A stretch of DNA of 64,000 nt from an uncultured Rivibacter sp. (GTDB lineage: Bacteria; Pseudomonadota; Gammaproteobacteria; Burkholderiales; Burkholderiaceae): positions 6,685 through 70,684 of the forward strand of contig CAMLLU010000024.1 in the NCBI GenBank assembly GCA_946480925.1, given 5' to 3'. Under the pieces are notes generated by a model. That model did not search any database and was not told where the DNA came from. It saw only the letters and a list, made by a program, of their open reading frames with translations. The translations under genes and the position numbers were made by a program. Of the stretch, positions 1-64,000 are shown piece by piece. The stretch's first letter is position 1. Every line of letters begins with the position of its first letter.

Positions 1-320
1 CACGCATCGAACGCATGGCCGGCATCGGCTTCGACGGGCCAGTCTTCGGCCGTGTCGAAGACGGCAAAGCACGCCAGCGGGCCTTGTGCCGAATGCGTGA
101 CGAGCGCGGCATCGAATGCGCCGGCCGATTCATAGCGCACGTAGCCCACGCACCAGCGCCCCGCGTGGGCGTGGGCCTCGGCGGCATCGAGCAGGGGTTT
201 CACCTCGCCCGGCGACCGTGCCACGAGCCACGCACGTGGCGCATGGAAGGCGAGCCGAAGGCGCTGCGGCTCGCCGGGGCGCGCGGGCAGGTCGATCAGT
301 GCTGTGAACGAAGCGCTCAT
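1..320 (-). CDS. pabB: Aminodeoxychorismate synthase component I, N-terminal part (cut by window edge)
   Basis: The gene starts at ATG 320-318 and runs off the left edge, so only about 106 N-terminal residues are present. They contain an RYESAGAFDAAL stretch and a preceding GRWCVGYV, which resemble the N-terminal region of PabB proteins. PabB joins chorismate and ammonia to give 4-amino-4-deoxychorismate for folate synthesis. The catalytic chorismate-binding domain lies outside the window. It is the third gene of a minus-strand run (ridA-like, dsbB, pabB), 19 nt after dsbB, so co-transcription is likely. No clear Shine-Dalgarno precedes the start. A different chorismate-binding family member is possible. 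Confidence 0.75.
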   Translation of the reverse strand, partial: MSASFTALIDLPARPGEPQRLRLAFHAPRAWLVARSPGEVKPLLDAAEAHAHAGRWCVGYVRYESAGAFDAALVTHSAQGPLACFAVFDTAEDWPVEADAGHAFDA

Positions 321-339
321 GGCGCCAACAGAAAGGAGA

Positions 340-828
340 TCAAGCCTTGCGGCGCAACACCAGCATCACGAGTGCCAGCCCGATGAGCACGAACAGCGCG
401 AGGCTCCAGAACTCGTAGGGCACGCCGATCAGGTCGACGGCGGCGTCGGCGCACGAGGCGCGCACCTCGAACACTTCGGGCAGCAGCACGTCGAGCTGCG
501 TGCCGCTGACGATGCGGTCGGCCAGCGTGAGGTTGCATGAGGCCGACTTGGCGGCCACGAAATGCTGGTACAGCGCGGCCGCGGCGCCCAGGCCGGCGAG
601 CACCAGCGCCATGAAGCCGGCCCCCTTGACCGCCACGCGCGCGCGCAGCGCGGCACCCACGAGGCACACGACGCCGACCACTGCAAAGATCACGCGCTGC
701 AAGATGCACCACGGGCACGGCTTCATGCCGAACACGTGCTGCGACACCAGCGCCGCGCCCACTGCCGCCAGGCTCAGCAGGCCGATCAGACCCAGCGCCA
801 GCGCGGGTCTTCTGACAAGAACGTTCAT
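340..828 (-). CDS. dsbB: Disulfide bond formation protein B
   Basis: This 162-residue inner-membrane protein should reoxidise periplasmic DsbA and pass electrons to quinone. Four hydrophobic helices are visible. The first periplasmic loop has the CPWC pair at residues 38-41, and the second loop carries the other two cysteines, in SASCN and RASCAD, which is the complete DsbB set. Length is normal for the family. Its ATG overlaps the stop of the upstream ridA-like gene as ATGA (825-828), which implies translational coupling. An in-frame open stretch upstream was ignored because it overlaps ridA out of frame. Confidence 0.93.
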   Translation of the reverse strand: MNVLVRRPALALGLIGLLSLAAVGAALVSQHVFGMKPCPWCILQRVIFAVVGVVCLVGAALRARVAVKGAGFMALVLAGLGAAAALYQHFVAAKSASCNLTLADRIVSGTQLDVLLPEVFEVRASCADAAVDLIGVPYEFWSLALFVLIGLALVMLVLRRKA

Positions 829-1289
829 TGTTTGAGTTCTGCAATCAACTCGATCTCGACGCAGGAGCCCAGCGGGATCTGCGCCACGCCGAAGGCGCTG
901 CGGGCGTGCGAGCCCACTTCGGCGCCGAACACCTGGGCGAAGAGTTCCGAGGCACCGTTGGTCACGAGGTGCTGCTCGGTGAAGCCGGGCGTGCTGTTCA
1001 CCAGGCTCATCAGCTTGACGATGCGCGCCACGTTGTCGAGGCCGCCTGCGGCGACCTGCAGCGTGCCCATGAGGTCGACGGCGACGGCACGTGCGGCCTG
1101 CTTGCCGGTTTCGGTGTCGATCTCCTTGCCGAGCTGGCCGACCCAGGGCTTGCCGTCTTTCTTGGCGATGTGGCCGGACAGGAAGACGAGGTTGCCGGTG
1201 CGCACGAAGGGCACGTAGGCGGCAGCGGGGATCGCAACAGGCGGCAGCGTGATGCCCAGTTCCTTGAGGGTGGCTTCGATCTTCGACAT
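825..1289 (-). CDS. RidA/YjgF-family protein
   Basis: A 154-residue protein of the RidA/YER057c/UK114 superfamily, whose best-known members hydrolyse reactive enamine/imine intermediates. Visible family features are the core LVFLSGHIAKKDGKPW, a conserved region around NVARIVKLMSLVNST, and the C-terminal IPLGSCVEIELIAEL. The spacing and length resemble the longer YjgH-like subgroup rather than canonical 128-residue RidA, so the exact substrate is uncertain. It is the first gene of the ridA-dsbB-pabB run and overlaps dsbB by 4 nt. It is divergent from comEC, with a GC-rich repeat in the shared intergenic region. Confidence 0.88.
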   Translation of the reverse strand: MSKIEATLKELGITLPPVAIPAAAYVPFVRTGNLVFLSGHIAKKDGKPWVGQLGKEIDTETGKQAARAVAVDLMGTLQVAAGGLDNVARIVKLMSLVNSTPGFTEQHLVTNGASELFAQVFGAEVGSHARSAFGVAQIPLGSCVEIELIAELKQ

Positions 1290-1459
1290 GGTGTGACTCC
1301 GGCGCCCGCGGCGGGCGCAGACCAGGGGGAGAGAAGGGAGCAGCGATCCTACACGCAGCCCCTGGGGCGCCAGGTGAGCGCACCGCGGCTGGAGCAGCAC
1401 GCGGCCGCGGGCGTCCGGCACCGAGGTGTATTCGTCGCTGCGGCAAACTAGCGCCCCTC

Positions 1460-1535
1460 TCAAGGAAACGCCGGGCCGCTCCCAAGTTTCCTTGACCCCC
1501 TTCGGGGGGCTGACGCGAAGCGGCAGGTCCGGGGG
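1460..1535. repeat. GC-rich hairpin repeat between ridA-like gene and comEC
   Basis: A 10-bp perfect inverted repeat, TCAAGGAAAC (1460-1469) and GTTTCCTTGA (1486-1495), is followed directly by CCCCC-TTC-GGGGG (1496-1508) and further G-rich sequence. The composite looks like the small GC-rich interspersed repeats common in Burkholderiales. Other hairpin elements of related style lie at about 6995, 15213 and 22085. The rest of the 1290-1552 gap must hold the divergent promoters, but I see no convincing -35/-10 pair. Confidence 0.55.
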
Positions 1536-1552
1536 CACTCAAAGGGAGCTCA

Positions 1553-4015
1553 ATGCACGCAGGGCGGGGTAGGGCGTTGTGGATTGCCGCGCTGGCTTTG
1601 CTGGCCGGCACGGCCATCCAGCTGCAGCAGCGGGCGCTGTGGCCCCAGGCGGTCTACCTGGCGCTGTGTGGCACGGCCGCGGTGCTGGTCTCGTTCGCAT
1701 GGGTTTGCCGTTCCAGAAAGGTGGTGAGCACCGGGCTGGCCATTGCCGCGGCCCTGGCGCTCGGGTTGGGCTTGACCGGCTGGCGTGCCGCCGAACGGCT
1801 CAGCGAAACGTTGCCCGCACAGCTCGAAGGCCAAGACCTCGAAGTGGTGGGCGTGGTGGCGAGCCTGCCGCAGTTCCATGCCGACGGCGTGCGCTTCCGT
1901 CTCGAAGTGGAAGCCGCCAGCCAGGCCGGCCAGCCGGTGGTGGTGCCCGAACTCGTGTCGCTGGGCTGGTATGCCGTGCAGCGCGGTGAGAACCTGCAGG
2001 GCCTGCCACAGGCGCAGTTGCGCGCCGGCCAGCGCTGGCGCTTCACCGTGCGCCTGCGCCAGCCGCACGGCAACCTCAACCCGCATGGCTTCGACTACGA
2101 GCTGTGGCTGTTCGAGCAGGGCATACGCGCCACCGGCTACGTGCGCAACAACCGCGGGGCAGTGGCGCAGTTGCTCGCCGAGCAGGCCGGCCACCGCCTC
2201 GACCGCTGGCGCCAGCAGGTGCGCGATGCGATCGAGCGGCAGGTGAGTGACCCGCGCGCGGCCGGCGTGCTGGCGGCGCTGGCCGTTGGTGACCAAGCCG
2301 CCATCGAACGCGACGACTGGGAAGTGTTCCGAAACACGGGTGTATCGCACCTCATCAGCATCAGCGGCCTGCACGTCACGATGTTCGCGTGGCTCGCGGG
2401 CGGCGTGGCGGCCTGGTGCTGGCGGCGCTCCACGCGCTTGATGCTTTGGCTGCCCGCCGCCACGGCCGGGCGCTGGCTCGGGCTGGGCGCGGCCGTGCTG
2501 TACGCGCTGTTCTCAGGCTGGGGCGTGCCGGCGCAGCGCACGGTCTGCATGCTGGCCGTCGTCACGCTGGCGGGCGGCCTGGGGCGTCGTTGGCCATGGC
2601 CGCTGGTGTGGGGCGCGAGCGCCGTGGTGGTGACGCTGGCCGACCCATGGGCCTTGCTGCAGCCGGGGTTCTGGCTGTCGTTCGTGGCGGTGGGGCTGCT
2701 GCTCGCGAGCAGCGGGGCGCAGGGGCCTGCCGACGACGGGCCTGAAGCGCACGGCGCATCGCGCCGGCAGCGCTGGGCCCAAGCGGCGCTGCGCCTGGCG
2801 CACGGCGGCCTGCGCACGCAGGTCATCGCCACCGTGGGCCTGGCACCGCTGACGCTCGTGTTCTTCCAGCAGGTGTCGCTCATCGGCTTCGTGGCCAACC
2901 TGCTGGCCATTCCGCTGGTCACGCTGGCCATCACGCCGCTGGCCCTGGCCGGCGTGCTGCTGCCGCCGTTGTGGGCCGTGGGCGCGGGGCTGGTGCAATG
3001 GCTGGGTGGGGTGCTCGGCTGGCTGGCGTCGTGGCCATGGGCCACCTGGAACGTGGCGGCCGCGCCGGCCTGGGCCGTGGCGAGCGGCTTGGCGGCCGCA
3101 GCGTTGGCGGTGGCGCCGCTGCCATGGCGCCTGCGTTTGCTCGCAGTGCCGCTGGTGCTGCCGCTGCTGGCGCCCACCGTGCCGCGGCCGGCATTGGGCA
3201 GCTTCGACCTGCTGGCGGCCGACGTGGGGCAGGGCACCGCGGTGCTCGTGCGCACGGCGCATCACACGCTGCTCTACGACACCGGCCCGCAATATTCACG
3301 CGAGAGCGATGCTGGCGAGCGTGTGCTCGTGCCGCTGTTGCGCGGCCAGGGGCAGATGCGGCTCGACCGCCTGATGCTGAGCCACCGCGACACCGACCAC
3401 GTGGGCGGTGCTGCCTCGCTGCTGCAGGTGGTGCGGGCCGACAGCCTGTGGAGCTCACTCGAAGACGCCCACCCCCTGCGTGCGGCCGGCGTGCCACCCA
3501 CGCGCTGCGAGGTGGGTCAGCGATGGACCTGGGACGGCGTGAGCTTCGAGGTGCTGCACCCGCAGCCGGCCGACTATGCGCGCACGAACCTCAAGCCCAA
3601 CGGCCTGAGCTGCGTGCTGCGGGTGAGCACGCCGCAAGCCAGCGCGCTGCTGGCCGGTGACGTGGAGCGCGAGCAGGAGGCGGCATTGGTGGCCGCTCAT
3701 GGCGAAGCACTGCGCAGCGACGTGCTGCTGGTGCCGCACCACGGCAGCAAGACGTCATCGACCGATGCCTTCCTCGACGCCGTGCAGCCGCAAACGGCCA
3801 TCGTGCAGGCCGGCTACCGCAACCGTTTCGGCCACCCGGCGGGTGAGGTGCTGGCTCGCTACCGCGCACGCGGCGTCCGCGTGGTGCTCAGTGCGTCGTG
3901 CGGTGCCTGGCAATGGGCGGGCACCACCCAAGGCTGCTGGCGCGACATCGCGCGGCGCTACTGGCACCACGACTGGCGGGCCTTCGACGTGCCGGACGAT
4001 GAAGACGCGCCGTAG
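1553..4015 (+). CDS. comEC: ComEC/Rec2-family DNA-uptake channel protein
   Basis: An 820-residue polytopic inner-membrane protein, the channel that carries single-stranded DNA into the cytoplasm during natural transformation. Order: an N-terminal membrane and soluble OB-like region (to about 200), the competence core with the signature HLISISGLHVTMFAW near 265, several transmembrane helices (to about 530), then a metallo-beta-lactamase-like domain with the LSHRDTDHVGG motif near 610 and a later VPHHGSKTSSTDAF. The HxDxDH-type residues are present, so the hydrolase-like domain looks intact. Start ATG 1553 follows AGGGAG. Downstream genes converge. Length is typical of proteobacterial ComEC. 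Confidence 0.93.
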   Translation: MHAGRGRALWIAALALLAGTAIQLQQRALWPQAVYLALCGTAAVLVSFAWVCRSRKVVSTGLAIAAALALGLGLTGWRAAERLSETLPAQLEGQDLEVVGVVASLPQFHADGVRFRLEVEAASQAGQPVVVPELVSLGWYAVQRGENLQGLPQAQLRAGQRWRFTVRLRQPHGNLNPHGFDYELWLFEQGIRATGYVRNNRGAVAQLLAEQAGHRLDRWRQQVRDAIERQVSDPRAAGVLAALAVGDQAAIERDDWEVFRNTGVSHLISISGLHVTMFAWLAGGVAAWCWRRSTRLMLWLPAATAGRWLGLGAAVLYALFSGWGVPAQRTVCMLAVVTLAGGLGRRWPWPLVWGASAVVVTLADPWALLQPGFWLSFVAVGLLLASSGAQGPADDGPEAHGASRRQRWAQAALRLAHGGLRTQVIATVGLAPLTLVFFQQVSLIGFVANLLAIPLVTLAITPLALAGVLLPPLWAVGAGLVQWLGGVLGWLASWPWATWNVAAAPAWAVASGLAAAALAVAPLPWRLRLLAVPLVLPLLAPTVPRPALGSFDLLAADVGQGTAVLVRTAHHTLLYDTGPQYSRESDAGERVLVPLLRGQGQMRLDRLMLSHRDTDHVGGAASLLQVVRADSLWSSLEDAHPLRAAGVPPTRCEVGQRWTWDGVSFEVLHPQPADYARTNLKPNGLSCVLRVSTPQASALLAGDVEREQEAALVAAHGEALRSDVLLVPHHGSKTSSTDAFLDAVQPQTAIVQAGYRNRFGHPAGEVLARYRARGVRVVLSASCGAWQWAGTTQGCWRDIARRYWHHDWRAFDVPDDEDAP

Positions 4016-4033
4016 CGCGCGACAAGTCAGTGC

Positions 4034-4402
4034 TCAGGCTGCGTTGGTCGTCACCTCGATGCGATGCCCGTCGAGGTCGTTGAACATCGCGCCGAAGTAG
4101 GTGGCACTGATGTCGGGCCGCTCGCGTGGCGTGAAGATGTCGTGCCCGCCCGCGGCCAGCGCAGCTTCGTGTGATGCCGCCACGGCCGCACGCGACGGCG
4201 CGCCGAACGCGAGGTGCGTACCGCGAGCCGTGACCGGCGCTTCGGCCGGGTAGAGGAAGAACGACCAGCGCGATTCCGTGCCGAAGGCCGCTTCGGCGCC
4301 GGTGTCGCGCAGCAGCACGAGGCCCAATGGCGCGAGCGCGGCACGGTAGAAGTCGATCGCTTCGGCATAGCGCGTGGTGCCGAGCGAAACATGGTCGATC
4401 AC
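4034..4402 (-). CDS. VOC-family (glyoxalase-fold) protein
   Basis: A 122-residue protein starting at GTG 4402, preceded by GAGGAGA. It opens with IDHVSLGTTRYAEAIDFYRAAL and ends with YFGAMFNDLDGHRIEVTTN, the typical edge strands of the vicinal-oxygen-chelate fold, with metal-ligand candidates His in IDHV and Glu in HRIEV. The family spans glyoxalases, dioxygenases and antibiotic-resistance proteins, so no reaction can be assigned. It sits 25 nt downstream of the PLP-dependent enzyme and is probably in the same transcript. Confidence 0.85.
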   Translation of the reverse strand: MIDHVSLGTTRYAEAIDFYRAALAPLGLVLLRDTGAEAAFGTESRWSFFLYPAEAPVTARGTHLAFGAPSRAAVAASHEAALAAGGHDIFTPRERPDISATYFGAMFNDLDGHRIEVTTNAA

Positions 4403-4427
4403 GGTTCTCTCCTCGAGTCGTCGTTGT

Positions 4428-5411
4428 TCAAGCGAACCAGCGTGCCGCCTGCTCGGCGGTGACGTTGCTGCCGCACAGCACCGTGGCCAGGCGCTGCGAG
4501 CGCAGCTGGCGGAGGTGTTCGAGCACGGCTGCCACGCCCACCACGCCGGCCGGCTCCACCACCAGGCCGGCCGCGGCGAACACCAGGCGCATCGCACGCT
4601 CGATGGCTTCGTCGCTCACCAGCAGCACGTCGTCCACCGTGCCTTGCATGTCGGCCAAGGCCTCAGGCACGGGGCGGCGCACGGCAATGCCGTCGGCAAT
4701 CGTGTGAACGGCCGCTCGGTCGATCAGCTTCCCTTCCTGCCACGACACCGCCATGGCATCGGCACCCGCGCTGGACACGCCGATCACGCGGGTGGCAGGC
4801 GCATGTGCCTTGATCCAGCGGCCCATGCCGGTGAGTAGCGCACCGTTGCCCAGCGGCACCAGCACGGCGTCGAAGGTGGCGCCCATGCGCAGCATTTCGA
4901 GCGCAATGGTGCCGGCGCCCTCGGCAATGGCGGCCTCGCGGCCGTCTTCCACCATCACGGCGCCGCTTTCGGCGCAGAAGCGGCGCGCCTCTTCCTTGGC
5001 GGTGTCGAAGTCGTCGCTGAAGAGGCGCACCTCGGCGCCCATGGCGCGCATGCGCTCGATCTTCAGCGGGTTGGCGGTGGTGGCGCTGTAGACCACCAGC
5101 GGCCAGCTGCGTGCGCGGCACACCCAGGCCATGGCCTGGCCCCAGTTGCCGGCGGTGGCGCACACCAGCGTGCGGCCGGCGAGTTGCTGCGCGTTTTCGT
5201 GCATGAAGAAGTCCGCGCCCCGGCCCTTGAACGAGCGCAGCGGGTTCATCGTCTCGACCTTGAGCGAGAGCGATGCGCCCAAGGCCTGCGACAGCGGCTC
5301 GCATTCGAACTGGGGTGTGTTGCGGAACACGGGGGCGATGCACTGCGCCGCACGTTCGATGCGGGCCAGCGACAGTCGGTGCGGGGGCGTTTCGATAAGC
5401 TTGCTCGTCAT
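4428..5411 (-). CDS. PLP-dependent threonine dehydratase/serine racemase-like enzyme
   Basis: A 327-residue fold-type II PLP enzyme. The cofactor lysine is in NPLRSFKGRGAD, near residue 67, and the phosphate-binding loop is VPLGNGALLTG. The TAGNWGQ stretch corresponds to the substrate loop and differs from the canonical S/TSGN. The closest known activities are threonine/serine ammonia-lyase or serine racemase. There is no ACT regulatory domain, so this is the catabolic-type length rather than biosynthetic IlvA. It is divergent from an Lrp/AsnC regulator 115 bp away, a common pairing for amino-acid catabolic genes, and that regulator probably controls it. Start chosen at ATG 5411; no strong ribosome-binding site is seen. 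Confidence 0.85.
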   Translation of the reverse strand: MTSKLIETPPHRLSLARIERAAQCIAPVFRNTPQFECEPLSQALGASLSLKVETMNPLRSFKGRGADFFMHENAQQLAGRTLVCATAGNWGQAMAWVCRARSWPLVVYSATTANPLKIERMRAMGAEVRLFSDDFDTAKEEARRFCAESGAVMVEDGREAAIAEGAGTIALEMLRMGATFDAVLVPLGNGALLTGMGRWIKAHAPATRVIGVSSAGADAMAVSWQEGKLIDRAAVHTIADGIAVRRPVPEALADMQGTVDDVLLVSDEAIERAMRLVFAAAGLVVEPAGVVGVAAVLEHLRQLRSQRLATVLCGSNVTAEQAARWFA

Positions 5412-5526
5412 GCCCGGCAGTGTGCCGAGCGGGCGGGGGCGCACGGCCGCGAAAGCCGGCCTTCGCGTGCGGCCAGGCCGCATTCCGCTTGCTGCTCGTG
5501 CGGGCCAACGACTCACCCACGAACCC

Positions 5527-5994
5527 ATGACGCTCGACGCTCTCGACCGCCGCATCCTCGACCTCTACCAGCGCGACACGCGCCAGCCCGCCGAGCGGAT
5601 CGGCGCACAGGTGGGCCTTTCGGCCGCCGCGGTGCAGCGAAGGCTCAAGCGCCTGCGCGAAGACGGCGTCATCGTCGCCGAGACGGCCCAGCTCGACTGC
5701 CGGCAGCTGGGCCTCACCTTCACCGCCATCGTGCACGTGGACCTGATCGACGAATCGTCACCCGCGACGCTGGCCTTCCAGCGCCGCATGAAGGAGCGGC
5801 CCGAGGTGCAGCAGGTCTACGGCGTGGCCGGCGCGGTGGACTACGTGCTGGTGGTCGTGGTGACGGGCCTTCCGGCCTACGAGGCTTTCTGCGAAGCCTG
5901 CCTGTTGCACGACGCCAACGTGCGCAGCTTCACCACCCACGTGGTGCTCGACGCGGCCAAGCGCGCGGGCCCGCTGGAGATCCCGGAGGACTGA
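5527..5994 (+). CDS. Lrp/AsnC-family transcriptional regulator
   Basis: A 155-residue regulator. Residues 2-60 form the N-terminal helix-turn-helix (LDRRILDLYQRDTRQ and VGLSAAAVQRRLKRLREDGVI). Residues 65-150 form the RAM ligand-binding domain (FTAIVHVDL, VQQVYGVAGAVDYVLVVVV). Such proteins sense amino acids and often control a divergently transcribed degradation gene. Here that gene is the PLP-dependent ammonia-lyase at 4428-5411, so the 5412-5526 gap is the expected operator. The ATG at 5527 is chosen because the HTH begins immediately after it; a longer upstream open frame overlaps the neighbour's start. Confidence 0.92.
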   Translation: MTLDALDRRILDLYQRDTRQPAERIGAQVGLSAAAVQRRLKRLREDGVIVAETAQLDCRQLGLTFTAIVHVDLIDESSPATLAFQRRMKERPEVQQVYGVAGAVDYVLVVVVTGLPAYEAFCEACLLHDANVRSFTTHVVLDAAKRAGPLEIPED

Positions 5995-6000
5995 GGTCGT

Positions 6001-6294
6001 TCAGCCGACGTCGGCTGTGCCCGCCTGCTGGCGAAAGGCCTGCGGCGACACGCCCGACCAGCGCTTGAACTGGCGGCTGAAGTGGGCCACGCTCGAATAG
6101 CCCAGCTGCTCGCTCACTTGGCCGATGGTCTGCCCGGCGTCGAGCAGCAGCAGGCGTGCGCGGCGCAGCTTGAGCAGTGCCAGCAGCTTGAACAGCGAGG
6201 CGCTGATCTCCAGGCGCCAGGCCAGCGAGGCCATCGGCGTTGCCGCATCGGCCTGCGCCATGCGGCGCAGCACGGGGGCGATCTGCTCGAGCAT
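6001..6294 (-). pseudogene. AraC-type DNA-binding domain, apparently truncated
   Basis: The 97 residues end with a good second AraC helix-turn-helix: GQTIGQVSEQLGYSSVAHFS followed by RQFKRWSGVSPQAFR. The family normally has about 250-330 residues with an N-terminal sensor domain and two helix-turn-helices. Here the first HTH region is atypical (ISASLFKLLALLKLRRARLL), and the frame is closed by a stop about 35 codons upstream of the ATG, with no recognisable sensor domain between. It is either a decayed remnant or an unusually short regulator. It is divergent from the transglutaminase gene at 6591, with which it shares a 296-bp upstream region. Confidence 0.6.
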
Positions 6295-6542
6295 CGGGCG
6301 AGGCCCATGCCCGCTGGCAGATGCATCCGCAGCACAGCGTGCACTGCTGGACGGAGCAGGTGGACAAAAGGCATTGCCCTTGGCGGCGAAGTACTACTCG
6401 CGCGGCGTTAGTAGCAACGTGTGGCTCACGCAGGAGCGGCCGCAGGACTGAGCGGTCGATTGCGATCGCGGTCCCGACGAAGGAATTCAGCGACATGTGT
6501 GCACCCAGCCCTGGTGGCTGCCCTCCCGTTCCGATGGCATGA

Positions 6543-6558
6543 TGGCCCGGGTCTTGCA
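6543..6558 (+). promoter_or_regulatory. Sigma-54-like -24/-12 promoter element
   Basis: TGGCCC, five bases, then TTGCA matches the sigma-54 consensus TGGCAC-N5-TTGCW with one change in the -24 box. It lies 33 bp upstream of the GTG start of the transglutaminase-DUF2126 gene, a normal distance. A comparable element precedes the second gene set at 13672. Predicted only; no convincing enhancer-binding site was identified. Confidence 0.5.
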
Positions 6559-6590
6559 TCGGGACGAGGGCACTTTCCCAGGAGGAGTTC

Positions 6591-9500
6591 GTGGCCATTC
6601 ATGTCGCGCTGAACCACGTCACGCATTACCGCTACGACCGCCGCGTCGGCCTGTCGCCCCAGGTCGTGCGCCTGCGCCCCGCGCCGCACTGCCGCACACC
6701 CATCCTGTCGTATTCGCTGCGCGTCGAGCCGGCCCAGCACTTCATCAACTGGCAGCAGGACCCGTTCTCGAACTACCTCGCACGGCTCGTCTTCCCCGAG
6801 AAGACCACCGAGTTCAAGATCACCGTCGACCTGGTGGCCGAGATGTCGGTCTACAACCCGTTCGACTTCTTTCTCGAACCCAGCGCCGAGCAATACCCGT
6901 TCAGCTACGAAAAAGACCTCGAGCACGACCTCGCGCCTTATCTCGTGTGCGACCCGCTCACACCGCGCTTCGCGGCCTTCGTCGAAAGCATCCCACGCGG
7001 GGATGACGGCCCCCAGACGCCTTCAGCGTCGCCCCCCGAGGGGGGGCTGCCTCTTGGGGCGGCCCGGCGAGGCAAGAAGGTGCGCACCATCGACTTCCTG
7101 GTGGGCCTGAACCAGCGGCTGCAGAAGGACATTCGCTACCTCATCCGCATGGAGCCCGGCGTGCAGACGCCGGAAGAGACGCTCGAGCTCGCTTCAGGCT
7201 CGTGTCGAGACACCGGCTGGCTCCTGGTGCAGGCGCTGCGCCACCTGGGGCTCGCAGCCCGCTTCGTGTCGGGCTACCTCATCCAGCTCAAGCCCGACGT
7301 GAAAGCGCTCGACGGGCCGACGGGCGCCGAGGTCGACTTCACCGACCTGCACGCCTGGTGCGAGGTGTATTTGCCGGGCGCCGGCTGGATCGGCCTGGAC
7401 CCGACCTCCGGCCTGCTGGCCGGCGAAGGCCACATTCCGGTGGCCTGCACGCCCGAGCCGTCGAGCGCGGCACCGGTCGCCGGTGCGGTGGACGAATGCG
7501 AGGTCGAGTTCGGCCACGAGATGTCCGTCACGCGGGTGTACGAGTCGCCGCGGGTCACCAAGCCTTACACCGAAGAGCAGTGGCAGCAGGTGCTCGACCT
7601 CGGCCATGCGGTGGACCGCGAACTCGATGCGATGGACGTGCGCCTTACCATGGGCGGCGAACCCACCTTCGTGTCGGTGGAAGACCGCGACGGTGCCGAG
7701 TGGAACACCGCGGCGCTCGGGCCCACCAAGCGCGGCTACGCCACCGAGCTGGTGCAAAAGCTGCGGGCGAAATACGGCGAGGGCGGCTTCCTGCACTTCG
7801 GCCAGGGCAAGTGGTACCCGGGCGAGCAGCTGCCGCGCTGGGCGCTCTCGGTCTTCTGGCGTACCGATGGCGAACCGTGCTGGAGCGACCCGGCGCTGTT
7901 CGCCGACGAGCGTGAGCCGTCCCGCTACACCGAGCAGGACGCGCAACGTTTCATCCACGCGCTCACCGGCAAGCTGGGCCTGGGTCCGCAGTACATCCAG
8001 CCCGGCTACGAAGACACCTGGTACTACCTCTGGCGCGAGCGCCGCCTGCCGGTGAACGTGGACCCGTTCGACGCGCGGCTCGACGACGAGATGGAGCGCG
8101 AGCGCCTGCGCCGCGTGTTCTCGCAGGGGCTCGACAGGGTGGTGGGCTACATGCTGCCGCTCAAGCGTGAGTGGTCCGTCGGACTCAATGGTCCTACGTG
8201 GGTGACCGGCCCCTGGTTCTTCCGCGACGAGCGTATGTACCTCTTCCCCGGCGATTCGCCCATGGGCTACCGCCTGCCGCTCGATTCGCTGCCGTGGGTG
8301 AACGAGGCCGACCGCAGCTACCAGATCGAGCAGGACCCGTACGCACCACGCGACCGCCTGCGGCCGACTGCCGAGATCCGCAGCCAGTACTCGGGCCAGC
8401 CGGTGGCTCACACGCCGCCCGAAGCGCCCAGCACCGGCTGGCGCGGCCGCATCGGCGTGCCCACTGCGGGGCATGCGCCTGTCTCGCACGGCGAGCGTGG
8501 CGTCGAAGAAAAACCGCAGCGTTTCGAGTCGGCCCACTGGATCACGCGCACCGCCATGTGCGTGGAAGCGCGCGGCGGCGTGCTCTACGTCTTCATGCCG
8601 CCGCTGGCCGAGCTCGACGACTACCTGGACCTGCTGGCCGCGGTGGAGGCCACGGCCGCCGAATTGAACGTGAAGCTCGTGCTCGAAGGCTACCCGCCGC
8701 CGCGCGACCCACGGCTGAAGGTGCTGCAGGTCACGCCCGACCCCGGCGTCATCGAAGTCAACATCCACCCCGCGTCCAGCTGGGACGAACTGGTGGACCA
8801 CACCGAGTTCCTGTACCAGGCCGCGCACGAGTCGCGCCTGTCGACCGAGAAATTCATGGTCGATGGCCGCCACACCGGCACCGGCGGCGGCAACCACTTC
8901 GTGCTGGGCGGCGCCACGCCCGGCAACAGCCCCTTCCTGCGCAGGCCCGACCTGCTGCCCAGCCTGCTCACCTATTGGCACAACCACCCGTCGCTGAGCT
9001 ACCTGTTCTCGGGCCTGTTCATCGGTCCCACCAGCCAGGCACCACGCATCGACGAGGCACGCAACGACCAGATCTACGAGGTGGAGATCGCGCTGCGGGA
9101 GATCGAGCGCCAGGCCGGCCTCACCGCTGAAACGCCGCCGTGGCTCATCGACCGCACGCTGCGCAACCTGCTCATCGACGTGACCGGCAACACGCACCGC
9201 GCCGAGTTCTGCATCGACAAGCTGTATTCGCCCGACGGCCCCACCGGCCGCCTGGGCCTGCTGGAGTTGCGCGCCTTCGAGATGCCGCCGCATGCGCGCA
9301 TGAGCCTCGTGCAGCAACTGCTGTTGCGTGCGCTGGTCGCGTGGTTCTGGCGCGAGCCCTACACCGGGCGCGGCGCCACGCGGCTCACGCGCTGGGGCAC
9401 CGGCCTGCACGACCGCTTCCTGCTGCCCACCTTCGTGCAGATGGACTTCGACGACGTGCTCGTCGAGCTCACGCGCGCGGGCTTCACGTTCGACCCGGCG

Positions 9501-10070
9501 TGGTTCGCGCCGCACTTCGAATTCCGCTTCCCGATGGTGGGCGAGGTGAACGTGGCCGGCATCCACCTCACGCTGCGCAACGCACTCGAGCCCTGGCACG
9601 TGATGGGCGAGGAGGGGGCCGCTGGCAGCACGGTGCGGTATGTCGATTCGTCGCTCGAGCGGCTGGAAGTCAAGGCCACGGGGCTCAACGGCAACCGCTA
9701 CGTCGTCACCGTCAACGGCCAGGCGATCGCGTTGCAGCCCACCGGCCGCGTGGCCGAGCACGTGGCCGGTGTGCGCTACCGAGCCTGGCAGCCCGTCTCG
9801 GCCCTGCACCCGACCATCGGCGTGCATGCGCCGCTCACCTTCGACATCGTGGACACGTGGCTGGATCGTTCGCTGGGGGGCTGCCGCTATCATGTTTCCC
9901 ACCCGGGCGGGCGCAACTACGACACCTTCCCGGTCAATGCCTACGAGGCGGAGAGCCGACGCTTGGCGCGCTTCTTCAAGCTGGGGCACACCCCGGGGCA
10001 GCTGCAGGTGCAGCATGCTCCGCCCAGCCAGGAGTTCCCCTTCACCGTCGACCTGCGCCAAGTTCCTTGA
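6591..10070 (+). CDS. Transglutaminase-like protein fused to DUF2126
   Basis: An 1159-residue protein starting at GTG 6591, after a strong AGGAGG at 6580-6585. Order: bacterial transglutaminase N-terminal beta domain (about 3-85), transglutaminase core (about 165-270) with Cys in SGSCRDTGW, His in DLHAWCEVY and Asp in GLDPTSG, so the Cys-His-Asp triad is complete, then a long DUF2126 region (about 330-1150). DUF2126 proteins are known partners of circularly permuted ATP-grasp and alpha-E proteins in predicted peptide-tagging systems. No signal peptide or membrane segment, so probably cytoplasmic. Residues about 138-163 are encoded by a GC-rich repeat inserted in frame. The ATP-grasp gene follows after 15 nt. 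The biochemical reaction is unproven for the family. Confidence 0.9.
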   Translation: MAIHVALNHVTHYRYDRRVGLSPQVVRLRPAPHCRTPILSYSLRVEPAQHFINWQQDPFSNYLARLVFPEKTTEFKITVDLVAEMSVYNPFDFFLEPSAEQYPFSYEKDLEHDLAPYLVCDPLTPRFAAFVESIPRGDDGPQTPSASPPEGGLPLGAARRGKKVRTIDFLVGLNQRLQKDIRYLIRMEPGVQTPEETLELASGSCRDTGWLLVQALRHLGLAARFVSGYLIQLKPDVKALDGPTGAEVDFTDLHAWCEVYLPGAGWIGLDPTSGLLAGEGHIPVACTPEPSSAAPVAGAVDECEVEFGHEMSVTRVYESPRVTKPYTEEQWQQVLDLGHAVDRELDAMDVRLTMGGEPTFVSVEDRDGAEWNTAALGPTKRGYATELVQKLRAKYGEGGFLHFGQGKWYPGEQLPRWALSVFWRTDGEPCWSDPALFADEREPSRYTEQDAQRFIHALTGKLGLGPQYIQPGYEDTWYYLWRERRLPVNVDPFDARLDDEMERERLRRVFSQGLDRVVGYMLPLKREWSVGLNGPTWVTGPWFFRDERMYLFPGDSPMGYRLPLDSLPWVNEADRSYQIEQDPYAPRDRLRPTAEIRSQYSGQPVAHTPPEAPSTGWRGRIGVPTAGHAPVSHGERGVEEKPQRFESAHWITRTAMCVEARGGVLYVFMPPLAELDDYLDLLAAVEATAAELNVKLVLEGYPPPRDPRLKVLQVTPDPGVIEVNIHPASSWDELVDHTEFLYQAAHESRLSTEKFMVDGRHTGTGGGNHFVLGGATPGNSPFLRRPDLLPSLLTYWHNHPSLSYLFSGLFIGPTSQAPRIDEARNDQIYEVEIALREIERQAGLTAETPPWLIDRTLRNLLIDVTGNTHRAEFCIDKLYSPDGPTGRLGLLELRAFEMPPHARMSLVQQLLLRALVAWFWREPYTGRGATRLTRWGTGLHDRFLLPTFVQMDFDDVLVELTRAGFTFDPAWFAPHFEFRFPMVGEVNVAGIHLTLRNALEPWHVMGEEGAAGSTVRYVDSSLERLEVKATGLNGNRYVVTVNGQAIALQPTGRVAEHVAGVRYRAWQPVSALHPTIGVHAPLTFDIVDTWLDRSLGGCRYHVSHPGGRNYDTFPVNAYEAESRRLARFFKLGHTPGQLQVQHAPPSQEFPFTVDLRQVP
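6995..7080 (+). repeat. GC-rich hairpin repeat inserted in frame in the transglutaminase-DUF2126 gene
   Basis: The stretch contains CGCCTTCAGCG (7018-7028), then CCCCCC-GA-GGGGGG and more GC-rich sequence. It encodes a low-complexity Gly/Pro/Ala-rich segment between the N-terminal beta domain and the transglutaminase core. The CGCCTTCAGCG core followed by a C-run recurs on the minus strand at 22120-22130, in the DUF58 gene. The reading frame stays open, so the element is tolerated as a linker. Confidence 0.6.
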
Positions 10071-10085
10071 TTTCCGGCGCATGGG

Positions 10086-12707
10086 ATGCAGCAGTCCACC
10101 CTCGAGTTCGATACCAGTGCCAGCTTTGCCGACGCCGCGGCGCACGCGGTGCTGCATGCCTCCAAGGCGGCCGACCCCGGCCACTACGACGAGCTGATCG
10201 ACCCGAGCGGCCAGGCACTGCGCCCGGCCTGGCGCGAATTCGTGAGCCTGCTGGGGCCCGACGGGCTGAGCAGCATGGAGCGCCGCCACGCGCAGATCGA
10301 GCGGCAGATCCACGAGAACGGCGTCACCTACAACGTCTTTTCCGACAGCGGCGGCCCCACGCGGCCGTGGTCGCTGGGGCTCCTGCCGTTCCTCATCGAG
10401 CCGGCGGACTGGCGGCACATCGAAGCCGGCGTGGCGCAGCGCGCCGAGCTGCTGCAGACCTTGCTCGCCGACGTATACGGCCCGCAGCAACTGCTGCAAG
10501 ACGGCCTGCTGCCCAGCGCGCTGGTGCAGGGCCACCCCGGCTACCTGCGCGCGCTGCAGGGGGTGGTGCCGGTGGGCGGCAAGCACCTGCACATCGTGGC
10601 CTTCGACCTGGCGCGCGGGCCCGACGCCAACTGGTGGGTGGTGGGCCAGCGCACGCAGTCGCCCTCGGGCCTGGGCTATGTGATGGAGAACCGGCTCATC
10701 ACGTCGCGCCTGTTCCCCGAGGCCTTCCGCGAGCTGCGCGTGCAGCACCTGGCCTCGGGCTACCGCCGCCTGCTCGACACGCTGCAGCAGCTGGCCACGC
10801 CCTGCGCCGACGGCCACGCGCCGCGGCTGGCGCTGCTCACGCCCGGGCCCTATAGCGAAACCTATTTCGAGCATGCCTACCTGGCGCGCTACCTGGGCCT
10901 GCCGCTGGTGGAAGGCGGCGACCTCACGGTGCGCGACGACCGGCTCTACCTCAAGACCGTGCAGGGGCTCGAGCCTATCCATGGCCTGCTGCGCCGCCTC
11001 GACGACGACTACTGCGACCCGCTGGAGCTGCGTGCGGATTCGACGCTGGGCGTGCCGGGGCTGCTGCAGGTCATTCGCGCCGGGCGCGTGGTGGTGACCA
11101 ACGCACTGGGCGCGGGCTTCCTGGAGTCGCCTGCCATCCAGGGTTTCCTGCCAGCCATCGCAGAGCAGTTGCTGGGCCAGCCGCTTTCACTGCCTGGCCT
11201 GCCCACCTGGTGGTGCGGCGAGCGCGCGGCGTGGGACGCGGCGCGTGAGTCGGGCCAGGTGGGCGTGGTGCGCGCGACCTACCCGCGCGCCACCGGCCGC
11301 GGCGTGGACCCTGGCATCGGCGCGCCGCTGAACGACGCCACCATGCCCGAGTGGCGTGCCCGGATCGACGCCGACCCCGACGCCTACACCCTTCGCGGCT
11401 ATCTGCCGTTTTCACAGACGCCGTGGTGGGCGGCGGGCCAGTTCCTGCCGCGCACGGCCATGCTGCGCGTCTATGCCATCGCCGATGCGCAAGGCGGCTG
11501 GAAGGTGCTGCCCGGCGGCATGACGCGCATCGCGCAGCACGATCCCGACGTGGTGTCGATGCAGCATGGCGGCAGCAGCCTGGACACCTGGGTCATGACC
11601 GACGGCCCGGTCGATACCTTTTCGATGCTGCAGCAGCGCCTGCGCATCGACGACCTTGCAGGGCGCGCGCGGCCGGTGTCCAGCCGCACCGCCGAGAACC
11701 TGTTCTGGATGGGCCGCTACACCGAGCGTACCGAACAGCTCGTGCGGCTCACCATGGCGACTTCCACGCTGGTCGATGAAGACGACGACACGCCCGAAGC
11801 GCTGCTCGACGCGGTGACCGAACTCGCGCGCAACACCGGCCTGGCGCCTTTCGGCTCGCCCAGCCTGGCGCAGGCACCGCGCATCTTCGAGCGAGCGGTG
11901 GTGGCAGCGCTGGGCGACGCGCAAGGCGAGCGCAGCATTGCGTTCAACCTGGCCTCGCTGGGCCGCGCCGCGGGTGCCCTGCGCGACCGGCTGTCGCCCG
12001 AGCACTGGCGGCTGGTGCGCAAGATGAGCGAGGACTTCGAAGCGCGCATGGCCTGGGTGGCGGCCTCCGAAGTGTCCGGCGGTGCCGGCTTCGCCGCAGC
12101 CGAACTGCAGGAAGCGCTCGAACACCTTGCCGACCAGCTGGCCGCCGTGACCGGCGCGCAAACCGACCGCATGACGCGCGACGACGGCTGGCGCCTGCTC
12201 ACGGTCGGGCGGCTCATCGAGCGCCTGGTGGGCGTGGCCAGCACGCTGCACGCCTTCTTTGCCGGCCGTGCGGTGTATGGGGTGCAGGGCTTCGACATGC
12301 TGCTTGCGTTGTTCGACAGCACCATCACCTTCCGCGCACGCTACCAGCGCCGCCAGGACCTGCTGGCCCTGGTGGACTTGCTGGTGTTGGACGAATCGAA
12401 CCCCCGCGCGCTGGCCTGCGTGCTGCGCCGCCTGCGCGCCGAGCTGCGCAAGCTGCCGCAGGCTGGCGGCCCGGTCGAAGGCCTGCTGGCGCTGCTGCCG
12501 CAGGAAGGGGCAGGCGCCACGCTCGCCGAGCTGCAGGGCCGGCGCGACCGCGAGACCGACCCGAGCGCCCCCAGTGGTGATGCACACGACGACCGCATCC
12601 TGGCCCTTTGCGAGCGGCTCATGGAGGCCGGTGCGCGCCTGTCCGACGAGGTCGGCCGCCGCTACTTCGCCCATGCCGATGGATACGAACAGCACCTCAG
12701 CGCCTGA
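10086..12707 (+). CDS. Circularly permuted ATP-grasp protein fused to alpha-E domain
   Basis: An 873-residue fusion. Residues about 60-520 resemble the circularly permuted ATP-grasp family (DUF404/DUF407), with LLTPGPYSETYFEHAYLAR, a GYVMENRLITSR segment and LPGGMTRIA. Residues about 530-860 are an alpha-E helical domain that begins SSRTAENLFWMGRYTERTEQ. ATP-grasp enzymes form amide bonds through acyl phosphates, and this subfamily is predicted to ligate amino acids or peptides. It lies between two transglutaminase-fold genes and overlaps the downstream one by 35 nt. The second set (13717-16264) encodes the same two domains as separate proteins. Function is inferred from families and context. 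Confidence 0.9.
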   Translation: MQQSTLEFDTSASFADAAAHAVLHASKAADPGHYDELIDPSGQALRPAWREFVSLLGPDGLSSMERRHAQIERQIHENGVTYNVFSDSGGPTRPWSLGLLPFLIEPADWRHIEAGVAQRAELLQTLLADVYGPQQLLQDGLLPSALVQGHPGYLRALQGVVPVGGKHLHIVAFDLARGPDANWWVVGQRTQSPSGLGYVMENRLITSRLFPEAFRELRVQHLASGYRRLLDTLQQLATPCADGHAPRLALLTPGPYSETYFEHAYLARYLGLPLVEGGDLTVRDDRLYLKTVQGLEPIHGLLRRLDDDYCDPLELRADSTLGVPGLLQVIRAGRVVVTNALGAGFLESPAIQGFLPAIAEQLLGQPLSLPGLPTWWCGERAAWDAARESGQVGVVRATYPRATGRGVDPGIGAPLNDATMPEWRARIDADPDAYTLRGYLPFSQTPWWAAGQFLPRTAMLRVYAIADAQGGWKVLPGGMTRIAQHDPDVVSMQHGGSSLDTWVMTDGPVDTFSMLQQRLRIDDLAGRARPVSSRTAENLFWMGRYTERTEQLVRLTMATSTLVDEDDDTPEALLDAVTELARNTGLAPFGSPSLAQAPRIFERAVVAALGDAQGERSIAFNLASLGRAAGALRDRLSPEHWRLVRKMSEDFEARMAWVAASEVSGGAGFAAAELQEALEHLADQLAAVTGAQTDRMTRDDGWRLLTVGRLIERLVGVASTLHAFFAGRAVYGVQGFDMLLALFDSTITFRARYQRRQDLLALVDLLVLDESNPRALACVLRRLRAELRKLPQAGGPVEGLLALLPQEGAGATLAELQGRRDRETDPSAPSGDAHDDRILALCERLMEAGARLSDEVGRRYFAHADGYEQHLSA

Positions 12708-13635
12708 GGCCGCGGCGGCCGTGCCGCCGGCACCTGTGCTGCTGCGGGTGGAGCACGAAACCCGCTACCAGTACACGAGCCCGGTGGAACTGGCTCACCA
12801 CATGACCTTCCTGCGGCCGCTGGAAGACGAGCATCAGCGGCTCGAGATCTTCGAGATGCAGGTGGAGCCCAAGCCCAGCCATCACAGCATCGGGCGCGAC
12901 ACCTTCGGCAACAGCCGCAGCTTCTTCAGCATCACCGCGCCGCACGAGTCGCTGCGGGTGCGCGCCAGCAGCCTGGTGCGCGTGGCACCGCGCCATGGCG
13001 GGCTGCGGCCTGCCGAGTCGCCGGCGTGGGAGTTGCTGCGCGAGCGGTTGCGCTTCATTGCCGGCGAACGCTATGAGCCGGCCACGGAGTTCGTGTTCCC
13101 GTCGCCCATGGCGCCACTGCACCGCGAGCTTCTTGCCTATGCGAAGCCTTCATTTGCGGCGGGGCGGCCGGTGGCCGAGGCGGCCATCGAGCTGATGCAG
13201 CGGGTGCATCGCGACTTCCGCTACGAGCCGCAGAGCACCCAGGTCAACACGCCAGTGCTGCAGGCTTTCGAGCAGAAGCGCGGCGTGTGCCAGGACTTCG
13301 CGCACGTGATGATCGGCTGCCTGCGCAGCCTCGGGCTCGCAGCGCGCTACGTGAGCGGCTATCTGCTCACCGAACCGCCGCCCGGCCAGCCGCGGCTGCA
13401 GGGTGCCGACGCCTCGCATGCGTGGGTGTCGGTGTATGCGCCGGGTGCCTCGGCCGACGGTGACTGGCTGGAACTCGACCCTACCAACGACTGCGTGCCC
13501 GCGACCTCGCATGTGCGATTGGCGGTCGGGCGCGACTATGGCGACGTGACGCCGCTGAAGGGCGTGATCCGCGGCGGCGGGCAGCACACGCTCGCGGTGC
13601 GCGTGAGCACGGAAGCGGTGCCGCAATGGGTGTGA
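12673..13635 (+). CDS. Transglutaminase-like cysteine protease-fold protein
   Basis: A 320-residue protein with the N-terminal transglutaminase beta domain (about 25-110) and a core with Cys in GVCQDFAHVMIG, His in SHAWVSVY and Asp in LDPTND, so the triad looks active. No signal peptide; probably cytoplasmic. The start is uncertain: ATG 12673 and ATG 12679 both lie inside the upstream gene's last codons, neither has a good ribosome-binding site, and a GTG near 12737 would remove the overlap. It closes the first gene set. In this system the protein is thought to hydrolyse or transfer isopeptide or amide bonds made by the ATP-grasp partner. Confidence 0.88.
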   Translation: MPMDTNSTSAPEAAAAVPPAPVLLRVEHETRYQYTSPVELAHHMTFLRPLEDEHQRLEIFEMQVEPKPSHHSIGRDTFGNSRSFFSITAPHESLRVRASSLVRVAPRHGGLRPAESPAWELLRERLRFIAGERYEPATEFVFPSPMAPLHRELLAYAKPSFAAGRPVAEAAIELMQRVHRDFRYEPQSTQVNTPVLQAFEQKRGVCQDFAHVMIGCLRSLGLAARYVSGYLLTEPPPGQPRLQGADASHAWVSVYAPGASADGDWLELDPTNDCVPATSHVRLAVGRDYGDVTPLKGVIRGGGQHTLAVRVSTEAVPQWV

Positions 13636-13671
13636 AGGGCGGTTCGCAGCAATTGCCCGGAAGCCCCAAAT

Positions 13672-13687
13672 TGGCACAATCCGTGCA
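13672..13687 (+). promoter_or_regulatory. Sigma-54-like -24/-12 promoter of the second ATP-grasp gene set
   Basis: TGGCAC, AATCC, GTGCA fits TGGCAC-N5-TTGCW with one mismatch in the -12 box. Transcription would begin near 13698, which excludes the upstream in-frame GTG (13696) and supports ATG 13717, preceded by AAGGGG, as the start of the next gene. Confidence 0.55.
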
Positions 13688-13716
13688 TTAGCGACGTGCA
13701 ACGAAAGGGGACGCGA

Positions 13717-15150
13717 ATGCAGCCGTACGACGAGATGCACGCCAGCAGCACTCGGGTGCGTGACCACTACAGCCAGTACGACCGCTGGCTCGCACGCCAG
13801 CCGCGCGAGATGATGAGGACCCGGCGAGACGAAGCCGAGATGATCTTCCGCCGCGTCGGCATCACCTTCGCCGTGTACGGCACGAAAGACGAAGACGGCG
13901 CGGGCACCGAGCGCCTCATTCCCTTCGACCTGATCCCGCGCATCATCCCGTCGCACGAGTGGCGCGAGATGGAGCGCGGCCTGCGCCAGCGCGTCACCGC
14001 GCTCAACCGCTTCATCCACGACGTTTACCACGACCAGGAAATCATCAAGGCCGGCCTCGTGCCCGCGGAGCAGGTGTTCAAGAACGCGCAGTTCCGCCCC
14101 GAGATGATGGGCGTGGACGTGCCGGGCAACATCTACTCGCACATCGCCGGCATCGACATCGTGCGCGCAGGCAACCCTGATGGCTCGGGCAGCTACTACG
14201 TGCTCGAAGACAACCTGCGGGTGCCCAGCGGCGTGAGCTACATGCTCGAGAACCGCAAGATGATGATGCGGCTGTTCCCCGACCTCTTCGGCGAGCACCG
14301 CGTGGCCCCGGTGGCGCATTACCCCGACCTGCTGCTCGAAACCCTGCGCGCCGTGGCGCCGGCCGGCGTGAACGAGCCCACGGTGGTGGTGCTCACCCCC
14401 GGCATGTACAACTCGGCCTACTTCGAGCACGCCTTCCTCGCGCAGCAGATGGGCGTGGAGCTGGTGGAGGGGCAGGACCTCTTCGTGCGCGACAACTACC
14501 TCTACATGCGCACCACGCAGGGCCCGAAGCGGGTGGACGTGATCTACCGCCGCGTGGACGACGACTTCCTCGACCCGCTGGTGTTCCGGCCCGATTCGAC
14601 CCTCGGCTGCGCGGGCCTCCTGAGCGTGTACCGCGCCGGCAACGTGGCACTGTGCAACGCCATCGGTACCGGCGTGGCCGACGACAAGTCGATCTACCCC
14701 TACGTGCCGAAGATGATCGAGTTCTACCTCGGCGAAAAGCCCATCCTGCACAACGTGCCCACGCACCTGTGCCGTGAGCCCGAAGACCTGAAATACGTGC
14801 TCGCCCACCTGCCCGAGCTGGTGGTGAAGGAAGTGCACGGCGCCGGCGGCTACGGCATGCTGGTGGGGCCCGCGGCCACCAAGGACGAGATCGCCGCCTT
14901 CCGCGAGCAGCTCATCCTCAACCCGAGCAACTACATCGCCCAGCCCACGCTGAGCCTGTCCACCTGTCCCACCTTCGTGGAAAGCGGCGTCGCGCCACGC
15001 CACATCGACCTGCGGCCCTTCGTGCTGTCGGGCAAGACGGTGCAGATGGTGCCGGGCGGGCTGACCCGCGTGGCGCTGAAAGAGGGCTCGCTCGTGGTGA
15101 ACAGCAGCCAGGGCGGCGGTACGAAAGACACCTGGGTGCTGGAGGCATGA
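13717..15150 (+). CDS. Circularly permuted ATP-grasp protein (predicted peptide ligase)
   Basis: A 477-residue stand-alone circularly permuted ATP-grasp protein, paralogous to the N-terminal half of the 10086-12707 fusion. Shared landmarks: YMLENRKMMMRLFPDLF, VVLTPGMYNSAYFEHAFLAQ, FRPDSTLGCAGLLSVYRAG, VKEVHGAGGYGMLVGP and MVPGGLTRVAL. The glycine-rich loop and acidic residues expected for ATP/Mg binding are present. Start ATG 13717 has AAGGGG 6 nt upstream. Its stop overlaps the next open frame as ATGA (15147-15150), the original coupling point to the alpha-E gene. It is predicted to activate a carboxylate for amide formation; the substrate is unknown. Confidence 0.9.
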   Translation: MQPYDEMHASSTRVRDHYSQYDRWLARQPREMMRTRRDEAEMIFRRVGITFAVYGTKDEDGAGTERLIPFDLIPRIIPSHEWREMERGLRQRVTALNRFIHDVYHDQEIIKAGLVPAEQVFKNAQFRPEMMGVDVPGNIYSHIAGIDIVRAGNPDGSGSYYVLEDNLRVPSGVSYMLENRKMMMRLFPDLFGEHRVAPVAHYPDLLLETLRAVAPAGVNEPTVVVLTPGMYNSAYFEHAFLAQQMGVELVEGQDLFVRDNYLYMRTTQGPKRVDVIYRRVDDDFLDPLVFRPDSTLGCAGLLSVYRAGNVALCNAIGTGVADDKSIYPYVPKMIEFYLGEKPILHNVPTHLCREPEDLKYVLAHLPELVVKEVHGAGGYGMLVGPAATKDEIAAFREQLILNPSNYIAQPTLSLSTCPTFVESGVAPRHIDLRPFVLSGKTVQMVPGGLTRVALKEGSLVVNSSQGGGTKDTWVLEA

Positions 15151-15302
15151 CGATGCTGTCGCGGACTGCAGATCACTTGTTCTGGATGGCTCGTTATATG
15201 GAGCGGGCCGGTCAAGGCGCGCAGCGCCTTGCGGCGAAGCCGGCACAACACGGCGGCGTGCGTAGCACGCTGCGGGGTCCTCGGCCCTCGGAGGTGAAGT
15301 GA
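15147..15302 (+). pseudogene. Displaced 5' copy of the alpha-E gene (51-codon open frame)
   Basis: This frame starts in ATGA overlap with the upstream stop. Residues 3-21 of its product, LSRTADHLFWMARYMERA plus the initiating Met, are identical to the first 19 residues of the true alpha-E protein at 15302. The DNA of the two copies differs at about ten positions, all synonymous. After codon 21 the frame runs into a GC-rich hairpin repeat and ends in TGA, which overlaps the ATG of the intact gene. It could be translated as a short leader that couples the two cistrons, or be a relic of a repeat insertion. Confidence 0.7.
15213..15290 (+). repeat. GC-rich hairpin repeat splitting the 5' end of the alpha-E gene
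   Basis: Two perfect stems are visible: CAAGGCGC (15213-15220) with GCGCCTTG (15224-15231), and GCGTGC (15256-15261) with GCACGC (15265-15270). The element lies exactly between two copies of the alpha-E start. Its right end is followed by GGAGGTGA, the Shine-Dalgarno now used by the intact gene. Confidence 0.6.
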
Positions 15303-16264
15303 TGCTCTCTAGGACTGCAGACCATCTCTTCTGGATGGCGCGTTACATGGAACGGGCCGAGAACACCGCGCGGATGCTGGACGTCAACTACCAGACGGCC
15401 TTGCTGCCTCAGTCTGCTGCTGCAGCGGAGCAGGGCTGGCGTGGCCTGTTGAGCATCTCCGAGCTGCTGCACGAGTTCCACAAGCGGCACGACACCGTGA
15501 ACGCGCGCACGGTGATGGACTTCATGGTGAGCGATGAGAACAACTCGTCGAGCATCCTCACCTGCCTGCGGGCCGCGCGCGAAAATGCACGGGCCGTGCG
15601 TGGAGCCCTCACCACCGAAGTGTGGGAGATGCAGAACCAGACCTGGCTCGAGTTCAACCGCCTGCTCAAGGCCGGCACGCTGCAGCGTGACCCGGGCGAG
15701 TTCTTCGAGTGGGTGAAGTTCCGCTCGCATCTCTCGCGCGGCGTGACGCTGGGCACCATGCTGCAGGACGAAGCCTTCCACTTCCTGCGCATCGGCACCT
15801 TCCTCGAGCGCGCCGACAACACGGCACGATTGCTCGACGTGAAGTTCCATTCGGCGCAGAGCGAGTTCTTCGGCGCCGGCCAGGCACGCGACCAGCAGGA
15901 GGTGGACTTCTATCACTGGTCGGCCATCCTGCGGTCGGTGTCGGGCTTCGAGGTGTACCGCAAGGTCTACCGCAACGTGATACGCCCCGAGCGCGTGGCC
16001 GAGCTGCTGATCCTGCGGCCCGACATGCCGCGGTCTCTTGCAGCGTGCGTGAACGAGATGGTCGACAACCTGCGCATGGTGGCCAACGAGCAGAGCCACG
16101 AAACCTTGCGCCGCGCCGGTCGGTTGCGCGCCGACCTGCAGTTCGGCCGCATCGATGAAATTCTTGCGACCGGCCTGCACGCCTTTCTCACGCAGTTTCT
16201 CGACCGCGTGGGCGACCTGGGTTTGGGCATCAGCCGAGACTTCCTGGTTCCAGTGAACGCTTGA
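15302..16264 (+). CDS. Alpha-E domain protein
   Basis: A 320-residue, mostly alpha-helical protein of the alpha-E (DUF403) family, beginning MLSRTADHLFWMARYMERAE. Alpha-E proteins are found almost only beside circularly permuted ATP-grasp and transglutaminase genes and are regarded as accessory or substrate-binding subunits. ATG 15302 is chosen because GGAGG (15290-15294) lies 7 nt upstream; an in-frame GTG at 15299 is less well placed. The ATG overlaps the TGA of the short displaced 5' copy, so re-initiation is likely. The next transglutaminase gene starts 19 nt downstream. Confidence 0.9.
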   Translation: MLSRTADHLFWMARYMERAENTARMLDVNYQTALLPQSAAAAEQGWRGLLSISELLHEFHKRHDTVNARTVMDFMVSDENNSSSILTCLRAARENARAVRGALTTEVWEMQNQTWLEFNRLLKAGTLQRDPGEFFEWVKFRSHLSRGVTLGTMLQDEAFHFLRIGTFLERADNTARLLDVKFHSAQSEFFGAGQARDQQEVDFYHWSAILRSVSGFEVYRKVYRNVIRPERVAELLILRPDMPRSLAACVNEMVDNLRMVANEQSHETLRRAGRLRADLQFGRIDEILATGLHAFLTQFLDRVGDLGLGISRDFLVPVNA

Positions 16265-16283
16265 TTGAAGGAAGGGGGCGCGT

Positions 16284-17078
16284 ATGCGTCTGCGCATCGA
16301 GCACAGCACGCACTACGGCTACAGCCATGTGGTGCAGCATGCGATCCAGACGCTGCGGCTCACGCCGCAGAAGTCTGCGCAGCAGACCGTGCAGCAATGG
16401 CACGTGCAGGCCCCCGGCACGCTGTTCGAATCGATCGACGGCTACGGCAATCTTTCCCATACCTACACCATCAAGCGGCCGATGATGCGTGGCACCGTGC
16501 GCGCCTATGGCGTGGTCGAAACGCATGCCGATGCCGAAGTGACCGATGGGCCGGGCGCGCTGTCACCCTGGCTCTACCTGCGGCACACGCCGCTGGCTGA
16601 AGGCCACCAGCGCCTTGCCGAGTTCGCGGCCCATCATCTAGACAAGGGCGTGAACGAAGCCACGCTCGTGTCGCTCGCACGTGCCGTGTGCGAGCAGGTG
16701 AGCTATCGGCCCGGCAAGACGGATGTGGGCACCACTGCGCTGGAGGCCTTCGATTGGGGGCATGGTGTTTGCCAGGATCAGGCACACGTCTTCATTGCCG
16801 CCTGCCGTGCGCATGGCGTGCCGGCGCGTTATGTGAGCGGGTATTTCTACGCTGCCGATGCGCCCGAGCTTGCGAGTCACGCATGGGCCGATGTCTGCGT
16901 GGACCCGCAAGCGGGGCGCTGGCTGAGTATCGACATCACGCATCAATGCCTGATGGACGAGCGCCACGTCCGCCTCGCCGTGGGGCCTGACTACGCGGCT
17001 TGTCCCCCGATCAAGGGAGTGCGCATGGGCGGGGGCAGTGAGACGATGGAAGTGCAGGTGGAGATTCGACCTGTGTAG
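16284..17078 (+). CDS. Transglutaminase-like protein of the second ATP-grasp set
   Basis: A 264-residue protein. The N-terminal beta domain begins MRLRIEHSTHYGYSHVVQHA. The core has Cys in GVCQDQAHVFIAACR, His in SHAWADV and Asp in LSIDITH, so the triad is complete. It is the third transglutaminase-fold gene in 11 kb and the last gene of the second set. In many bacteria the proteasome-like Anbu peptidase gene occupies the next position; here a hemolysin III family gene follows instead. A GAAGG ribosome-binding site precedes the start. Probably cytoplasmic. Confidence 0.9.
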   Translation: MRLRIEHSTHYGYSHVVQHAIQTLRLTPQKSAQQTVQQWHVQAPGTLFESIDGYGNLSHTYTIKRPMMRGTVRAYGVVETHADAEVTDGPGALSPWLYLRHTPLAEGHQRLAEFAAHHLDKGVNEATLVSLARAVCEQVSYRPGKTDVGTTALEAFDWGHGVCQDQAHVFIAACRAHGVPARYVSGYFYAADAPELASHAWADVCVDPQAGRWLSIDITHQCLMDERHVRLAVGPDYAACPPIKGVRMGGGSETMEVQVEIRPV

Positions 17079-17085
17079 TCGGTGA

Positions 17086-17110
17086 GCCTCCTTCCTGCAG
17101 AGCAGGAGGC
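17086..17110 (+). promoter_or_regulatory. Hairpin that would sequester the hemolysin III ribosome-binding site
   Basis: GCCTCCT (17086-17092) pairs perfectly with AGGAGGC (17104-17110) around an 11-nt loop. The 3' arm is the AGGAGG Shine-Dalgarno of the gene starting at ATG 17115. Translation would need the stem to open, for example by heat, a protein or the translating upstream ribosome. Confidence 0.5.
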
Positions 17111-17114
17111 TGTC

Positions 17115-17777
17115 ATGACTGCCATGGGTCTGGAGATCGAAGAGCGTCCTCAGAGCGAGGTCGAAGAAGTCGCCAACAGCGTGAGCCACGGGCTCGGCTT
17201 CCTGGCCGCGCTGGCTGCCGTGCCCATCCTCGTGGTGGCGGCGAGCCAGCGCAACGGCAACACCGCGCAACTCATCGGCGTGAGCGTGTTCTCCGCCACG
17301 ATGGTGCTGCTGTACCTGTGCTCCATGTGCTACCACGCATTGCCGCCCGGGCGCGCCAAGAAGCTGTGGGTGCGGCTCGACCACATCGCGATCTTCCTGT
17401 TCATGGCGGGCAGCTACACGCCCTTCGCCTTGAGTGCCTTGCATGAAGCCTGGGGCACAGCCACGTTCGGCCTCGTGTGGGGCCTGGCGATGATCGGTGC
17501 CGCCATGAAAGCGATGAACCGCCTCTCGCACCCGCTGCTGTCCACGGGCCTGTACGTCGCGATGGGCTGGCTGGTGCTGATCGCCGCCTACCCCATCCTG
17601 CAACGCATTCCGCCGTCAGGCCTGTTCTGGCTGCTGGGCGGCGGCGTGGCCTACACCATCGGTGTGGTGTTCTTCATGTTCGATTCGAAGCTGCGCTTCG
17701 GCCACCTGGTGTGGCACCTGTTCGTGATGGCAGGGAGTACCTGCCATTTCTTTGCGGTGCTTTGGTATTCGGCGTGA
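17115..17777 (+). CDS. Hemolysin III family (PAQR-like) membrane protein
   Basis: A 220-residue protein with seven predicted transmembrane helices. Family signatures are EVANSVSHGLGF at the N-terminus, SMCYHALPPGRAKKLWVRLDH in the middle and GHLVWHLFVMAGSTCHF at the end, with the conserved Ser/His/Asp residues of the CREST/PAQR superfamily. Despite the name, most members are not toxins; hydrolase or membrane-homeostasis roles are suggested. ATG 17115 was preferred over the in-frame GTG 17082 because AGGAGG lies 5 nt upstream. It directly follows the transglutaminase operon. Confidence 0.88.
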   Translation: MTAMGLEIEERPQSEVEEVANSVSHGLGFLAALAAVPILVVAASQRNGNTAQLIGVSVFSATMVLLYLCSMCYHALPPGRAKKLWVRLDHIAIFLFMAGSYTPFALSALHEAWGTATFGLVWGLAMIGAAMKAMNRLSHPLLSTGLYVAMGWLVLIAAYPILQRIPPSGLFWLLGGGVAYTIGVVFFMFDSKLRFGHLVWHLFVMAGSTCHFFAVLWYSA

Positions 17778-17801
17778 GGTGCGCAGCGCTGCGGACTCGG
17801 A

Positions 17802-18923
17802 CTATTGGTTCGTTTCGACGGACGGTGTTTCCGGCCCGGGCGCCGTCGCACTGACGACGCTCCCCACCGTGCGCCCCAGCTCGATGACCGCCAGCGCGTA
17901 GTAGCTCGACCAGTTGTAGCGCGTCACCGCATAGAAGTTGGCCGTGCCTGCCACGTAGCTGGGCGCCGCATTGCCGTTCTGCAGCTCCACCAGCGCCAGC
18001 AGGCCGTTGTGCTGCATGGCCGCTTCGGGCAGCACGGCCCCGCGTTCCGCGAACTGTGCCGGTGTGAAGGTGGGTGTGATGTCCGGAGCCAGCAGCACGG
18101 CGCGGTCGGCCACTTCCACCGGCACGGCCACTTCGTAGTGCGTGAGCATGCCGCGCTGCCAGCCGAACTCGGCGAGGTAGTGCGCCACCGAGCCGATCAC
18201 GTCGGCCGCATTGGTGTGCAGGTCCACGTGGCCGTCGCCGTCGAAGTCCACTGCGTACTTGTTCCACGAACTGGGCATGAACTGCGGCATGCCCAGGGCG
18301 CCGGCGTATGAGCCCTTGAGCGACATCGGGTCGATGCCGCCCTTGTTGCACAGCACGAGCAACTGCTCGAGCTCGTCGCGGAAGAAGGCGCTGCGGTCCT
18401 TGCGGCCGGTGGGGAAGTCGAAGCTCAGCGTGGCCAGTGCGTCGATGACGCGAAAGCCGCCCATGTGTCGGCCATACAGCGTCTCGACGCCAACGATGCC
18501 GACCACGATCTCGGGCGGCACGCCGTACTTTTCTTCGGCCAGGCGCAGCCAGCGCTCGTTGTTGCGCCAGAACTCGACACCGGCGCGCAGACGTGTCGGC
18601 TCGACGAAACGCGCGCGATAGGCCGACCAGTCCTTCGCCGTGCCGGCGGGCGGCGGCATGATGAACTTCGCGACGCTGGGCATGTAGCGCGACTGCGCCA
18701 GCATGTCGCTCACCCATTGCACGTCGAGCCCCTGGCGTTCGGCGATCGTGCGCGCGAGCGCCATCACGTCGTCTCGCCGGCCGTAGGTCACGACGTCCGG
18801 GGCCCGGTCGCTTTGTTCCTTGTGGCGTTGGGTTTTCTTGGGCGCGGCTTGCGAGAGGGCAGGAAGGGCCAGCGCGGCGGAGAGGCCGACGACGAGCGCA
18901 AGGCGCAGACGAGAGAGCAACAT
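17802..18923 (-). CDS. mltB: Lytic murein transglycosylase B
   Basis: A 373-residue secreted protein with an N-terminal signal peptide (about 1-27, ending SQAA). It has no lipobox cysteine, so it is a soluble periplasmic form. The MltB/Slt-type domain carries the catalytic Glu at about residue 147 in VGVETLYG, and the conserved ALGMPQFMPSSW and DFDGDGHVDL motifs follow. It cleaves peptidoglycan to anhydromuropeptides. It converges with the hemolysin III gene and lies 45 nt downstream of the tgpA-like gene on the same strand, so it may share that transcript. Confidence 0.92.
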   Translation of the reverse strand: MLLSRLRLALVVGLSAALALPALSQAAPKKTQRHKEQSDRAPDVVTYGRRDDVMALARTIAERQGLDVQWVSDMLAQSRYMPSVAKFIMPPPAGTAKDWSAYRARFVEPTRLRAGVEFWRNNERWLRLAEEKYGVPPEIVVGIVGVETLYGRHMGGFRVIDALATLSFDFPTGRKDRSAFFRDELEQLLVLCNKGGIDPMSLKGSYAGALGMPQFMPSSWNKYAVDFDGDGHVDLHTNAADVIGSVAHYLAEFGWQRGMLTHYEVAVPVEVADRAVLLAPDITPTFTPAQFAERGAVLPEAAMQHNGLLALVELQNGNAAPSYVAGTANFYAVTRYNWSSYYALAVIELGRTVGSVVSATAPGPETPSVETNQ

Positions 18924-18968
18924 CGAACCAGCAACAGAGAGCGAGCGAATCAGGAAAAAGGCCGCCGG

Positions 18969-21092
18969 CTAGCGTGGGGCCGTGGCGGCTTGCGTGGGTG
19001 TTTCTTCGAGTCGTGGCAATCGGCCTGCCAGGCTGCCGATGCGTTGTGCGAGGTTGCGAGCCAGTGTAGCGGTCTCACGCGTGCTGCGGCGGGCTGCCTC
19101 GGGGCCGTAGCGCAGGCTGTCGAGGGCGTTGAGCGCTTGCGCAAGTTCGGCTGCGCCGCTGCCGTGGCGGGCAAGCAGCTCGCGCGCCAGAGAACGCGGC
19201 GGCAGATGGGCAGGCACCGGCAGCCCGGTGGCGGCTTGCACCGTGCGGCGCACATGGCCATAGGCACGCAGCCATGGGTCCATGCGGTGTTGGTCCCACC
19301 AAGCCCACAGCGCGCCGGCCAGGCTCAGCCCGGCCAGTACGACGATCAGCAGATAGGCCAGGTCTTCCCAGCTCGGCGACTGGAAGCCCAGCTGCTTCAG
19401 CAGGTCGAGTTGCGTGCCACGCGAATAGCTCAGAACCCAACGGTTCCACTGGTTGTTCACGGCCTCCCACAGCTCGCGCATCTGCTGGAGCAATGCCGGG
19501 TTCACGGTGCCGATGGCACTGGCCATGAGGCCTGGCGGCGGGCGGAGGTTGCGTGCACGTTCTACGCGGTCGGGTGCCACTGCGGCGGTGGGGTCGGCCC
19601 TGACCCAGCCGACGCCCGGCTGCCAATACTCGGCCCAAGCATGCGCGAAGCTGTTGCGCACGATGTAGCTTCCGTCGAACGGGTTGATCTCTGCGCCTTG
19701 ATAGCCGGTGATCACACGCGCCGGCACGTCCATCGCACGCATCACCACCACGAAGGCTGCGGCGAAGTGTTCGCAGAAGCCCAGCTTGCGGTCGAGCCAG
19801 AACTCGTCGATGACGTCAGCGCTGCCGTTTTCACCGTAGACGCCGGGGGTGAGCGTGTAGCTGAAGCCTGCCGAACGTATGTGCTGCATGACTGCCCCGG
19901 CCAGCGCGCGGGCATCAGCGCCCGCGAGGCGCGGTTCAGTGCGCAACGCTTCGGCCCACGCCAACGTGCGCGGATTGAAGTTGGCAGGCAGCTCCAGGAA
20001 GGGCCGCAGATCGCGCTCCAACTGCACGGGGCCATGACGGAACTGCGTCCATGCACGGCCGGAGACGCGCAGGCGTTCGGTGATGGGTCTGTTGGCGAGC
20101 CATTGAAGGTCATCGCGTCGCAGGGCTCGAAGATTGTCGGGGCCTCCCTCGATCGTGGGTGCGTTGGGTGTCACGTCGAGCAGGGGCAGAAACGCCGAAC
20201 GCTGCGGCTCGACCACGGCCTCGTAGTCGAGTGGTTGGCCTTGGAGCTCCAGTCGCTCACGAAGCTCCGACGGCCTCGCGCTCATGCGTGCATCGACAGG
20301 CAGCCACTGCTTTCCATCGAACTTGCCGAACACGGGGCCGCGAAAGTAGAGGTGCTCGGTCGCCGGTACGCGGCCGCTCGTGAAACGCAAGACCAGAGCG
20401 ACCCGGTCGTCGACGGCAAGTTCGTTGACCGTGCCGAAGCGCATCTCGCCCGAAAGCCCGGTCTGGCTCGCAGCATCCTGCGGCACACCCCACAGTGGCC
20501 CCATGCGCGGGAACAGCATGAACAGCAACACCATGAGCGGCGCGCCCAGCAGCGCCGCCTTGGCCGACAGCGTGCCGGCCTGCTTGAGTGCCGGCTGGCC
20601 CACCGGCATGTGCGCCAGCACCAGCGCGGTGAGCAGCCCCCAGATCGAGATCAGCATCGCCGCCGCGGTGAGCAGCGACTGCGAATACAGGAAGTTCGTG
20701 AGGATCAGGAAGAAGCCGAGGAAGAAGATCACGAAGGCGTCGCGCCGCGCACGCAGCTCTAGCGTCTTGAGTGCCGTGAGCACGACGATGAGCGTGACGC
20801 CGGCCTCCTTGCCCAGCAGCGTGCGGTGGCTCCAGAAAGTGAGGGCCGCGGCAATGACCAGCACCGCCGCGAGCCACCAGCGGCCTGGCAGGGCCGCGTT
20901 GTTGAGCGCGAGCTGCGTGCGCCACAGCAGCACCGAGCCTGCCAGCAGCGAACACCACAGCGGCAGCCTGCCCACGTGCGGCAGCAGCGTCCACGCAATC
21001 ACGCCGAGCAGGAACAGCGTGTCGCGTGCTTCACGCGGCAGGTGGCCCAGCCGTGCCGCGAACTTGCCAGCCAAGGTGAGGGTGGTCTTCAT
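18969..21092 (-). CDS. TgpA-type membrane transglutaminase (DUF3488/DUF4129)
   Basis: A 707-residue membrane protein. Residues about 20-200 form a multi-helix membrane domain (DUF3488). The periplasmic transglutaminase core near 430-510 has Cys in GFCEHFAAAFVVVMR, His in NSFAHAWAEYW and Asp in RADPTAAV, and a late transmembrane helix near 585 leads to a C-terminal DUF4129-like tail. Pseudomonas TgpA is the known relative and is essential there. ATG 21092 overlaps the upstream DUF58 stop as ATGA. MoxR, DUF58 and TgpA are a widely conserved trio of envelope function. Confidence 0.9.
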   Translation of the reverse strand: MKTTLTLAGKFAARLGHLPREARDTLFLLGVIAWTLLPHVGRLPLWCSLLAGSVLLWRTQLALNNAALPGRWWLAAVLVIAAALTFWSHRTLLGKEAGVTLIVVLTALKTLELRARRDAFVIFFLGFFLILTNFLYSQSLLTAAAMLISIWGLLTALVLAHMPVGQPALKQAGTLSAKAALLGAPLMVLLFMLFPRMGPLWGVPQDAASQTGLSGEMRFGTVNELAVDDRVALVLRFTSGRVPATEHLYFRGPVFGKFDGKQWLPVDARMSARPSELRERLELQGQPLDYEAVVEPQRSAFLPLLDVTPNAPTIEGGPDNLRALRRDDLQWLANRPITERLRVSGRAWTQFRHGPVQLERDLRPFLELPANFNPRTLAWAEALRTEPRLAGADARALAGAVMQHIRSAGFSYTLTPGVYGENGSADVIDEFWLDRKLGFCEHFAAAFVVVMRAMDVPARVITGYQGAEINPFDGSYIVRNSFAHAWAEYWQPGVGWVRADPTAAVAPDRVERARNLRPPPGLMASAIGTVNPALLQQMRELWEAVNNQWNRWVLSYSRGTQLDLLKQLGFQSPSWEDLAYLLIVVLAGLSLAGALWAWWDQHRMDPWLRAYGHVRRTVQAATGLPVPAHLPPRSLARELLARHGSGAAELAQALNALDSLRYGPEAARRSTRETATLARNLAQRIGSLAGRLPRLEETPTQAATAPR

Positions 21093-22146
21093 GCCCAGGT
21101 CGCCAGCGTTTCCAGGCACGCGCGGCGGTGCAGCTCGCCGTCCGACGGTGCCAGCTCACGACCGGGCAGCCTCAGCCCGTATGCAGCACCAGCGCGGTCG
21201 GCCGCCAGCACCCATGCCGCGAGGCGCGACAGGCGGTCTTCAGGTGCCAGCCCCACGGTCTGCTGCCAGTCGAGCCAGAGCTCCAGGCGGGCTGCCGATG
21301 CGGTGTCGCGGGTCACGAGTTCACCGCCGGTTTCCATGGCTCGCGCGGCCTTCTTCCACACCACCAGCTTGATCGGGTCGCCGCGCCGATAGCCGCGCAC
21401 GCCTTCGACCTCGCCGCCGTCGCTGTTGCGCGCCAGCGTGGGTCCGCCGGGCATCGCGCGTGCGGCTGGCACCGGTGGGGCGGGGCGTTCGGGCTTCGGA
21501 TACACCAGCACCTCGGCCGCCGGGCGCCAGAGGGTCCACGCGCGGAACAGGCCCAGCGGAAAGCGGGTTTCGGCCATCAGCGTGGGCACGGCATGCCGGC
21601 CCCGCCGCGGCGGCACGAAGCTCACATGCGTGGTGGCATGGCCGCCGGCGGGCACGTCGCTCCAGCTCCAGGCCCGCGTTTCGCCTTCCACGCGCAGGCC
21701 GATGCCGTAGCGCGGGCGGTTGGCCGTGCTGCGCAGCGAAACCTCGATCACCGCGGCATCGCCGGCGAACACGGCCGCGGCAGGCCGCAGGTGCAGCGTC
21801 AAGCCGCGCAGGGTGCTGTGCGTCACGTGCATCGACACGGCTCCGGCGCCCGCCAGCAGGAAGGTGAGCACGTAGCCGAGGTTGAGCTGGTAGTTGATGG
21901 AGGCCACCAGCAGCACCAGGAGCGTGACGCCGAACATCAGCCCCGCGCGCGTGGGCAGGATGTAGACGTTGCGCTGCGTGAGCGTGAGCGTGTCGGTGCG
22001 CGGCAGGCGCGCTTCCCACCAGGCGCGCCACCGTGCCCTCAGCGCGCCCTGTACCAAGCCAGGCGGGCGCCGCGGATCCGGCTTTGCCGGTTCGCTGGCG
22101 CCGCCCCTTTGAGGGGGGGCGCTGAAGGCGCTACGGGGGAGAGTCA

Positions 22147-22147
<1 letters not shown>
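21089..22147 (-). CDS. DUF58 domain-containing membrane protein
   Basis: A 352-residue protein with two transmembrane helices (about 65-110) and a C-terminal DUF58 motif, VRGYRRGDPIKLVVWKKAAR, typical of MoxR-associated, vWA-like proteins. It is coupled on both sides: its ATG overlaps the MoxR TGA (TGATG at 22145-22149), and its stop overlaps the tgpA start. The first 20 or so codons are encoded by a GC-rich hairpin repeat and have no counterpart that I recognise in the family, so the true start may have been replaced by the repeat. Confidence 0.88.
22085..22140 (-). repeat. GC-rich hairpin repeat forming the 5' end of the DUF58 gene
   Basis: On the minus strand it reads CCCCCGTAG, then CGCCTTCAGCG (complement of 22120-22130), then a C-run/G-run hairpin. 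The 11-bp core CGCCTTCAGCG is identical to 7018-7028 in the transglutaminase-DUF2126 gene. In both places the element is translated. Confidence 0.55.
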
Positions 22148-23082
<935 letters not shown>

Positions 23083-23125
23083 AGCTCAAAGTCGAGACAC
23101 CAAGAGACGAAAGACAGGGACCGGC

Positions 23126-24064
23126 ATGGCCACCGCCTTCTACAGCCACCCCGACTGCCGCCGCCACGACATGGGCGCCGGCCACCCCGAATGCCCGCAG
23201 CGGCTCGACGCGATCGAAGACCACCTCATCGGCACCGGCCTCGACGTGGCGCTGCAGCGCTGTGACGCACCCGAGGTCGACCTGGCCGACGTGGCGCTGG
23301 CACACGCGAGCGGTTACGTCGCGGAGCTGAAGGACTTCATGACGCACGTGCAGGCAAGCGGCCAACGCCGGGCGCTCGACCCCGACACCGTGGTCTGCGC
23401 CGACAGCTGGCGTGCCACCCTGCGGGCCGCGGGCGCCGCAGTGGCCGCCACCGACGCAGTGATCGACGGCGAGGTGGACAACGCCTTCTGTGCCGTGCGC
23501 CCGCCGGGCCACCATGCCACGCGCAGCGCGGCCATGGGCTTCTGCTTCTTCAACAACGTGGCCATCGCCGCGCGCCACGCGCTCGACGTGCGGGGCTTGA
23601 AGCGCGTGGCCATCGTCGATTTCGACGTGCACCACGGCAACGGGACCGAAGACATCATCGCCAACGACGACCGCGTGCTGATGGTGAGTTTCTTCCAGCA
23701 CCCGCTGTATCCCGGCTCTGGCACCGAGCCGCTGGGCGACAACATGGTCAACGTGCCGATTCCGCCCTACACGAAGGGCATGGAAGTGCGCGAGGCCATC
23801 GACACTTTCTGGATGCCCCGGCTCGAAGCGTTCAAGCCGCAGATGATCTTCGTGTCGGCCGGCTTCGACGCGCACCGTGACGACGACCTCGGCCAGCTCG
23901 GCCTGGTGGAGGCCGACTACGAGTGGATCACGCGGCGCGTCGTCGACGTGGCCGAGCGCCATGCGAACGGGCGCATCGTGTCCTGCCTCGAAGGCGGCTA
24001 CAACCTCGGCGCGCTGGCGCGCAGCGTCGGTGCGCACCTGAGGGTGCTGGCCGGCGTGGCCTGA
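23126..24064 (+). CDS. Histone deacetylase-family (acetoin utilisation/APAH-like) deacetylase
   Basis: A 312-residue zinc deacetylase of the arginase/HDAC fold. Visible active-site elements are the His pair in RPPGHHAT, the metal ligands Asp and His in DFDVHHGNGT, and the second Asp ligand in SAGFDAHRDD. Substrates in bacteria include acetylpolyamines and small acetylated molecules, so the natural substrate is undecided. The longer upstream open frame overlaps the moxR start and was rejected. ATG 23126 places the protein start at MATAFYSHPDC, typical of the family. Confidence 0.9.
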   Translation: MATAFYSHPDCRRHDMGAGHPECPQRLDAIEDHLIGTGLDVALQRCDAPEVDLADVALAHASGYVAELKDFMTHVQASGQRRALDPDTVVCADSWRATLRAAGAAVAATDAVIDGEVDNAFCAVRPPGHHATRSAAMGFCFFNNVAIAARHALDVRGLKRVAIVDFDVHHGNGTEDIIANDDRVLMVSFFQHPLYPGSGTEPLGDNMVNVPIPPYTKGMEVREAIDTFWMPRLEAFKPQMIFVSAGFDAHRDDDLGQLGLVEADYEWITRRVVDVAERHANGRIVSCLEGGYNLGALARSVGAHLRVLAGVA

Positions 24065-24162
24065 TTTCAGCCTCTCCTTCCTTTCCCGCACGTACAAAAA
24101 AACTGCCGTCCGGACTGATGCATCAGGGCGGACGGTCCACCTTTGTTTCATCGAACACGAAC

Positions 24163-25449
24163 ATGCTGACCCCGAGCGTAGACACGCCGCACTTGAGCCC
24201 TCAAGAACTCAACCACCTGCTCGATTCGCTGACGCAGCCCACGGCGCTGATCGAGCTGGCCGTGCTGGCCTGTTGCCTGGGGGCGGCATGGCTCGTGGTG
24301 CGCTTGCTGCGCGGGCCCGAGCCCAAGCCCGGCTCGGTGTGGTTCGGCGAAGGTGTGGTCGGCGGTGTGTTGTTCCCGGTGCTGGCTTTCGTGCTCGCCT
24401 TCGTGGCGAGCCGCGTTTTGCACGGCATGGTGCCCATCGCGGTGTTCAGGCTGGCGATGCCCATCCTGCTGTCGCTCATGGTCATCCGGCTCGTGGTGCG
24501 GGTGCTCACCGCGGCCTTCCCCAACTCCAAGGTGATGCGGGTGGTCGAGCGCAGCGTGTCGTGGCTGGCGTGGATCACCGTGGTGCTGTGGCTCACCGGC
24601 GTGCTGCCGCTCGTGATGGCCGAGCTTGACGGCATCAGCTGGAAGATGGGCGCCACGCGCCTCTCGCTGCGCAACCTCATCGAAGGATCGCTGAGCGCGA
24701 TCGTCGTGCTGGTGGTGTCGTTGTGGATCTCTGCGGCCATCGAGGGTCAGCTGCTCAAGGGCGCCACCGACAACCTCTCGCTGCGCAAGATCGCCGCCAA
24801 CGCCACGCGTGCGCTGTTGCTGTTCGTGGGCCTGCTGGTGGCGCTGTCGGCCGCCGGCATCGACCTCACCGCGCTCAGCGTGCTGGGCGGCGCTGTGGGC
24901 GTCGGGCTGGGCTTCGGGTTGCAGAAGCTCGCTTCCAACTACGTGAGCGGCTTCGTGATCCTGGCCGAGCGCTCGCTGCGCATCGGCGACCTGGTGAAGG
25001 TCGACAACTTCGAGGGCCGCATCACCGACATCAACACGCGCTACACCGTGGTGCGTGCGGCCAACGGGCGCGAGTCCATCGTCCCCAACGAGCTGCTGAT
25101 CACCCAGCGCATCGAAAACGCCTCGCTGGCAGACTCGTCGCTCATGCTCTCGACCACCGTGCAGGTGGCCTACGGCACCGATGTGCCGGTCATCACCGAA
25201 AAGCTGCTGGCCGAGATCGGCAAGGTGCAGCGCGTGATGCCCGACCCCGGCCCCTCGGTGCACCTCACGGCCTTTGCCGACAGTGGCCTGGAGCTCACTG
25301 TGTGGTTCTGGATCCGCGACCCGGAGAACGGCCTGTCGAGCGCCCGTTCCGAAGTCAACCTCGCCATCTTGCGCACGCTCACCGCCGAGGGCATCGAGAT
25401 CCCGTACCCGCAGCGTGTGATGCGCCATGTTTCAGCGCCGGCCAGCTGA
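24163..25449 (+). CDS. MscS-family mechanosensitive ion channel
   Basis: A 428-residue membrane protein with about six hydrophobic helices. It ends in the pore-lining TM3-like stretch GGAVGVGLGFGLQKLASNYV followed by the MscS beta domain (LRIGDLVKVDNFEGRITDIN, ESIVPNELLITQRIEN) and a C-terminal alpha/beta domain. Such channels release solutes on hypo-osmotic shock. ATG 24163 was chosen; an in-frame ATG at 24118 would add 15 residues. The gene is 98 nt downstream of the deacetylase. Confidence 0.92.
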   Translation: MLTPSVDTPHLSPQELNHLLDSLTQPTALIELAVLACCLGAAWLVVRLLRGPEPKPGSVWFGEGVVGGVLFPVLAFVLAFVASRVLHGMVPIAVFRLAMPILLSLMVIRLVVRVLTAAFPNSKVMRVVERSVSWLAWITVVLWLTGVLPLVMAELDGISWKMGATRLSLRNLIEGSLSAIVVLVVSLWISAAIEGQLLKGATDNLSLRKIAANATRALLLFVGLLVALSAAGIDLTALSVLGGAVGVGLGFGLQKLASNYVSGFVILAERSLRIGDLVKVDNFEGRITDINTRYTVVRAANGRESIVPNELLITQRIENASLADSSLMLSTTVQVAYGTDVPVITEKLLAEIGKVQRVMPDPGPSVHLTAFADSGLELTVWFWIRDPENGLSSARSEVNLAILRTLTAEGIEIPYPQRVMRHVSAPAS

Positions 25450-25455
25450 TTGCAC

Positions 25456-25539
25456 TGGTATGCATTTGGTAGTGGTGTCTTTCTGCGGCCAGTTTCCTCT
25501 ATGAGAGGGCGGGTGCCGGCGATGCCGCGCTGCATACCA
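25456..25539. promoter_or_regulatory. Inverted TGGTATGCA sites upstream of the chitinase gene
   Basis: TGGTATGCA at 25456-25464 recurs inverted as TGCATACCA at 25531-25539, 75 bp centre to centre, about seven helical turns. A TTGGTGCCAA dyad follows at 25541-25550. The TGGTAT half-site resembles operators of GntR-type N-acetylglucosamine regulators. This is candidate chitin/GlcNAc control; the regulator is not in the window. Confidence 0.4.
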
Positions 25540-25639
25540 CTTGGTGCCAAAAGTGTTGCAATAGGCTCCAAGTCGTAACAACTTCAAGGGTCGCGCAAGC
25601 GGAGTATTCGAACGACCGTGCGCCCTCACTAGACTGCGC

Positions 25640-25690
25640 CCGCCTTCGGGGTGCCGTTGCCCGAAGACAGGCGGCCCAGGTCGGGCCGCC
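25640..25690 (+). promoter_or_regulatory. Overlapping alternative hairpins in the chitinase leader
   Basis: Stem A pairs CTTCGGG (25644-25650) with CCCGAAG (25660-25666), extended by CCGC/GCGG. Stem B pairs GGCGGCCC (25670-25677) with GGGCCGCC (25683-25690). The two compete for 25670-25674, so the leader could switch between them. The structures end 51 nt before the ATG. Confidence 0.35.
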
Positions 25691-25741
25691 ACGGCCGACA
25701 CGCTGCGATGTGTCGAGAAGTCTTTCAGTGGGGACAAACCT

Positions 25742-27799
25742 ATGAAGCTTGGTCGTTTGACCGCCGTATCGCTGGCGGCCTGGGGGGCGTGTTCGGGGGC
25801 CTACGCGCATGGCGCGATGGAGTTCCCCGTCGATCGCGTATACGGCTGCTACCTCGAAGGGCCGGAGAACCCGCGCTCGGCCGCCTGCATTGCCGCCAGG
25901 AACGTGGGCGGCACGCAACCGTTCTACGACTGGAACGAAGTAAACCAGGGCCAGGCCAACGGCAACCACCAGCAGGGGGTGCGCGACGGCATGCTGTGCT
26001 CGGGCGGCCGCGACAAGTACGTTGGCTTTTCGCAGCCGCGCGCCGATTGGCCGGCCACCACCATCAACCCGGTGGCCAACGGCGGCATCCTGAACATGCG
26101 CTATCGCGCGACCGCCGCGCATTCCACGCGCTACTTCGACGTCTACATGACACGCAACGGCTGGAACCCGGGCGCACCCATCGCGTGGAGCCAGCTCGAC
26201 AAGATCGCCAGCATTCCGGGCGTGCCGCTCACGCCTGACCGCAAGTACAACCTCAACGTGCGCGTGCCCGGCGACCGCAGCGGCCGCCACGTGATCTACA
26301 TGGTGTGGCAGCGGGCAGACAGCCCCGAGGCCTTCTACTCGTGCAGCGACGTGATCGTGAGCGGCACCGGCACCACGCCGGCTCCCACGCCAGCGCCGAC
26401 CCCTGCGCTCACGCCTGCACCTACCCCGGCTCCAACGCCCGCACCACAGCCCAGCGCCCCGGCCTGGAAGGAGGGCGCGGGCTACACCGTCGGCCAGCGC
26501 GTGAGCTACGGCGGCAAGATCTACGAGTGCATCCAGGCCCACACCGCCTGGGTCGGCGCGGGCTGGACGCCGGACACCACGCCCACGCTGTGGAAGCTGA
26601 TTGCGGGCACGCCGTCGCCGACCCCTGCGCCCACACCGGCACCCACGCCTGCGCCAACACCAGTCCCCACACCATCGCCCGGCGGCACGCTCACCGACCC
26701 GGCCGCGCTGAAGGCCGTGCAGACGAGGCGCGTCTACGTGGGCTACTACCCGAGCTGGAGCGACAGCTGGTTCAGCGCCGCCGGCAAGACGGCCAACCAG
26801 GTGTTCCGCGAAAGCAGGTTCGCACGCGTCCCGGCCAACTACACGCACGTGATGGCGTCGTTCGCGCAGCCCGACTTCTCATGGGGCGGCCTGGCGGCCA
26901 ACAGCTGGTCGGGCACCGGCCTCAACTTCACGGCCACGCCGCAAGACATCAAGGCCGCGATCGACGTGCTGCACCAGCGCAACATGAAGGTGATCCTCGC
27001 CGTGGGCGGCGCCACCTACAACAACTGGGGCGCGCTCGCGGCAGAAGGCGCGGCGGGCGGCGGCCCCATCACCAATGCACTGGCGCAGATCCAGCGTGAC
27101 CTCGGTTTCGACGGGCTCGACAACGACTACGAGCTCGAGAACATGGAAACGCTGGCCAACGTGACCAAGGCGCTGCGCAACGCGGTGAACCTGGCCGGTG
27201 GCGGCCGCACCTTGTCGCTGGCGGCGTGGTCCACCGGGGCCGACTGCACGGCGGCCACCAGCGCCGACCCGGCCTGCGCCGGCAAGGTGTCTTACTGGGG
27301 CGGTGCGGCAGGGCGTGAGCGCCTGCTGAAGATGCGCTACCCGGCGGTCGCGGGCATGTTCGACATGGTCAACATCATGACCTACGACGCCCGCTTCGAG
27401 CACTACGACGGCGTGGTGGCCTACCACCAGTACCGCGCGCTGTTCCCGAGCCGCACCATCGTGTCGGTCGGCCTGCAGCCGGCGCCCGAAGGCTGGGCCG
27501 GCGCGCAGCTGGTGGTCAACAACGCCGACGCGCAGTGCACGGGCTCGGTGATCCTGCAGGACCAGTACAACAACAACCTGAACCTGCCGTACTCGGTGGA
27601 ACGCTACACCGGCGCCGTGCTCGCGACTTCGCCCGTCGAGAACCCGCGTGACGGGGCCATGCTCTGGTCCATCCTCAAGCCTGCCACCGGCAGCTGCGGC
27701 AGCGCCGCGCTCGCTTCGCCGGGCACCATCGGCAAGCGGGTGGCCAACTCGTTCGGGCTCACCGACGACCCGGCACTGCAGTCGGCGGATTTCCGCTGA
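25742..27799 (+). CDS. Secreted chitinase: AA10 LPMO - CBM5/12 - GH18 fusion
   Basis: A 685-residue modular enzyme. The signal peptide (1-22) leaves His23 as the mature N-terminus; with His127 this forms the copper histidine brace of an AA10 lytic polysaccharide monooxygenase (23-208). A Thr-Pro-Ala repeat linker (211-238), a CBM5/12 chitin-binding module (about 240-288, AWKEGAGYTVGQRVSYGGK), a second Pro-rich linker and a GH18 domain (about 330-640) follow. The GH18 motif is DGLDNDYE (457-464), so the catalytic Glu464 is kept, but Tyr replaces the usual Trp and Asn replaces the usual Ile. It should oxidise and hydrolyse crystalline chitin outside the cell. A strong terminator follows. Similar fusions are known in other chitinolytic bacteria. 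Confidence 0.92.
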   Translation: MKLGRLTAVSLAAWGACSGAYAHGAMEFPVDRVYGCYLEGPENPRSAACIAARNVGGTQPFYDWNEVNQGQANGNHQQGVRDGMLCSGGRDKYVGFSQPRADWPATTINPVANGGILNMRYRATAAHSTRYFDVYMTRNGWNPGAPIAWSQLDKIASIPGVPLTPDRKYNLNVRVPGDRSGRHVIYMVWQRADSPEAFYSCSDVIVSGTGTTPAPTPAPTPALTPAPTPAPTPAPQPSAPAWKEGAGYTVGQRVSYGGKIYECIQAHTAWVGAGWTPDTTPTLWKLIAGTPSPTPAPTPAPTPAPTPVPTPSPGGTLTDPAALKAVQTRRVYVGYYPSWSDSWFSAAGKTANQVFRESRFARVPANYTHVMASFAQPDFSWGGLAANSWSGTGLNFTATPQDIKAAIDVLHQRNMKVILAVGGATYNNWGALAAEGAAGGGPITNALAQIQRDLGFDGLDNDYELENMETLANVTKALRNAVNLAGGGRTLSLAAWSTGADCTAATSADPACAGKVSYWGGAAGRERLLKMRYPAVAGMFDMVNIMTYDARFEHYDGVVAYHQYRALFPSRTIVSVGLQPAPEGWAGAQLVVNNADAQCTGSVILQDQYNNNLNLPYSVERYTGAVLATSPVENPRDGAMLWSILKPATGSCGSAALASPGTIGKRVANSFGLTDDPALQSADFR

Positions 27800-27824
27800 T
27801 CGAGGACACGCGTTGGGAGCAAGG

Positions 27825-27852
27825 AAGCCGGGGCGCATGCCCCGGCTTTTTC
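27825..27852 (+). terminator. Intrinsic terminator after the chitinase gene
   Basis: AAGCCGGGGC (27825-27834) pairs with GCCCCGGCTT (27839-27848) around GCAT and is followed by TTTC. Confidence 0.85.
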
Positions 27853-27895
27853 TTTGTGTGCAGACAGCGACTGACGGTGGCGGCGCTGTCCGCAG

Positions 27896-29992
<2,097 letters not shown>

Positions 29993-30011
29993 AGGTCGAT
30001 GGTTCTTTCGC

Positions 30012-30992
30012 TCACGGCGTTGGGAAGACCAGGTCGTAGCCCGTCGGGCGGAGGTCGATCGCGAGCCCCAGGTGTGCGGCGGTGCGGGTGTTGATGGCGC
30101 CGCGCATGTCACGCAGGGTCTGCACGCCTTCTGCCCCGTGCTTGTTGCCGGCAAGGTAGCGCGTGGCGGCCTGCGCGAGCCTGCGACCGAGTTCGGTGTT
30201 GTCGGGGTACAGCGCGAACAGCGCGCCGCGCTTCACGTGCGCCACGTTGCTTGAAAACACCGGCAGATCGCGGTTCCACGACTGGCGCAGCACGAAGGGC
30301 AGGATGGCGTCGTCGTCCACCGTGGTGGCATCGTGCGGCAGCCACAGCGCGTCGCGTTTCGCGTCGGCCGTGGCGACGATGCGTTCGTAGTGGCGCAGCG
30401 CCGCGGCCGCATCGGTCGCCTCGTGGGTCAGCAGCTCGAGGCCGCTTTGGCGGGCGGCTTCGCGCGCGCGGCGCATCAGCCATTCGTTGTGGCGCGGGTC
30501 ATAGACGACGTTGACGCGACGCGCCGCGGGCATCAGCTGGCGCAGCCTGGCGAACAGCAGGCCAGGGTCGGGAGCCAGCGTGTGCACCAGCGTGTCGCGG
30601 CCGGTCGATTCGGGCGGCGACAGCACGCCGCCCACCACCACGCCGGTGCCCGGCGCCAGCGCCGAGGTCATGCGCAGGCCGTGGCGGCCCAGGGCGATGA
30701 CCACGCGGATCTCGCGGCGCTGCAGTTCGCTGGCGAAGGCTTGCGGATCCGACGTGGCCGTGACGGGAAAGCTCGCCACGCGGTCGGCGGCGTTTTCTTC
30801 GATGCCGCCGATGATCTGCGTGAAGACGCTGCGAAACGGCTCGCCGATGTCGGGGTAGACGACCGCGATGGTGCGCCCGCGTTCGGCCGCATGCAGGGCC
30901 GCGGGTGCCATCCATAGCGCCAGCACGATGGAGGCACCGGCCTGCATCGCCCACCACCACCGGCGTCGCGCCATGCACGCAGCCCGATTCAA
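30012..30992 (-). CDS. ABC-type substrate-binding protein (PF04392-like), probable co-sensor
   Basis: A 326-residue exported protein. It starts at TTG 30992, supported by GGGAG 7 nt upstream; ATG 30974 has no such site. A signal peptide (to about residue 35, ending ALHA) precedes a two-lobed binding fold: [54 protein letters not shown], and [17 protein letters not shown], as in the TrpX/YtfQ-like PF04392 family. No permease or ATPase gene adjoins. The immediate downstream gene is the hybrid kinase, so signalling rather than transport is the likely role. The ligand is unknown. Confidence 0.85.
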
Positions 30993-31192
30993 ACAGCGGC
31001 TCCCTTCATCTCCTCACCACGCGGTTTGACGGGCGAGTGTAGCCCCCGGGGCCCCACGCGCAGTCGGGGCAAATCACGGCAAGGTGGCCCTACAACGCGG
31101 GCATGGCTGGCCGAAAACAGCTTGCTGCACCTCGGCCGAGGGAGCCGGGACCGCGCAGCAAGAAGACGAATCAACCAATGGAGCTCGCTCAC
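30993..31192. other. Divergent intergenic region
   Basis: These 200 bp separate the binding-protein/kinase operon from the SGNH hydrolase gene. They must hold both promoters, but I see no convincing consensus boxes, hairpins or repeats. Confidence 0.5.
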
Positions 31193-32026
31193 ATGAACCT
31201 GAAGAAGTGGATCGTCCTGGCCGCAGCCGCGGCAAGTATTCCCCTGGCCTCGGCCAAGGACCCGAGCCGGCCATCGCAGCTGCCGCTACTGGTCATCGGC
31301 GCGTCGTATGCGGAGGGGAAGACGCCGTTCAACAACGGCATGGCGCCGCTGGGCGGCATCTCGGTGGGCTTTGGCGCCTATCTGAGCCTGGGGCAGGCGC
31401 TCACGCGCAGCGAAGTGTTGCCGGGCTTCGTGATCAACGAAGGGCAGGGCGGCGCGACGACCTTCGCGCGGCCGTATTGCGCGCCTGGCGCGGCCGCCTG
31501 CGGCCCGGCGGGCTGGGACAGCTACCAGACCCAGCTCGAGCGGGCCTTGGCGCGCGTGGCACTGCCGCCTGCGTTTGCCACCTACAACGCACGCTACGTC
31601 GTCATCACCACCCCCAACGACTGCCTGCACGCCGACTCGTTCGGCATCCCGCAGGCCCAGGCCGTGCCCTGCACGCCGGCGCAGCTCAACGCGGTGGCCG
31701 ACCGCCTCGTCGCCGTGGGGCAACTGGCCCTGTCCAAGGGCCTCACGCCGGTGTTCGACGTGCACCCCCGCTACGAAGACCTCGACCTGCCGCTGTTTCG
31801 CAGCCTGTTCGGCCTGGCCTGGGTGATCAGCGAGGCGGACTACCGCCAGCTGCGCGAGCTGGTGCGCACCCGCCTGCGTGCCGAATTGGGCGGTGCCGTG
31901 GTGCTCGACATCTGGCAGGGCCTCAGGCACGGCGGCGATGGCATCCACCCCGACGCCGCCAGCGTCCGCAGCGCGGCTCGCGTGCTCGCGCACGAGCTGC
32001 TGCGCCGCGACGCCGCACGCCCCTGA
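31193..32026 (+). CDS. Secreted SGNH-fold hydrolase
   Basis: A 277-residue protein with a clear signal peptide (1-21, ending LASA). SGNH blocks are recognisable: block I as IGASYAEGK (Gly-x-Ser, not the classic GDS), block II Gly in NEGQGGATT, block III as TPND, and block V as GDGIHPDAASV with the Asp-x-x-His pair. It is probably an esterase or lipase acting in the periplasm or outside. It precedes a TonB-dependent receptor gene on the same strand, though 149 bp and a 12-bp hairpin lie between. ATG 31193 starts the signal peptide. Confidence 0.82.
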   Translation: MNLKKWIVLAAAAASIPLASAKDPSRPSQLPLLVIGASYAEGKTPFNNGMAPLGGISVGFGAYLSLGQALTRSEVLPGFVINEGQGGATTFARPYCAPGAAACGPAGWDSYQTQLERALARVALPPAFATYNARYVVITTPNDCLHADSFGIPQAQAVPCTPAQLNAVADRLVAVGQLALSKGLTPVFDVHPRYEDLDLPLFRSLFGLAWVISEADYRQLRELVRTRLRAELGGAVVLDIWQGLRHGGDGIHPDAASVRSAARVLAHELLRRDAARP

Positions 32027-32042
32027 GCGGAGCGAAGGGCTC

Positions 32043-32072
32043 CCGCGCTGTCTCGGCAATGAGACAGCGCGG
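32043..32072. terminator. 12-bp perfect hairpin between the SGNH hydrolase and TonB receptor genes
   Basis: CCGCGCTGTCTC (32043-32054) and GAGACAGCGCGG (32061-32072) flank the loop GGCAAT. No T-tract follows on either strand, so it may be a Rho-independent-like stop of weak type, an operator or an mRNA stabiliser. Confidence 0.45.
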
Positions 32073-32175
32073 TGCGGTATCGGCATTCACCGATGGCGCT
32101 TTGACATGACCTCGTGGAACATGCGCAGCCAGCGCGACGCCCGCACATTGCGGGCGTGAAAAGAGGGAGGCGCAC

Positions 32176-34299
32176 TTGGTCGAAAAGCCCGCATCGGTTT
32201 CATTTCGGATGGCCTGCAGCGCGCTTGCGCTGCTGAACCTGTCGCCCGTGGCGTTCGCGCAGTCCTCGGCCAGCGAGGAGGAAGAACTCGCGCTGGTGTA
32301 CGGCGACAAGTCCACCATCAGCATCGCCACCGGCAGCCAGCAACCGCTGCGCCGTGCGCCCGCAGTGGCCACGGTGATCACTGCGCAAGACATTGCGGCG
32401 ATGGGCGCGACGGACCTCGACCATGTGCTCGAAACGGTACCGGGCATCCACGTGGGCCGCAATGGCCAGGGCTACAGCCCGCTGTACATCATTCGCGGCA
32501 TCTACAGCGAATTCAACCCGCAGACGCTGGTGCTGCAGAACGGCGTGCCGATGACCACCATGTTCATCGGCAACCGCGGCAACCTGTGGGCTGGTCTGCC
32601 GGTCGAGAACATCGCACGCATCGAGGTGATCCGTGGCCCCGGTTCGGCGCTGTACGGCGCAGATGCCTATTCGGGTGTCATCAACATCATCACAAAGTCG
32701 GCGGCTGACGTTGCGGGCACCCAGGCCGGCGTGTTGGGCGGCTCCTTCGACACCTGGGCGGTGTGGGCCCAGCACGGCGGCAAACTGGGCTCGGTGGACG
32801 TGGCGGCCTACCTGCGCGTGGGGCATACCGATGGCTTCAAGAAAACCGTGGAGGCCGACGCACAGACGCCGCTCGATGCCTTGTTCGGCACCCGCGCCAG
32901 CCTCGCGCCGGGCTCGGTGAACACCGGGCACGATGCCGTAGACACCAGCATCGAGCTCAGCCACCAGAAGTTGCGCCTGCGTGCAGGCTACAAGTTGCGC
33001 GACGACGTGGGTACCGGTGCCGGTGCTGCCAGTGCACTCGACCCAGTGGGCAAGGGCCGCACCGAACGCCTGATGGCCGATCTGTCGTGGAACGATGTCG
33101 AGATCGCCCAAGGCTGGCGGCTCGGTCTGACGGCCAGCTACCTGAAGTACGTCAACAAGTTCCCGGTGCCATTGCAGCTCTTTCCGCCCGGCGCTTTCGG
33201 CGGCAGCTTTCCCAACGGCATGTTTGGTGCACCCAATACCTGGGAGCGCCAGATTCGGGCTTCGGCAGTGCTCGGCTATTCAGGCCTGGCCGGCCACCAG
33301 ATGCGTTTTGCGGTGGGGCATGACGATCTCGACATGTACCGCACGCAGGAGTTCAAGAACTTCACCATCATCGGTTCGGGGCCGATGACAGGGCTGCCCA
33401 CACCCACGCCGGGTGCTGAAGTGATCGAGTTCCCGGTGGAAGACTCGTTCGTGACACCGCAACGCCGCAAGGTGAGGTACGTCTATGCACAGGACGAATG
33501 GAGCTTCGCACGCGACTGGACGTTTACCGGCGGCATCAGGCGCGACATCTATTCCGACTTTGGCGGGACCACCAATCCTCGCCTTGCACTGGTGTGGGAC
33601 GCCAGCCTCGACTTGACCGCCAAGCTGCTGTACGGCCGTGCTTTCCGTGCGCCTTCGTTCACGGAGCAGCACAGCATCAACAACCCGGTGATTCGTGGCA
33701 ATCCGTCACTCAAGCCCGAAATCATCAACACGTTGGAGGCAGCCATCGCCTGGCAGGCGCAGCCGGATACGCAGCTGAACCTGAGCCTCTTCCGGTACGA
33801 GATGAAGGACATCATCCGCACCTCCGACATCGGCGGGGGTGTCACGATGTTCAACAACGTGGGGGCGCAGCACGGCCACGGTCTGGAACTCGAAGCGATC
33901 CACGACGTGAGTCGCAGTTTGCGGCTGACGGGCCACTACGCGTGGCAGCGCTCGACTGACGAAACCACCGGGCACGACGCCGGCTATGCACCGCACCACC
34001 AGCTGTTTGTACGCGCCGATTGGGGCTTCGCCAACGGCTGGCAGCTGAGCGCGCAGGTCAAGCACGTGGCCGACCGCAAGCGCGCCGCAGGCGACACACG
34101 GCCGGACATCGACGACTACACCTCCGTGGACCTGACGGTGCGTACCAACCGTGATCGCATTGGCTGGGGGGTTGCCGCTTCGGTGCGCAATCTGTTCGAC
34201 GCCGACGTGCGCGAGCCAAGCATGGCCCCCGGCGCCATTCCGAACGACTTGCCGCAGGCGGGCCGGGCGCTCTATCTGCAGCTGAACTACCGCCTGTAG
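32176..34299 (+). CDS. TonB-dependent outer-membrane receptor
   Basis: A 707-residue receptor. The start is TTG 32176 with GAGGGAGG 5 nt upstream; an alternative ATG at 32209 lacks a ribosome-binding site. A signal peptide ends near AFAQ (about residue 29). The plug domain spans about 55-170 (VATVITAQDIAAMGATDLDH, ARIEVIRGPGSALYGADAYS, GVINIITK). The beta-barrel fills the rest and ends with a C-terminal aromatic-rich strand LYLQLNYRL. The sequence resembles colicin I/siderophore/cobalamin-type receptors. The substrate is not readable; the neighbouring SGNH hydrolase may process the same ligand. No Fur-box-like sequence was found upstream. Confidence 0.92.
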   Translation: MVEKPASVSFRMACSALALLNLSPVAFAQSSASEEEELALVYGDKSTISIATGSQQPLRRAPAVATVITAQDIAAMGATDLDHVLETVPGIHVGRNGQGYSPLYIIRGIYSEFNPQTLVLQNGVPMTTMFIGNRGNLWAGLPVENIARIEVIRGPGSALYGADAYSGVINIITKSAADVAGTQAGVLGGSFDTWAVWAQHGGKLGSVDVAAYLRVGHTDGFKKTVEADAQTPLDALFGTRASLAPGSVNTGHDAVDTSIELSHQKLRLRAGYKLRDDVGTGAGAASALDPVGKGRTERLMADLSWNDVEIAQGWRLGLTASYLKYVNKFPVPLQLFPPGAFGGSFPNGMFGAPNTWERQIRASAVLGYSGLAGHQMRFAVGHDDLDMYRTQEFKNFTIIGSGPMTGLPTPTPGAEVIEFPVEDSFVTPQRRKVRYVYAQDEWSFARDWTFTGGIRRDIYSDFGGTTNPRLALVWDASLDLTAKLLYGRAFRAPSFTEQHSINNPVIRGNPSLKPEIINTLEAAIAWQAQPDTQLNLSLFRYEMKDIIRTSDIGGGVTMFNNVGAQHGHGLELEAIHDVSRSLRLTGHYAWQRSTDETTGHDAGYAPHHQLFVRADWGFANGWQLSAQVKHVADRKRAAGDTRPDIDDYTSVDLTVRTNRDRIGWGVAASVRNLFDADVREPSMAPGAIPNDLPQAGRALYLQLNYRL

Positions 34300-34331
34300 C
34301 CAAGCGCCCCTTGAAACGAACGCGCCGCGGT

Positions 34332-35144
34332 TCACTCTGCGCGTGATGGCCAGGGCCGGGGGGCGGGCCCTTCGTAGGCCACTTGCTCACACGACAGCGG
34401 CAACAGCGTCCCGGCGGGGCGCTCGTTCGCTTCGATGAAGCAGGGCTGCATCCCGGCCAGAAACGCTGGGAAGGTGAACATGTAGTGCTCTTGCGGCGTA
34501 AAGCCGAGGTCAGCCGTCAGGGCGGCAGCCAGCGCTGCATAGTTCATGCGCCAGCGCCAGCGCCCTTCGAGCAGGAAGCGCTCCACAGCCTGGGCCAGCT
34601 GCAGGTGCGGCCCTTCCTCAAACCCGAGGCTTTGCACCAATGCCATCATCGGCGCGATGCGTTCGTCGCCTGCGGCGATGGGTCTGCCGAAACCGGCGAG
34701 GCCGCGATGCTTTTCGATTTCCTCTCGCACGCATTCGGCGACGCTCGCCCCTTGCCCTATGCGCTTGTGCGTGCTGATCAAGAATCGCGAGGCCCGGATG
34801 TCGATGCCGCGCCCGTAAATGGCGGCCTCCGACACTGCGAGCGCAGCAGACACGCCGAGGTTGCCGGAGCTGCGTGTCGTGCCGGCCAACGCGGCTACGC
34901 GGTTGTTCCAGATACGTGCATCCGGATAACTGGTGTAGACCCAGATCGCATGCAGCAGCTTGAGCTCACCTCGGTCGAAGCGCCGACCGGTGATGCCGAA
35001 GACGTACAGCTCGACCCAATCCATGTCCTTCAGCTCGGCATGCAGATCGTGGCCGCGAAATACCGCCCGGCTGCCGACGAAGGCTGCACCCATGCGTGTC
35101 TTGATGCGGCCGGCATGCTGTGCCAGCCGATGTGCTCGGTTCAT
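34332..35144 (-). CDS. Citrate-synthase-fold protein A (citryl-CoA lyase-like), active site degenerate
   Basis: A 270-residue protein with the compact citrate-synthase/citryl-CoA lyase fold: MDWVELYVFGITGRRFDRGE, SGNLGVSAALAVSEAAIYG, GLAGFGRPIAAGDERI, and a C-terminal ALTADLGF. In the family, catalytic residues are His in HGGA, His in GFGH and a late Asp. Here the HGGA region reads GVSAALAVSE, GFGH is GFGR (151-154), and the Asp region reads MNYAALAAA, so all three appear changed. It may be a regulatory or structural subunit of the neighbouring homologue. ATG 35144 overlaps that gene's stop as ATGA. It is the last gene of a four-gene operon. Confidence 0.75.
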   Translation of the reverse strand: MNRAHRLAQHAGRIKTRMGAAFVGSRAVFRGHDLHAELKDMDWVELYVFGITGRRFDRGELKLLHAIWVYTSYPDARIWNNRVAALAGTTRSSGNLGVSAALAVSEAAIYGRGIDIRASRFLISTHKRIGQGASVAECVREEIEKHRGLAGFGRPIAAGDERIAPMMALVQSLGFEEGPHLQLAQAVERFLLEGRWRWRMNYAALAAALTADLGFTPQEHYMFTFPAFLAGMQPCFIEANERPAGTLLPLSCEQVAYEGPAPRPWPSRAE

Positions 35145-35950
35145 TGAGCGGCCTCCAGGGAGGGGTCGTTCTGCAATTCCAGCGCGAAGAACGGAAAGTT
35201 CTTGTAGCCGCCGGCACGTTGTTCAAGCGCGTGGGCTGCTGCACCGGGCAGGCGCAGCAGCAGATGCAGCATTTCGCCCTGCTCGGCAGTGAAGCCCAGG
35301 TCAGCCAGGGCAGCGGCAGCAACGCCGGTCATCGCGAGCGGGCAGCCTGCGGCTTCTTCGAGCTGGCTGCGCGTGTCGGCCAGCCAACGCAAGCGGGGGC
35401 CTGGGCTCAGCCGTGCCAGGCATTCCAGTGACTGTTTGACGATGGTCGCCATGGCCACCCCATGTGCGTCGAAGCCGGGAGGGTGTTCGGCTGCAGGCCA
35501 GATGCTGGTCGATGCAGACGCCGGGGCCTGCAGGGCGCGCTGCCACGCCGGCAGGTCAGTGCCGCAGGCCTCCCAGGCTTCCATCGCGAGGACCACTTCG
35601 CGTGCGCCTGTGTGCTGGCCAGCACCCACTGCCAGGGCGGCCATGAGCGCCGAGGCGGCAGGGGAGCCTCCCACACCCGCGCACATGGCGGCATGCACTG
35701 CGTGGTCACGCGGCCCTGCATTGGCCAGTGCCACAGTCAGCGCTTCGAAGAGATCGGCCTGCACAGACGAAGGTGCTTCGCCGCGAAACAGCAGGTAGAG
35801 CATCTCGACCCACCGAGCACGGCCGAGCATCTCGCCATACACATCGAAGCCATGGCAGTACGCGGTCTTCGCGGCAAACCCGCTATGCGGTTCCGGCTCT
35901 TCGAGCCAGATGCTGGTGTGCACGCGTTCGATCCGATCGGGGTTACTCAC
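35141..35950 (-). CDS. Citrate-synthase-fold protein B (citryl-CoA lyase-like)
   Basis: A 269-residue protein starting at GTG 35950, with GGAGA 6 nt upstream. Fold landmarks are WVEMLYLLFRGEAPS, ASALMAALAVGAGQHTGARE (His113 matches the first catalytic His), PPGFDAHGVAMAT (in place of PGFGHP, with the His shifted) and a LADLGFTAEQGEMLHLLLR segment near the C-terminus. The usual catalytic Asp (NVD) is not visible. It probably pairs with protein A, forming a heteromer that carries one or no complete site. Known relatives cleave or form citryl-CoA, malyl-CoA-like or related C-C bonds; the substrate here is unknown. Confidence 0.75.
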   Translation of the reverse strand: MSNPDRIERVHTSIWLEEPEPHSGFAAKTAYCHGFDVYGEMLGRARWVEMLYLLFRGEAPSSVQADLFEALTVALANAGPRDHAVHAAMCAGVGGSPAASALMAALAVGAGQHTGAREVVLAMEAWEACGTDLPAWQRALQAPASASTSIWPAAEHPPGFDAHGVAMATIVKQSLECLARLSPGPRLRWLADTRSQLEEAAGCPLAMTGVAAAALADLGFTAEQGEMLHLLLRLPGAAAHALEQRAGGYKNFPFFALELQNDPSLEAAQ

Positions 35951-35967
35951 GGCAATCTCCGAAGCGA

Positions 35968-36717
35968 TCAGAGCAGGCTCATGCCGCCATCGACCACGAT
36001 TTCCTGGCCGACGATGTAAGACGAGTCGTCGCAGGCGAGGAACAGCGCTGCACGCGCCACTTCGTCGGATTCGCCGAAACGCGCGGACGGCGACTTGCCC
36101 TGGATCTGCTGCTTGATCGCCTGCTCTGCCTCCGTTGGCAGGCCGAACTTCCCCCAGATGGGCGTGCTGATCGGGCCGGGGCTGATGGCATTGACACGCA
36201 CTCCACGGCCGATGAGTTCCAGCCCCAGGGTCTGCACCAGCGAACGCAGCGCAGCCTTGCTGGCGCTGTAGACACTGAAGTTCGGCGAGCCCATCTGGTT
36301 GGCGATGGAGGTGGTGACGATGACGGAGGCGTTTTTCGACAACAGCGGCAGCGCCTTCTGGATGGTGAAGAACACGCCCTTGAAGTTGATGGCCGCAACC
36401 TCGTCGAACTGCTCAGGCGTCACCAGGTCGAACGGTGCGGGCCTGGCCACGGCAGCGTTGACGAACAACACGTCGAGCCGGCCCCACTGCTGCTGCAGCG
36501 TGCCCATCAGCTGCTCGATGTCCTCCACGCGGCTGGCATCGCTCTGCAGTGCGAGCGCATCGCCGCCGAGCGATGCGCTGCCGCGCTCCAGCGTGGCAGC
36601 GTCACGGCCGGTAATGGCGACGCGCGCCCCTTGTTCGAGAAAGAGCCGGGCCGTGGCCAGGCCGATGCCGCTGGAGCCGCCGGTGATCAATGCGTTCTTG
36701 CCGGAAAGTTTTTGCAT
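35968..36717 (-). CDS. Short-chain dehydrogenase/reductase
   Basis: A 249-residue classical SDR. The cofactor motif is TGGSSGIG, the NAA-type motif appears as NAAVA, and the active site is Ser in TTSIANQ followed by Tyr-x-x-x-Lys in SVYSASK. ATG 36717 is preferred over 36735 because AAGAGGA lies just upstream. It lies between the TPP-enzyme gene and the two citrate-synthase-like genes in the same direction (gaps 19 and 17 nt), so it should reduce or oxidise an intermediate made there, for instance a 2- or 3-hydroxy acyl compound. The substrate is inferred only from context. Confidence 0.88.
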   Translation of the reverse strand: MQKLSGKNALITGGSSGIGLATARLFLEQGARVAITGRDAATLERGSASLGGDALALQSDASRVEDIEQLMGTLQQQWGRLDVLFVNAAVARPAPFDLVTPEQFDEVAAINFKGVFFTIQKALPLLSKNASVIVTTSIANQMGSPNFSVYSASKAALRSLVQTLGLELIGRGVRVNAISPGPISTPIWGKFGLPTEAEQAIKQQIQGKSPSARFGESDEVARAALFLACDDSSYIVGQEIVVDGGMSLL

Positions 36718-36736
36718 GGTGTCCTCTTGGTTCATG

Positions 36737-38575
36737 TCATGACTTGGCGGTGCCCAAGGTGCGCATGCGCAGGTTCATCGGCGGCACCTGCTCGCCGTCG
36801 ATGCGCACGTCGAGCATGGTCGGGCCCTTGCGGCTGAAGATCTCGTCGAAGTCCAGCGCGTCCAGGTCCTCGGCCGAGCGGATCACGTAGCCCGGAATGC
36901 CCAGTGCGGCCGCGAGCAGGCGGTAGTCCACCTGCGGCAGCTCGAAGCCGATGGGCTCCGCACCGGCCAGGCGCTGGCCGTGCTTCACCATGCCGAGCGC
37001 GCCGTCGTTGAGCACCACGAAGACGACAGGCAGGCCCATGGCCTGCGCCACGGTGATCTCCTGCCCGTTCATCAGGTAGCTGCCGTCGCCGGTGATGCAC
37101 ACCACCGGGCAGTTGCGGTTGCCGCCCGCGATGCCGATGGCTGCGCCGATGGCCCAGCCCATGGGGGCGAAGTCCATGGTCACGCGCAGCCAGCTGCCGT
37201 GCCGGCGCCGTTCGTTCAGGCGCACTGGCCCTACTGTGGTGGGCGCACGCGTGGAGCGTCGGTCCTGCGGCTGCAGGTAGTGAACGGCCCAGGCTGCGCT
37301 GTTGCCGGCATCGGCGACGAAGCGGGTGTTGGGCGGGCAACGCTGCGACAGTGCCTTCATGAGCCGTTGCGGCTTCACGGGTGCGCTGTCGTCGTGGAAC
37401 TTGGCCGGCTCGTGCAGCATGGCTTCGATGGCCTGCTGCTCGCTGCGGCGGTCGCGGAAGGTGTAGACGTTGTTGGGGCTGGCTTCTTCCTCTTCAGCGC
37501 TGCCCATCAAGTCGATGAGCCGCTCGCACACCGAGAGGATGCGGCCGCGCACGTGCAGCCTTGCCATCAGCGAACGCGTGAGGTTGCGCTCGGACTGATC
37601 CACGTGCACGAGGCGGCTGTTGAGGAGCGTGCTGCTCCAGCCGCCGCTGCTGAATTCGCCGAAGCCGGTGCCGAAGGCGATCACGAGATCGGGCTCGCTG
37701 CGCATCAACGCCTCGGCACTTTCATGGCCGCCGAAGCCGAACACGCCGCGCCATGCCGGGTGTCGCGGGTTGACGAAGCCCTTGCCGTCCGGCGTGCAGA
37801 TGAACTGCGCACCGCACAGCGACACGAGCTTCATGATGGCGTCGATGGCCTCGCCGCAGCCGTCGCCGACGAGGAATACCGGCCGCCGGGCGCGCTGCAG
37901 CTCGGCATGCAGCCTCTCGACGGCCTGCAGGTCCACCAGAGCCGGCGCGGTGTCCAGCAGTGCGCGGAAGTCGTCCGACAGCGAGTTGCCGGCGGCCGGG
38001 CTGCGCAAAATGTCCACCGGAATCGACAGGTGGCTGGGCCCGAGCGGCGGCTGCGTCGCGTGCATCAGCGCGTTGAAGAGCTTGGCCTGCAGCTGCTCGG
38101 GGTGCGAGACCAGCGAGTTGTAGTGCGTGCAGTGGCGCAGCATGCCCACCGTGTTGATGCCGGTGCAGCTCGATTCCTGCAGCGCACCCTTGCCGAACGA
38201 ATGCAGCGGCGGCTGGCCGGTGAGCACCAGCATCGGCACGCTGTTGTCATAGGCGCAGGCCACGCCGGTGATGAGGTTGGTGGCACCGGGGCCCGATGTG
38301 GCGATGCACACGCCGATGCGGCCGGTCTCGCGTGCATAGCCGTCGGCCATGAAGGCGGCGCCGGCTTCATGGCGTGCTACCACGGCCTTGGGGCCGCCGC
38401 GGCGCGCGCTGCGCGCCAGTGCGTTGTACAGGGGCTCGACGGCGCCGCCGGGCACGCCGAACACATACTCGACGCCGATGTCCTCGAGGTGCGCGACGAT
38501 GAAGTCCGCCGCATCGAAGACATGGGCACGCGCAAGGCTGTCCACCTTGGGCCTGGGGTCCAGGGCACTTTCCAC
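36737..38575 (-). CDS. Thiamine-diphosphate enzyme, acetolactate synthase-like
   Basis: About 612 residues in the three-domain TPP fold: N-terminal PYR domain with the catalytic Glu70 in ARHEAGAAFMADGYAR, a central domain, and a C-terminal PP domain with GDGSYLMNGQ and NDGALG, the Mg/TPP motif. It resembles the catalytic subunit of acetolactate synthase and related benzoylformate/oxalyl-CoA decarboxylases. No regulatory small subunit is adjacent, so a branched-chain role is doubtful. The start is uncertain: GTG 38575 (used) or GTG 38545, with no ribosome-binding site for either; a TTG at 38635 seems less likely. It is the first gene of the TPP, SDR, citrate-synthase-like operon. Confidence 0.8.
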   Translation of the reverse strand: MESALDPRPKVDSLARAHVFDAADFIVAHLEDIGVEYVFGVPGGAVEPLYNALARSARRGGPKAVVARHEAGAAFMADGYARETGRIGVCIATSGPGATNLITGVACAYDNSVPMLVLTGQPPLHSFGKGALQESSCTGINTVGMLRHCTHYNSLVSHPEQLQAKLFNALMHATQPPLGPSHLSIPVDILRSPAAGNSLSDDFRALLDTAPALVDLQAVERLHAELQRARRPVFLVGDGCGEAIDAIMKLVSLCGAQFICTPDGKGFVNPRHPAWRGVFGFGGHESAEALMRSEPDLVIAFGTGFGEFSSGGWSSTLLNSRLVHVDQSERNLTRSLMARLHVRGRILSVCERLIDLMGSAEEEEASPNNVYTFRDRRSEQQAIEAMLHEPAKFHDDSAPVKPQRLMKALSQRCPPNTRFVADAGNSAAWAVHYLQPQDRRSTRAPTTVGPVRLNERRRHGSWLRVTMDFAPMGWAIGAAIGIAGGNRNCPVVCITGDGSYLMNGQEITVAQAMGLPVVFVVLNDGALGMVKHGQRLAGAEPIGFELPQVDYRLLAAALGIPGYVIRSAEDLDALDFDEIFSRKGPTMLDVRIDGEQVPPMNLRMRTLGTAKS

Positions 38576-38946
38576 GAACGTTGACTCGCTGGGTTGGAGC
38601 CGCGGCCACGCCTGCCTACGCGAGTGCGTGTGCAACAGGTGGCCGAACGGCGGGGGCTTGCTACAACGGCCCGTCTTGCGACGGGTTTATCCAAGCAGCG
38701 CCTCTTCGCGGAGTGCCGCTCGCGTCCTTCCCTGCAATCGTTTTCTTGCTGTGCCGCGCGGAAGAGGTGTCTCCTTGCGCGTTGGGCGGGACTGTATCCA
38801 GGTGCAACAGCCTTGGGGGAAACGCTCATCGGCTAACTACCTGCATGGAGCATTTCTTCACGGCCCGCAGGGCATGATTCCCCCGCAATGGGGGAATGGT
38901 TCACGCTTTGTGTGTGGTAAAGACCGGCTCGCGACGGTGCAAGAAA
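38576..38946. other. Intergenic region upstream of the TPP-enzyme operon
   Basis: No convincing gene is present. The region should hold the promoter of the minus-strand TPP operon, but I see no clear -35/-10. It contains one short hairpin: ATTCCCCC (38877-38884) and GGGGGAAT (38890-38897) around GCAAT, a possible operator. Confidence 0.5.
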
Positions 38947-38978
38947 AAAGCCCTGCGGCGGCATGCCTGCAGGGCTTT
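38947..38978 (-). terminator. Intrinsic terminator of the fumarase gene
   Basis: The minus strand has AAAGCCCTGC (from 38978), a 12-nt loop, then GCAGGGCTTT continuing into T-rich TTTC. It lies 30 nt downstream of the fumarase stop. Confidence 0.75.
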
Positions 38979-39007
38979 GTTGGTGGTTGCTGAAACGGTG
39001 TCGTGCT

Positions 39008-40537
39008 TCAGGCAGTCACGAGAGGGATCTTGCCGATCTTGGCCTGCCACTCGCGCGGGCCGGTGATGTGGGCCGAGGTGCCGCCCGCGTCCACCGCCAC
39101 CGTCACCGGCATGTCGGTCACGTCGAATTCGTAGATCGCTTCCATGCCCAGGTCTTCGAAGCCCACCACCTTGGCGCCCTTGATCGCCTTCGATACGAGG
39201 TAGGCCGCGCCGCCCACCGCCATGAGGTAGGCGCTCTTGTGCTTCTTGATCGCCTCGATGGCCACCGGGCCGCGCTCGGCCTTGCCGATCATCGCGATGA
39301 GGCCGGTGGCGCTGAGCATCATGTCGGTGAACTTGTCCATGCGGGTTGCGGTGGTGGGGCCGGCCGGGCCCATCACTTCGTCGCGCACCGGATCCACCGG
39401 GCCCACGTAGTAGATGACGCGGTTGGTGAAGTCCACCGGCAGCTTCTCGCCCTTGGCCAGCATGTCCTGGATGCGCTTGTGCGCGGCGTCGCGGCCGGTG
39501 AGCATCTTGCCGTTGAGCAGCAGCGTGTCGCCCGGCTTCCAGCCCGCCACTTCCTCGCGGGTGAGGGCGTCGAGGTTGACGCGCTTGCTCTTGTTGTAGT
39601 CGGGCGCCCAGTGCACGTCGGGCCACAGGTCGAGGCTGGGCGGCTCGAGGTAGGCGGGGCCGGAGCCGTCGAGCACGAAGTGCGCATGGCGGGTGGCTGC
39701 GCAGTTCGGGATCATCGCCACCGGCTTCGACGCGGCGTGCGTCGGGTAGGTCTTGATCTTGATGTCGAGCACGGTGGTGAGGCCGCCCAGCCCCTGCGCG
39801 CCGATGCCCAGCGCGTTCACCTTTTCGTACAGCTCGATGCGCAGCTCTTCGAGCTTGTTCTGCGGGCCGCGCTGCAGGAGTTCGTACATGTCGATGTCTT
39901 CCATCAACGACTCCTTGGCCAGCAGCATCGCCTTCTCGGCGGTGCCGCCGATGCCGATGCCCAGCATGCCGGGCGGGCACCAGCCGGCGCCCATGGTGGG
40001 CACGGTCTTGAGCACCCAGTCCACCAGCGAGTCGCTGGGGTTCATCATCACGAACTTGCTCTTGTTCTCGGAGCCGCCGCCCTTGGCGGCCACGGTCACG
40101 TCGACCGTGTTGCCCGGCACCACTTCCATGTGGATGACGGCGGGCGTGTTGTCCTTGGTGTTCTTGCGCAGGAAGTGCGGGTCGTCGAGCACCGATGCGC
40201 GCAGCTTGTTGTCGGGGTTGAGGTAGCCCTGGCGCACGCCTTCGTTCACTGCGTCGGCGATGGAGCCGGCGAAGCCTTCCCACTTCACGTCCATGCCGAT
40301 CTTCAGGAACACGTTGACGATGCCGGTGTCCTGGCAGATGGGGCGCCTGCCTTCGGCGCTCATCTTGGAGTTGGTGAGGATCTGCGCGATCGCGTCCTTG
40401 GCGGCGGGGCTTTCCTCGCGCTCGTAGGCGCGGGCCAGGTGGGCGATGTAGTCGGCAGGGTGGTAGTAGCTGATGTACTGCAGGGCAGCGGCAACGCTTT
40501 CCACCAGATCGTTGTAGCGGATCGTCGTGGTCGTCAT
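39008..40537 (-). CDS. fumA: Class I (iron-sulfur) fumarate hydratase
   Basis: A 509-residue class I fumarase, an oxygen-sensitive [4Fe-4S] enzyme of the TCA cycle. The alpha-type region includes the cluster Cys in RRPICQDTGI and later GAGWCPPG, GIGIGGTAEKAMLLAKESL, and NCAATRHAHF. The beta-type region includes GRDAAHKRI, GPAGPTTATRMDKF and PVTVAVDAGGTS. The N- and C-terminal portions are fused, as in FumA/FumB. ATG 40537 is chosen. It is divergent from nhaA, with a 102-bp intergenic region, and ends at a good terminator. Confidence 0.94.
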   Translation of the reverse strand: MTTTTIRYNDLVESVAAALQYISYYHPADYIAHLARAYEREESPAAKDAIAQILTNSKMSAEGRRPICQDTGIVNVFLKIGMDVKWEGFAGSIADAVNEGVRQGYLNPDNKLRASVLDDPHFLRKNTKDNTPAVIHMEVVPGNTVDVTVAAKGGGSENKSKFVMMNPSDSLVDWVLKTVPTMGAGWCPPGMLGIGIGGTAEKAMLLAKESLMEDIDMYELLQRGPQNKLEELRIELYEKVNALGIGAQGLGGLTTVLDIKIKTYPTHAASKPVAMIPNCAATRHAHFVLDGSGPAYLEPPSLDLWPDVHWAPDYNKSKRVNLDALTREEVAGWKPGDTLLLNGKMLTGRDAAHKRIQDMLAKGEKLPVDFTNRVIYYVGPVDPVRDEVMGPAGPTTATRMDKFTDMMLSATGLIAMIGKAERGPVAIEAIKKHKSAYLMAVGGAAYLVSKAIKGAKVVGFEDLGMEAIYEFDVTDMPVTVAVDAGGTSAHITGPREWQAKIGKIPLVTA

Positions 40538-40639
40538 GAAGGGGTTCTCGCAGCGGGCTCGTGGGGGTTTGCCCTTCGTGTGCACGAGATGCGCGCCGAT
40601 CCGGGCAAGAATGCAATTTTAGTGAAGGGAGGCTGACGC

Positions 40640-41836
40640 ATGGCTGAGGGGTACCCACACAAAAAACCGGAAAGTGCCTTCGCCCGTTTCATCGCCAGCG
40701 AATCGGCCGGCGGCATCGTGCTGGCCATGGCGGCGGTGGTGGCGCTGGTCGTGAGCAATTCCGCGCTGAGCGATTGGTATCAGCGCTTCCTCAGCTTCGC
40801 CGGCGAGGTGCGCATCGGCGGCGACTGGCTGGTGCTGGCCAAGCCGCTGATCCTGTGGGTCAACGACCTGTGGATGTCGGTGTTCTTCTTCCTCGTGGGG
40901 CTGGAGATCAAGCGCGAGTTCGTCGAAGGCGAACTGGCCTCGCGCTCCCAGGCCGTGCTGCCGGCCGCCGCGGCGCTGGGCGGCATGGTGGTGCCGGCGC
41001 TCATCTACGCGGCCATCAATGCGGGCGACCCGGTGGCGCTGCGCGGCTGGGCCATCCCCGCGGCCACCGACATCGCGTTCGCCATCGGCATCGTCATGCT
41101 GCTGGGCTCGCGGGTGCCGGCGTCGCTGAAGGTGTTCCTCACAGCGGTGGCCATCATCGACGACCTGGGGGCCATCGTCGTGATCGCCTTGTTCTACACG
41201 CATGAGCTGTCGGGCGCCATGCTGCTGGGCGCGGCGATCGCAGGCCTGGTGCTGGTGGTGCTCAACCGGCAGAAGGTGATGCGTGTCGACCTCTACATCG
41301 TGGTGGGCCTGGTGATGTGGGTGTGCGTGCTCAAGTCCGGCGTGCATGCCACGCTGGCCGGCGTGGCCACTGCGCTGGCCGTTCCGATGCGCAACGAAGA
41401 GGGCGACTCGCCGCTGGAAGCCCTGGAGCATGGCCTCCACCCATGGGTGGCCTTCCTGGTACTGCCGATGTTCGCTTTCTCCAACGCAGGCGTCTCGCTG
41501 GCCGGCGTGTCGCTGCAGACGCTGTTGTCGCCGCTGCCGCTGGGCATCGCCGTCGGGCTGGTGGCAGGCAAGGCCATCGGCGTGTTCGGCACCTCATGGC
41601 TGCTGGTGCGCCTGGGCTGGGCCACGGCACCGGCCGGCGCGGGGTGGATGCAGTTCTTCGGCGTGTGCGTGCTGTGCGGCATCGGCTTCACGATGAGCCT
41701 GTTCATCGGCGGCCTGGCGTTCGAAGGGCAGGGGCCGTTGTACGAAACCCAGCTCAAGCTCGGCGTGCTGGGGGGCTCCATCGTCGCTGGTGCGCTGGGC
41801 ACGCTGGTCCTCTTGCGCGGCAAGGGTGCGACGTGA
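40640..41836 (+). CDS. nhaA: Na+/H+ antiporter NhaA
   Basis: A 398-residue inner-membrane protein with about 12 helices that exchanges Na+ for protons. Diagnostic features are FFFLVGLEIKREFVEGEL, the PAATDIAFAIGI segment with an Asp, and AIIDDLGAIVVIALFY with the paired Asp residues of the ion-binding site. GFTMSLFIGGLAF occurs near the end. ATG 40640 follows GAAGGGAGG. Its TGA overlaps a GTG that opens a tiny frame at 41833. Confidence 0.95.
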   Translation: MAEGYPHKKPESAFARFIASESAGGIVLAMAAVVALVVSNSALSDWYQRFLSFAGEVRIGGDWLVLAKPLILWVNDLWMSVFFFLVGLEIKREFVEGELASRSQAVLPAAAALGGMVVPALIYAAINAGDPVALRGWAIPAATDIAFAIGIVMLLGSRVPASLKVFLTAVAIIDDLGAIVVIALFYTHELSGAMLLGAAIAGLVLVVLNRQKVMRVDLYIVVGLVMWVCVLKSGVHATLAGVATALAVPMRNEEGDSPLEALEHGLHPWVAFLVLPMFAFSNAGVSLAGVSLQTLLSPLPLGIAVGLVAGKAIGVFGTSWLLVRLGWATAPAGAGWMQFFGVCVLCGIGFTMSLFIGGLAFEGQGPLYETQLKLGVLGGSIVAGALGTLVLLRGKGAT

Positions 41837-41994
41837 ATCCACGGGCCGCGCTGCGTGAGCTCTGGTTGGGGCTCGGTGGCTTGGCCGAAGCCCTGGGCGC
41901 GGTCATGCTGGCGAGGAGCGGAGCCTACGGCCAGGGCTTGACGAAAAGCAAGGCTTCGGGCGCCTGCTGGCGGTGCGGCACGCCAGCCGCCTGA
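41833..41994 (+). CDS. Possible 53-residue hypothetical protein
   Basis: The frame opens at GTG 41833, overlapping the nhaA stop as GTGA, and encodes 53 residues with a hydrophobic first half (LWLGLGGLAEALGAVMLARS) and a Cys-x-x-Cys near the end. I recognise no family. The overlap hints at translational coupling, but in this GC-rich DNA chance frames are common. The remaining gap to 42069 shows no gene. Confidence 0.25.
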   Translation: MNPRAALRELWLGLGGLAEALGAVMLARSGAYGQGLTKSKASGACWRCGTPAA

Positions 41995-42069
41995 GCGCCA
42001 CGCCGCCGGGCTGGGATCACCCCGGCGTGCCCCTGGGCACGCACCCGGCGCGCTGGTAGCGCGGTGGAC

Positions 42070-42678
42070 TCAGTGCCCGTTGGAAGCCTTGCTTCCGCTG
42101 CCCAGAATCCGGTCAGTGGCCGCAATGGCCATGGCCGACAGCAGGAAGGCGACGTGGATGGCCGTCTGCCACAGCAGCACCTTGTCGGTGTAGTTGGCGG
42201 CGTTGATGAAGGTCTTGAGCAGGTGGATCGAGCTGATGCCGATGATGGCGGTGGCCAGCTTGACCTTCAGCACCGAGGCGTTGACATGGCTCAGCCATTC
42301 GGGTTGGTCGGGATGGCCTTCGAGGTTCATGCGCGACACGAAGGTCTCGTAGCCGCCCACGATCACCATGATGAGCAGGTTCGAGATCATCACCACGTCG
42401 ATCAGGCCCAGCACCACCAGCATGATCACCGTCTCGTTGAGCTTGGGGGTGCTGCCGTCGCTCACATAGCCGATGCTCTTGACCAGGGACTCGAGCGCGT
42501 TCTGGTTGCCGAAGGCCGCTTCGATCAGGTGCACCAGCTCGACCCAGAAATGGAACACGTAGACGCACTGCGCGAGGATCAGCCCCAGGTACAGCGGCAG
42601 CTGCAGCCAGCGGCTCATGAAGATGAGGTTGGGCAGGGGGCGCATGCGCACACTGCTGTGATCGGGGATCTGGGTCAT
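42070..42678 (-). CDS. YqhA/UPF0114 family membrane protein
   Basis: A 202-residue protein with four predicted transmembrane helices: LYLGLILAQCVYVFHF, VIMLVVLGLIDVVMISNLLI, LATAIIGISSIHLLKTFI and TAIHVAFLLSAMAIAATDR. The central VMISNLLIMVIVGGYETFVSR is characteristic of the UPF0114 family, whose function is unknown. ATG 42678 is used; the open frame extends further upstream but into low-complexity repeat DNA. It is divergent from acs. Confidence 0.88.
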   Translation of the reverse strand: MTQIPDHSSVRMRPLPNLIFMSRWLQLPLYLGLILAQCVYVFHFWVELVHLIEAAFGNQNALESLVKSIGYVSDGSTPKLNETVIMLVVLGLIDVVMISNLLIMVIVGGYETFVSRMNLEGHPDQPEWLSHVNASVLKVKLATAIIGISSIHLLKTFINAANYTDKVLLWQTAIHVAFLLSAMAIAATDRILGSGSKASNGH

Positions 42679-42748
42679 GTTCTTGGGGGTAACGCTGAGG
42701 AACCGGCGGATTCTAGGCGTGGCCCCGTGACAGCCCGCCCGTGCGCTG

Positions 42749-42778
42749 CCAAAGTAAGGGGTTCCAAAGTAAGGGGTT
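42749..42778. repeat. Tandem 15-bp direct repeat upstream of acs
   Basis: CCAAAGTAAGGGGTT occurs twice head to tail at 42749-42763 and 42764-42778, without mismatch. It lies 72 bp upstream of the acs ATG in the shared yqhA/acs regulatory region and could be a pair of protein-binding sites. Confidence 0.7.
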
Positions 42779-42849
42779 CGTAAGAGCGCCTTTCTAAGGT
42801 GCTGGGTAATCCGATTCGCCAGATTCGTCACTACCAAGAGGAGACAGGC

Positions 42850-44826
<1,977 letters not shown>

Positions 44827-44845
44827 TCCATCACTGGCAATAGCA

Positions 44846-44871
44846 ACAAGGCCCGCGATTGCGGGCCTTGT
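44846..44871 (+). terminator. Terminator hairpin after acs
   Basis: ACAAGGCCCGC (44846-44856) pairs with GCGGGCCTTGT (44861-44871) around GATT, followed by CGTTTGTT. It may also serve the convergent cytochrome gene. Confidence 0.75.
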
Positions 44872-44911
44872 CGTTTGTTGGGAGCGCTGCGAAGGCGCGT
44901 CGAGCGGAGGC

Positions 44912-45214
44912 TTACTTCTGGCTCAACACCCACTGCACCAACTGCTTGGCCTCGGCTTCGGAGACCTGCGGGTTCGCGGGCATGGGCACCTGGCCCCACA
45001 CGCCGACGCCGCCTTTGATGACCTTCTGCGTCAGCGTGGCGGCTGCATCCTTCTGCCCGGCGTACTTGGCGGCCACTTCCTTGTAGGAGGGGCCGACCAG
45101 CTTCTTGTCGACGGCATGGCAGGCCATGCAATTCTTCTTTTGAGCCAGGTCGGCGTTGGCGAACGCGGGGCCGACGACGACAGCGGTGGCGATAAGAGCA
45201 AGCAGGCGCTTCAT
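44912..45214 (-). CDS. Class I c-type cytochrome (c551/c552-like)
   Basis: A 100-residue periplasmic cytochrome. The signal peptide (1-20, ending AFA) precedes a small c-type domain with haem motif CMACH (29-33) and the distal Met in VPMPANP (about 78). The KKLVGPSYKEVAAKYAG segment between is typical of cytochrome c551/c552. It carries electrons between the bc1 complex or dehydrogenases and terminal oxidases or reductases. It converges with acs and is monocistronic. Confidence 0.92.
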   Translation of the reverse strand: MKRLLALIATAVVVGPAFANADLAQKKNCMACHAVDKKLVGPSYKEVAAKYAGQKDAAATLTQKVIKGGVGVWGQVPMPANPQVSEAEAKQLVQWVLSQK

Positions 45215-45327
45215 GGCTTCCTTTCGTTTCGAGATCGTGGGGGTTCGGCTACAGTGTCAACGCATTCTAGTGAGGCAGGTTGACCGGCGTGGCCGTGCAG
45301 ATCTGCCATCTCGAAGGGTCTTGATCT

Positions 45328-45576
45328 ATGTGGTTTGTCGTCGCAGGTGTGTTGTTGCTGGTAATGAAGCTGGCCGACTTCGGGGCCGTGGGCGCCTGGT
45401 CGTGGTGGGCCGTGCTGTCTCCCTTCGCGCTGGCCGCGGTGTGGTGGGCCTGGGCCGACGCCACCGGCTTCACGAAACGGCGCCAGATGGAAAAGATGGA
45501 CGCCAAGCGTGAAGAACGGCGCAAGAACCAGCTGACCGCCTTGGGCATCGAGCCGCGCAAGCGCAAACGCCGTTGA
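45328..45576 (+). CDS. Small Trp-rich protein (TIGR04438-type)
   Basis: An 82-residue protein starting MWFVVAGVLLLVMKLADFG. It has two hydrophobic helices rich in tryptophan (WSWWAVLSPFALAAVWWAWAD) and a very basic C-terminal tail (KREERRKNQ, then RKRKRR). This matches the small Trp-rich protein family of Betaproteobacteria, of unknown function; a membrane-anchored nucleic-acid or lipid-binding role would fit the charge pattern. Its own terminator follows 29 nt downstream. Confidence 0.85.
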   Translation: MWFVVAGVLLLVMKLADFGAVGAWSWWAVLSPFALAAVWWAWADATGFTKRRQMEKMDAKREERRKNQLTALGIEPRKRKRR

Positions 45577-45604
45577 ACTGGCCGGCACTGCGGGCTCCAT
45601 GAAA

Positions 45605-45633
45605 AAAGGTCCCTTTCGGGACCTTTGCTTTTT
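45605..45633. terminator. Bidirectional terminator between the Trp-rich gene and ilvD
   Basis: AAAGGTCCC (45605-45613) pairs with GGGACCTTT (45618-45626), loop TTTC. A T-tract follows on the plus strand (GCTTTTT), and on the minus strand the arm continues into TTTTTTC, so it should end both genes. Confidence 0.85.
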
Positions 45634-45662
45634 GCCTCTTCAGCTGCAGCGGATGACCGGGT

Positions 45663-47345
45663 TCATTCGAACTTGTCGAGCACGGCGCCATGGCTTGCGC
45701 TGGAAGCGTTCTTCGCGAACTTGGCCAGCACCCCGCGGGTGTAACGCGGGGCCGGCGCCTTCCACGCGGCGCGGCGCTCCGCGAGCTCGTCGTCGCTCAC
45801 GTTGACCTGCAGCAGCAGTTGGTGCGCGTCGATGGTGATCGAGTCGCCTTCCTTCACCAGCGCGATGGTGCCGCCTTCATAGGCCTCGGGGGCCACGTGA
45901 CCCACCACCATGCCCCAGGTGCCACCTGAGAATCGACCGTCGGTGATGAGGCCCACGCTTTCGCCGAGGCCCTGGCCGATGAGTGCGCCGGTGGGGGCCA
46001 GCATCTCCGGCATGCCCGGGCCGCCCTTGGGGCCGAGGTAGCGCAACACCATCACGTCACCGGACTTGATCTGCCCGGCCATGATGGCGGCCAGCGCCGA
46101 CTGCTCGTCGTCGAACACGCGTGCCGGGCCGGTGATGGCGGGGTTCTTGAGGCCGGTGATCTTGGCCACGCAGCCTTCGGTGGCCAGGTTGCCGCGCAGG
46201 ATGGCGAGGTGGCCCTCCGCGTAGATCGGCTGGTCGATCGGGCGGATCACGTCCTGGTCGGCGCGAGGTACATCCGGCACGTCGGCCAGGTTCTCGGCCA
46301 CGGTCTTGCCGGTGATGGTCATGCAGTCGCCATGCAGCAGGCCGGCCTTGAGCAGCACCTTCATCACCTGCGGAATGCCGCCGGCACGGTGCAGGTCGAT
46401 GGCCAGGTACTTGCCGCTGGGCTTCAGGTCACACAGCACCGGCGTGCGGCGACGCACTCGCTCGAAGTCGTCGATCGTCCACTCCACGCCGGCCGCATGT
46501 GCAATGGCCAGGAAGTGCAGCACCGCGTTGGTGGAGCCGCCGGTGGCCATGATCACGGCGACGGCGTTCTCGATGGCCTCCTTGGTGACGATGTCGCGAG
46601 GCTTCAGGTCCTTCTTCACCGCTTCCACCAGCACGGAGGCAGCCTGCTTCACGTTGGCGATGACCTCGTCTTCCACGTTGGCCATCGTCGATGAATAGGG
46701 CAGGCTCATGCCCAGCGCTTCGAACGACGAGCTCATCGTGTTGGCGGTGTACATGCCGCCGCACGAGCCGCTGCCGGGAATGGCGCGGTGCTCGATTTCG
46801 CAGAAGTCCTCTTCGCTCATCTTGCCGGCGGTGAACTGGCCCACGGCCTCGAACACGCTGACGATGTTGAGGTCCTGGCCCTTGTACTTGCCGGGCAGGA
46901 TGGTGCCGCCGTAGACGTAGAGGCTGGGCACGTTGGCGCGCAGCATGCCCATCATCCCGCCGGGCATGTTCTTGTCGCAGCCGCCGATGACGATCACGCC
47001 GTCCATCCACTGGCCGCCGACGCAGGTCTCCACGCAATCGGCGATCACCTCGCGCGACACCAGCGAGTACTTCATGCCCTCGGTGCCCATGGCCATGCCG
47101 TCGCTGATGGTGGGCGTGCCGAAGATCTGCGGGTTGGCGCCGGCTTCCCTGAGGCCCTGCACCGCGGCATCGGCCAGGCGCTGCAGGCCCGAGTTGCACG
47201 GCGTGATGGTGGAGTGGCCGTTGGCCACGCCGATCATCGGCTTGCCGAAGTCTTCGTCCTTGTAGCCCATGCCGTAGTACATGGAGCGGTTGGGCGCGCG
47301 GGCCACGCCTTCGGTGATGTTCCTGGAACGGCGGTTGATGCTCAT
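45663..47345 (-). CDS. ilvD: Dihydroxy-acid dehydratase
   Basis: A 560-residue Fe-S enzyme of valine/isoleucine/pantothenate synthesis that dehydrates 2,3-dihydroxy-3-methyl acids. Cluster and active-site Cys lie in [21 protein letters not shown] and [14 protein letters not shown]; the C-terminal part has [24 protein letters not shown] 47345 has AAAGGAGA upstream; a much longer upstream open frame overlaps the divergent LysR gene and was discarded. The LysR regulator starts 108 bp away in the opposite direction. Confidence 0.96.
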
Positions 47346-47390
47346 CGTGGTCTCCTTTGGGTGGATCTTGGGGATCTTGTGAATGCAGCA

Positions 47391-47444
47391 GTATCGGAAA
47401 CAAGCTGGTGCGAGTCCAATATATGTTTGGCGTTGTTTTGATAC
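47391..47444. promoter_or_regulatory. Dyad operator between ilvD and the LysR gene
   Basis: GTATCGGAAACAA (47391-47403) is matched on the other side by TTGTTTTGATAC (47433-47444), a near-perfect inverted repeat. Inside it lies an AT-rich CCAATATATGTTTGG. This symmetrical AT-rich site in a divergent region is typical of LysR binding (T-N11-A). Confidence 0.55.
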
Positions 47445-47453
47445 GCTCTGTGA

Positions 47454-48368
47454 ATGAATGCGGAACTCATCGAGCTGCGCAACTGGCGCCAGTTCCTCGT
47501 GCTGGCAGAGACGCTCCACTTCGGCCGTGCGGCGCAGCGGCTGCACATGACGCAGCCACCGTTGACACAGGCCATTCAGCAACTGGAACGTCGCCTGGGT
47601 GTGATGCTGTTCGAGCGCACACGCCGCACCGTGGCATTGACGCCGGCCGGCGCCGCGCTGGTGGTGCCGGTGAAGGGGCTGCTGGCACAGGCTGAAGGCT
47701 TGCCCGCGTTGGCGCGGGCAGCCGGGGAAGGCGAAGTGGGGCAGTTGCGGCTGGCGTTCGTCTCGACGGTGGGGTTCGATCCGTTGCCCCGCTGGCTGCG
47801 CGCGTTTCGCGAGGCCGAGCCTCGTGTGAGCGTTGCGCTGCGTGAGGCGACCACTGACGTGCAACTGGCAGCCTTCGACGCAGGCGAAATCGACGCGGGC
47901 TTCGTGCTGCACGCTCCGGGCATGGCTCCACCGGGCTACGAGAAACTCGCCGTGCGCCGTGAGCCACTGGTGCTGGCGCTGCCTGAAACGCACCCGCTGG
48001 CAGGCGTCGTCCGGCTGTCGCTGAAGACGCTGCTGGCCGAGCCACTGGTGATCTTTCCGCGCGGCATTGCGCCATCGCTCTACGACGCGGTGCTGGCGTT
48101 CTATCACCGCCACGGCGCCACGCCGGTCATTGCACAAGAAGCGATCCAGATGCAGACCATCGTCAATTTGGTCTCGGCTGGGCTGGGTCTGGCCTGGGTG
48201 CCCGAAGTGGTGACCGAGCTGCAGCGCACCGGCGTCACTTATCGTCCGCTGCCGTCCTCGCTGGCCGCGGGGGCGCCGCGTTGCGAAACCAGCCTCGTGT
48301 GGCGCGAGCCCGCGCCACCGGCGCTGCAGCGCTTCGTCGGCTTCATCCGCTCGCAGCCGGAGCGTTAA
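47454..48368 (+). CDS. LysR-family transcriptional regulator
   Basis: A 304-residue regulator. The N-terminal HTH (about 4-63) is [20 protein letters not shown], then [21 protein letters not shown]. The effector-binding domain (about 95-295) follows, with [18 protein letters not shown] and [20 protein letters not shown]. It is divergent from ilvD across a dyad operator, so it probably regulates ilvD and itself. It is not obviously IlvY (whose partner is ilvC); the effector is unknown. Confidence 0.92.
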
Positions 48369-48414
48369 GAAGACTCGGGTATCGTTCGGCGCTCGTTGCC
48401 AGCTCAAGACCAAC

Positions 48415-49212
48415 ATGCTCGTCCATCCCCAGTTCGACCCCATCGCCATCAAGCTCGGCCCGTTGGCCATTCACTGGTATGGCATCACCTACCTGGTGGC
48501 CTTCGGCCTGTTTCTCTGGCTTGCCTCGTTGCGCGTGAAGCAGCCGCAGTATGCGCAGGCCGGTTGGACGCGGCGTGACGTGGAAGACCTGCTGTTCTAT
48601 GGCGTGCTCGGCGTGGTGATCGGCGGACGGCTGGGCTATGTGCTGTTCTACAAGCCGGGCTATTACGCGGCGAACCCGCTGGAGGTCTTCGCTGTGTGGA
48701 AGGGGGGCATGGCCTTTCACGGCGGGCTGCTCGGTGTGCTCGCGGCCATGGCGCTGTATGCGCGCATGAAGGGGCGCCGGTTCTTCGACGTCACCGACGT
48801 CATCGCGCCCTGTGTGCCCATCGGGCTTGCCAGCGGGCGCATCGGCAACTTCATCAACGGGGAGTTGTGGGGGCGCCCGGCCGACCCCTCGTTGCCGTGG
48901 GCGATGGTCTATCCGCAGTCGGGCACCGACATCCCGCGCCATCCGTCGCCGCTGTACCAGTTCGCGCTCGAAGGGGTGCTGCTGTTCGTGCTGCTGTGGC
49001 TGTATGCGCGCAAGCCGCGTGCGACCGGCCAGGTCTCCGGCGCATTCCTGGCGGGCTACGGCATGTTCCGTTTCATCGCTGAATACTTCCGCGAGCCTGA
49101 CAGCTTCCTGGGGCTACTGGCACTGAACATGAGCATGGGCCAGTGGCTCTGCGTGCCGATGATCCTCGCTGGTGCGGGCATCTGGTGGTGGTCAGGCAGG
49201 CGAGCGCGCTGA
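48415..49212 (+). CDS. lgt: Prolipoprotein diacylglyceryl transferase
   Basis: A 265-residue polytopic inner-membrane enzyme that attaches diacylglycerol to lipobox cysteines, the first step of lipoprotein maturation. The signature [19 protein letters not shown] (about 138-156) is present, with AFHGGLLG and [12 protein letters not shown], and seven hydrophobic segments. ATG 48415 is 46 nt after the LysR stop. Confidence 0.96.
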
Positions 49213-49247
49213 AAAAGAAAAAGCCTCCCGGCCTGGGCCGGGAGGCT
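49212..49247 (-). terminator. Intrinsic terminator of the nitrate-transport operon
   Basis: AGCCTCCCGGCC (49222-49233) pairs with GGCCGGGAGGCT (49236-49247). The T-tract TTTTTCTTTTTC is on the minus strand, so it mainly ends the nrt operon; it may weakly stop lgt as well. Confidence 0.85.
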
Positions 49248-49362
49248 GTGCAAAGGGCTGGGCCCTACTGAGGAGATAGGTGACTTGCAACAAGCCACGC
49301 GTCTTCTCATGCAAAGCCCATGCCACTGTGCTGCGGCCCGGCCCATGCACCGGCCGTCGAGA

Positions 49363-50163
49363 TCAGGCAGCTTCTTTCTCGACGTGGGCGTGCCGCGTGT
49401 AGAGGAAGTCGAGCACCTCGCGCCGGCAATGCACGTATTGCGGATCCTCCGCCAGCTCCACGCGGTTGCGCGGGCGCGGCAGGTTCACGTCGAGGATCTC
49501 GCCGATCGTGGCGGCCGGGCCGTTGGTCATCATCACGATGCGGTCCGACAGCAGCACGGCTTCGTCCACGTCGTGCGTGACCATTACCACGGTGCTTTTG
49601 GTGCGGGCCACGATCTTCAGCAGTTCGTCCTGCAAGTGGGCACGGGTCAGTGCATCCAGGGCGCCGAAGGGCTCGTCCATCAGCAGCACCTTGGGCTCCA
49701 TGGCCAGCGCCCGTGCAATGCCCACGCGCTGCTTCATGCCGCCAGACACCTCGTGCGGGCGCTTGTTGGCCGCATGCGCCATGTTCACCAGGGCCAGGGC
49801 GGCCTGGGTGCGTTCCTTCAGCTTGGCCTTGGACTCCACCGCACCGAACACGCGCTCCACCGCGAGGTAGACGTTTTCGAAGCAGGTGAGCCAGGGCAGC
49901 AGCGAGTGGTTCTGGAACACGACCGCGCGCTCGGGGCCTGGCGCGGCGATCTCGCGGCCGTCGCAGATCAAGCCGCCTGACGTGGGCGTCAGGAGGCCGG
50001 CGATCAGGTTCAGCAACGTGGACTTGCCGCAGCCCGAATGGCCGATCAGCGTGACGAACTCGCCGCGGGCCACTTGCAGGTTGATGTCGCGCAGTGCGTG
50101 AAAGCGCCCCTTCCTGGTGGTGAACACCATCTCGGTGCGCTGAACGTCGATGAAGTTTTTCAT
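49363..50163 (-). CDS. nrtD: Nitrate ABC transporter, ATP-binding protein
   Basis: A 266-residue ABC ATPase of the nitrate/taurine/sulfonate class. Walker A is GHSGCGKST, the Q-loop is FQNHSLLPW, the signature is VSGGMKQR, Walker B is VLLMDEPFGALD and the H-loop is VTHDVDEA. It powers uptake through the adjacent permease. ATG 50163 was preferred over 50181 because AAGGAG then lies 9 nt upstream. Last gene of the minus-strand nrt operon, closed by the terminator at 49222. Confidence 0.9.
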   Translation of the reverse strand: MKNFIDVQRTEMVFTTRKGRFHALRDINLQVARGEFVTLIGHSGCGKSTLLNLIAGLLTPTSGGLICDGREIAAPGPERAVVFQNHSLLPWLTCFENVYLAVERVFGAVESKAKLKERTQAALALVNMAHAANKRPHEVSGGMKQRVGIARALAMEPKVLLMDEPFGALDALTRAHLQDELLKIVARTKSTVVMVTHDVDEAVLLSDRIVMMTNGPAATIGEILDVNLPRPRNRVELAEDPQYVHCRREVLDFLYTRHAHVEKEAA

Positions 50164-50187
50164 GATGGGCAACTCCTTCATTCAGGC

Positions 50188-51096
50188 TCAGTCTTCGAAA
50201 CTGAAGCGCTTGGCGACGGCCATGAGTGCCTGCTCGAGCAGCAGGCCGACGATGCCGATCACGAAGATGGCGATGATGATGTGGGCCACGTTGAGGTTGT
50301 TCCACTCGTCCCACACCCAGAAGCCGATGCCCACGCCGCCGGTCAGCATCTCGGCGGCCACGATCACCAGCCACGCCGTTCCCACCGACAGGCGCACGCC
50401 GGTCAGCATGTACGGCAGCACCGCGGGGAACAGGATCTTCGTGATGACCTTCCATTCGCTGAGGTTCAGCACACGCGCGACGTTGAGGTAGTCCTGCGGC
50501 ACACGCTGCACGCCCACGGCGGTGTTGATGATCATCGGCCAGATGGAGCAGATGAAGATGGTCCAGATGGCTGCCGGGTTGGCGGACTTGAACACCATCA
50601 GGCCGATGGGCAGCCAGGCCAGCGGTGACACAGGGCGCAACAGGCTGATGAGCGGCGACGCCATGCTGTTGAGCACGGCGAAGCGGCCGATCATGAAGCC
50701 AGCCGGAATGCCCACCACGGCTGCCAGGCCGAAGCCCAGGCCCACGCGCTGCAGCGAATTCAGCACGTTCCATCCAATGCCCTGGTCGTTCGGGCCGTTG
50801 CGATAGAACGGGTCGCCAAAGAGCTTGACGGCGGCATCGAAGGTGGCAGCCGGCGTGGGAAACCCGCTGGCACCGCTCATCGTGAGCAGCGCCCAGATGC
50901 CGATCAGCAAGGCCAGGCCGAAGACGGGCGGCAACACCTTGAGCGACACCGCTCGCCAGTCGACCGGCGTGCGCACCGGCTTGGGCTCTGCGGGCTTCAC
51001 GTCGGCCGTTGCCGCAGTGCGTGGCGCCGCGGCGGACCGCGTGGGCGTCTCGGGCGTCGAAGACGCCGAGGGGTTGTGGAAAACAGCGCTCACCAT
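50188..51096 (-). CDS. nrtB: Nitrate ABC transporter, permease
   Basis: A 302-residue permease. An N-terminal Pro/Ala-rich cytoplasmic tail (to about 45) precedes six predicted helices. The EAA-like loop is recognisable as VARVLNLSEWKVITKILFPA, just before VLPYMLTGVRLSVGTAWL, as in NrtB/SsuC-type permeases. ATG 51096 follows GAAGGAG 7 nt upstream. It lies 19 nt after nrtA and 24 nt before nrtD. Confidence 0.9.
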   Translation of the reverse strand: MVSAVFHNPSASSTPETPTRSAAAPRTAATADVKPAEPKPVRTPVDWRAVSLKVLPPVFGLALLIGIWALLTMSGASGFPTPAATFDAAVKLFGDPFYRNGPNDQGIGWNVLNSLQRVGLGFGLAAVVGIPAGFMIGRFAVLNSMASPLISLLRPVSPLAWLPIGLMVFKSANPAAIWTIFICSIWPMIINTAVGVQRVPQDYLNVARVLNLSEWKVITKILFPAVLPYMLTGVRLSVGTAWLVIVAAEMLTGGVGIGFWVWDEWNNLNVAHIIIAIFVIGIVGLLLEQALMAVAKRFSFED

Positions 51097-51115
51097 GGCA
51101 GTGCTCCTTCTTGCG

Positions 51116-52372
51116 TCAAGCCTTGACCTTGAAGCTGTCGGCGTACTTGGCTGGGTCCTTGCCGTCCCACACTGTGCCGTCGACCAGCTTGCTGCTGCGC
51201 AGCGTTTCCTTCGGGACGTTCACCTTCGCCAAGGCGGCACCCTGCTTGTAGAGCTCGATCTGGTTGACCTGCTTGGCCACGCCGAGATAGTCCGGGTGTT
51301 CTTTCAGCAGGCCCCAGCGCTTGTGCTGCGTGAGGAACCACATGCCGTCGGACAGGTACGGGAAGTTCACCGAGCCGTCGCTGAAGAACTTCATGTGGTT
51401 CGGGTCGTCCCAGGTCTTGCCCAGGCCGTTCTGGTAGCGGCCCAGGATGCGCTGGTTGATCACGTCCACGCTGGTGTTGACGTAGGCCTTGTCGGCCACC
51501 GTCTCGGCCATCTTCAGCTTGTTCTGCAGGCCGGCGTCGATCCACTTGCTCGCCTCGAGGATGGCCGCCACCACCGCGCGCGCCGTGTTGGGGTACTTCT
51601 TCACGAAGTCGGCCGTGGTGCCGAGCGCTTTTTCGGGGTGGTCGCGCCAGATGTCCTGCGTGGTGACGGCGGTGATGCCGATGCCGTCGGCAATGGCGCG
51701 GTGGCCCCAGGGCTCGCCGACGCAATACCCGTCCATGTTGCCCACGCGCATGTTGGCCACCATCTGCGGCGGCGGCACCGTGATGACCTTGGCGTCCTTC
51801 ATCGGGTTGATGCCGTAGGTCGCCAGCCAGTAGTACAGCCACATCGCGTGGGTGCCGGTCGGGAAGGTCTGCGCGAAGGTGTAGTCGCGCTTGTCGGCGG
51901 TCATCAGCCTGGCGAGGCTGGGGCCGTCCACCGCGCCCTTGTCGGCCAGCTTCTTCGACAGCGTGATGGCCTGGCCGTTGTGGTTGAGGTTCATCAGCAC
52001 GGCCATGTCCTTCTTGGGGCCGCCCACGCCGAGGTGCACGCCGTAGATCAGGCCCCACAGCACGTGCGCCATGTCGAGCTCGCCGTTGACGAGCTTGTCG
52101 CGCACGCCGGCCCACGAGGCCTCTTTCGTGGGAACGATCTTGATGCCGTACTTCTTGTCGATGCCCAGCACCGAGGCCATCACCACCGACGCGCAATCGG
52201 TCAGTGGAATGAAGCCGATCCTGACTTCTTCCTTTTCGGGCTTGTCGGAGCCTGCGGCCCAGACGGCGGTGTGCAAGCCCGGCACCACGCTGGTGGCGCC
52301 GACGGCGGCGGTGGCTTTGATCAATTTGCGGCGTCCCATGTTGGCCTTCGGTTTGAACTCGGTCGTGGACAT
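51116..52372 (-). CDS. nrtA: Nitrate ABC transporter, substrate-binding protein (Tat-exported)
   Basis: A 418-residue periplasmic binding protein of the NrtA/CmpA family. The N-terminus has a twin-arginine motif RRKLIK followed by a hydrophobic stretch, so export of the folded protein by Tat is expected. NrtA landmarks are EVRIGFIPLTDCASVVMAS, GELDMAHVLWGLIYGVHLG and DGYCVGEPWGHRAI. No cysteine lipobox is seen. First gene of nrtABD. Its leader (about 52373-52516) carries a terminator and two ANTAR-type hairpins, so transcription should depend on nitrogen status and nitrate. Confidence 0.92.
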   Translation of the reverse strand: MSTTEFKPKANMGRRKLIKATAAVGATSVVPGLHTAVWAAGSDKPEKEEVRIGFIPLTDCASVVMASVLGIDKKYGIKIVPTKEASWAGVRDKLVNGELDMAHVLWGLIYGVHLGVGGPKKDMAVLMNLNHNGQAITLSKKLADKGAVDGPSLARLMTADKRDYTFAQTFPTGTHAMWLYYWLATYGINPMKDAKVITVPPPQMVANMRVGNMDGYCVGEPWGHRAIADGIGITAVTTQDIWRDHPEKALGTTADFVKKYPNTARAVVAAILEASKWIDAGLQNKLKMAETVADKAYVNTSVDVINQRILGRYQNGLGKTWDDPNHMKFFSDGSVNFPYLSDGMWFLTQHKRWGLLKEHPDYLGVAKQVNQIELYKQGAALAKVNVPKETLRSSKLVDGTVWDGKDPAKYADSFKVKA

Positions 52373-52406
52373 CTCTCTCGCTCTCCAGTAGCACCCGTGA
52401 ACCAAT

Positions 52407-52460
52407 GAAAAACGGCGTCGTCGCTCCAGCTGCAAGACGCAGCAGGGCGAAGACGCCGTT
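52407..52460 (-). terminator. Leader terminator (attenuator) upstream of nrtA
   Basis: On the minus strand the arm complementary to 52447-52460 pairs with that of 52411-52424 (GACGCCGTT side) with one mismatch in 14, around a 22-nt apical part with its own 5-bp stem. CCGTTTTTC follows at once, an intrinsic terminator 35 nt before the nrtA ATG. Confidence 0.8.
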
Positions 52461-52466
52461 GTCGAA

Positions 52467-52513
52467 GAACCGCCAACCTTGGCGGCTCTTGGGGTGGGAT
52501 CGCCGTTGATCCC
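52467..52513 (-). promoter_or_regulatory. Two-hairpin ANTAR RNA motif in the nrtA leader
   Basis: Reading the RNA, hairpin P1 is GGGATC-AACGGC-GATCCC (52513-52496) and P2 is CCGCC-AAGGTT-GGCGG (52485-52470), extensible to 8 bp with one G-U. Both loops are hexamers with A at position 1 and G at position 4, the published ANTAR-binding rule. They sit directly upstream of the terminator. Confidence 0.82.
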
Positions 52514-52526
52514 TGGGGCTCAGTTC

Positions 52527-52542
52527 AGCAAGAGGTGTGCCA
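52527..52542 (-). promoter_or_regulatory. Sigma-54 promoter of the nrt operon
   Basis: The minus strand reads TGGCAC, ACCTC, TTGCT (52542-52527), a full match to TGGCAC-N5-TTGCW. The predicted start near 52516 lies 3 nt before the first ANTAR hairpin. Confidence 0.8.
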
Positions 52543-52595
52543 CCAGCGCGGACGCCACAACGCACAAAGACCGTGCACGTTGCGCACGAAGCGCA

Positions 52596-53234
52596 TCAAC
52601 TCAGCACATCGGCCACGTCGAGCACACGCTGCGCCACCTCGGCCAGCCTCAGCCCGCGGTCCATCGCGGTCTTGCGCAGGCGCGCATAGGCCTCTTCCTC
52701 GGTCAGGCCGTTGCGGGTCATCAAGAGGCCCTTGGCGCGGTCGATCACCTTGCGCTCCGAAAGCTGCGTGCGCGCATCGGCGAGCTCGCGGCGCATCGTC
52801 TCTTCGTGCTGGAAGCGCGCCATCGCCACTTCGAGCACGGGCTTCACACGGTCGGACGCGAGGCCCGCCACCACGTAGGCCGTCACGCCAGCGGCGATGG
52901 CGTCCTTCACGTGGCTGGTGTCATCGTCGTCGGTGAAAAGCACGATGGGGCGGCGCGCCTCGCGTGTGGCCATCACCACGTGCTCCAGCGTGTCGCGCGC
53001 CTGGCTCTCGGCGTCCACGATGATCATGTCCGGCTGGATCTGCGAAATGCGGTCCGGCAGGAAGGTGTCGACGGGCAGCACGGCCACGATGTTGTAGCCG
53101 TTTTCGAGCAAGCCGATGCGCAGGCTGCGCGAGCGCTCCGCCTCCCACCAGGCTTGCGTGTCCGAAGGGTCGGGCGCGAGCGAATCTGGTGCAACGATGA
53201 CGATGCGCAGGGCATGGACCGGGCTCATGGGCAT
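52596..53234 (-). CDS. nasT: ANTAR-domain antiterminator NasT
   Basis: A 212-residue regulator. Residues 10-125 form a receiver-like domain (IVIVAPDSL, DMIIVDAESQ with Asp74, RRPIVLFTDDDD). Residues 152-211 form a helical ANTAR RNA-binding domain (LSERKVIDRAKGLLMTRNGL, EEEAYARLRKTAMDRGL, AEVAQRVLDVA). NasT-type proteins bind paired hexaloop hairpins and prevent termination. Exactly such hairpins lie in the nrtA leader 80 nt downstream of this gene. The usual nitrate-sensing partner NasS is not visible in the window. The start may be ATG 53234 or ATG 53228. Confidence 0.9.
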   Translation of the reverse strand: MPMSPVHALRIVIVAPDSLAPDPSDTQAWWEAERSRSLRIGLLENGYNIVAVLPVDTFLPDRISQIQPDMIIVDAESQARDTLEHVVMATREARRPIVLFTDDDDTSHVKDAIAAGVTAYVVAGLASDRVKPVLEVAMARFQHEETMRRELADARTQLSERKVIDRAKGLLMTRNGLTEEEAYARLRKTAMDRGLRLAEVAQRVLDVADVLS

Positions 53235-53281
53235 GGCGCAGCAACATCTGCGCCAATGCAGTGAAACGTGTGCAGAAATGC

Positions 53282-53306
53282 ACAAGGGCCCGCGCGGGGC
53301 CCTTGT
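53282..53306 (-). terminator. Hairpin downstream of the small HTH gene
   Basis: ACAAGGGCCC (53282-53291) and GGGCCCTTGT (53297-53306) form a 10-bp stem with loop GCGCG. The following tract is only moderately T-rich (GCATTTC). Confidence 0.55.
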
Positions 53307-53342
53307 TCGCTATTGGTGCAACGCCGCGCGGCGTCGCGTCGT

Positions 53343-53624
53343 TCAGCCCAAGTCTGCGCTGTCGCGGGCCCGGCGGATCCAGCCCAGCGGCATGAGGCTG
53401 CCGAACAGCGACTCAGGCTCCGGCATGCCCCGCTCGGACAATACTCCGCACTCGAGCAGCAGTTCGACGAATTCCTTCACGGCGGCGCGCGCCAGCCCGC
53501 TGGCCTGCATGAGTTGAGCGACGGAAGCATGCCGCTGTGACATCTCGTGCAGCATGCGCCGATAAGCGGTGCGGTGATAGGCGGCTGGCAACTCAGGCCA
53601 GCCCAAGAGTTTGTACTCTTTCAT
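53343..53624 (-). CDS. Small winged-helix-like protein
   Basis: A 93-residue protein (ATG 53624, GGAG close upstream). It begins MKEYKLLGWPELPAAYHRTA and contains an HTH-like segment, MSQRHASVAQLMQASGLARA, followed by AVKEFVELLLECGVLSER. The arrangement resembles a small DNA-binding or MarR-like wing domain, but I cannot name a family. It is not clearly linked to nasT, from which a terminator-like hairpin separates it, and it lies divergent from tsaD. Confidence 0.7.
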   Translation of the reverse strand: MKEYKLLGWPELPAAYHRTAYRRMLHEMSQRHASVAQLMQASGLARAAVKEFVELLLECGVLSERGMPEPESLFGSLMPLGWIRRARDSADLG

Positions 53625-53832
53625 AGCTCCAACGACTTGGTTTGTTGTTGGGAGGCTCGCTGGCCATTTTTCCCATTTCTGCCGGCAGGGTAGTGGGACT
53701 TTGTGACAAGTGGAAGAGGCTGTAGCGCGGTTTTCGGGTATTCCCCAACACTTGCGTCGCAACAAACATGCAAACCACGCACACCGACCGTCCCATAGGG
53801 GGCGACGACACCGCTGGCTACACTCCCAGCCC

Positions 53833-54864
53833 ATGTTTGTGCTCGGCATCGAATCCTCTTGCGACGAAACCGGTGTAGCGCTGGTCGAGGCCGGCGAGCA
53901 GCCGGTGCCCCGCCTGCTCACACATGCCTTGCATAGCCAGATCGACATGCACCAGGCCTATGGCGGCGTGGTGCCCGAGCTGGCATCGCGCGACCACATT
54001 CGCCGCGTGCTGCCGCTGGCGCGCGAAGTGTTGAAGTCGGCGAGGCTGGAGCTCTCAGCCGTCGATCTGGTGGCTTACACGCGTGGGCCGGGGCTGGCCG
54101 GCGCATTGCTGGTAGGCGCCGGCGTGGCCTGCGCGCTGGCCGCAGCGCTGGACCGGCCGGTGCTGGGTGTTCACCACCTCGAAGGGCATTTGCTGTCGCC
54201 ATTTCTGTCTGCCGATCCGCCGGAGTTTCCCTTCGTGGCGCTACTGGTCTCCGGTGGCCACACGCAGCTCATGCGTGTGGACGGCGTGGGTGACTATGAG
54301 CTGCTCGGCGAGACCATCGACGACGCGGCAGGCGAGGCGTTCGACAAGTCCGCCAAGCTGCTGGGGCTTGGTTACCCAGGCGGGCCGGCCTTGGCACGGC
54401 TGGCTGAATTTGGCGATGCGGCCGCGTTCGCATTGCCGAGGCCGCTGCTGCACAGCGGCAAGCTCGACTTTTCCTTCGCCGGGCTCAAGACCGCAGTGCG
54501 CGTGCAGCTCGGCAAGCTCGGGCCCAATGTCTGCGAGCAGTCGCGCGCCGACTTGGCTGCTGCCACGCAGGCGGCGATCGTCGACGTGCTGGCCGCGAAA
54601 TCGCTGTCAGCGCTCAAGTCCACTGGCCTGAAGCGGCTGGTGGTAGCGGGGGGCGTGGGGGCCAACCGGCTATTGCGCGAACGGCTCAATGCCGAATGCA
54701 GCAAGCGTGGCGTGCGCGTGCACTACCCGGAGCTGCACTTGTGCACGGACAACGGCGCCATGATCGCGCTCGCGGCGGCCATGCGGCTCAAGGCCGGCCG
54801 GGCCGAAGCCCGGCGCGACTATGCCTTCGACGTGAAACCGCGCTGGGAATTGGGCGCTGCTTGA
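53833..54864 (+). CDS. tsaD: tRNA N6-adenosine threonylcarbamoyltransferase
   Basis: A 343-residue ASKHA-fold enzyme that, with TsaB/TsaE, transfers threonylcarbamoyl to A37 of ANN-decoding tRNAs. It starts [17 protein letters not shown] and contains the metal-binding HHLEGH (HxxxH) motif near residue 113 and [15 protein letters not shown] 53833 begins at the conserved N-terminus; the open frame upstream has no family match. Converges with hsp20. Confidence 0.96.
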
Positions 54865-54884
54865 GGCCGCGCCCAGGACTGAGC

Positions 54885-55346
54885 TCAGTTGACGGCGATA
54901 CGGGTGGCGCCCGGTGCCACTTTCTTGGCCAGTGTGAGCGTCAGCACGCCGTTGTCCAGCTTGGCCTGCGAGGCAGCCTCGTCCACTTCGACCGGCAGCG
55001 TGAAACTGCGCGAGAAGTTGGTGGCGGAGCGCTCGCGATGGATCACGCGCTCACCTTCCTTCTTCTCGTGTGCGGACTGGGCCCTTGCCTCCAGCGTCAC
55101 CACACGGCCGTCGACGGAGATCTTCACGTCTTTCTTCGCAACGCCAGGCAGGTCCACCGTTACGGTGTAGCTGGTTTCGGTTTCGTTCAAGTCGAGCGCA
55201 GGCGCGCGCGCCGTCCGGGCGGCATCGGTGTGCATGCGCGAGCCCAACACGTTGGCTACGGTGTCATCGAACAGGCGATCGAGCGCGCTGTTCAGGTAGA
55301 CGGCATGGCCATTGCGGGCGCGGCGGGCAGCGGGGATCAGAAACAT
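54885..55346 (-). CDS. Hsp20/alpha-crystallin small heat-shock protein
   Basis: A 153-residue chaperone. The alpha-crystallin domain (about 48-140) holds YTVTVDLPGVAKKDVKISVD, ERSATNFSRSFTLP and the LDNGVLTLTLAKK strand. The tail ends in RIAVN, an I-x-V-type motif used for oligomer assembly. It holds unfolded proteins during heat stress. TAGGAG precedes the start. A sigma-32-like -35 box lies about 80 bp upstream of the ATG. Confidence 0.92.
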   Translation of the reverse strand: MFLIPAARRARNGHAVYLNSALDRLFDDTVANVLGSRMHTDAARTARAPALDLNETETSYTVTVDLPGVAKKDVKISVDGRVVTLEARAQSAHEKKEGERVIHRERSATNFSRSFTLPVEVDEAASQAKLDNGVLTLTLAKKVAPGATRIAVN

Positions 55347-55392
55347 GTCGGACTCCTAGAATCGGCGGGCGCTGCCACTCGCAGCCTCCCAT

Positions 55393-55419
55393 GCCGCTCG
55401 AATTGAGAGCGGCTTTTTT
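55393..55419 (+). terminator. Intrinsic terminator upstream of the aminotransferase gene
   Basis: GCCGCTC (55393-55399) pairs with GAGCGGC (55407-55413), loop GAATTGA, followed by six T. It lies 33 nt before the aminotransferase ATG, so it either stops read-through from tsaD or attenuates the gene. Confidence 0.75.
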
Positions 55420-55428
55420 CATTTCAAG
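55402..55428 (-). promoter_or_regulatory. Sigma-32-like promoter of hsp20
   Basis: On the minus strand CTTGAAA (55428-55422) matches the heat-shock -35 box exactly; CTCAAT at 14-bp spacing is a partial match to CCCCAT. Confidence 0.45.
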
Positions 55429-55451
55429 AGTCGCACTGAGAAGGCTTGTCC

Positions 55452-56603
55452 ATGCGAGAACTGATTCAGCAACTGCCCGCCTCGAAGATCCGCGAAGTGG
55501 CCAATGCCGGCATCGGCCGCAGCGACGTGCTCGCGTTCTGGTTCGGCGAAAGCGATGAAGTCACGCCTGCGTTCATTCGTGAGGCAGCGGCCGCGTCGCT
55601 GATGCGCGGTGAAACCTTCTACTCGCACAACCTCGGTCTGCCGGAGTTGCGCGAGGCGCTGGCCGGCTACACGAGCAGCCTGCATCCGCGGGTCGATGCC
55701 GACCGGATTGCCGTCACGTCGTCCGGTGTCAGTGCGTTGATGATCGCGATGCAGGCCCTGGTCGGTGCGGGTGACGAGGTGGTTGCCGTCGTGCCGGTGT
55801 GGCCCAACATCACGGCGCAGCCGACGATCCTGGGGGCGCAGGTGAAGCGGGTGTCGCTGCATCCGCAGGAAGGAGCATGGCGGCTTGATCTCGACGAGCT
55901 GATTTCGGCTGTGACCGAGCGTACTCGCGTACTGGTGGTGAACGCGCCCAACAACCCGACTGGCTGGTGTCTCAGTGCAGAAGAGCAGCGGGCCATCCTT
56001 GATCATTGCCGCCGTACGGGAACCTGGATCCTGGCCGACGAGGTGTACGAGCGCCTCTATTACGCAAGAGATGGTCAGCCTGCACCTGCTTTTCTGGACG
56101 TGGCGCAGCCAGACGACCGGCTGATCGTCGTGCACAGTTTCTCGAAGAGCTTTTTGATGACCGGTTGGCGGCTGGGTTGGATGGTGCTGCCGCACCGTTT
56201 GGTGGATGCCGTTGGCAAACTGATCGAGTTCAACACCTCATGTGCTCCCGTGTTCGTGCAGCGCGCAGGGCTCGCCGCGATGCAAGGGGCGCGTGAATTT
56301 GTGCCGGACTTGGTGCTGCGCCTCCAGGGCTGCCGCGACACGTTGCTGCCGCGGCTGCAGGCGTTGCCCGGTATCGAGGTGGCGGTGCCGGCGGGTGGCA
56401 TGTACGCCTTCTTCCGCGTGGCGGGGCAGGGTGATTCGCTGGTATTTGCCAAGCGACTGGTCGCGGAATTCGGCCTGGGGCTGGCGCCCGGCGTGGCGTT
56501 CGGGCCGGAAGGCGAGGGCTGGCTGCGCTGGTGCTTCGCCTCGCGCGACCCGCAAAGGCTGGTCGAGGGCGTGCAGCGGCTGGAATGCGCTCTCGGTCTA
56601 TAA
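55452..56603 (+). CDS. Class I/II PLP-dependent aminotransferase
   Basis: A 383-residue fold-type I aminotransferase. [11 protein letters not shown] holds the conserved Asn, [10 protein letters not shown] the Asp/Tyr, and [17 protein letters not shown] the PLP-binding Lys with the downstream Arg. It resembles aspartate-type class I enzymes; the amino-acid substrate is not predictable. ATG 55452 is preferred over a TTG six bases upstream. Its stop codon overlaps the -10 box of the rpsO promoter. Confidence 0.9.
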
Positions 56604-56604
56604 T
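56599..56604 (+). promoter_or_regulatory. -10 box (TATAAT) of the rpsO promoter
   Basis: A perfect TATAAT overlaps the aminotransferase stop codon, 145 bp before the rpsO ATG. The -35 region is not consensus. Confidence 0.55.
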
Positions 56605-56628
56605 CCGCAGCTTCCGCTCCGGCAAGGG

Positions 56629-56719
56629 GTGGAAACAGGCACGGTGCGGGTTGGTTTCACCCGTAACCGCAAGTGGAAACGAAACCGTGACGCGAGCGCT
56701 GCTTCTAGGCGACCGTGCC
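56629..56719 (+). promoter_or_regulatory. rpsO leader with long-range stem
   Basis: GGCACGGT (56638-56645) pairs with ACCGTGCC (56712-56719), enclosing a leader that also repeats GTGGAAAC (56629-56636 and 56673-56680). Autoregulation by S15 binding its own leader is known in other bacteria; here it is inference. Confidence 0.4.
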
Positions 56720-56748
56720 GGTTTCACGTATCAGGAAATCGACACATC

Positions 56749-57018
56749 ATGTCCGTCGCCGACATCAACACCGCCGAGATCATCAAAGCCAACGCCCGCG
56801 GCACCGCGGACACCGGCTCCCCCGAAGTGCAGGTCGCTCTGCTCACCGCACGCATCAACGAGCTGACCCCCCACTTCAAAGCCCACCTGAAAGACCACCA
56901 TGGTCGCCGCGGTCTGCTCAAGATGGTGAGCCGCCGCCGCAAGCTGCTGGACTACCTGAAGGACAAGGACGCCGACCGCTACACCGCGCTGATCCAGAAA
57001 CTGGGCCTGCGCAAGTAA
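56749..57018 (+). CDS. rpsO: 30S ribosomal protein S15
   Basis: 89 residues, the normal size, with the S15 core [39 protein letters not shown] and [20 protein letters not shown]. It binds 16S rRNA in the central domain. It is followed by pnp, the classic rpsO-pnp pair, but a strong terminator lies between. Its leader is long and structured. Confidence 0.98.
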
Positions 57019-57034
57019 GGTCGTCGAGATGACG

Positions 57035-57082
57035 AAGAGCCTGTCTGGAGCGATCTGCGTCCAGCACAGGCTCTTTGTTTTT
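57035..57082 (+). terminator. Terminator between rpsO and pnp
   Basis: AAGAGCCTGT (57035-57044) pairs with ACAGGCTCTT (57066-57075), with an inner CTGGA/TCCAG stem, followed by TGTTTTTGG. Some read-through into pnp is usual in this locus. Confidence 0.8.
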
Positions 57083-57250
57083 GGAGCCGGACACGATGCG
57101 AGTGTGGCAGTGTCATTCCAGCGCCGCTGAACGCGGCAGTTGCGCTGGAATGGCATACCGCTCAGGTGCCGGGCTCCAGGCCAAGTGCGCGGCCCAACGC
57201 GCGCGTTTCATTGCCATGCGGCGAGCCCGCATGTGCCAACTGGAGACACC

Positions 57251-59383
57251 ATGAGCCTCTTCAACAAAGTCACCAAGACCTTCCAGTGGGGTCAGCACAC
57301 CGTCACGATGGAAACCGGCGAGATCGCTCGTCAGGCCACCGGTGCGGTGGTGGTCAACATCGACGACACCGTGGTGCTGGCCACCGTGGTGGCGGCCAAG
57401 AATGCCAAGCCGGGCCAGGACTTCTTCCCTCTGACCGTTGACTACATCGAAAAGACCTACGCCGCCGGCAAGATCCCCGGAAGCTTCTTCAAGCGTGAAG
57501 GCCGCCCCAGCGAACTCGAAACGCTGACCTCTCGCCTGATCGATCGGCCGATCCGCCCGCTCTTCCCGGAAGGCTTCTTCAACGAAGTGCAAGTGGTCGT
57601 GCACGTGTTGTCGCTCAACCCCGAAGTTGAGGCCGACATCGCCGCGCTGATCGCCTCCAGTGCCGCGCTGGCCATGTCCGGCATTCCGTTCAATGGCCCG
57701 ATCGGCGCCGCCCGAGTGGGCTACATCAACGGCGAGTACGTGCTGAACCCGGGCAAGACCCAGCAGTCCGAGTCGCGCCTGGACCTCGTGGTGGCGGGCA
57801 CCGAAGCGGCCGTGCTGATGGTCGAGTCCGAAGCCGACCAACTGCCCGAAGACGTGATGCTGGGCGCCGTGGTGTTCGGCCACGACCAAGGCAAGATCGC
57901 CATCGCCGCCATCAACGACCTGGTGCGCGAAGCCGGCAAGCCCGAGTGGGACTGGCAACCGCCTGCCAAGGATGAAAGCTTCATCACCAAGGTCACGGCT
58001 CTGGCCGAAGAGAAGCTGCGCGCGGCCTACCAGATCCGTTCCAAGCAGGCTCGCACCCAAGCGACTCGCGAGGCCTACGCCTCCGTGAAGGAAACACTCA
58101 AGGCCGAAGGTGCCGAGTTCGACGAGGTGAAGGTCGAAGGCCTGCTTTTCGAGATCGAAGCCCGCATCGTGCGCGGCCAGATCCTCGCCGGCGAGCCCCG
58201 CATCGACGGTCGCGACACGCGCACCGTGCGCCCGATCGAAATCCGCACAGGCCTGCTGCCGCGCACGCACGGTTCCGCGCTGTTCACCCGCGGCGAAACC
58301 CAGGCGGTGGTGGTGGCCACGCTGGGCACCGAACGCGATGCGCAGATCATCGACGCGCTGTCGGGTGAGTACAGCGACCGCTTCATGCTCCACTACAACA
58401 TGCCGCCGTTCGCTACTGGCGAGACGGGCCGCGTGGGCAGCCCCAAGCGCCGCGAGATCGGTCACGGCCGGCTTGCCAAGCGGGCGCTGATCCCGGTGCT
58501 GCCGGGCAAGGAAGACTTCGCCTACGCGATCCGCGTGGTGTCCGAGATCACCGAGTCGAACGGCTCCTCATCGATGGCTTCCGTCTGCGGCGGCTGCCTG
58601 GCGCTGATGGACGCCGGCGTGCCGCTGAAGGCGCACGTGGCCGGCATCGCGATGGGCCTCATCAAGGAAGGCAATCGCTTTGCTGTGCTGACGGACATCC
58701 TGGGTGACGAAGATCACCTGGGCGACATGGACTTCAAGGTGGCCGGCTCGACCACCGGCGTGACGGCCCTGCAGATGGACATCAAGATCCAGGGCATCAC
58801 GAAAGAGATCATGCAGGTTGCGCTGGCGCAGGCCAAGGAGGCGCGCATGCACATCCTCGGCAAGATGCAGGATGCAGTCTCCGGCGCCAAGACCGAGGTG
58901 TCGCAGTTCGCTCCGCGCCTGTACACGATGAAGATCAATCCGGAGAAGATCCGCGACGTGATCGGCAAGGGCGGCGCCACCATCCGCGCGCTGACCGAAG
59001 AGACCGGCACGACGATCGACATCGCTGAAGACGGCACGATCACCATCGCCTCGACCGACGCCGACAAGGCCGCGATGGCCAAGAAGCGCATCGAGGAGAT
59101 CACCGCTGAAGTCGAAGTGGGCAAGGTCTACGAAGGCCCGGTCACCAAGATCCTCGACTTCGGTGCGCTCGTGAACCTGCTGCCCGGCAAGGACGGTCTG
59201 CTGCACATCAGCCAGATCGCCCACCAGCGCGTCGAGAAGGTCACCGACTTCCTGAGCGAAGGTCAGATCGTCAAGGTCAAGGTGCTCGAGACCGACGAGA
59301 AGGGGCGCGTCAAGCTGTCGATGAAGGCGCTGCAGGAGCGCGGCGGCGAGGCGGCTGCCCAGCAACAACAACAGCAGCAGTAA
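57251..59383 (+). CDS. pnp: Polyribonucleotide nucleotidyltransferase (PNPase)
   Basis: 710 residues: two RNase PH domains (about 1-230 and 310-540, with [14 protein letters not shown] and [23 protein letters not shown] [12 protein letters not shown]), a KH domain ([20 protein letters not shown]) and an S1 domain ([20 protein letters not shown]). It degrades mRNA 3' to 5' using phosphate. ATG 57251 follows GGAGA. The C-terminus ends in seven Gln residues. Confidence 0.97.
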
Positions 59384-59431
59384 GTTCACAGGGCGGGCGC
59401 GGTTCGGCGGCGCTTGCCTGGGAGTGCACAC

Positions 59432-60418
59432 ATGCGCGCGATCGAGATCTCTCAATTCGGCGCCCCCGAAGTGCTGCGACTGGTCGATCGCCCGGATCCC
59501 GTTCCGGGCGTCGATGAGGTGCTCGTTCGCGTGCGGGCATCGGGGGTGAACCGGCCAGACGTGTTCCAGCGCAAAGGCGCTTACCCGCCTCCGCCGGGGG
59601 CGTCCGACCTGCCCGGGCTTGAGGTGGCGGGAGAGATCGTCGACGGGGATGCGAAGGCGCTGGTTGCCGCTGGTTTCAAGCTGGGTGATCGCGTTTGCGC
59701 GCTGGTCTCGGGTGGGGGCTATGCCGAGCTGTGTGTCGTACCGGTGGGGCAATGCCTGCCCGTGCCTGCCGGTTTCAGCGACGTGGAGGCCGCCAGCCTG
59801 CCTGAAGCCTTCTTCACCGTCTGGTCCAACGTGTTCGAGCGCGGCCGCCTGCAGCCGGGCGAAACGCTGCTGGTGCAAGGCGGAAGCAGCGGCATTGGGG
59901 TCACTGCGATCCAGCTTGCCAAGGTACTGGGCTCGACGGTCATCGTCACGGCCGGCGACGACGTCAAGTGTGCAGCATGCCTGCAACTCGGCGCGGACCA
60001 CGCGGTGAACTACAAGACTGAAGACTTTGCGGCGGCCGTGCAGCGGCTGACGGGCGGCAAAGGCGCCGACGTCATTCTCGACATGGTGGCGGGTGGCTAT
60101 GTGGCACGCGAGCTGACTTGTCTGGCTGACGACGGGCGGCTGGTCATCATCGCGGTGCAGGGCGGCGTGAAGTCCGAGATCGATGCGGGTGCGGTGCTGC
60201 GTCGGCGTTTGACGATCACCGGCTCGACACTGCGCCCCAGACCCGTGGCTTTCAAGGCTGCCATTGCTGGGGCACTGCGCCAGAAAGTGTGGCCGCTGCT
60301 CGAATCCGGACGTGTGCGCCCGGTGATCCACCAGGTGTTCGCTGCCGCCGATGTGGCGCAAGCGCACGCTTTGATGGAGTCAAGTGCGCACGTCGGCAAG
60401 ATCGTGCTGCAGTGGTGA
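59432..60418 (+). CDS. NAD(P)H-quinone oxidoreductase (zinc-independent MDR family)
   Basis: A 328-residue medium-chain oxidoreductase of the QOR/PIG3 type. The N-terminal GroES-like part has [20 protein letters not shown] and the Rossmann domain has [18 protein letters not shown]. No zinc-binding cysteines are apparent. It probably reduces quinones or enals with NADPH. ATG 59432 has GGGAG 7 nt upstream. The pnp, qor, tpiA, secG order is conserved in Burkholderiales, so it may sit in a polycistron with tpiA (17-nt gap). Confidence 0.9.
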
Positions 60419-60435
60419 AAAACGGAGAACACAAC

Positions 60436-61176
60436 ATGCGACGCAAACTGGTGGTCGGCAACTGGAAGATGCATGGCAGCCATGTCGCCAACGCCGAATT
60501 GCTGGCTGGTGTGCTGGCTGCCAAGCCCTATCTGGCCGACGTGGCGGTATGCGCCCCTTTTCCCTACCTGTCTGAGGTGGCGGTGGCGCTGACCGGCAGT
60601 CACCTGCTGTGGGGGGCGCAGGACGTCTCGGCCCATGAGCAGGGTGCTTACACCGGCGAGGTATCGGCCACCATGCTGGCCGAGTTCGGCTGCCGCTACA
60701 CCATCGTCGGGCATTCTGAGCGGCGCGCCTATCACGGCGAAAGCGATCAACTGGTGGCCGACAAGGCCAAGGCCGCGCTTGCTCATGGCGTAACGCCCAT
60801 CGTGTGTGTCGGCGAGACGCTCGCACAGCGCGAAGCCGGTGAAACCGAAATGGTGGTCAAGCGCCAGCTCTCTGCCGTGATCCACACCCTCACGCATTGC
60901 ATCGGCGAAATCGTCGTCGCCTACGAGCCCGTGTGGGCCATCGGCACAGGCAAGACGGCCACGCCAGAGCAGGCGCAAGAGGTGCACGCCCTGCTGCGCA
61001 AGCAATTGCATGCCGCGACGCCGCATGCCGGCAGCATGCGACTCCTCTATGGCGGCAGCGTGAAGCCCGACAACGCGGTGGCGCTGTTCACTCAACCCGA
61101 CATCGACGGCGGCCTCATCGGTGGGGCTTCGCTGAAGGCGGCCGACTTCGTGGCCATTTGCCGCGCCGCAGCCTGA
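60436..61176 (+). CDS. tpiA: Triosephosphate isomerase
   Basis: 246 residues with all TIM signatures: [10 protein letters not shown] at the N-terminus (Lys13-type), IVGHSERR with the catalytic His, [14 protein letters not shown] with the catalytic Glu, and [11 protein letters not shown]. It interconverts dihydroxyacetone phosphate and glyceraldehyde-3-phosphate. ATG 60436 is 17 nt after qor. Confidence 0.97.
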
Positions 61177-61216
61177 ATCGTGCGGCGCAGCCCAAAGATT
61201 TCCGGAGAAAGAAACT

Positions 61217-61603
61217 ATGCAGATGTTGATGACTGTGATGCTGGTGGTGCAGATGCTGGCCGCGCTGGCGATGATCGGCCTTGTGCTGGTCCAGCACGGC
61301 AAGGGGGCCGACATGGGGGCCTCCTTCGGCAGTGGTTCCTCAGGCAGCCTGTTTGGCGCCACGGGTAGTGCCAACTTCCTGTCGCGCTCGACGGCCGTGT
61401 GCGCCACGCTGTTCTTTGTCTGCACGCTGGTGCTGGCTTATCTGAGCAACCAGCCCGGAAGCGCCAGCGACGGCGGTAGCGTGTTGGATCGTGCGGTGAT
61501 CCCGGCGCCTGCGGCCAGTGCCGCAGCCATCCCTGGAGCGGCCAGTGACGCGGCGCCTGCCGTGCCGGCTGCCTCGGGCCCGGCACAGATTCCGACCAAG
61601 TAA
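61217..61603 (+). CDS. secG: Protein translocase subunit SecG
   Basis: 128 residues: helix 1 (about 3-25), the conserved HGKGADMGASFGSGSSGSLF loop, helix 2 (about 58-78), then an Ala/Pro-rich tail. SecG assists SecYE translocation. The long tail is typical of betaproteobacterial forms. A σ70-like promoter for the tRNA-Leu gene follows. Confidence 0.95.
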   Translation: MQMLMTVMLVVQMLAALAMIGLVLVQHGKGADMGASFGSGSSGSLFGATGSANFLSRSTAVCATLFFVCTLVLAYLSNQPGSASDGGSVLDRAVIPAPAASAAAIPGAASDAAPAVPAASGPAQIPTK

Positions 61604-61645
61604 GCACTTCAGGCATGACGCTGCTGTTGCGATGCAGCGCAGTCG

Positions 61646-61674
61646 TTGAGAGTGCTTACGAATCGGGTTAGAAT
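61646..61674 (+). promoter_or_regulatory. Sigma-70 promoter for tRNA-Leu (and nuo)
   Basis: TTGAGA (61646-61651), 17-bp spacer, TAGAAT (61669-61674): one mismatch from each consensus box. The tRNA begins about 90 bp downstream of the predicted start site. Confidence 0.65.
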
Positions 61675-61771
61675 TCAAGGCTGTTCAGTAAGCCATTCCC
61701 TCACGCAAGCTGAACGGCAGAAACGTTAAGCGCAGTCAAGCAAAGGCGCGCTTGGCGACCCTGGCAACGGG

Positions 61772-61856
61772 GCCGACGTGGTGAAATTGGTAGACACGCT
61801 ATCTTGAGGGGGTAGTGGCGAAAGCTGTGCGAGTTCGAGTCTCGCCGTCGGCACCA
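61772..61856 (+). tRNA. tRNA-Leu(GAG)
   Basis: An 85-nt type II tRNA with encoded CCA. The acceptor GCCGACG pairs with CGTCGGC, the anticodon loop TTGAGGG gives anticodon GAG (reads CUC/CUU), and a long variable arm follows. It sits between secG and nuoA, as in other Burkholderiales. Confidence 0.96.
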
Positions 61857-62073
61857 ACAGAAGAATTCCTCGGGCAGGCATCCTCATCCGGTGTGCGGCT
61901 CGAGTGCCCTGATAGCGACTTGGAGCGACGCAGGGACAAGCGGGCGCGCTGAGCGTGAATTGGAGGTGGGTTTCCGCCCGGTCACAGCAGCGCGCCTTCT
62001 TTTTGCCGGATGAAAACTCAAGCGCAGCCAAGCATCAACGAGCCACGCTAGACACAACATACGGCGCACCAGC

Positions 62074-62433
62074 ATGAGCCTTGAACAGTACCTCCCCGTC
62101 ATCTTGTTCATCCTGGTTGGCGTTGGCGTCGGCGTCGCCCCCCAGGTGCTGGGTTTCCTGCTCGGGCCACGCAAGCCCGACGCCGAAAAGAACTCCCCCT
62201 ATGAATGCGGCTTCGAGGCTTTCGAAGACGCCCGCATGAAGTTCGATGTGCGCTACTACCTGGTGGCCATCCTCTTCATCCTGTTCGACCTCGAGATCGC
62301 ATTCCTCTTCCCCTGGGCTGTGTCACTGCGCGAAATCGGCGCTACCGGCTTTTGGGCCATGATGATTTTCCTGGGCATCCTCGTCGTGGGCTTCGCCTAC
62401 GAGTGGAAGAAGGGCGCCCTGGACTGGGAATGA
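62074..62433 (+). CDS. nuoA: NADH-quinone oxidoreductase subunit A
   Basis: 119 residues, three transmembrane helices, with the conserved [20 protein letters not shown] loop. It belongs to the membrane arm at the junction with NuoB/C/D. ATG 62074 starts [12 protein letters not shown]. First gene of the nuo operon; the 217-bp leader from the tRNA shows no strong additional promoter to me. Confidence 0.97.
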
Positions 62434-62447
62434 CGAGGTAAGAAGTT

Positions 62448-62924
62448 ATGGGTATCGAAGGCGTCCTCAAGGAAGGTTTCATCACCACTTCGGCCGACAA
62501 GCTGATCAACTGGTCGAAGACCGGATCGCTGTGGCCGATGACCTTTGGTCTGGCCTGCTGCGCGGTGGAGATGATGCATGCAGGTGCGGCCCGCTACGAC
62601 ATCGACCGTTTCGGCATGCTGTTCCGTCCCAGCCCACGCCAGAGCGACCTGATGATCGTGGCCGGCACGTTGTGCAACAAGATGGCGCCCGCCTTGCGCA
62701 AGGTCTACGACCAGATGGCCGAACCGCGCTGGGTCCTCTCGATGGGCTCGTGCGCCAACGGTGGCGGCTACTACCACTACAGCTACTCGGTCGTGCGCGG
62801 CTGCGACCGCATCGTGCCGGTTGACGTGTACGTGCCCGGCTGCCCTCCGACCGCCGAAGCGCTGCTCTACGGCATCTTGCAGCTGCAAGCCAAGATCCGC
62901 CGCGAAAACACGATTGCCCGCTGA
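62448..62924 (+). CDS. nuoB: NADH-quinone oxidoreductase subunit B
   Basis: 158 residues; binds the N2 [4Fe-4S] cluster through Cys pairs in [13 protein letters not shown], Cys in [14 protein letters not shown] and Cys in [14 protein letters not shown]. It is the last electron donor to quinone. ATG 62448 lies 14 nt after nuoA. Confidence 0.98.
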
Positions 62925-62936
62925 AGGCAAAGGCGC

Positions 62937-63536
62937 ATGAATCACAAACTCGACGTTCTGCAACCCGCGCTCGAGGCAGCGCTGGCCGGCAAGATCAAGA
63001 CTCTGGTGCGCGACCGCGGCGAGCTCACGCTGACTGTTGCTGCTGCCGACTATGCCGCCGTGGCGCTCTTGCTGCGCGACCACCCCGAGCTGAAATTCGA
63101 GCAGTTGCTCGACCTGTGCGGCGTCGACTACTCGACCTACAAGGACGGTGTCTATGAAGGGCCTCGCTATTGCGTGGTGTCGCATCTGCTGTCCGTTTCG
63201 CACAACTGGCGCTTGCGCCTGAAGGTGTTTGCATCCGATGACGACCTGCCCATGGTCGCCTCGGTCACCGACGTGTGGAACTCGGCCAACTGGTTCGAGC
63301 GCGAAGCCTTCGACCTGTACGGCATCGTGTTTGATGGCCATGTGGACCTGCGCCGGATCCTCACCGACTACGGCTTCATCGGCCACCCGTTCCGCAAGGA
63401 CTTCCCAGTCTCCGGCCATGTCGAAATGCGCTACGACCCCGAGCGCAAGCGCGTGATCTATCAGCCGGTGACCATCGAGCCGCGCGAGATCATTCCGCGC
63501 GTGATTCGTGAAGAGAACTACGGCGGCCTGCACTGA
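62937..63536 (+). CDS. nuoC: NADH-quinone oxidoreductase subunit C
   Basis: 199 residues, a stand-alone NuoC (30-kDa) subunit of the peripheral arm, with [20 protein letters not shown] and [18 protein letters not shown] at the conserved core. Not fused to NuoD, the betaproteobacterial arrangement. ATG 62937 is 12 nt after nuoB. Confidence 0.97.
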
Positions 63537-63549
63537 GCACACCCCACTT

Positions 63550-64000
63550 ATGGCAGAGATCAAGAACTACACGCTGAACTTCGGCCCGCAGCACCCGGCA
63601 GCACACGGTGTGTTGCGCCTGGTGCTCGAGCTCGACGGCGAAGTGATCCAGCGAGCGGACCCGCACATCGGGCTGCTGCACCGCGCGACCGAGAAGCTGG
63701 CCGAGACGCGCACTTTCATCCAGTCGCTGCCCTACATGGACCGCCTCGACTACGTGTCGATGATGTCCAACGAGCATGCGTACTGCATGGCGATAGAGAA
63801 GCTGCTGGGCATCGAGGTGCCGCTGCGGGCCCAGTACATCCGCGTGATGTTCGACGAGATCACGCGCTTGCTGAACCACCTGCTGTGGCTGGGCGCTCAC
63901 GGGCTCGACTGCGGTGCGATGAACATCCTCATCTACTGCTTCCGTGAGCGCGAGGACCTGTTCGACGCCTATGAGGCCGTGTCCGGTGCACGCATGCATG
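63550..64000 (+). CDS. nuoD: NADH-quinone oxidoreductase subunit D, N-terminal part (cut by window edge)
   Basis: 150 residues are visible, starting [20 protein letters not shown], which holds the quinone-site HPAAHG loop, then [15 protein letters not shown]. NuoD forms the quinone cavity with NuoB. The rest lies beyond the right edge. Confidence 0.97.

Follow-up and report, generated by a model that had tools for sequence, protein, structure and literature searches.

A sigma-54 leader with three hexaloop hairpins, probably a NasT-controlled attenuator, ahead of the nitrate transport genes of an uncultured Rivibacter

The window, a stretch of 64,000 nucleotides from an uncultured Rivibacter species, carries a leader on its minus strand between nasT and an operon of NrtA-, NrtB- and NrtC-type genes. 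The best reading of this leader, judged from its sequence, is an attenuator controlled by the ANTAR protein NasT. Computation gives a sigma-54 promoter, three conserved hexaloop hairpins in series (H1, H2 and P3), an overlap of P3 with the terminator and the order of the genes; no NasS was found in the relatives sampled. We consider it probable that this sigma-54 leader provides NasT-controlled read-through, that H1 is an extra hairpin in the series of three and that the sensor is a protein other than NasS.

The gene nasT (positions 52596 to 53228, minus strand) encodes a pseudo-receiver and an ANTAR RNA-binding domain (Pfam ANTAR, 79 bits, residues 151-203). It lies directly upstream of the leader, ending at 52596, and the Pfam match bears out its description as an ANTAR gene in an earlier annotation made from the DNA alone (the first-pass annotation). 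An ANTAR hexaloop attenuator calls for an ANTAR protein encoded in the genome, and the adjoining nasT supplies one. On the other side of the leader and on the same strand, nrtA (nasF, 51116 to 52372) encodes a nitrate-binding protein (NMT1_2, 337.6 bits) with a twin-arginine motif in a Tat signal, MGRRKLIKA..., read off the sequence; a search identified 2g29 NrtA as a solved relative (E 1.6e-75). The permease gene nrtB (50188 to 51096, minus strand; TIGR01183, 250.7 bits) and the ATPase gene nrtC (49363 to 50181, minus strand; TIGR01184, 350.9 bits) follow, both matches being above cut-off. A megablast search of plasmid records with the locus matched 176 of them, none covering 80% of the query, and in the best 20 of the 176 records the matches are to transporter genes.

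All elements of the leader lie on the minus strand. The promoter, TGGCACACCTCTTGCT, occupies 52527 to 52542 and reads TGGCAC-N5-TTGCT, as had been claimed, with the -12 position at 52528. Counting 12 nt beyond the -12 C places the predicted transcription start at about 52516, 3 nt ahead of H1. H1 (52496 to 52513) is GGGATC[AACGGC]GATCCC, the loop being bracketed, and H2 (52465 to 52490) is AAGAGCCGCC[AAGGTT]GGCGGTTCTT. Sequence and predicted fold agree with the first-pass annotation that both are hexaloops with A at position 1 and G at position 4 (A1/G4). A third such hairpin, which it missed, follows: P3 (52452 to 52463) is GAC[AACGGC]GUC, also A1/G4. The window leader therefore has three hexaloops in series and what had been called hairpin 2 is the middle one. 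The linker between H1 and H2 is 5 nt; that between H2 and P3 is about 1 nt with H2 fully paired and longer with its end pairs open. The intrinsic terminator (52408 to 52460, -32.9 kcal/mol) has the stem AACGGCGUC...GACGCCGUU from 52460 to 52411 and a T5 tract at 52412 to 52408. Its description as a T5 terminator ahead of nrtA is correct, with 35 nt separating the end of the tract at 52408 from the start of nrtA at 52372; a simple terminator scan, with a loop limit of 8 nt, did not list it. The whole leader folds at -70 kcal/mol compared with -46.1 ± 4.0 kcal/mol for shuffled sequences (z -6.0, none of 200 as good).

P3 shares 9 nt (52460 to 52452) with the terminator 5' arm. Its position corresponds to that of canonical ANTAR P2: Ramesh 2012 (PMC3369931) locates the second ANTAR hairpin at the terminator's 5' base. 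ANTAR attenuators have at least two tandem A1/G4 hexaloop hairpins, the last of which overlaps and excludes an intrinsic terminator. The window leader has three tandem hairpins and P3 is the one that overlaps and excludes. Descriptions so far give two hairpins and no more; there are three here, and we count the leader as a variant because the pair H2 and P3 matches the definition.

Conservation was assessed with a NasT scan of named genomes, which gave 77 loci, the best from Methylibium rhizosphaerae (NasT 95% identical); L074 was left out as the locus ends at the match. A fold-based detector, blind to the identity of the H1 and H2 loops, accepted 55 of 77 sequences (76 loci and the window). 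A first P3 detector, which accepted 38 of 77, was too strict, as was the earliest pattern. Forty of the accepted leaders satisfy three-hairpin criteria, three satisfy two-hairpin criteria and 12 neither, several of these through a misplaced P3; the detector misplaced it in L008, L013, L015, L026, L039 and L046. The sigma-54 site retains nine or ten of ten consensus positions in 54 of the 55; in the remaining leader, L013, the script misplaced the site, which the sequence alignment does show.

Fifty leaders with a promoter-P3 distance of 75-105 nt (49 loci and the window) were aligned by sequence alone, a set selected for three-hairpin spacing that omits the two-hairpin leaders L031, L046, L047 and L050 and the longer L053. 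A1 and G4 occur together in 47 of the 50 at H1 and in 44 at H2, with positions 3 and 5 varying freely, against a mean background of 5.5% for A..G at the loop spacing along the alignment; these column counts score heptaloops and shifted rows (L012, for example) as they fall. P3 has G4 in every row. The 14 named base pairs, from a structure taken from a member of the aligned set, are formed in 90.7% of cells as opposed to 33-57% in slid controls, and a change on each side of the pair is seen in 116 cells, compared with 33 ± 7 in shuffles (none of 500 as high). Counted by pair, nine show such a double change, which does not exceed the shuffles (7.5 ± 0.9, 49 of 500 as high). In H1 (95.2% of cells paired) five of the six pairs carry double changes, and in H2 (79.3%) four of the five; the P3 stem is paired in 100% of cells, its three pairs being too constant for covariation. 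Many rows are close kin, the median pairwise identity being 56%. The first-pass annotation had made its reading depend on conservation of the hairpins in related genomes, and across these 50 leaders H1 and H2 are conserved. The promoter, H1, H2 and the terminator are genuine and conserved features.

Loop spacings suggest how the three hairpins relate to the familiar two. The H2-P3 spacing is 24-25 nt in 20 of the 40 three-hairpin leaders, equal to A29-A53 of eutP (PMC3369931) and, by hand count, to the spacing in the narK consensus; H1 lies 32-33 nt further upstream in 19 of the 40. In the window the spacings are 27 nt for H1-H2 and 20 nt for H2-P3. The upstream hairpin of two-hairpin leaders in the same order lies mostly 17-34 nt from P3. 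On account of these spacings we assign H2 and P3 as the canonical pair, H2 corresponding to canonical P1 and P3 to canonical P2, with H1 as an upstream addition. H2 has a heptaloop in six of the 40 leaders.

Two- and three-hairpin spacings are both found across the order. A promoter-gap-P3 pattern, run over 300 of its genomes, matched 44 with the gap set for three hairpins and 25 with it set for two; a reversed control pattern matched in five and four genomes, respectively. Inspection covered 30 of 47 three-spacing and all 25 two-spacing sites, and by a script measure 23 of the 30 and 21 of the 25 have a terminator, a few of these doubtful (L158, for example). In ten of the 23 both H1 and H2 are predicted to fold as A1/G4 hexaloops; the other 13 have a single A1/G4 hexaloop, have a loop of another kind or fold differently. 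At hand-picked sites, ten of the 23 and ten of the 21, the downstream proteins were tested after truncation to 400 residues. They are NrtA-type in ten cases, NarK-type in five, NirB or NirB-like in four (one NirB-type and three pyridine-nucleotide reductases of the NirB kind) and an EAL protein in one. The five NarK-type and the single NirB-type matches fall below the curated cut-off, as expected for cut proteins. Massilia-type leaders, which lie behind nasT-nasS, have three A1/G4 loops in four of five loci (L204, L205, L206 and L208) and two in L207.

From this arrangement we infer the binding of NasT, its passage between hairpins and the input of a signal. RNA polymerase would start about 3 nt before H1 at the sigma-54-dependent promoter and, with H1 this close to the predicted start, NasT could load once the RNA leaves the polymerase. 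Active NasT would be captured by the A1/G4 hexaloop of H1 as the RNA emerges and handed from H1 to H2 and on to P3. Held by NasT, P3 would keep the terminator 5' arm out of the terminator and nrtABC would be transcribed; if no active NasT were present, the terminator (-33 kcal/mol) would form. H1 would serve as an extra recruitment hairpin on top of the canonical H2 and P3, giving two recruitment hairpins in series. The scheme extends the successive-binding model of Walshe 2022 (PMC8934654), in which an ANTAR dimer binds a recruitment hairpin first and passes to an antitermination hairpin within a tight linker limit, and A1 may keep the loop open. The two-hexaloop mechanism of eut and its linker limits, 5-12 nt, are described in PMC3369931. 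NasR is reported to prefer A1/G4 loops closed by C:G (PMC7496416), and NasT to bind a nasA leader, nitrate freeing it from NasS (PMC3795266).

Several observations count against this model. If every H2 pair forms, the H2-P3 linker in the window, about 1 nt, is below the 5-12 nt of eut. Six of the 50 leaders have a single A1/G4 loop and the window leader scores below the gathering score of RF03032, discussed below. Also against it are the double-change count per pair, which does not exceed the shuffles and lowered our confidence slightly, the origin of the structure within the alignment and the close kinship of many rows. A scan for NtrC sites is at chance level, with 91 matches and 96 ± 11 expected, and nothing convincing among them. 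The Paracoccus leader also counts here: PMC5424462 reports that of its two hairpins only the first has a strong effect on induction.

A further difficulty concerns the P3 loop. Position 1 is G in 39 of the 50 aligned leaders, each with C6 and so able to seal the loop; the window and L001 keep A1. In folds of isolated hairpins GGACGACGGCGUCC forms five pairs and a tetraloop (-6.0), and GGACAACGGCGUCC retains its hexaloop (-4.0). By the same column count, three A1/G4 loops are present in eight leaders, two in 36 and one in six. According to Walshe 2022 (PMC8934654), A1 is not contacted by the protein and may prevent pairing across the loop, and a methionine may exclude tetraloops. Alignment shows Y-x7-M in the window NasT, matched by its spacing to Tyr164 and Met172 of EutV, the roles of which are described in the same source. 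If NasT resembles EutV, most aligned leaders should therefore not be gripped at P3. Since P3 is G1/C6 in 39 of 50 and may not bind NasT, a grip on P3 cannot be general. The 39 antitermination loops closable by a G1-C6 pair, together with the extra recruitment hairpins, constitute a natural test set for the successive-binding model; the three loops, the sealed P3 and the missing NasS make that model testable.

The sealed loop bears on the switch as it was drawn in the first-pass annotation, with NasT acting on H1 and H2 only and P3 being merely a part of the terminator. An attenuator before nrtA remains the best reading, but H1 and H2 as drawn would not serve as the excluding pair: H2 lies clear of the terminator, and because that pair does not overlap it, the arrangement gives no mutual exclusion. 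The H1-H2 linker of 5 nt is inside the reported range, and 33 of the 50 leaders have A1/G4 loops in H1 and H2 and a G1/C6 P3, so that in these the functional pair would be H1 and H2. However, P3 has G4 throughout the alignment and a fully paired stem, and the order's two-hairpin leaders keep the terminator-side P3, albeit in a search pattern that required it. We regard a switch confined to H1 and H2 as unlikely. A separate idea, that the terminator 3' arm might act as a decoy by pairing with H1 through the AACGGCG identical in H1 and P3, was rejected because the loop lists show that this identity is not kept in relatives.

How NasT is controlled is the second question posed by the locus. NasS-NasT systems encode a cytoplasmic NasS together with nasT, and none is found beside nasT in the window. 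The first-pass annotation noted that NasS is missing from the window; among the five locus proteins scanned, the sole NMT1_2 protein is the Tat-bearing NrtA. It also proposed a genome search for nasS, which was run in relatives, using the window NrtA as query against 28 genomes at E 1e-15. In five Massilia-type genomes the gene directly behind nasT encodes a plausible NasS, a Tat-less protein of 54-57% identity. In the other 23, which have nasT and a Tat-bearing NrtA, no NasS was found at this limit. The same query picks up a Paracoccus NasS at E 2e-37 (set size 6000), and a canonical NasS would therefore be expected to show up in such a search. The twin-arginine motif ahead of mature NrtA was recognised by script in 22 of the 23 genomes and by eye in L071 (RRKWIQ). 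The query has just seven further matches, in six of the 23 (33-38% identity); these also bear a twin-arginine motif, and no ANTAR match was found on their contigs. In the closest relative (NasT 95%) an NMT1_2 scan gives NrtA at 336.6 bits and the next protein at 67 bits, with no second strong protein. A sample of 120 genomes of the family contains 57 with NasT-type (E <= 1e-30) and 85 with NrtA-type matches (E <= 1e-40), the latter a limit that could miss a canonical NasS. In three of the NasT genomes, G329, G366 and G404, the NrtA-type match beside nasT begins at residue 28-38 and there is a second homologue at 37-38%.

At two loci, L028 (about 5340-6640) and L040 (about 8580-10160), a Tat-less NrtA-like protein is encoded behind nasT and the leader region, followed by a second, distant NrtA that bears a Tat motif. 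A tree of 79 proteins places this pair (support 100/99) inside Tat-bearing NrtA (a six-row clade, 99/97). The Massilia NasS-like group (14 rows, 100/100) also nests in the NrtA/NasF clade of beta-proteobacteria and is separate from Paracoccus NasS, which has a very long branch; long branches, and a deviant composition of the Massilia rows, were flagged by the tree program. Outside the tree, a search with a Massilia NasS-like protein gave 7842 matches, the best 120 being 74-99% identical. By parsimony, Tat-less NasS-like proteins appear to have been derived from exported NrtA at least twice. The first-pass annotation considered NrtA an unlikely substitute for NasS on account of its Tat signal. 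That argument is weaker than claimed: since NasS-like proteins arose twice inside exported NrtA in this tree, NrtA is a better candidate partner than was allowed. Because Tat substrates are already folded when they leave the cytoplasm, a cytoplasmic NrtA precursor could contact NasT. The two origins favour an NrtA that may already be able to touch NasT. The activity of NasT would most likely be set by a protein other than NasS, with this precursor as the leading candidate. The locus raises the matter of how NasT is controlled without NasS and hints that NasS-like proteins can arise from NrtA.

Alternatively, NasT might be constitutively free, with nitrogen control lying wholly at the sigma-54 promoter through NtrC and the attenuator simply following the amount of NasT. 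The failure to find NasS in 23 genomes fits this, as does the presence of NasT as the sole ANTAR match in six of the 28. We nevertheless think it improbable, because an attenuator blind to nitrate is hard to square with its conservation and NasS-like partners seem to have evolved anew behind nasT.

It is similarly doubtful that another nitrate-sensing ANTAR protein, of the NIT-ANTAR or the REC-like/ANTAR/PilJ-PilJ kind, works the leader or pairs with NasT. Such proteins do occur: a scan of five second ANTAR proteins found ANTAR combined with two PilJ stretches in four, including one from Methylibium rhizosphaerae, and the fifth is NIT-ANTAR; M. rhizosphaerae also has a third, weaker ANTAR match. 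However, six genomes with the nasT-leader-nrtA locus show NasT alone, so the locus can exist without a second ANTAR protein, and the gene that adjoins the leader is nasT, not that of another ANTAR protein.

A bolder reading combines the two themes in a NasT switch rebuilt in this beta-proteobacterial lineage: a ladder of three hexaloops in which most P3 loops are sealed, NasT sits on H1 and H2 with no grip on the antitermination hairpin, and exported NrtA in place of NasS is the sensor. We hold this to be quite unlikely as a whole; were it true, NrtA would be sensed as a folded cytoplasmic Tat precursor and a transporter subunit would report on its own supply. Least likely is a NasS encoded elsewhere in the window's own genome: the searches covered relatives' genomes, yet the closest of these has no second strong NMT1_2 protein and Paracoccus NasS scores far inside the limit used.

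The beta-proteobacterial NasT proteins aligned share a beta1-alpha1 insertion, missing in Paracoccus and L073. The notion that this insertion replaces NasS was rejected because it is present in the NasS-bearing Massilia and absent from Paracoccus and L073.

The leader has points in common with several known systems. With the ANTAR dual-hexaloop attenuators, EutV/eut and NasR/nasF (PMC3369931, PMC8934654), it shares A1/G4 hexaloops with a C:G closing pair, a last hairpin at the terminator 5' base and a spacing of about 24 nt between the last two loops. It differs in the third, upstream hexaloop, in the G1/C6 loop at the terminator in 39 of 50 leaders and in the H2 heptaloop of six of 40. The three-hexaloop NasT attenuator may be considered a variant of the known ANTAR hexaloop attenuator, and three-loop leaders may already be published. 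Outside attenuators three loops have a precedent in the EutX sRNA, for which Walshe 2022 (PMC8934654) mentions one further hexaloop.

The Rfam family RF03032, narK RNA, matches positions 52541 to 52450. The score is 39.1 bits, short of the gathering score of 43.2, and E is 4.6e-6 for a search of 401 bases; the promoter lies within the match. Shared features are the sigma-54 box, a first hexaloop hairpin with AACGGC and a CGACAA..GUC block. H2 of the window sits in a 23-nt insertion. The consensus ends in CGACAAAGACGUCGC, which we interpret as a hexaloop hairpin CGAC[AAAGAC]GUCG, and P3 falls at the same place. In the 28 relatives' genomes 17 match at E <= 0.1 and none passes the cut-off. RF00625, P11 of Pseudomonas, is a named sRNA in Rfam. 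In a class sample of 229 genomes outside the order it gave ten matches, nine of them below the cut-off and mixed. The one above, L224, resembles our leader in its sigma-54 box, its terminator and its three A1/G4 hexaloops; it differs in loop spacings of 42 nt (by hand count) and 18 nt and in an H2 closed by G:C. These likenesses suggest that narK RNA, which we read as a two-hexaloop leader, and P11 are ANTAR leaders. A literature search, largely of open-access papers, found no paper on the narK RNA or motif, with or without ANTAR.

NasS-NasT systems (Paracoccus, Azotobacter, Pseudomonas) likewise place NasT beside a leader before nitrate genes; in Paracoccus marcusii the order is an ANTAR gene, an NrtA-like gene without a long leader peptide, a gap, nrtABC and nirB. 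Here, in contrast, no nasS lies between nasT and the leader, and none was found in 23 sampled relatives. The nasR-nasF loci of enterics (Erwinia rhapontici, Klebsiella) share the order ANTAR gene, leader and NrtA/NasF operon, as well as the sigma-54 box, but their NIT-ANTAR regulator NasR itself senses nitrate. The Erwinia leader has two hexaloops, one flagged by script and the second, GGAT[AAAGGC]GTCC, seen by eye.

Three minor observations remain. A small ORF at 53346 to 53624 (minus strand), upstream of nasT, has no match in Pfam or NCBIfam. The ANTAR proteins with two PilJ stretches (PF13675) are those of L211 (3220-4491, Methylibium rhizosphaerae, beside an MFS transporter ORF), L213, L214 and L215, and are possibly another class of nitrate-responsive antiterminator. 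Finally, the EAL-domain protein, of the cyclic-di-GMP phosphodiesterase type, is encoded at L175 (1607-2806) behind a sigma-54 two-hairpin leader and terminator.
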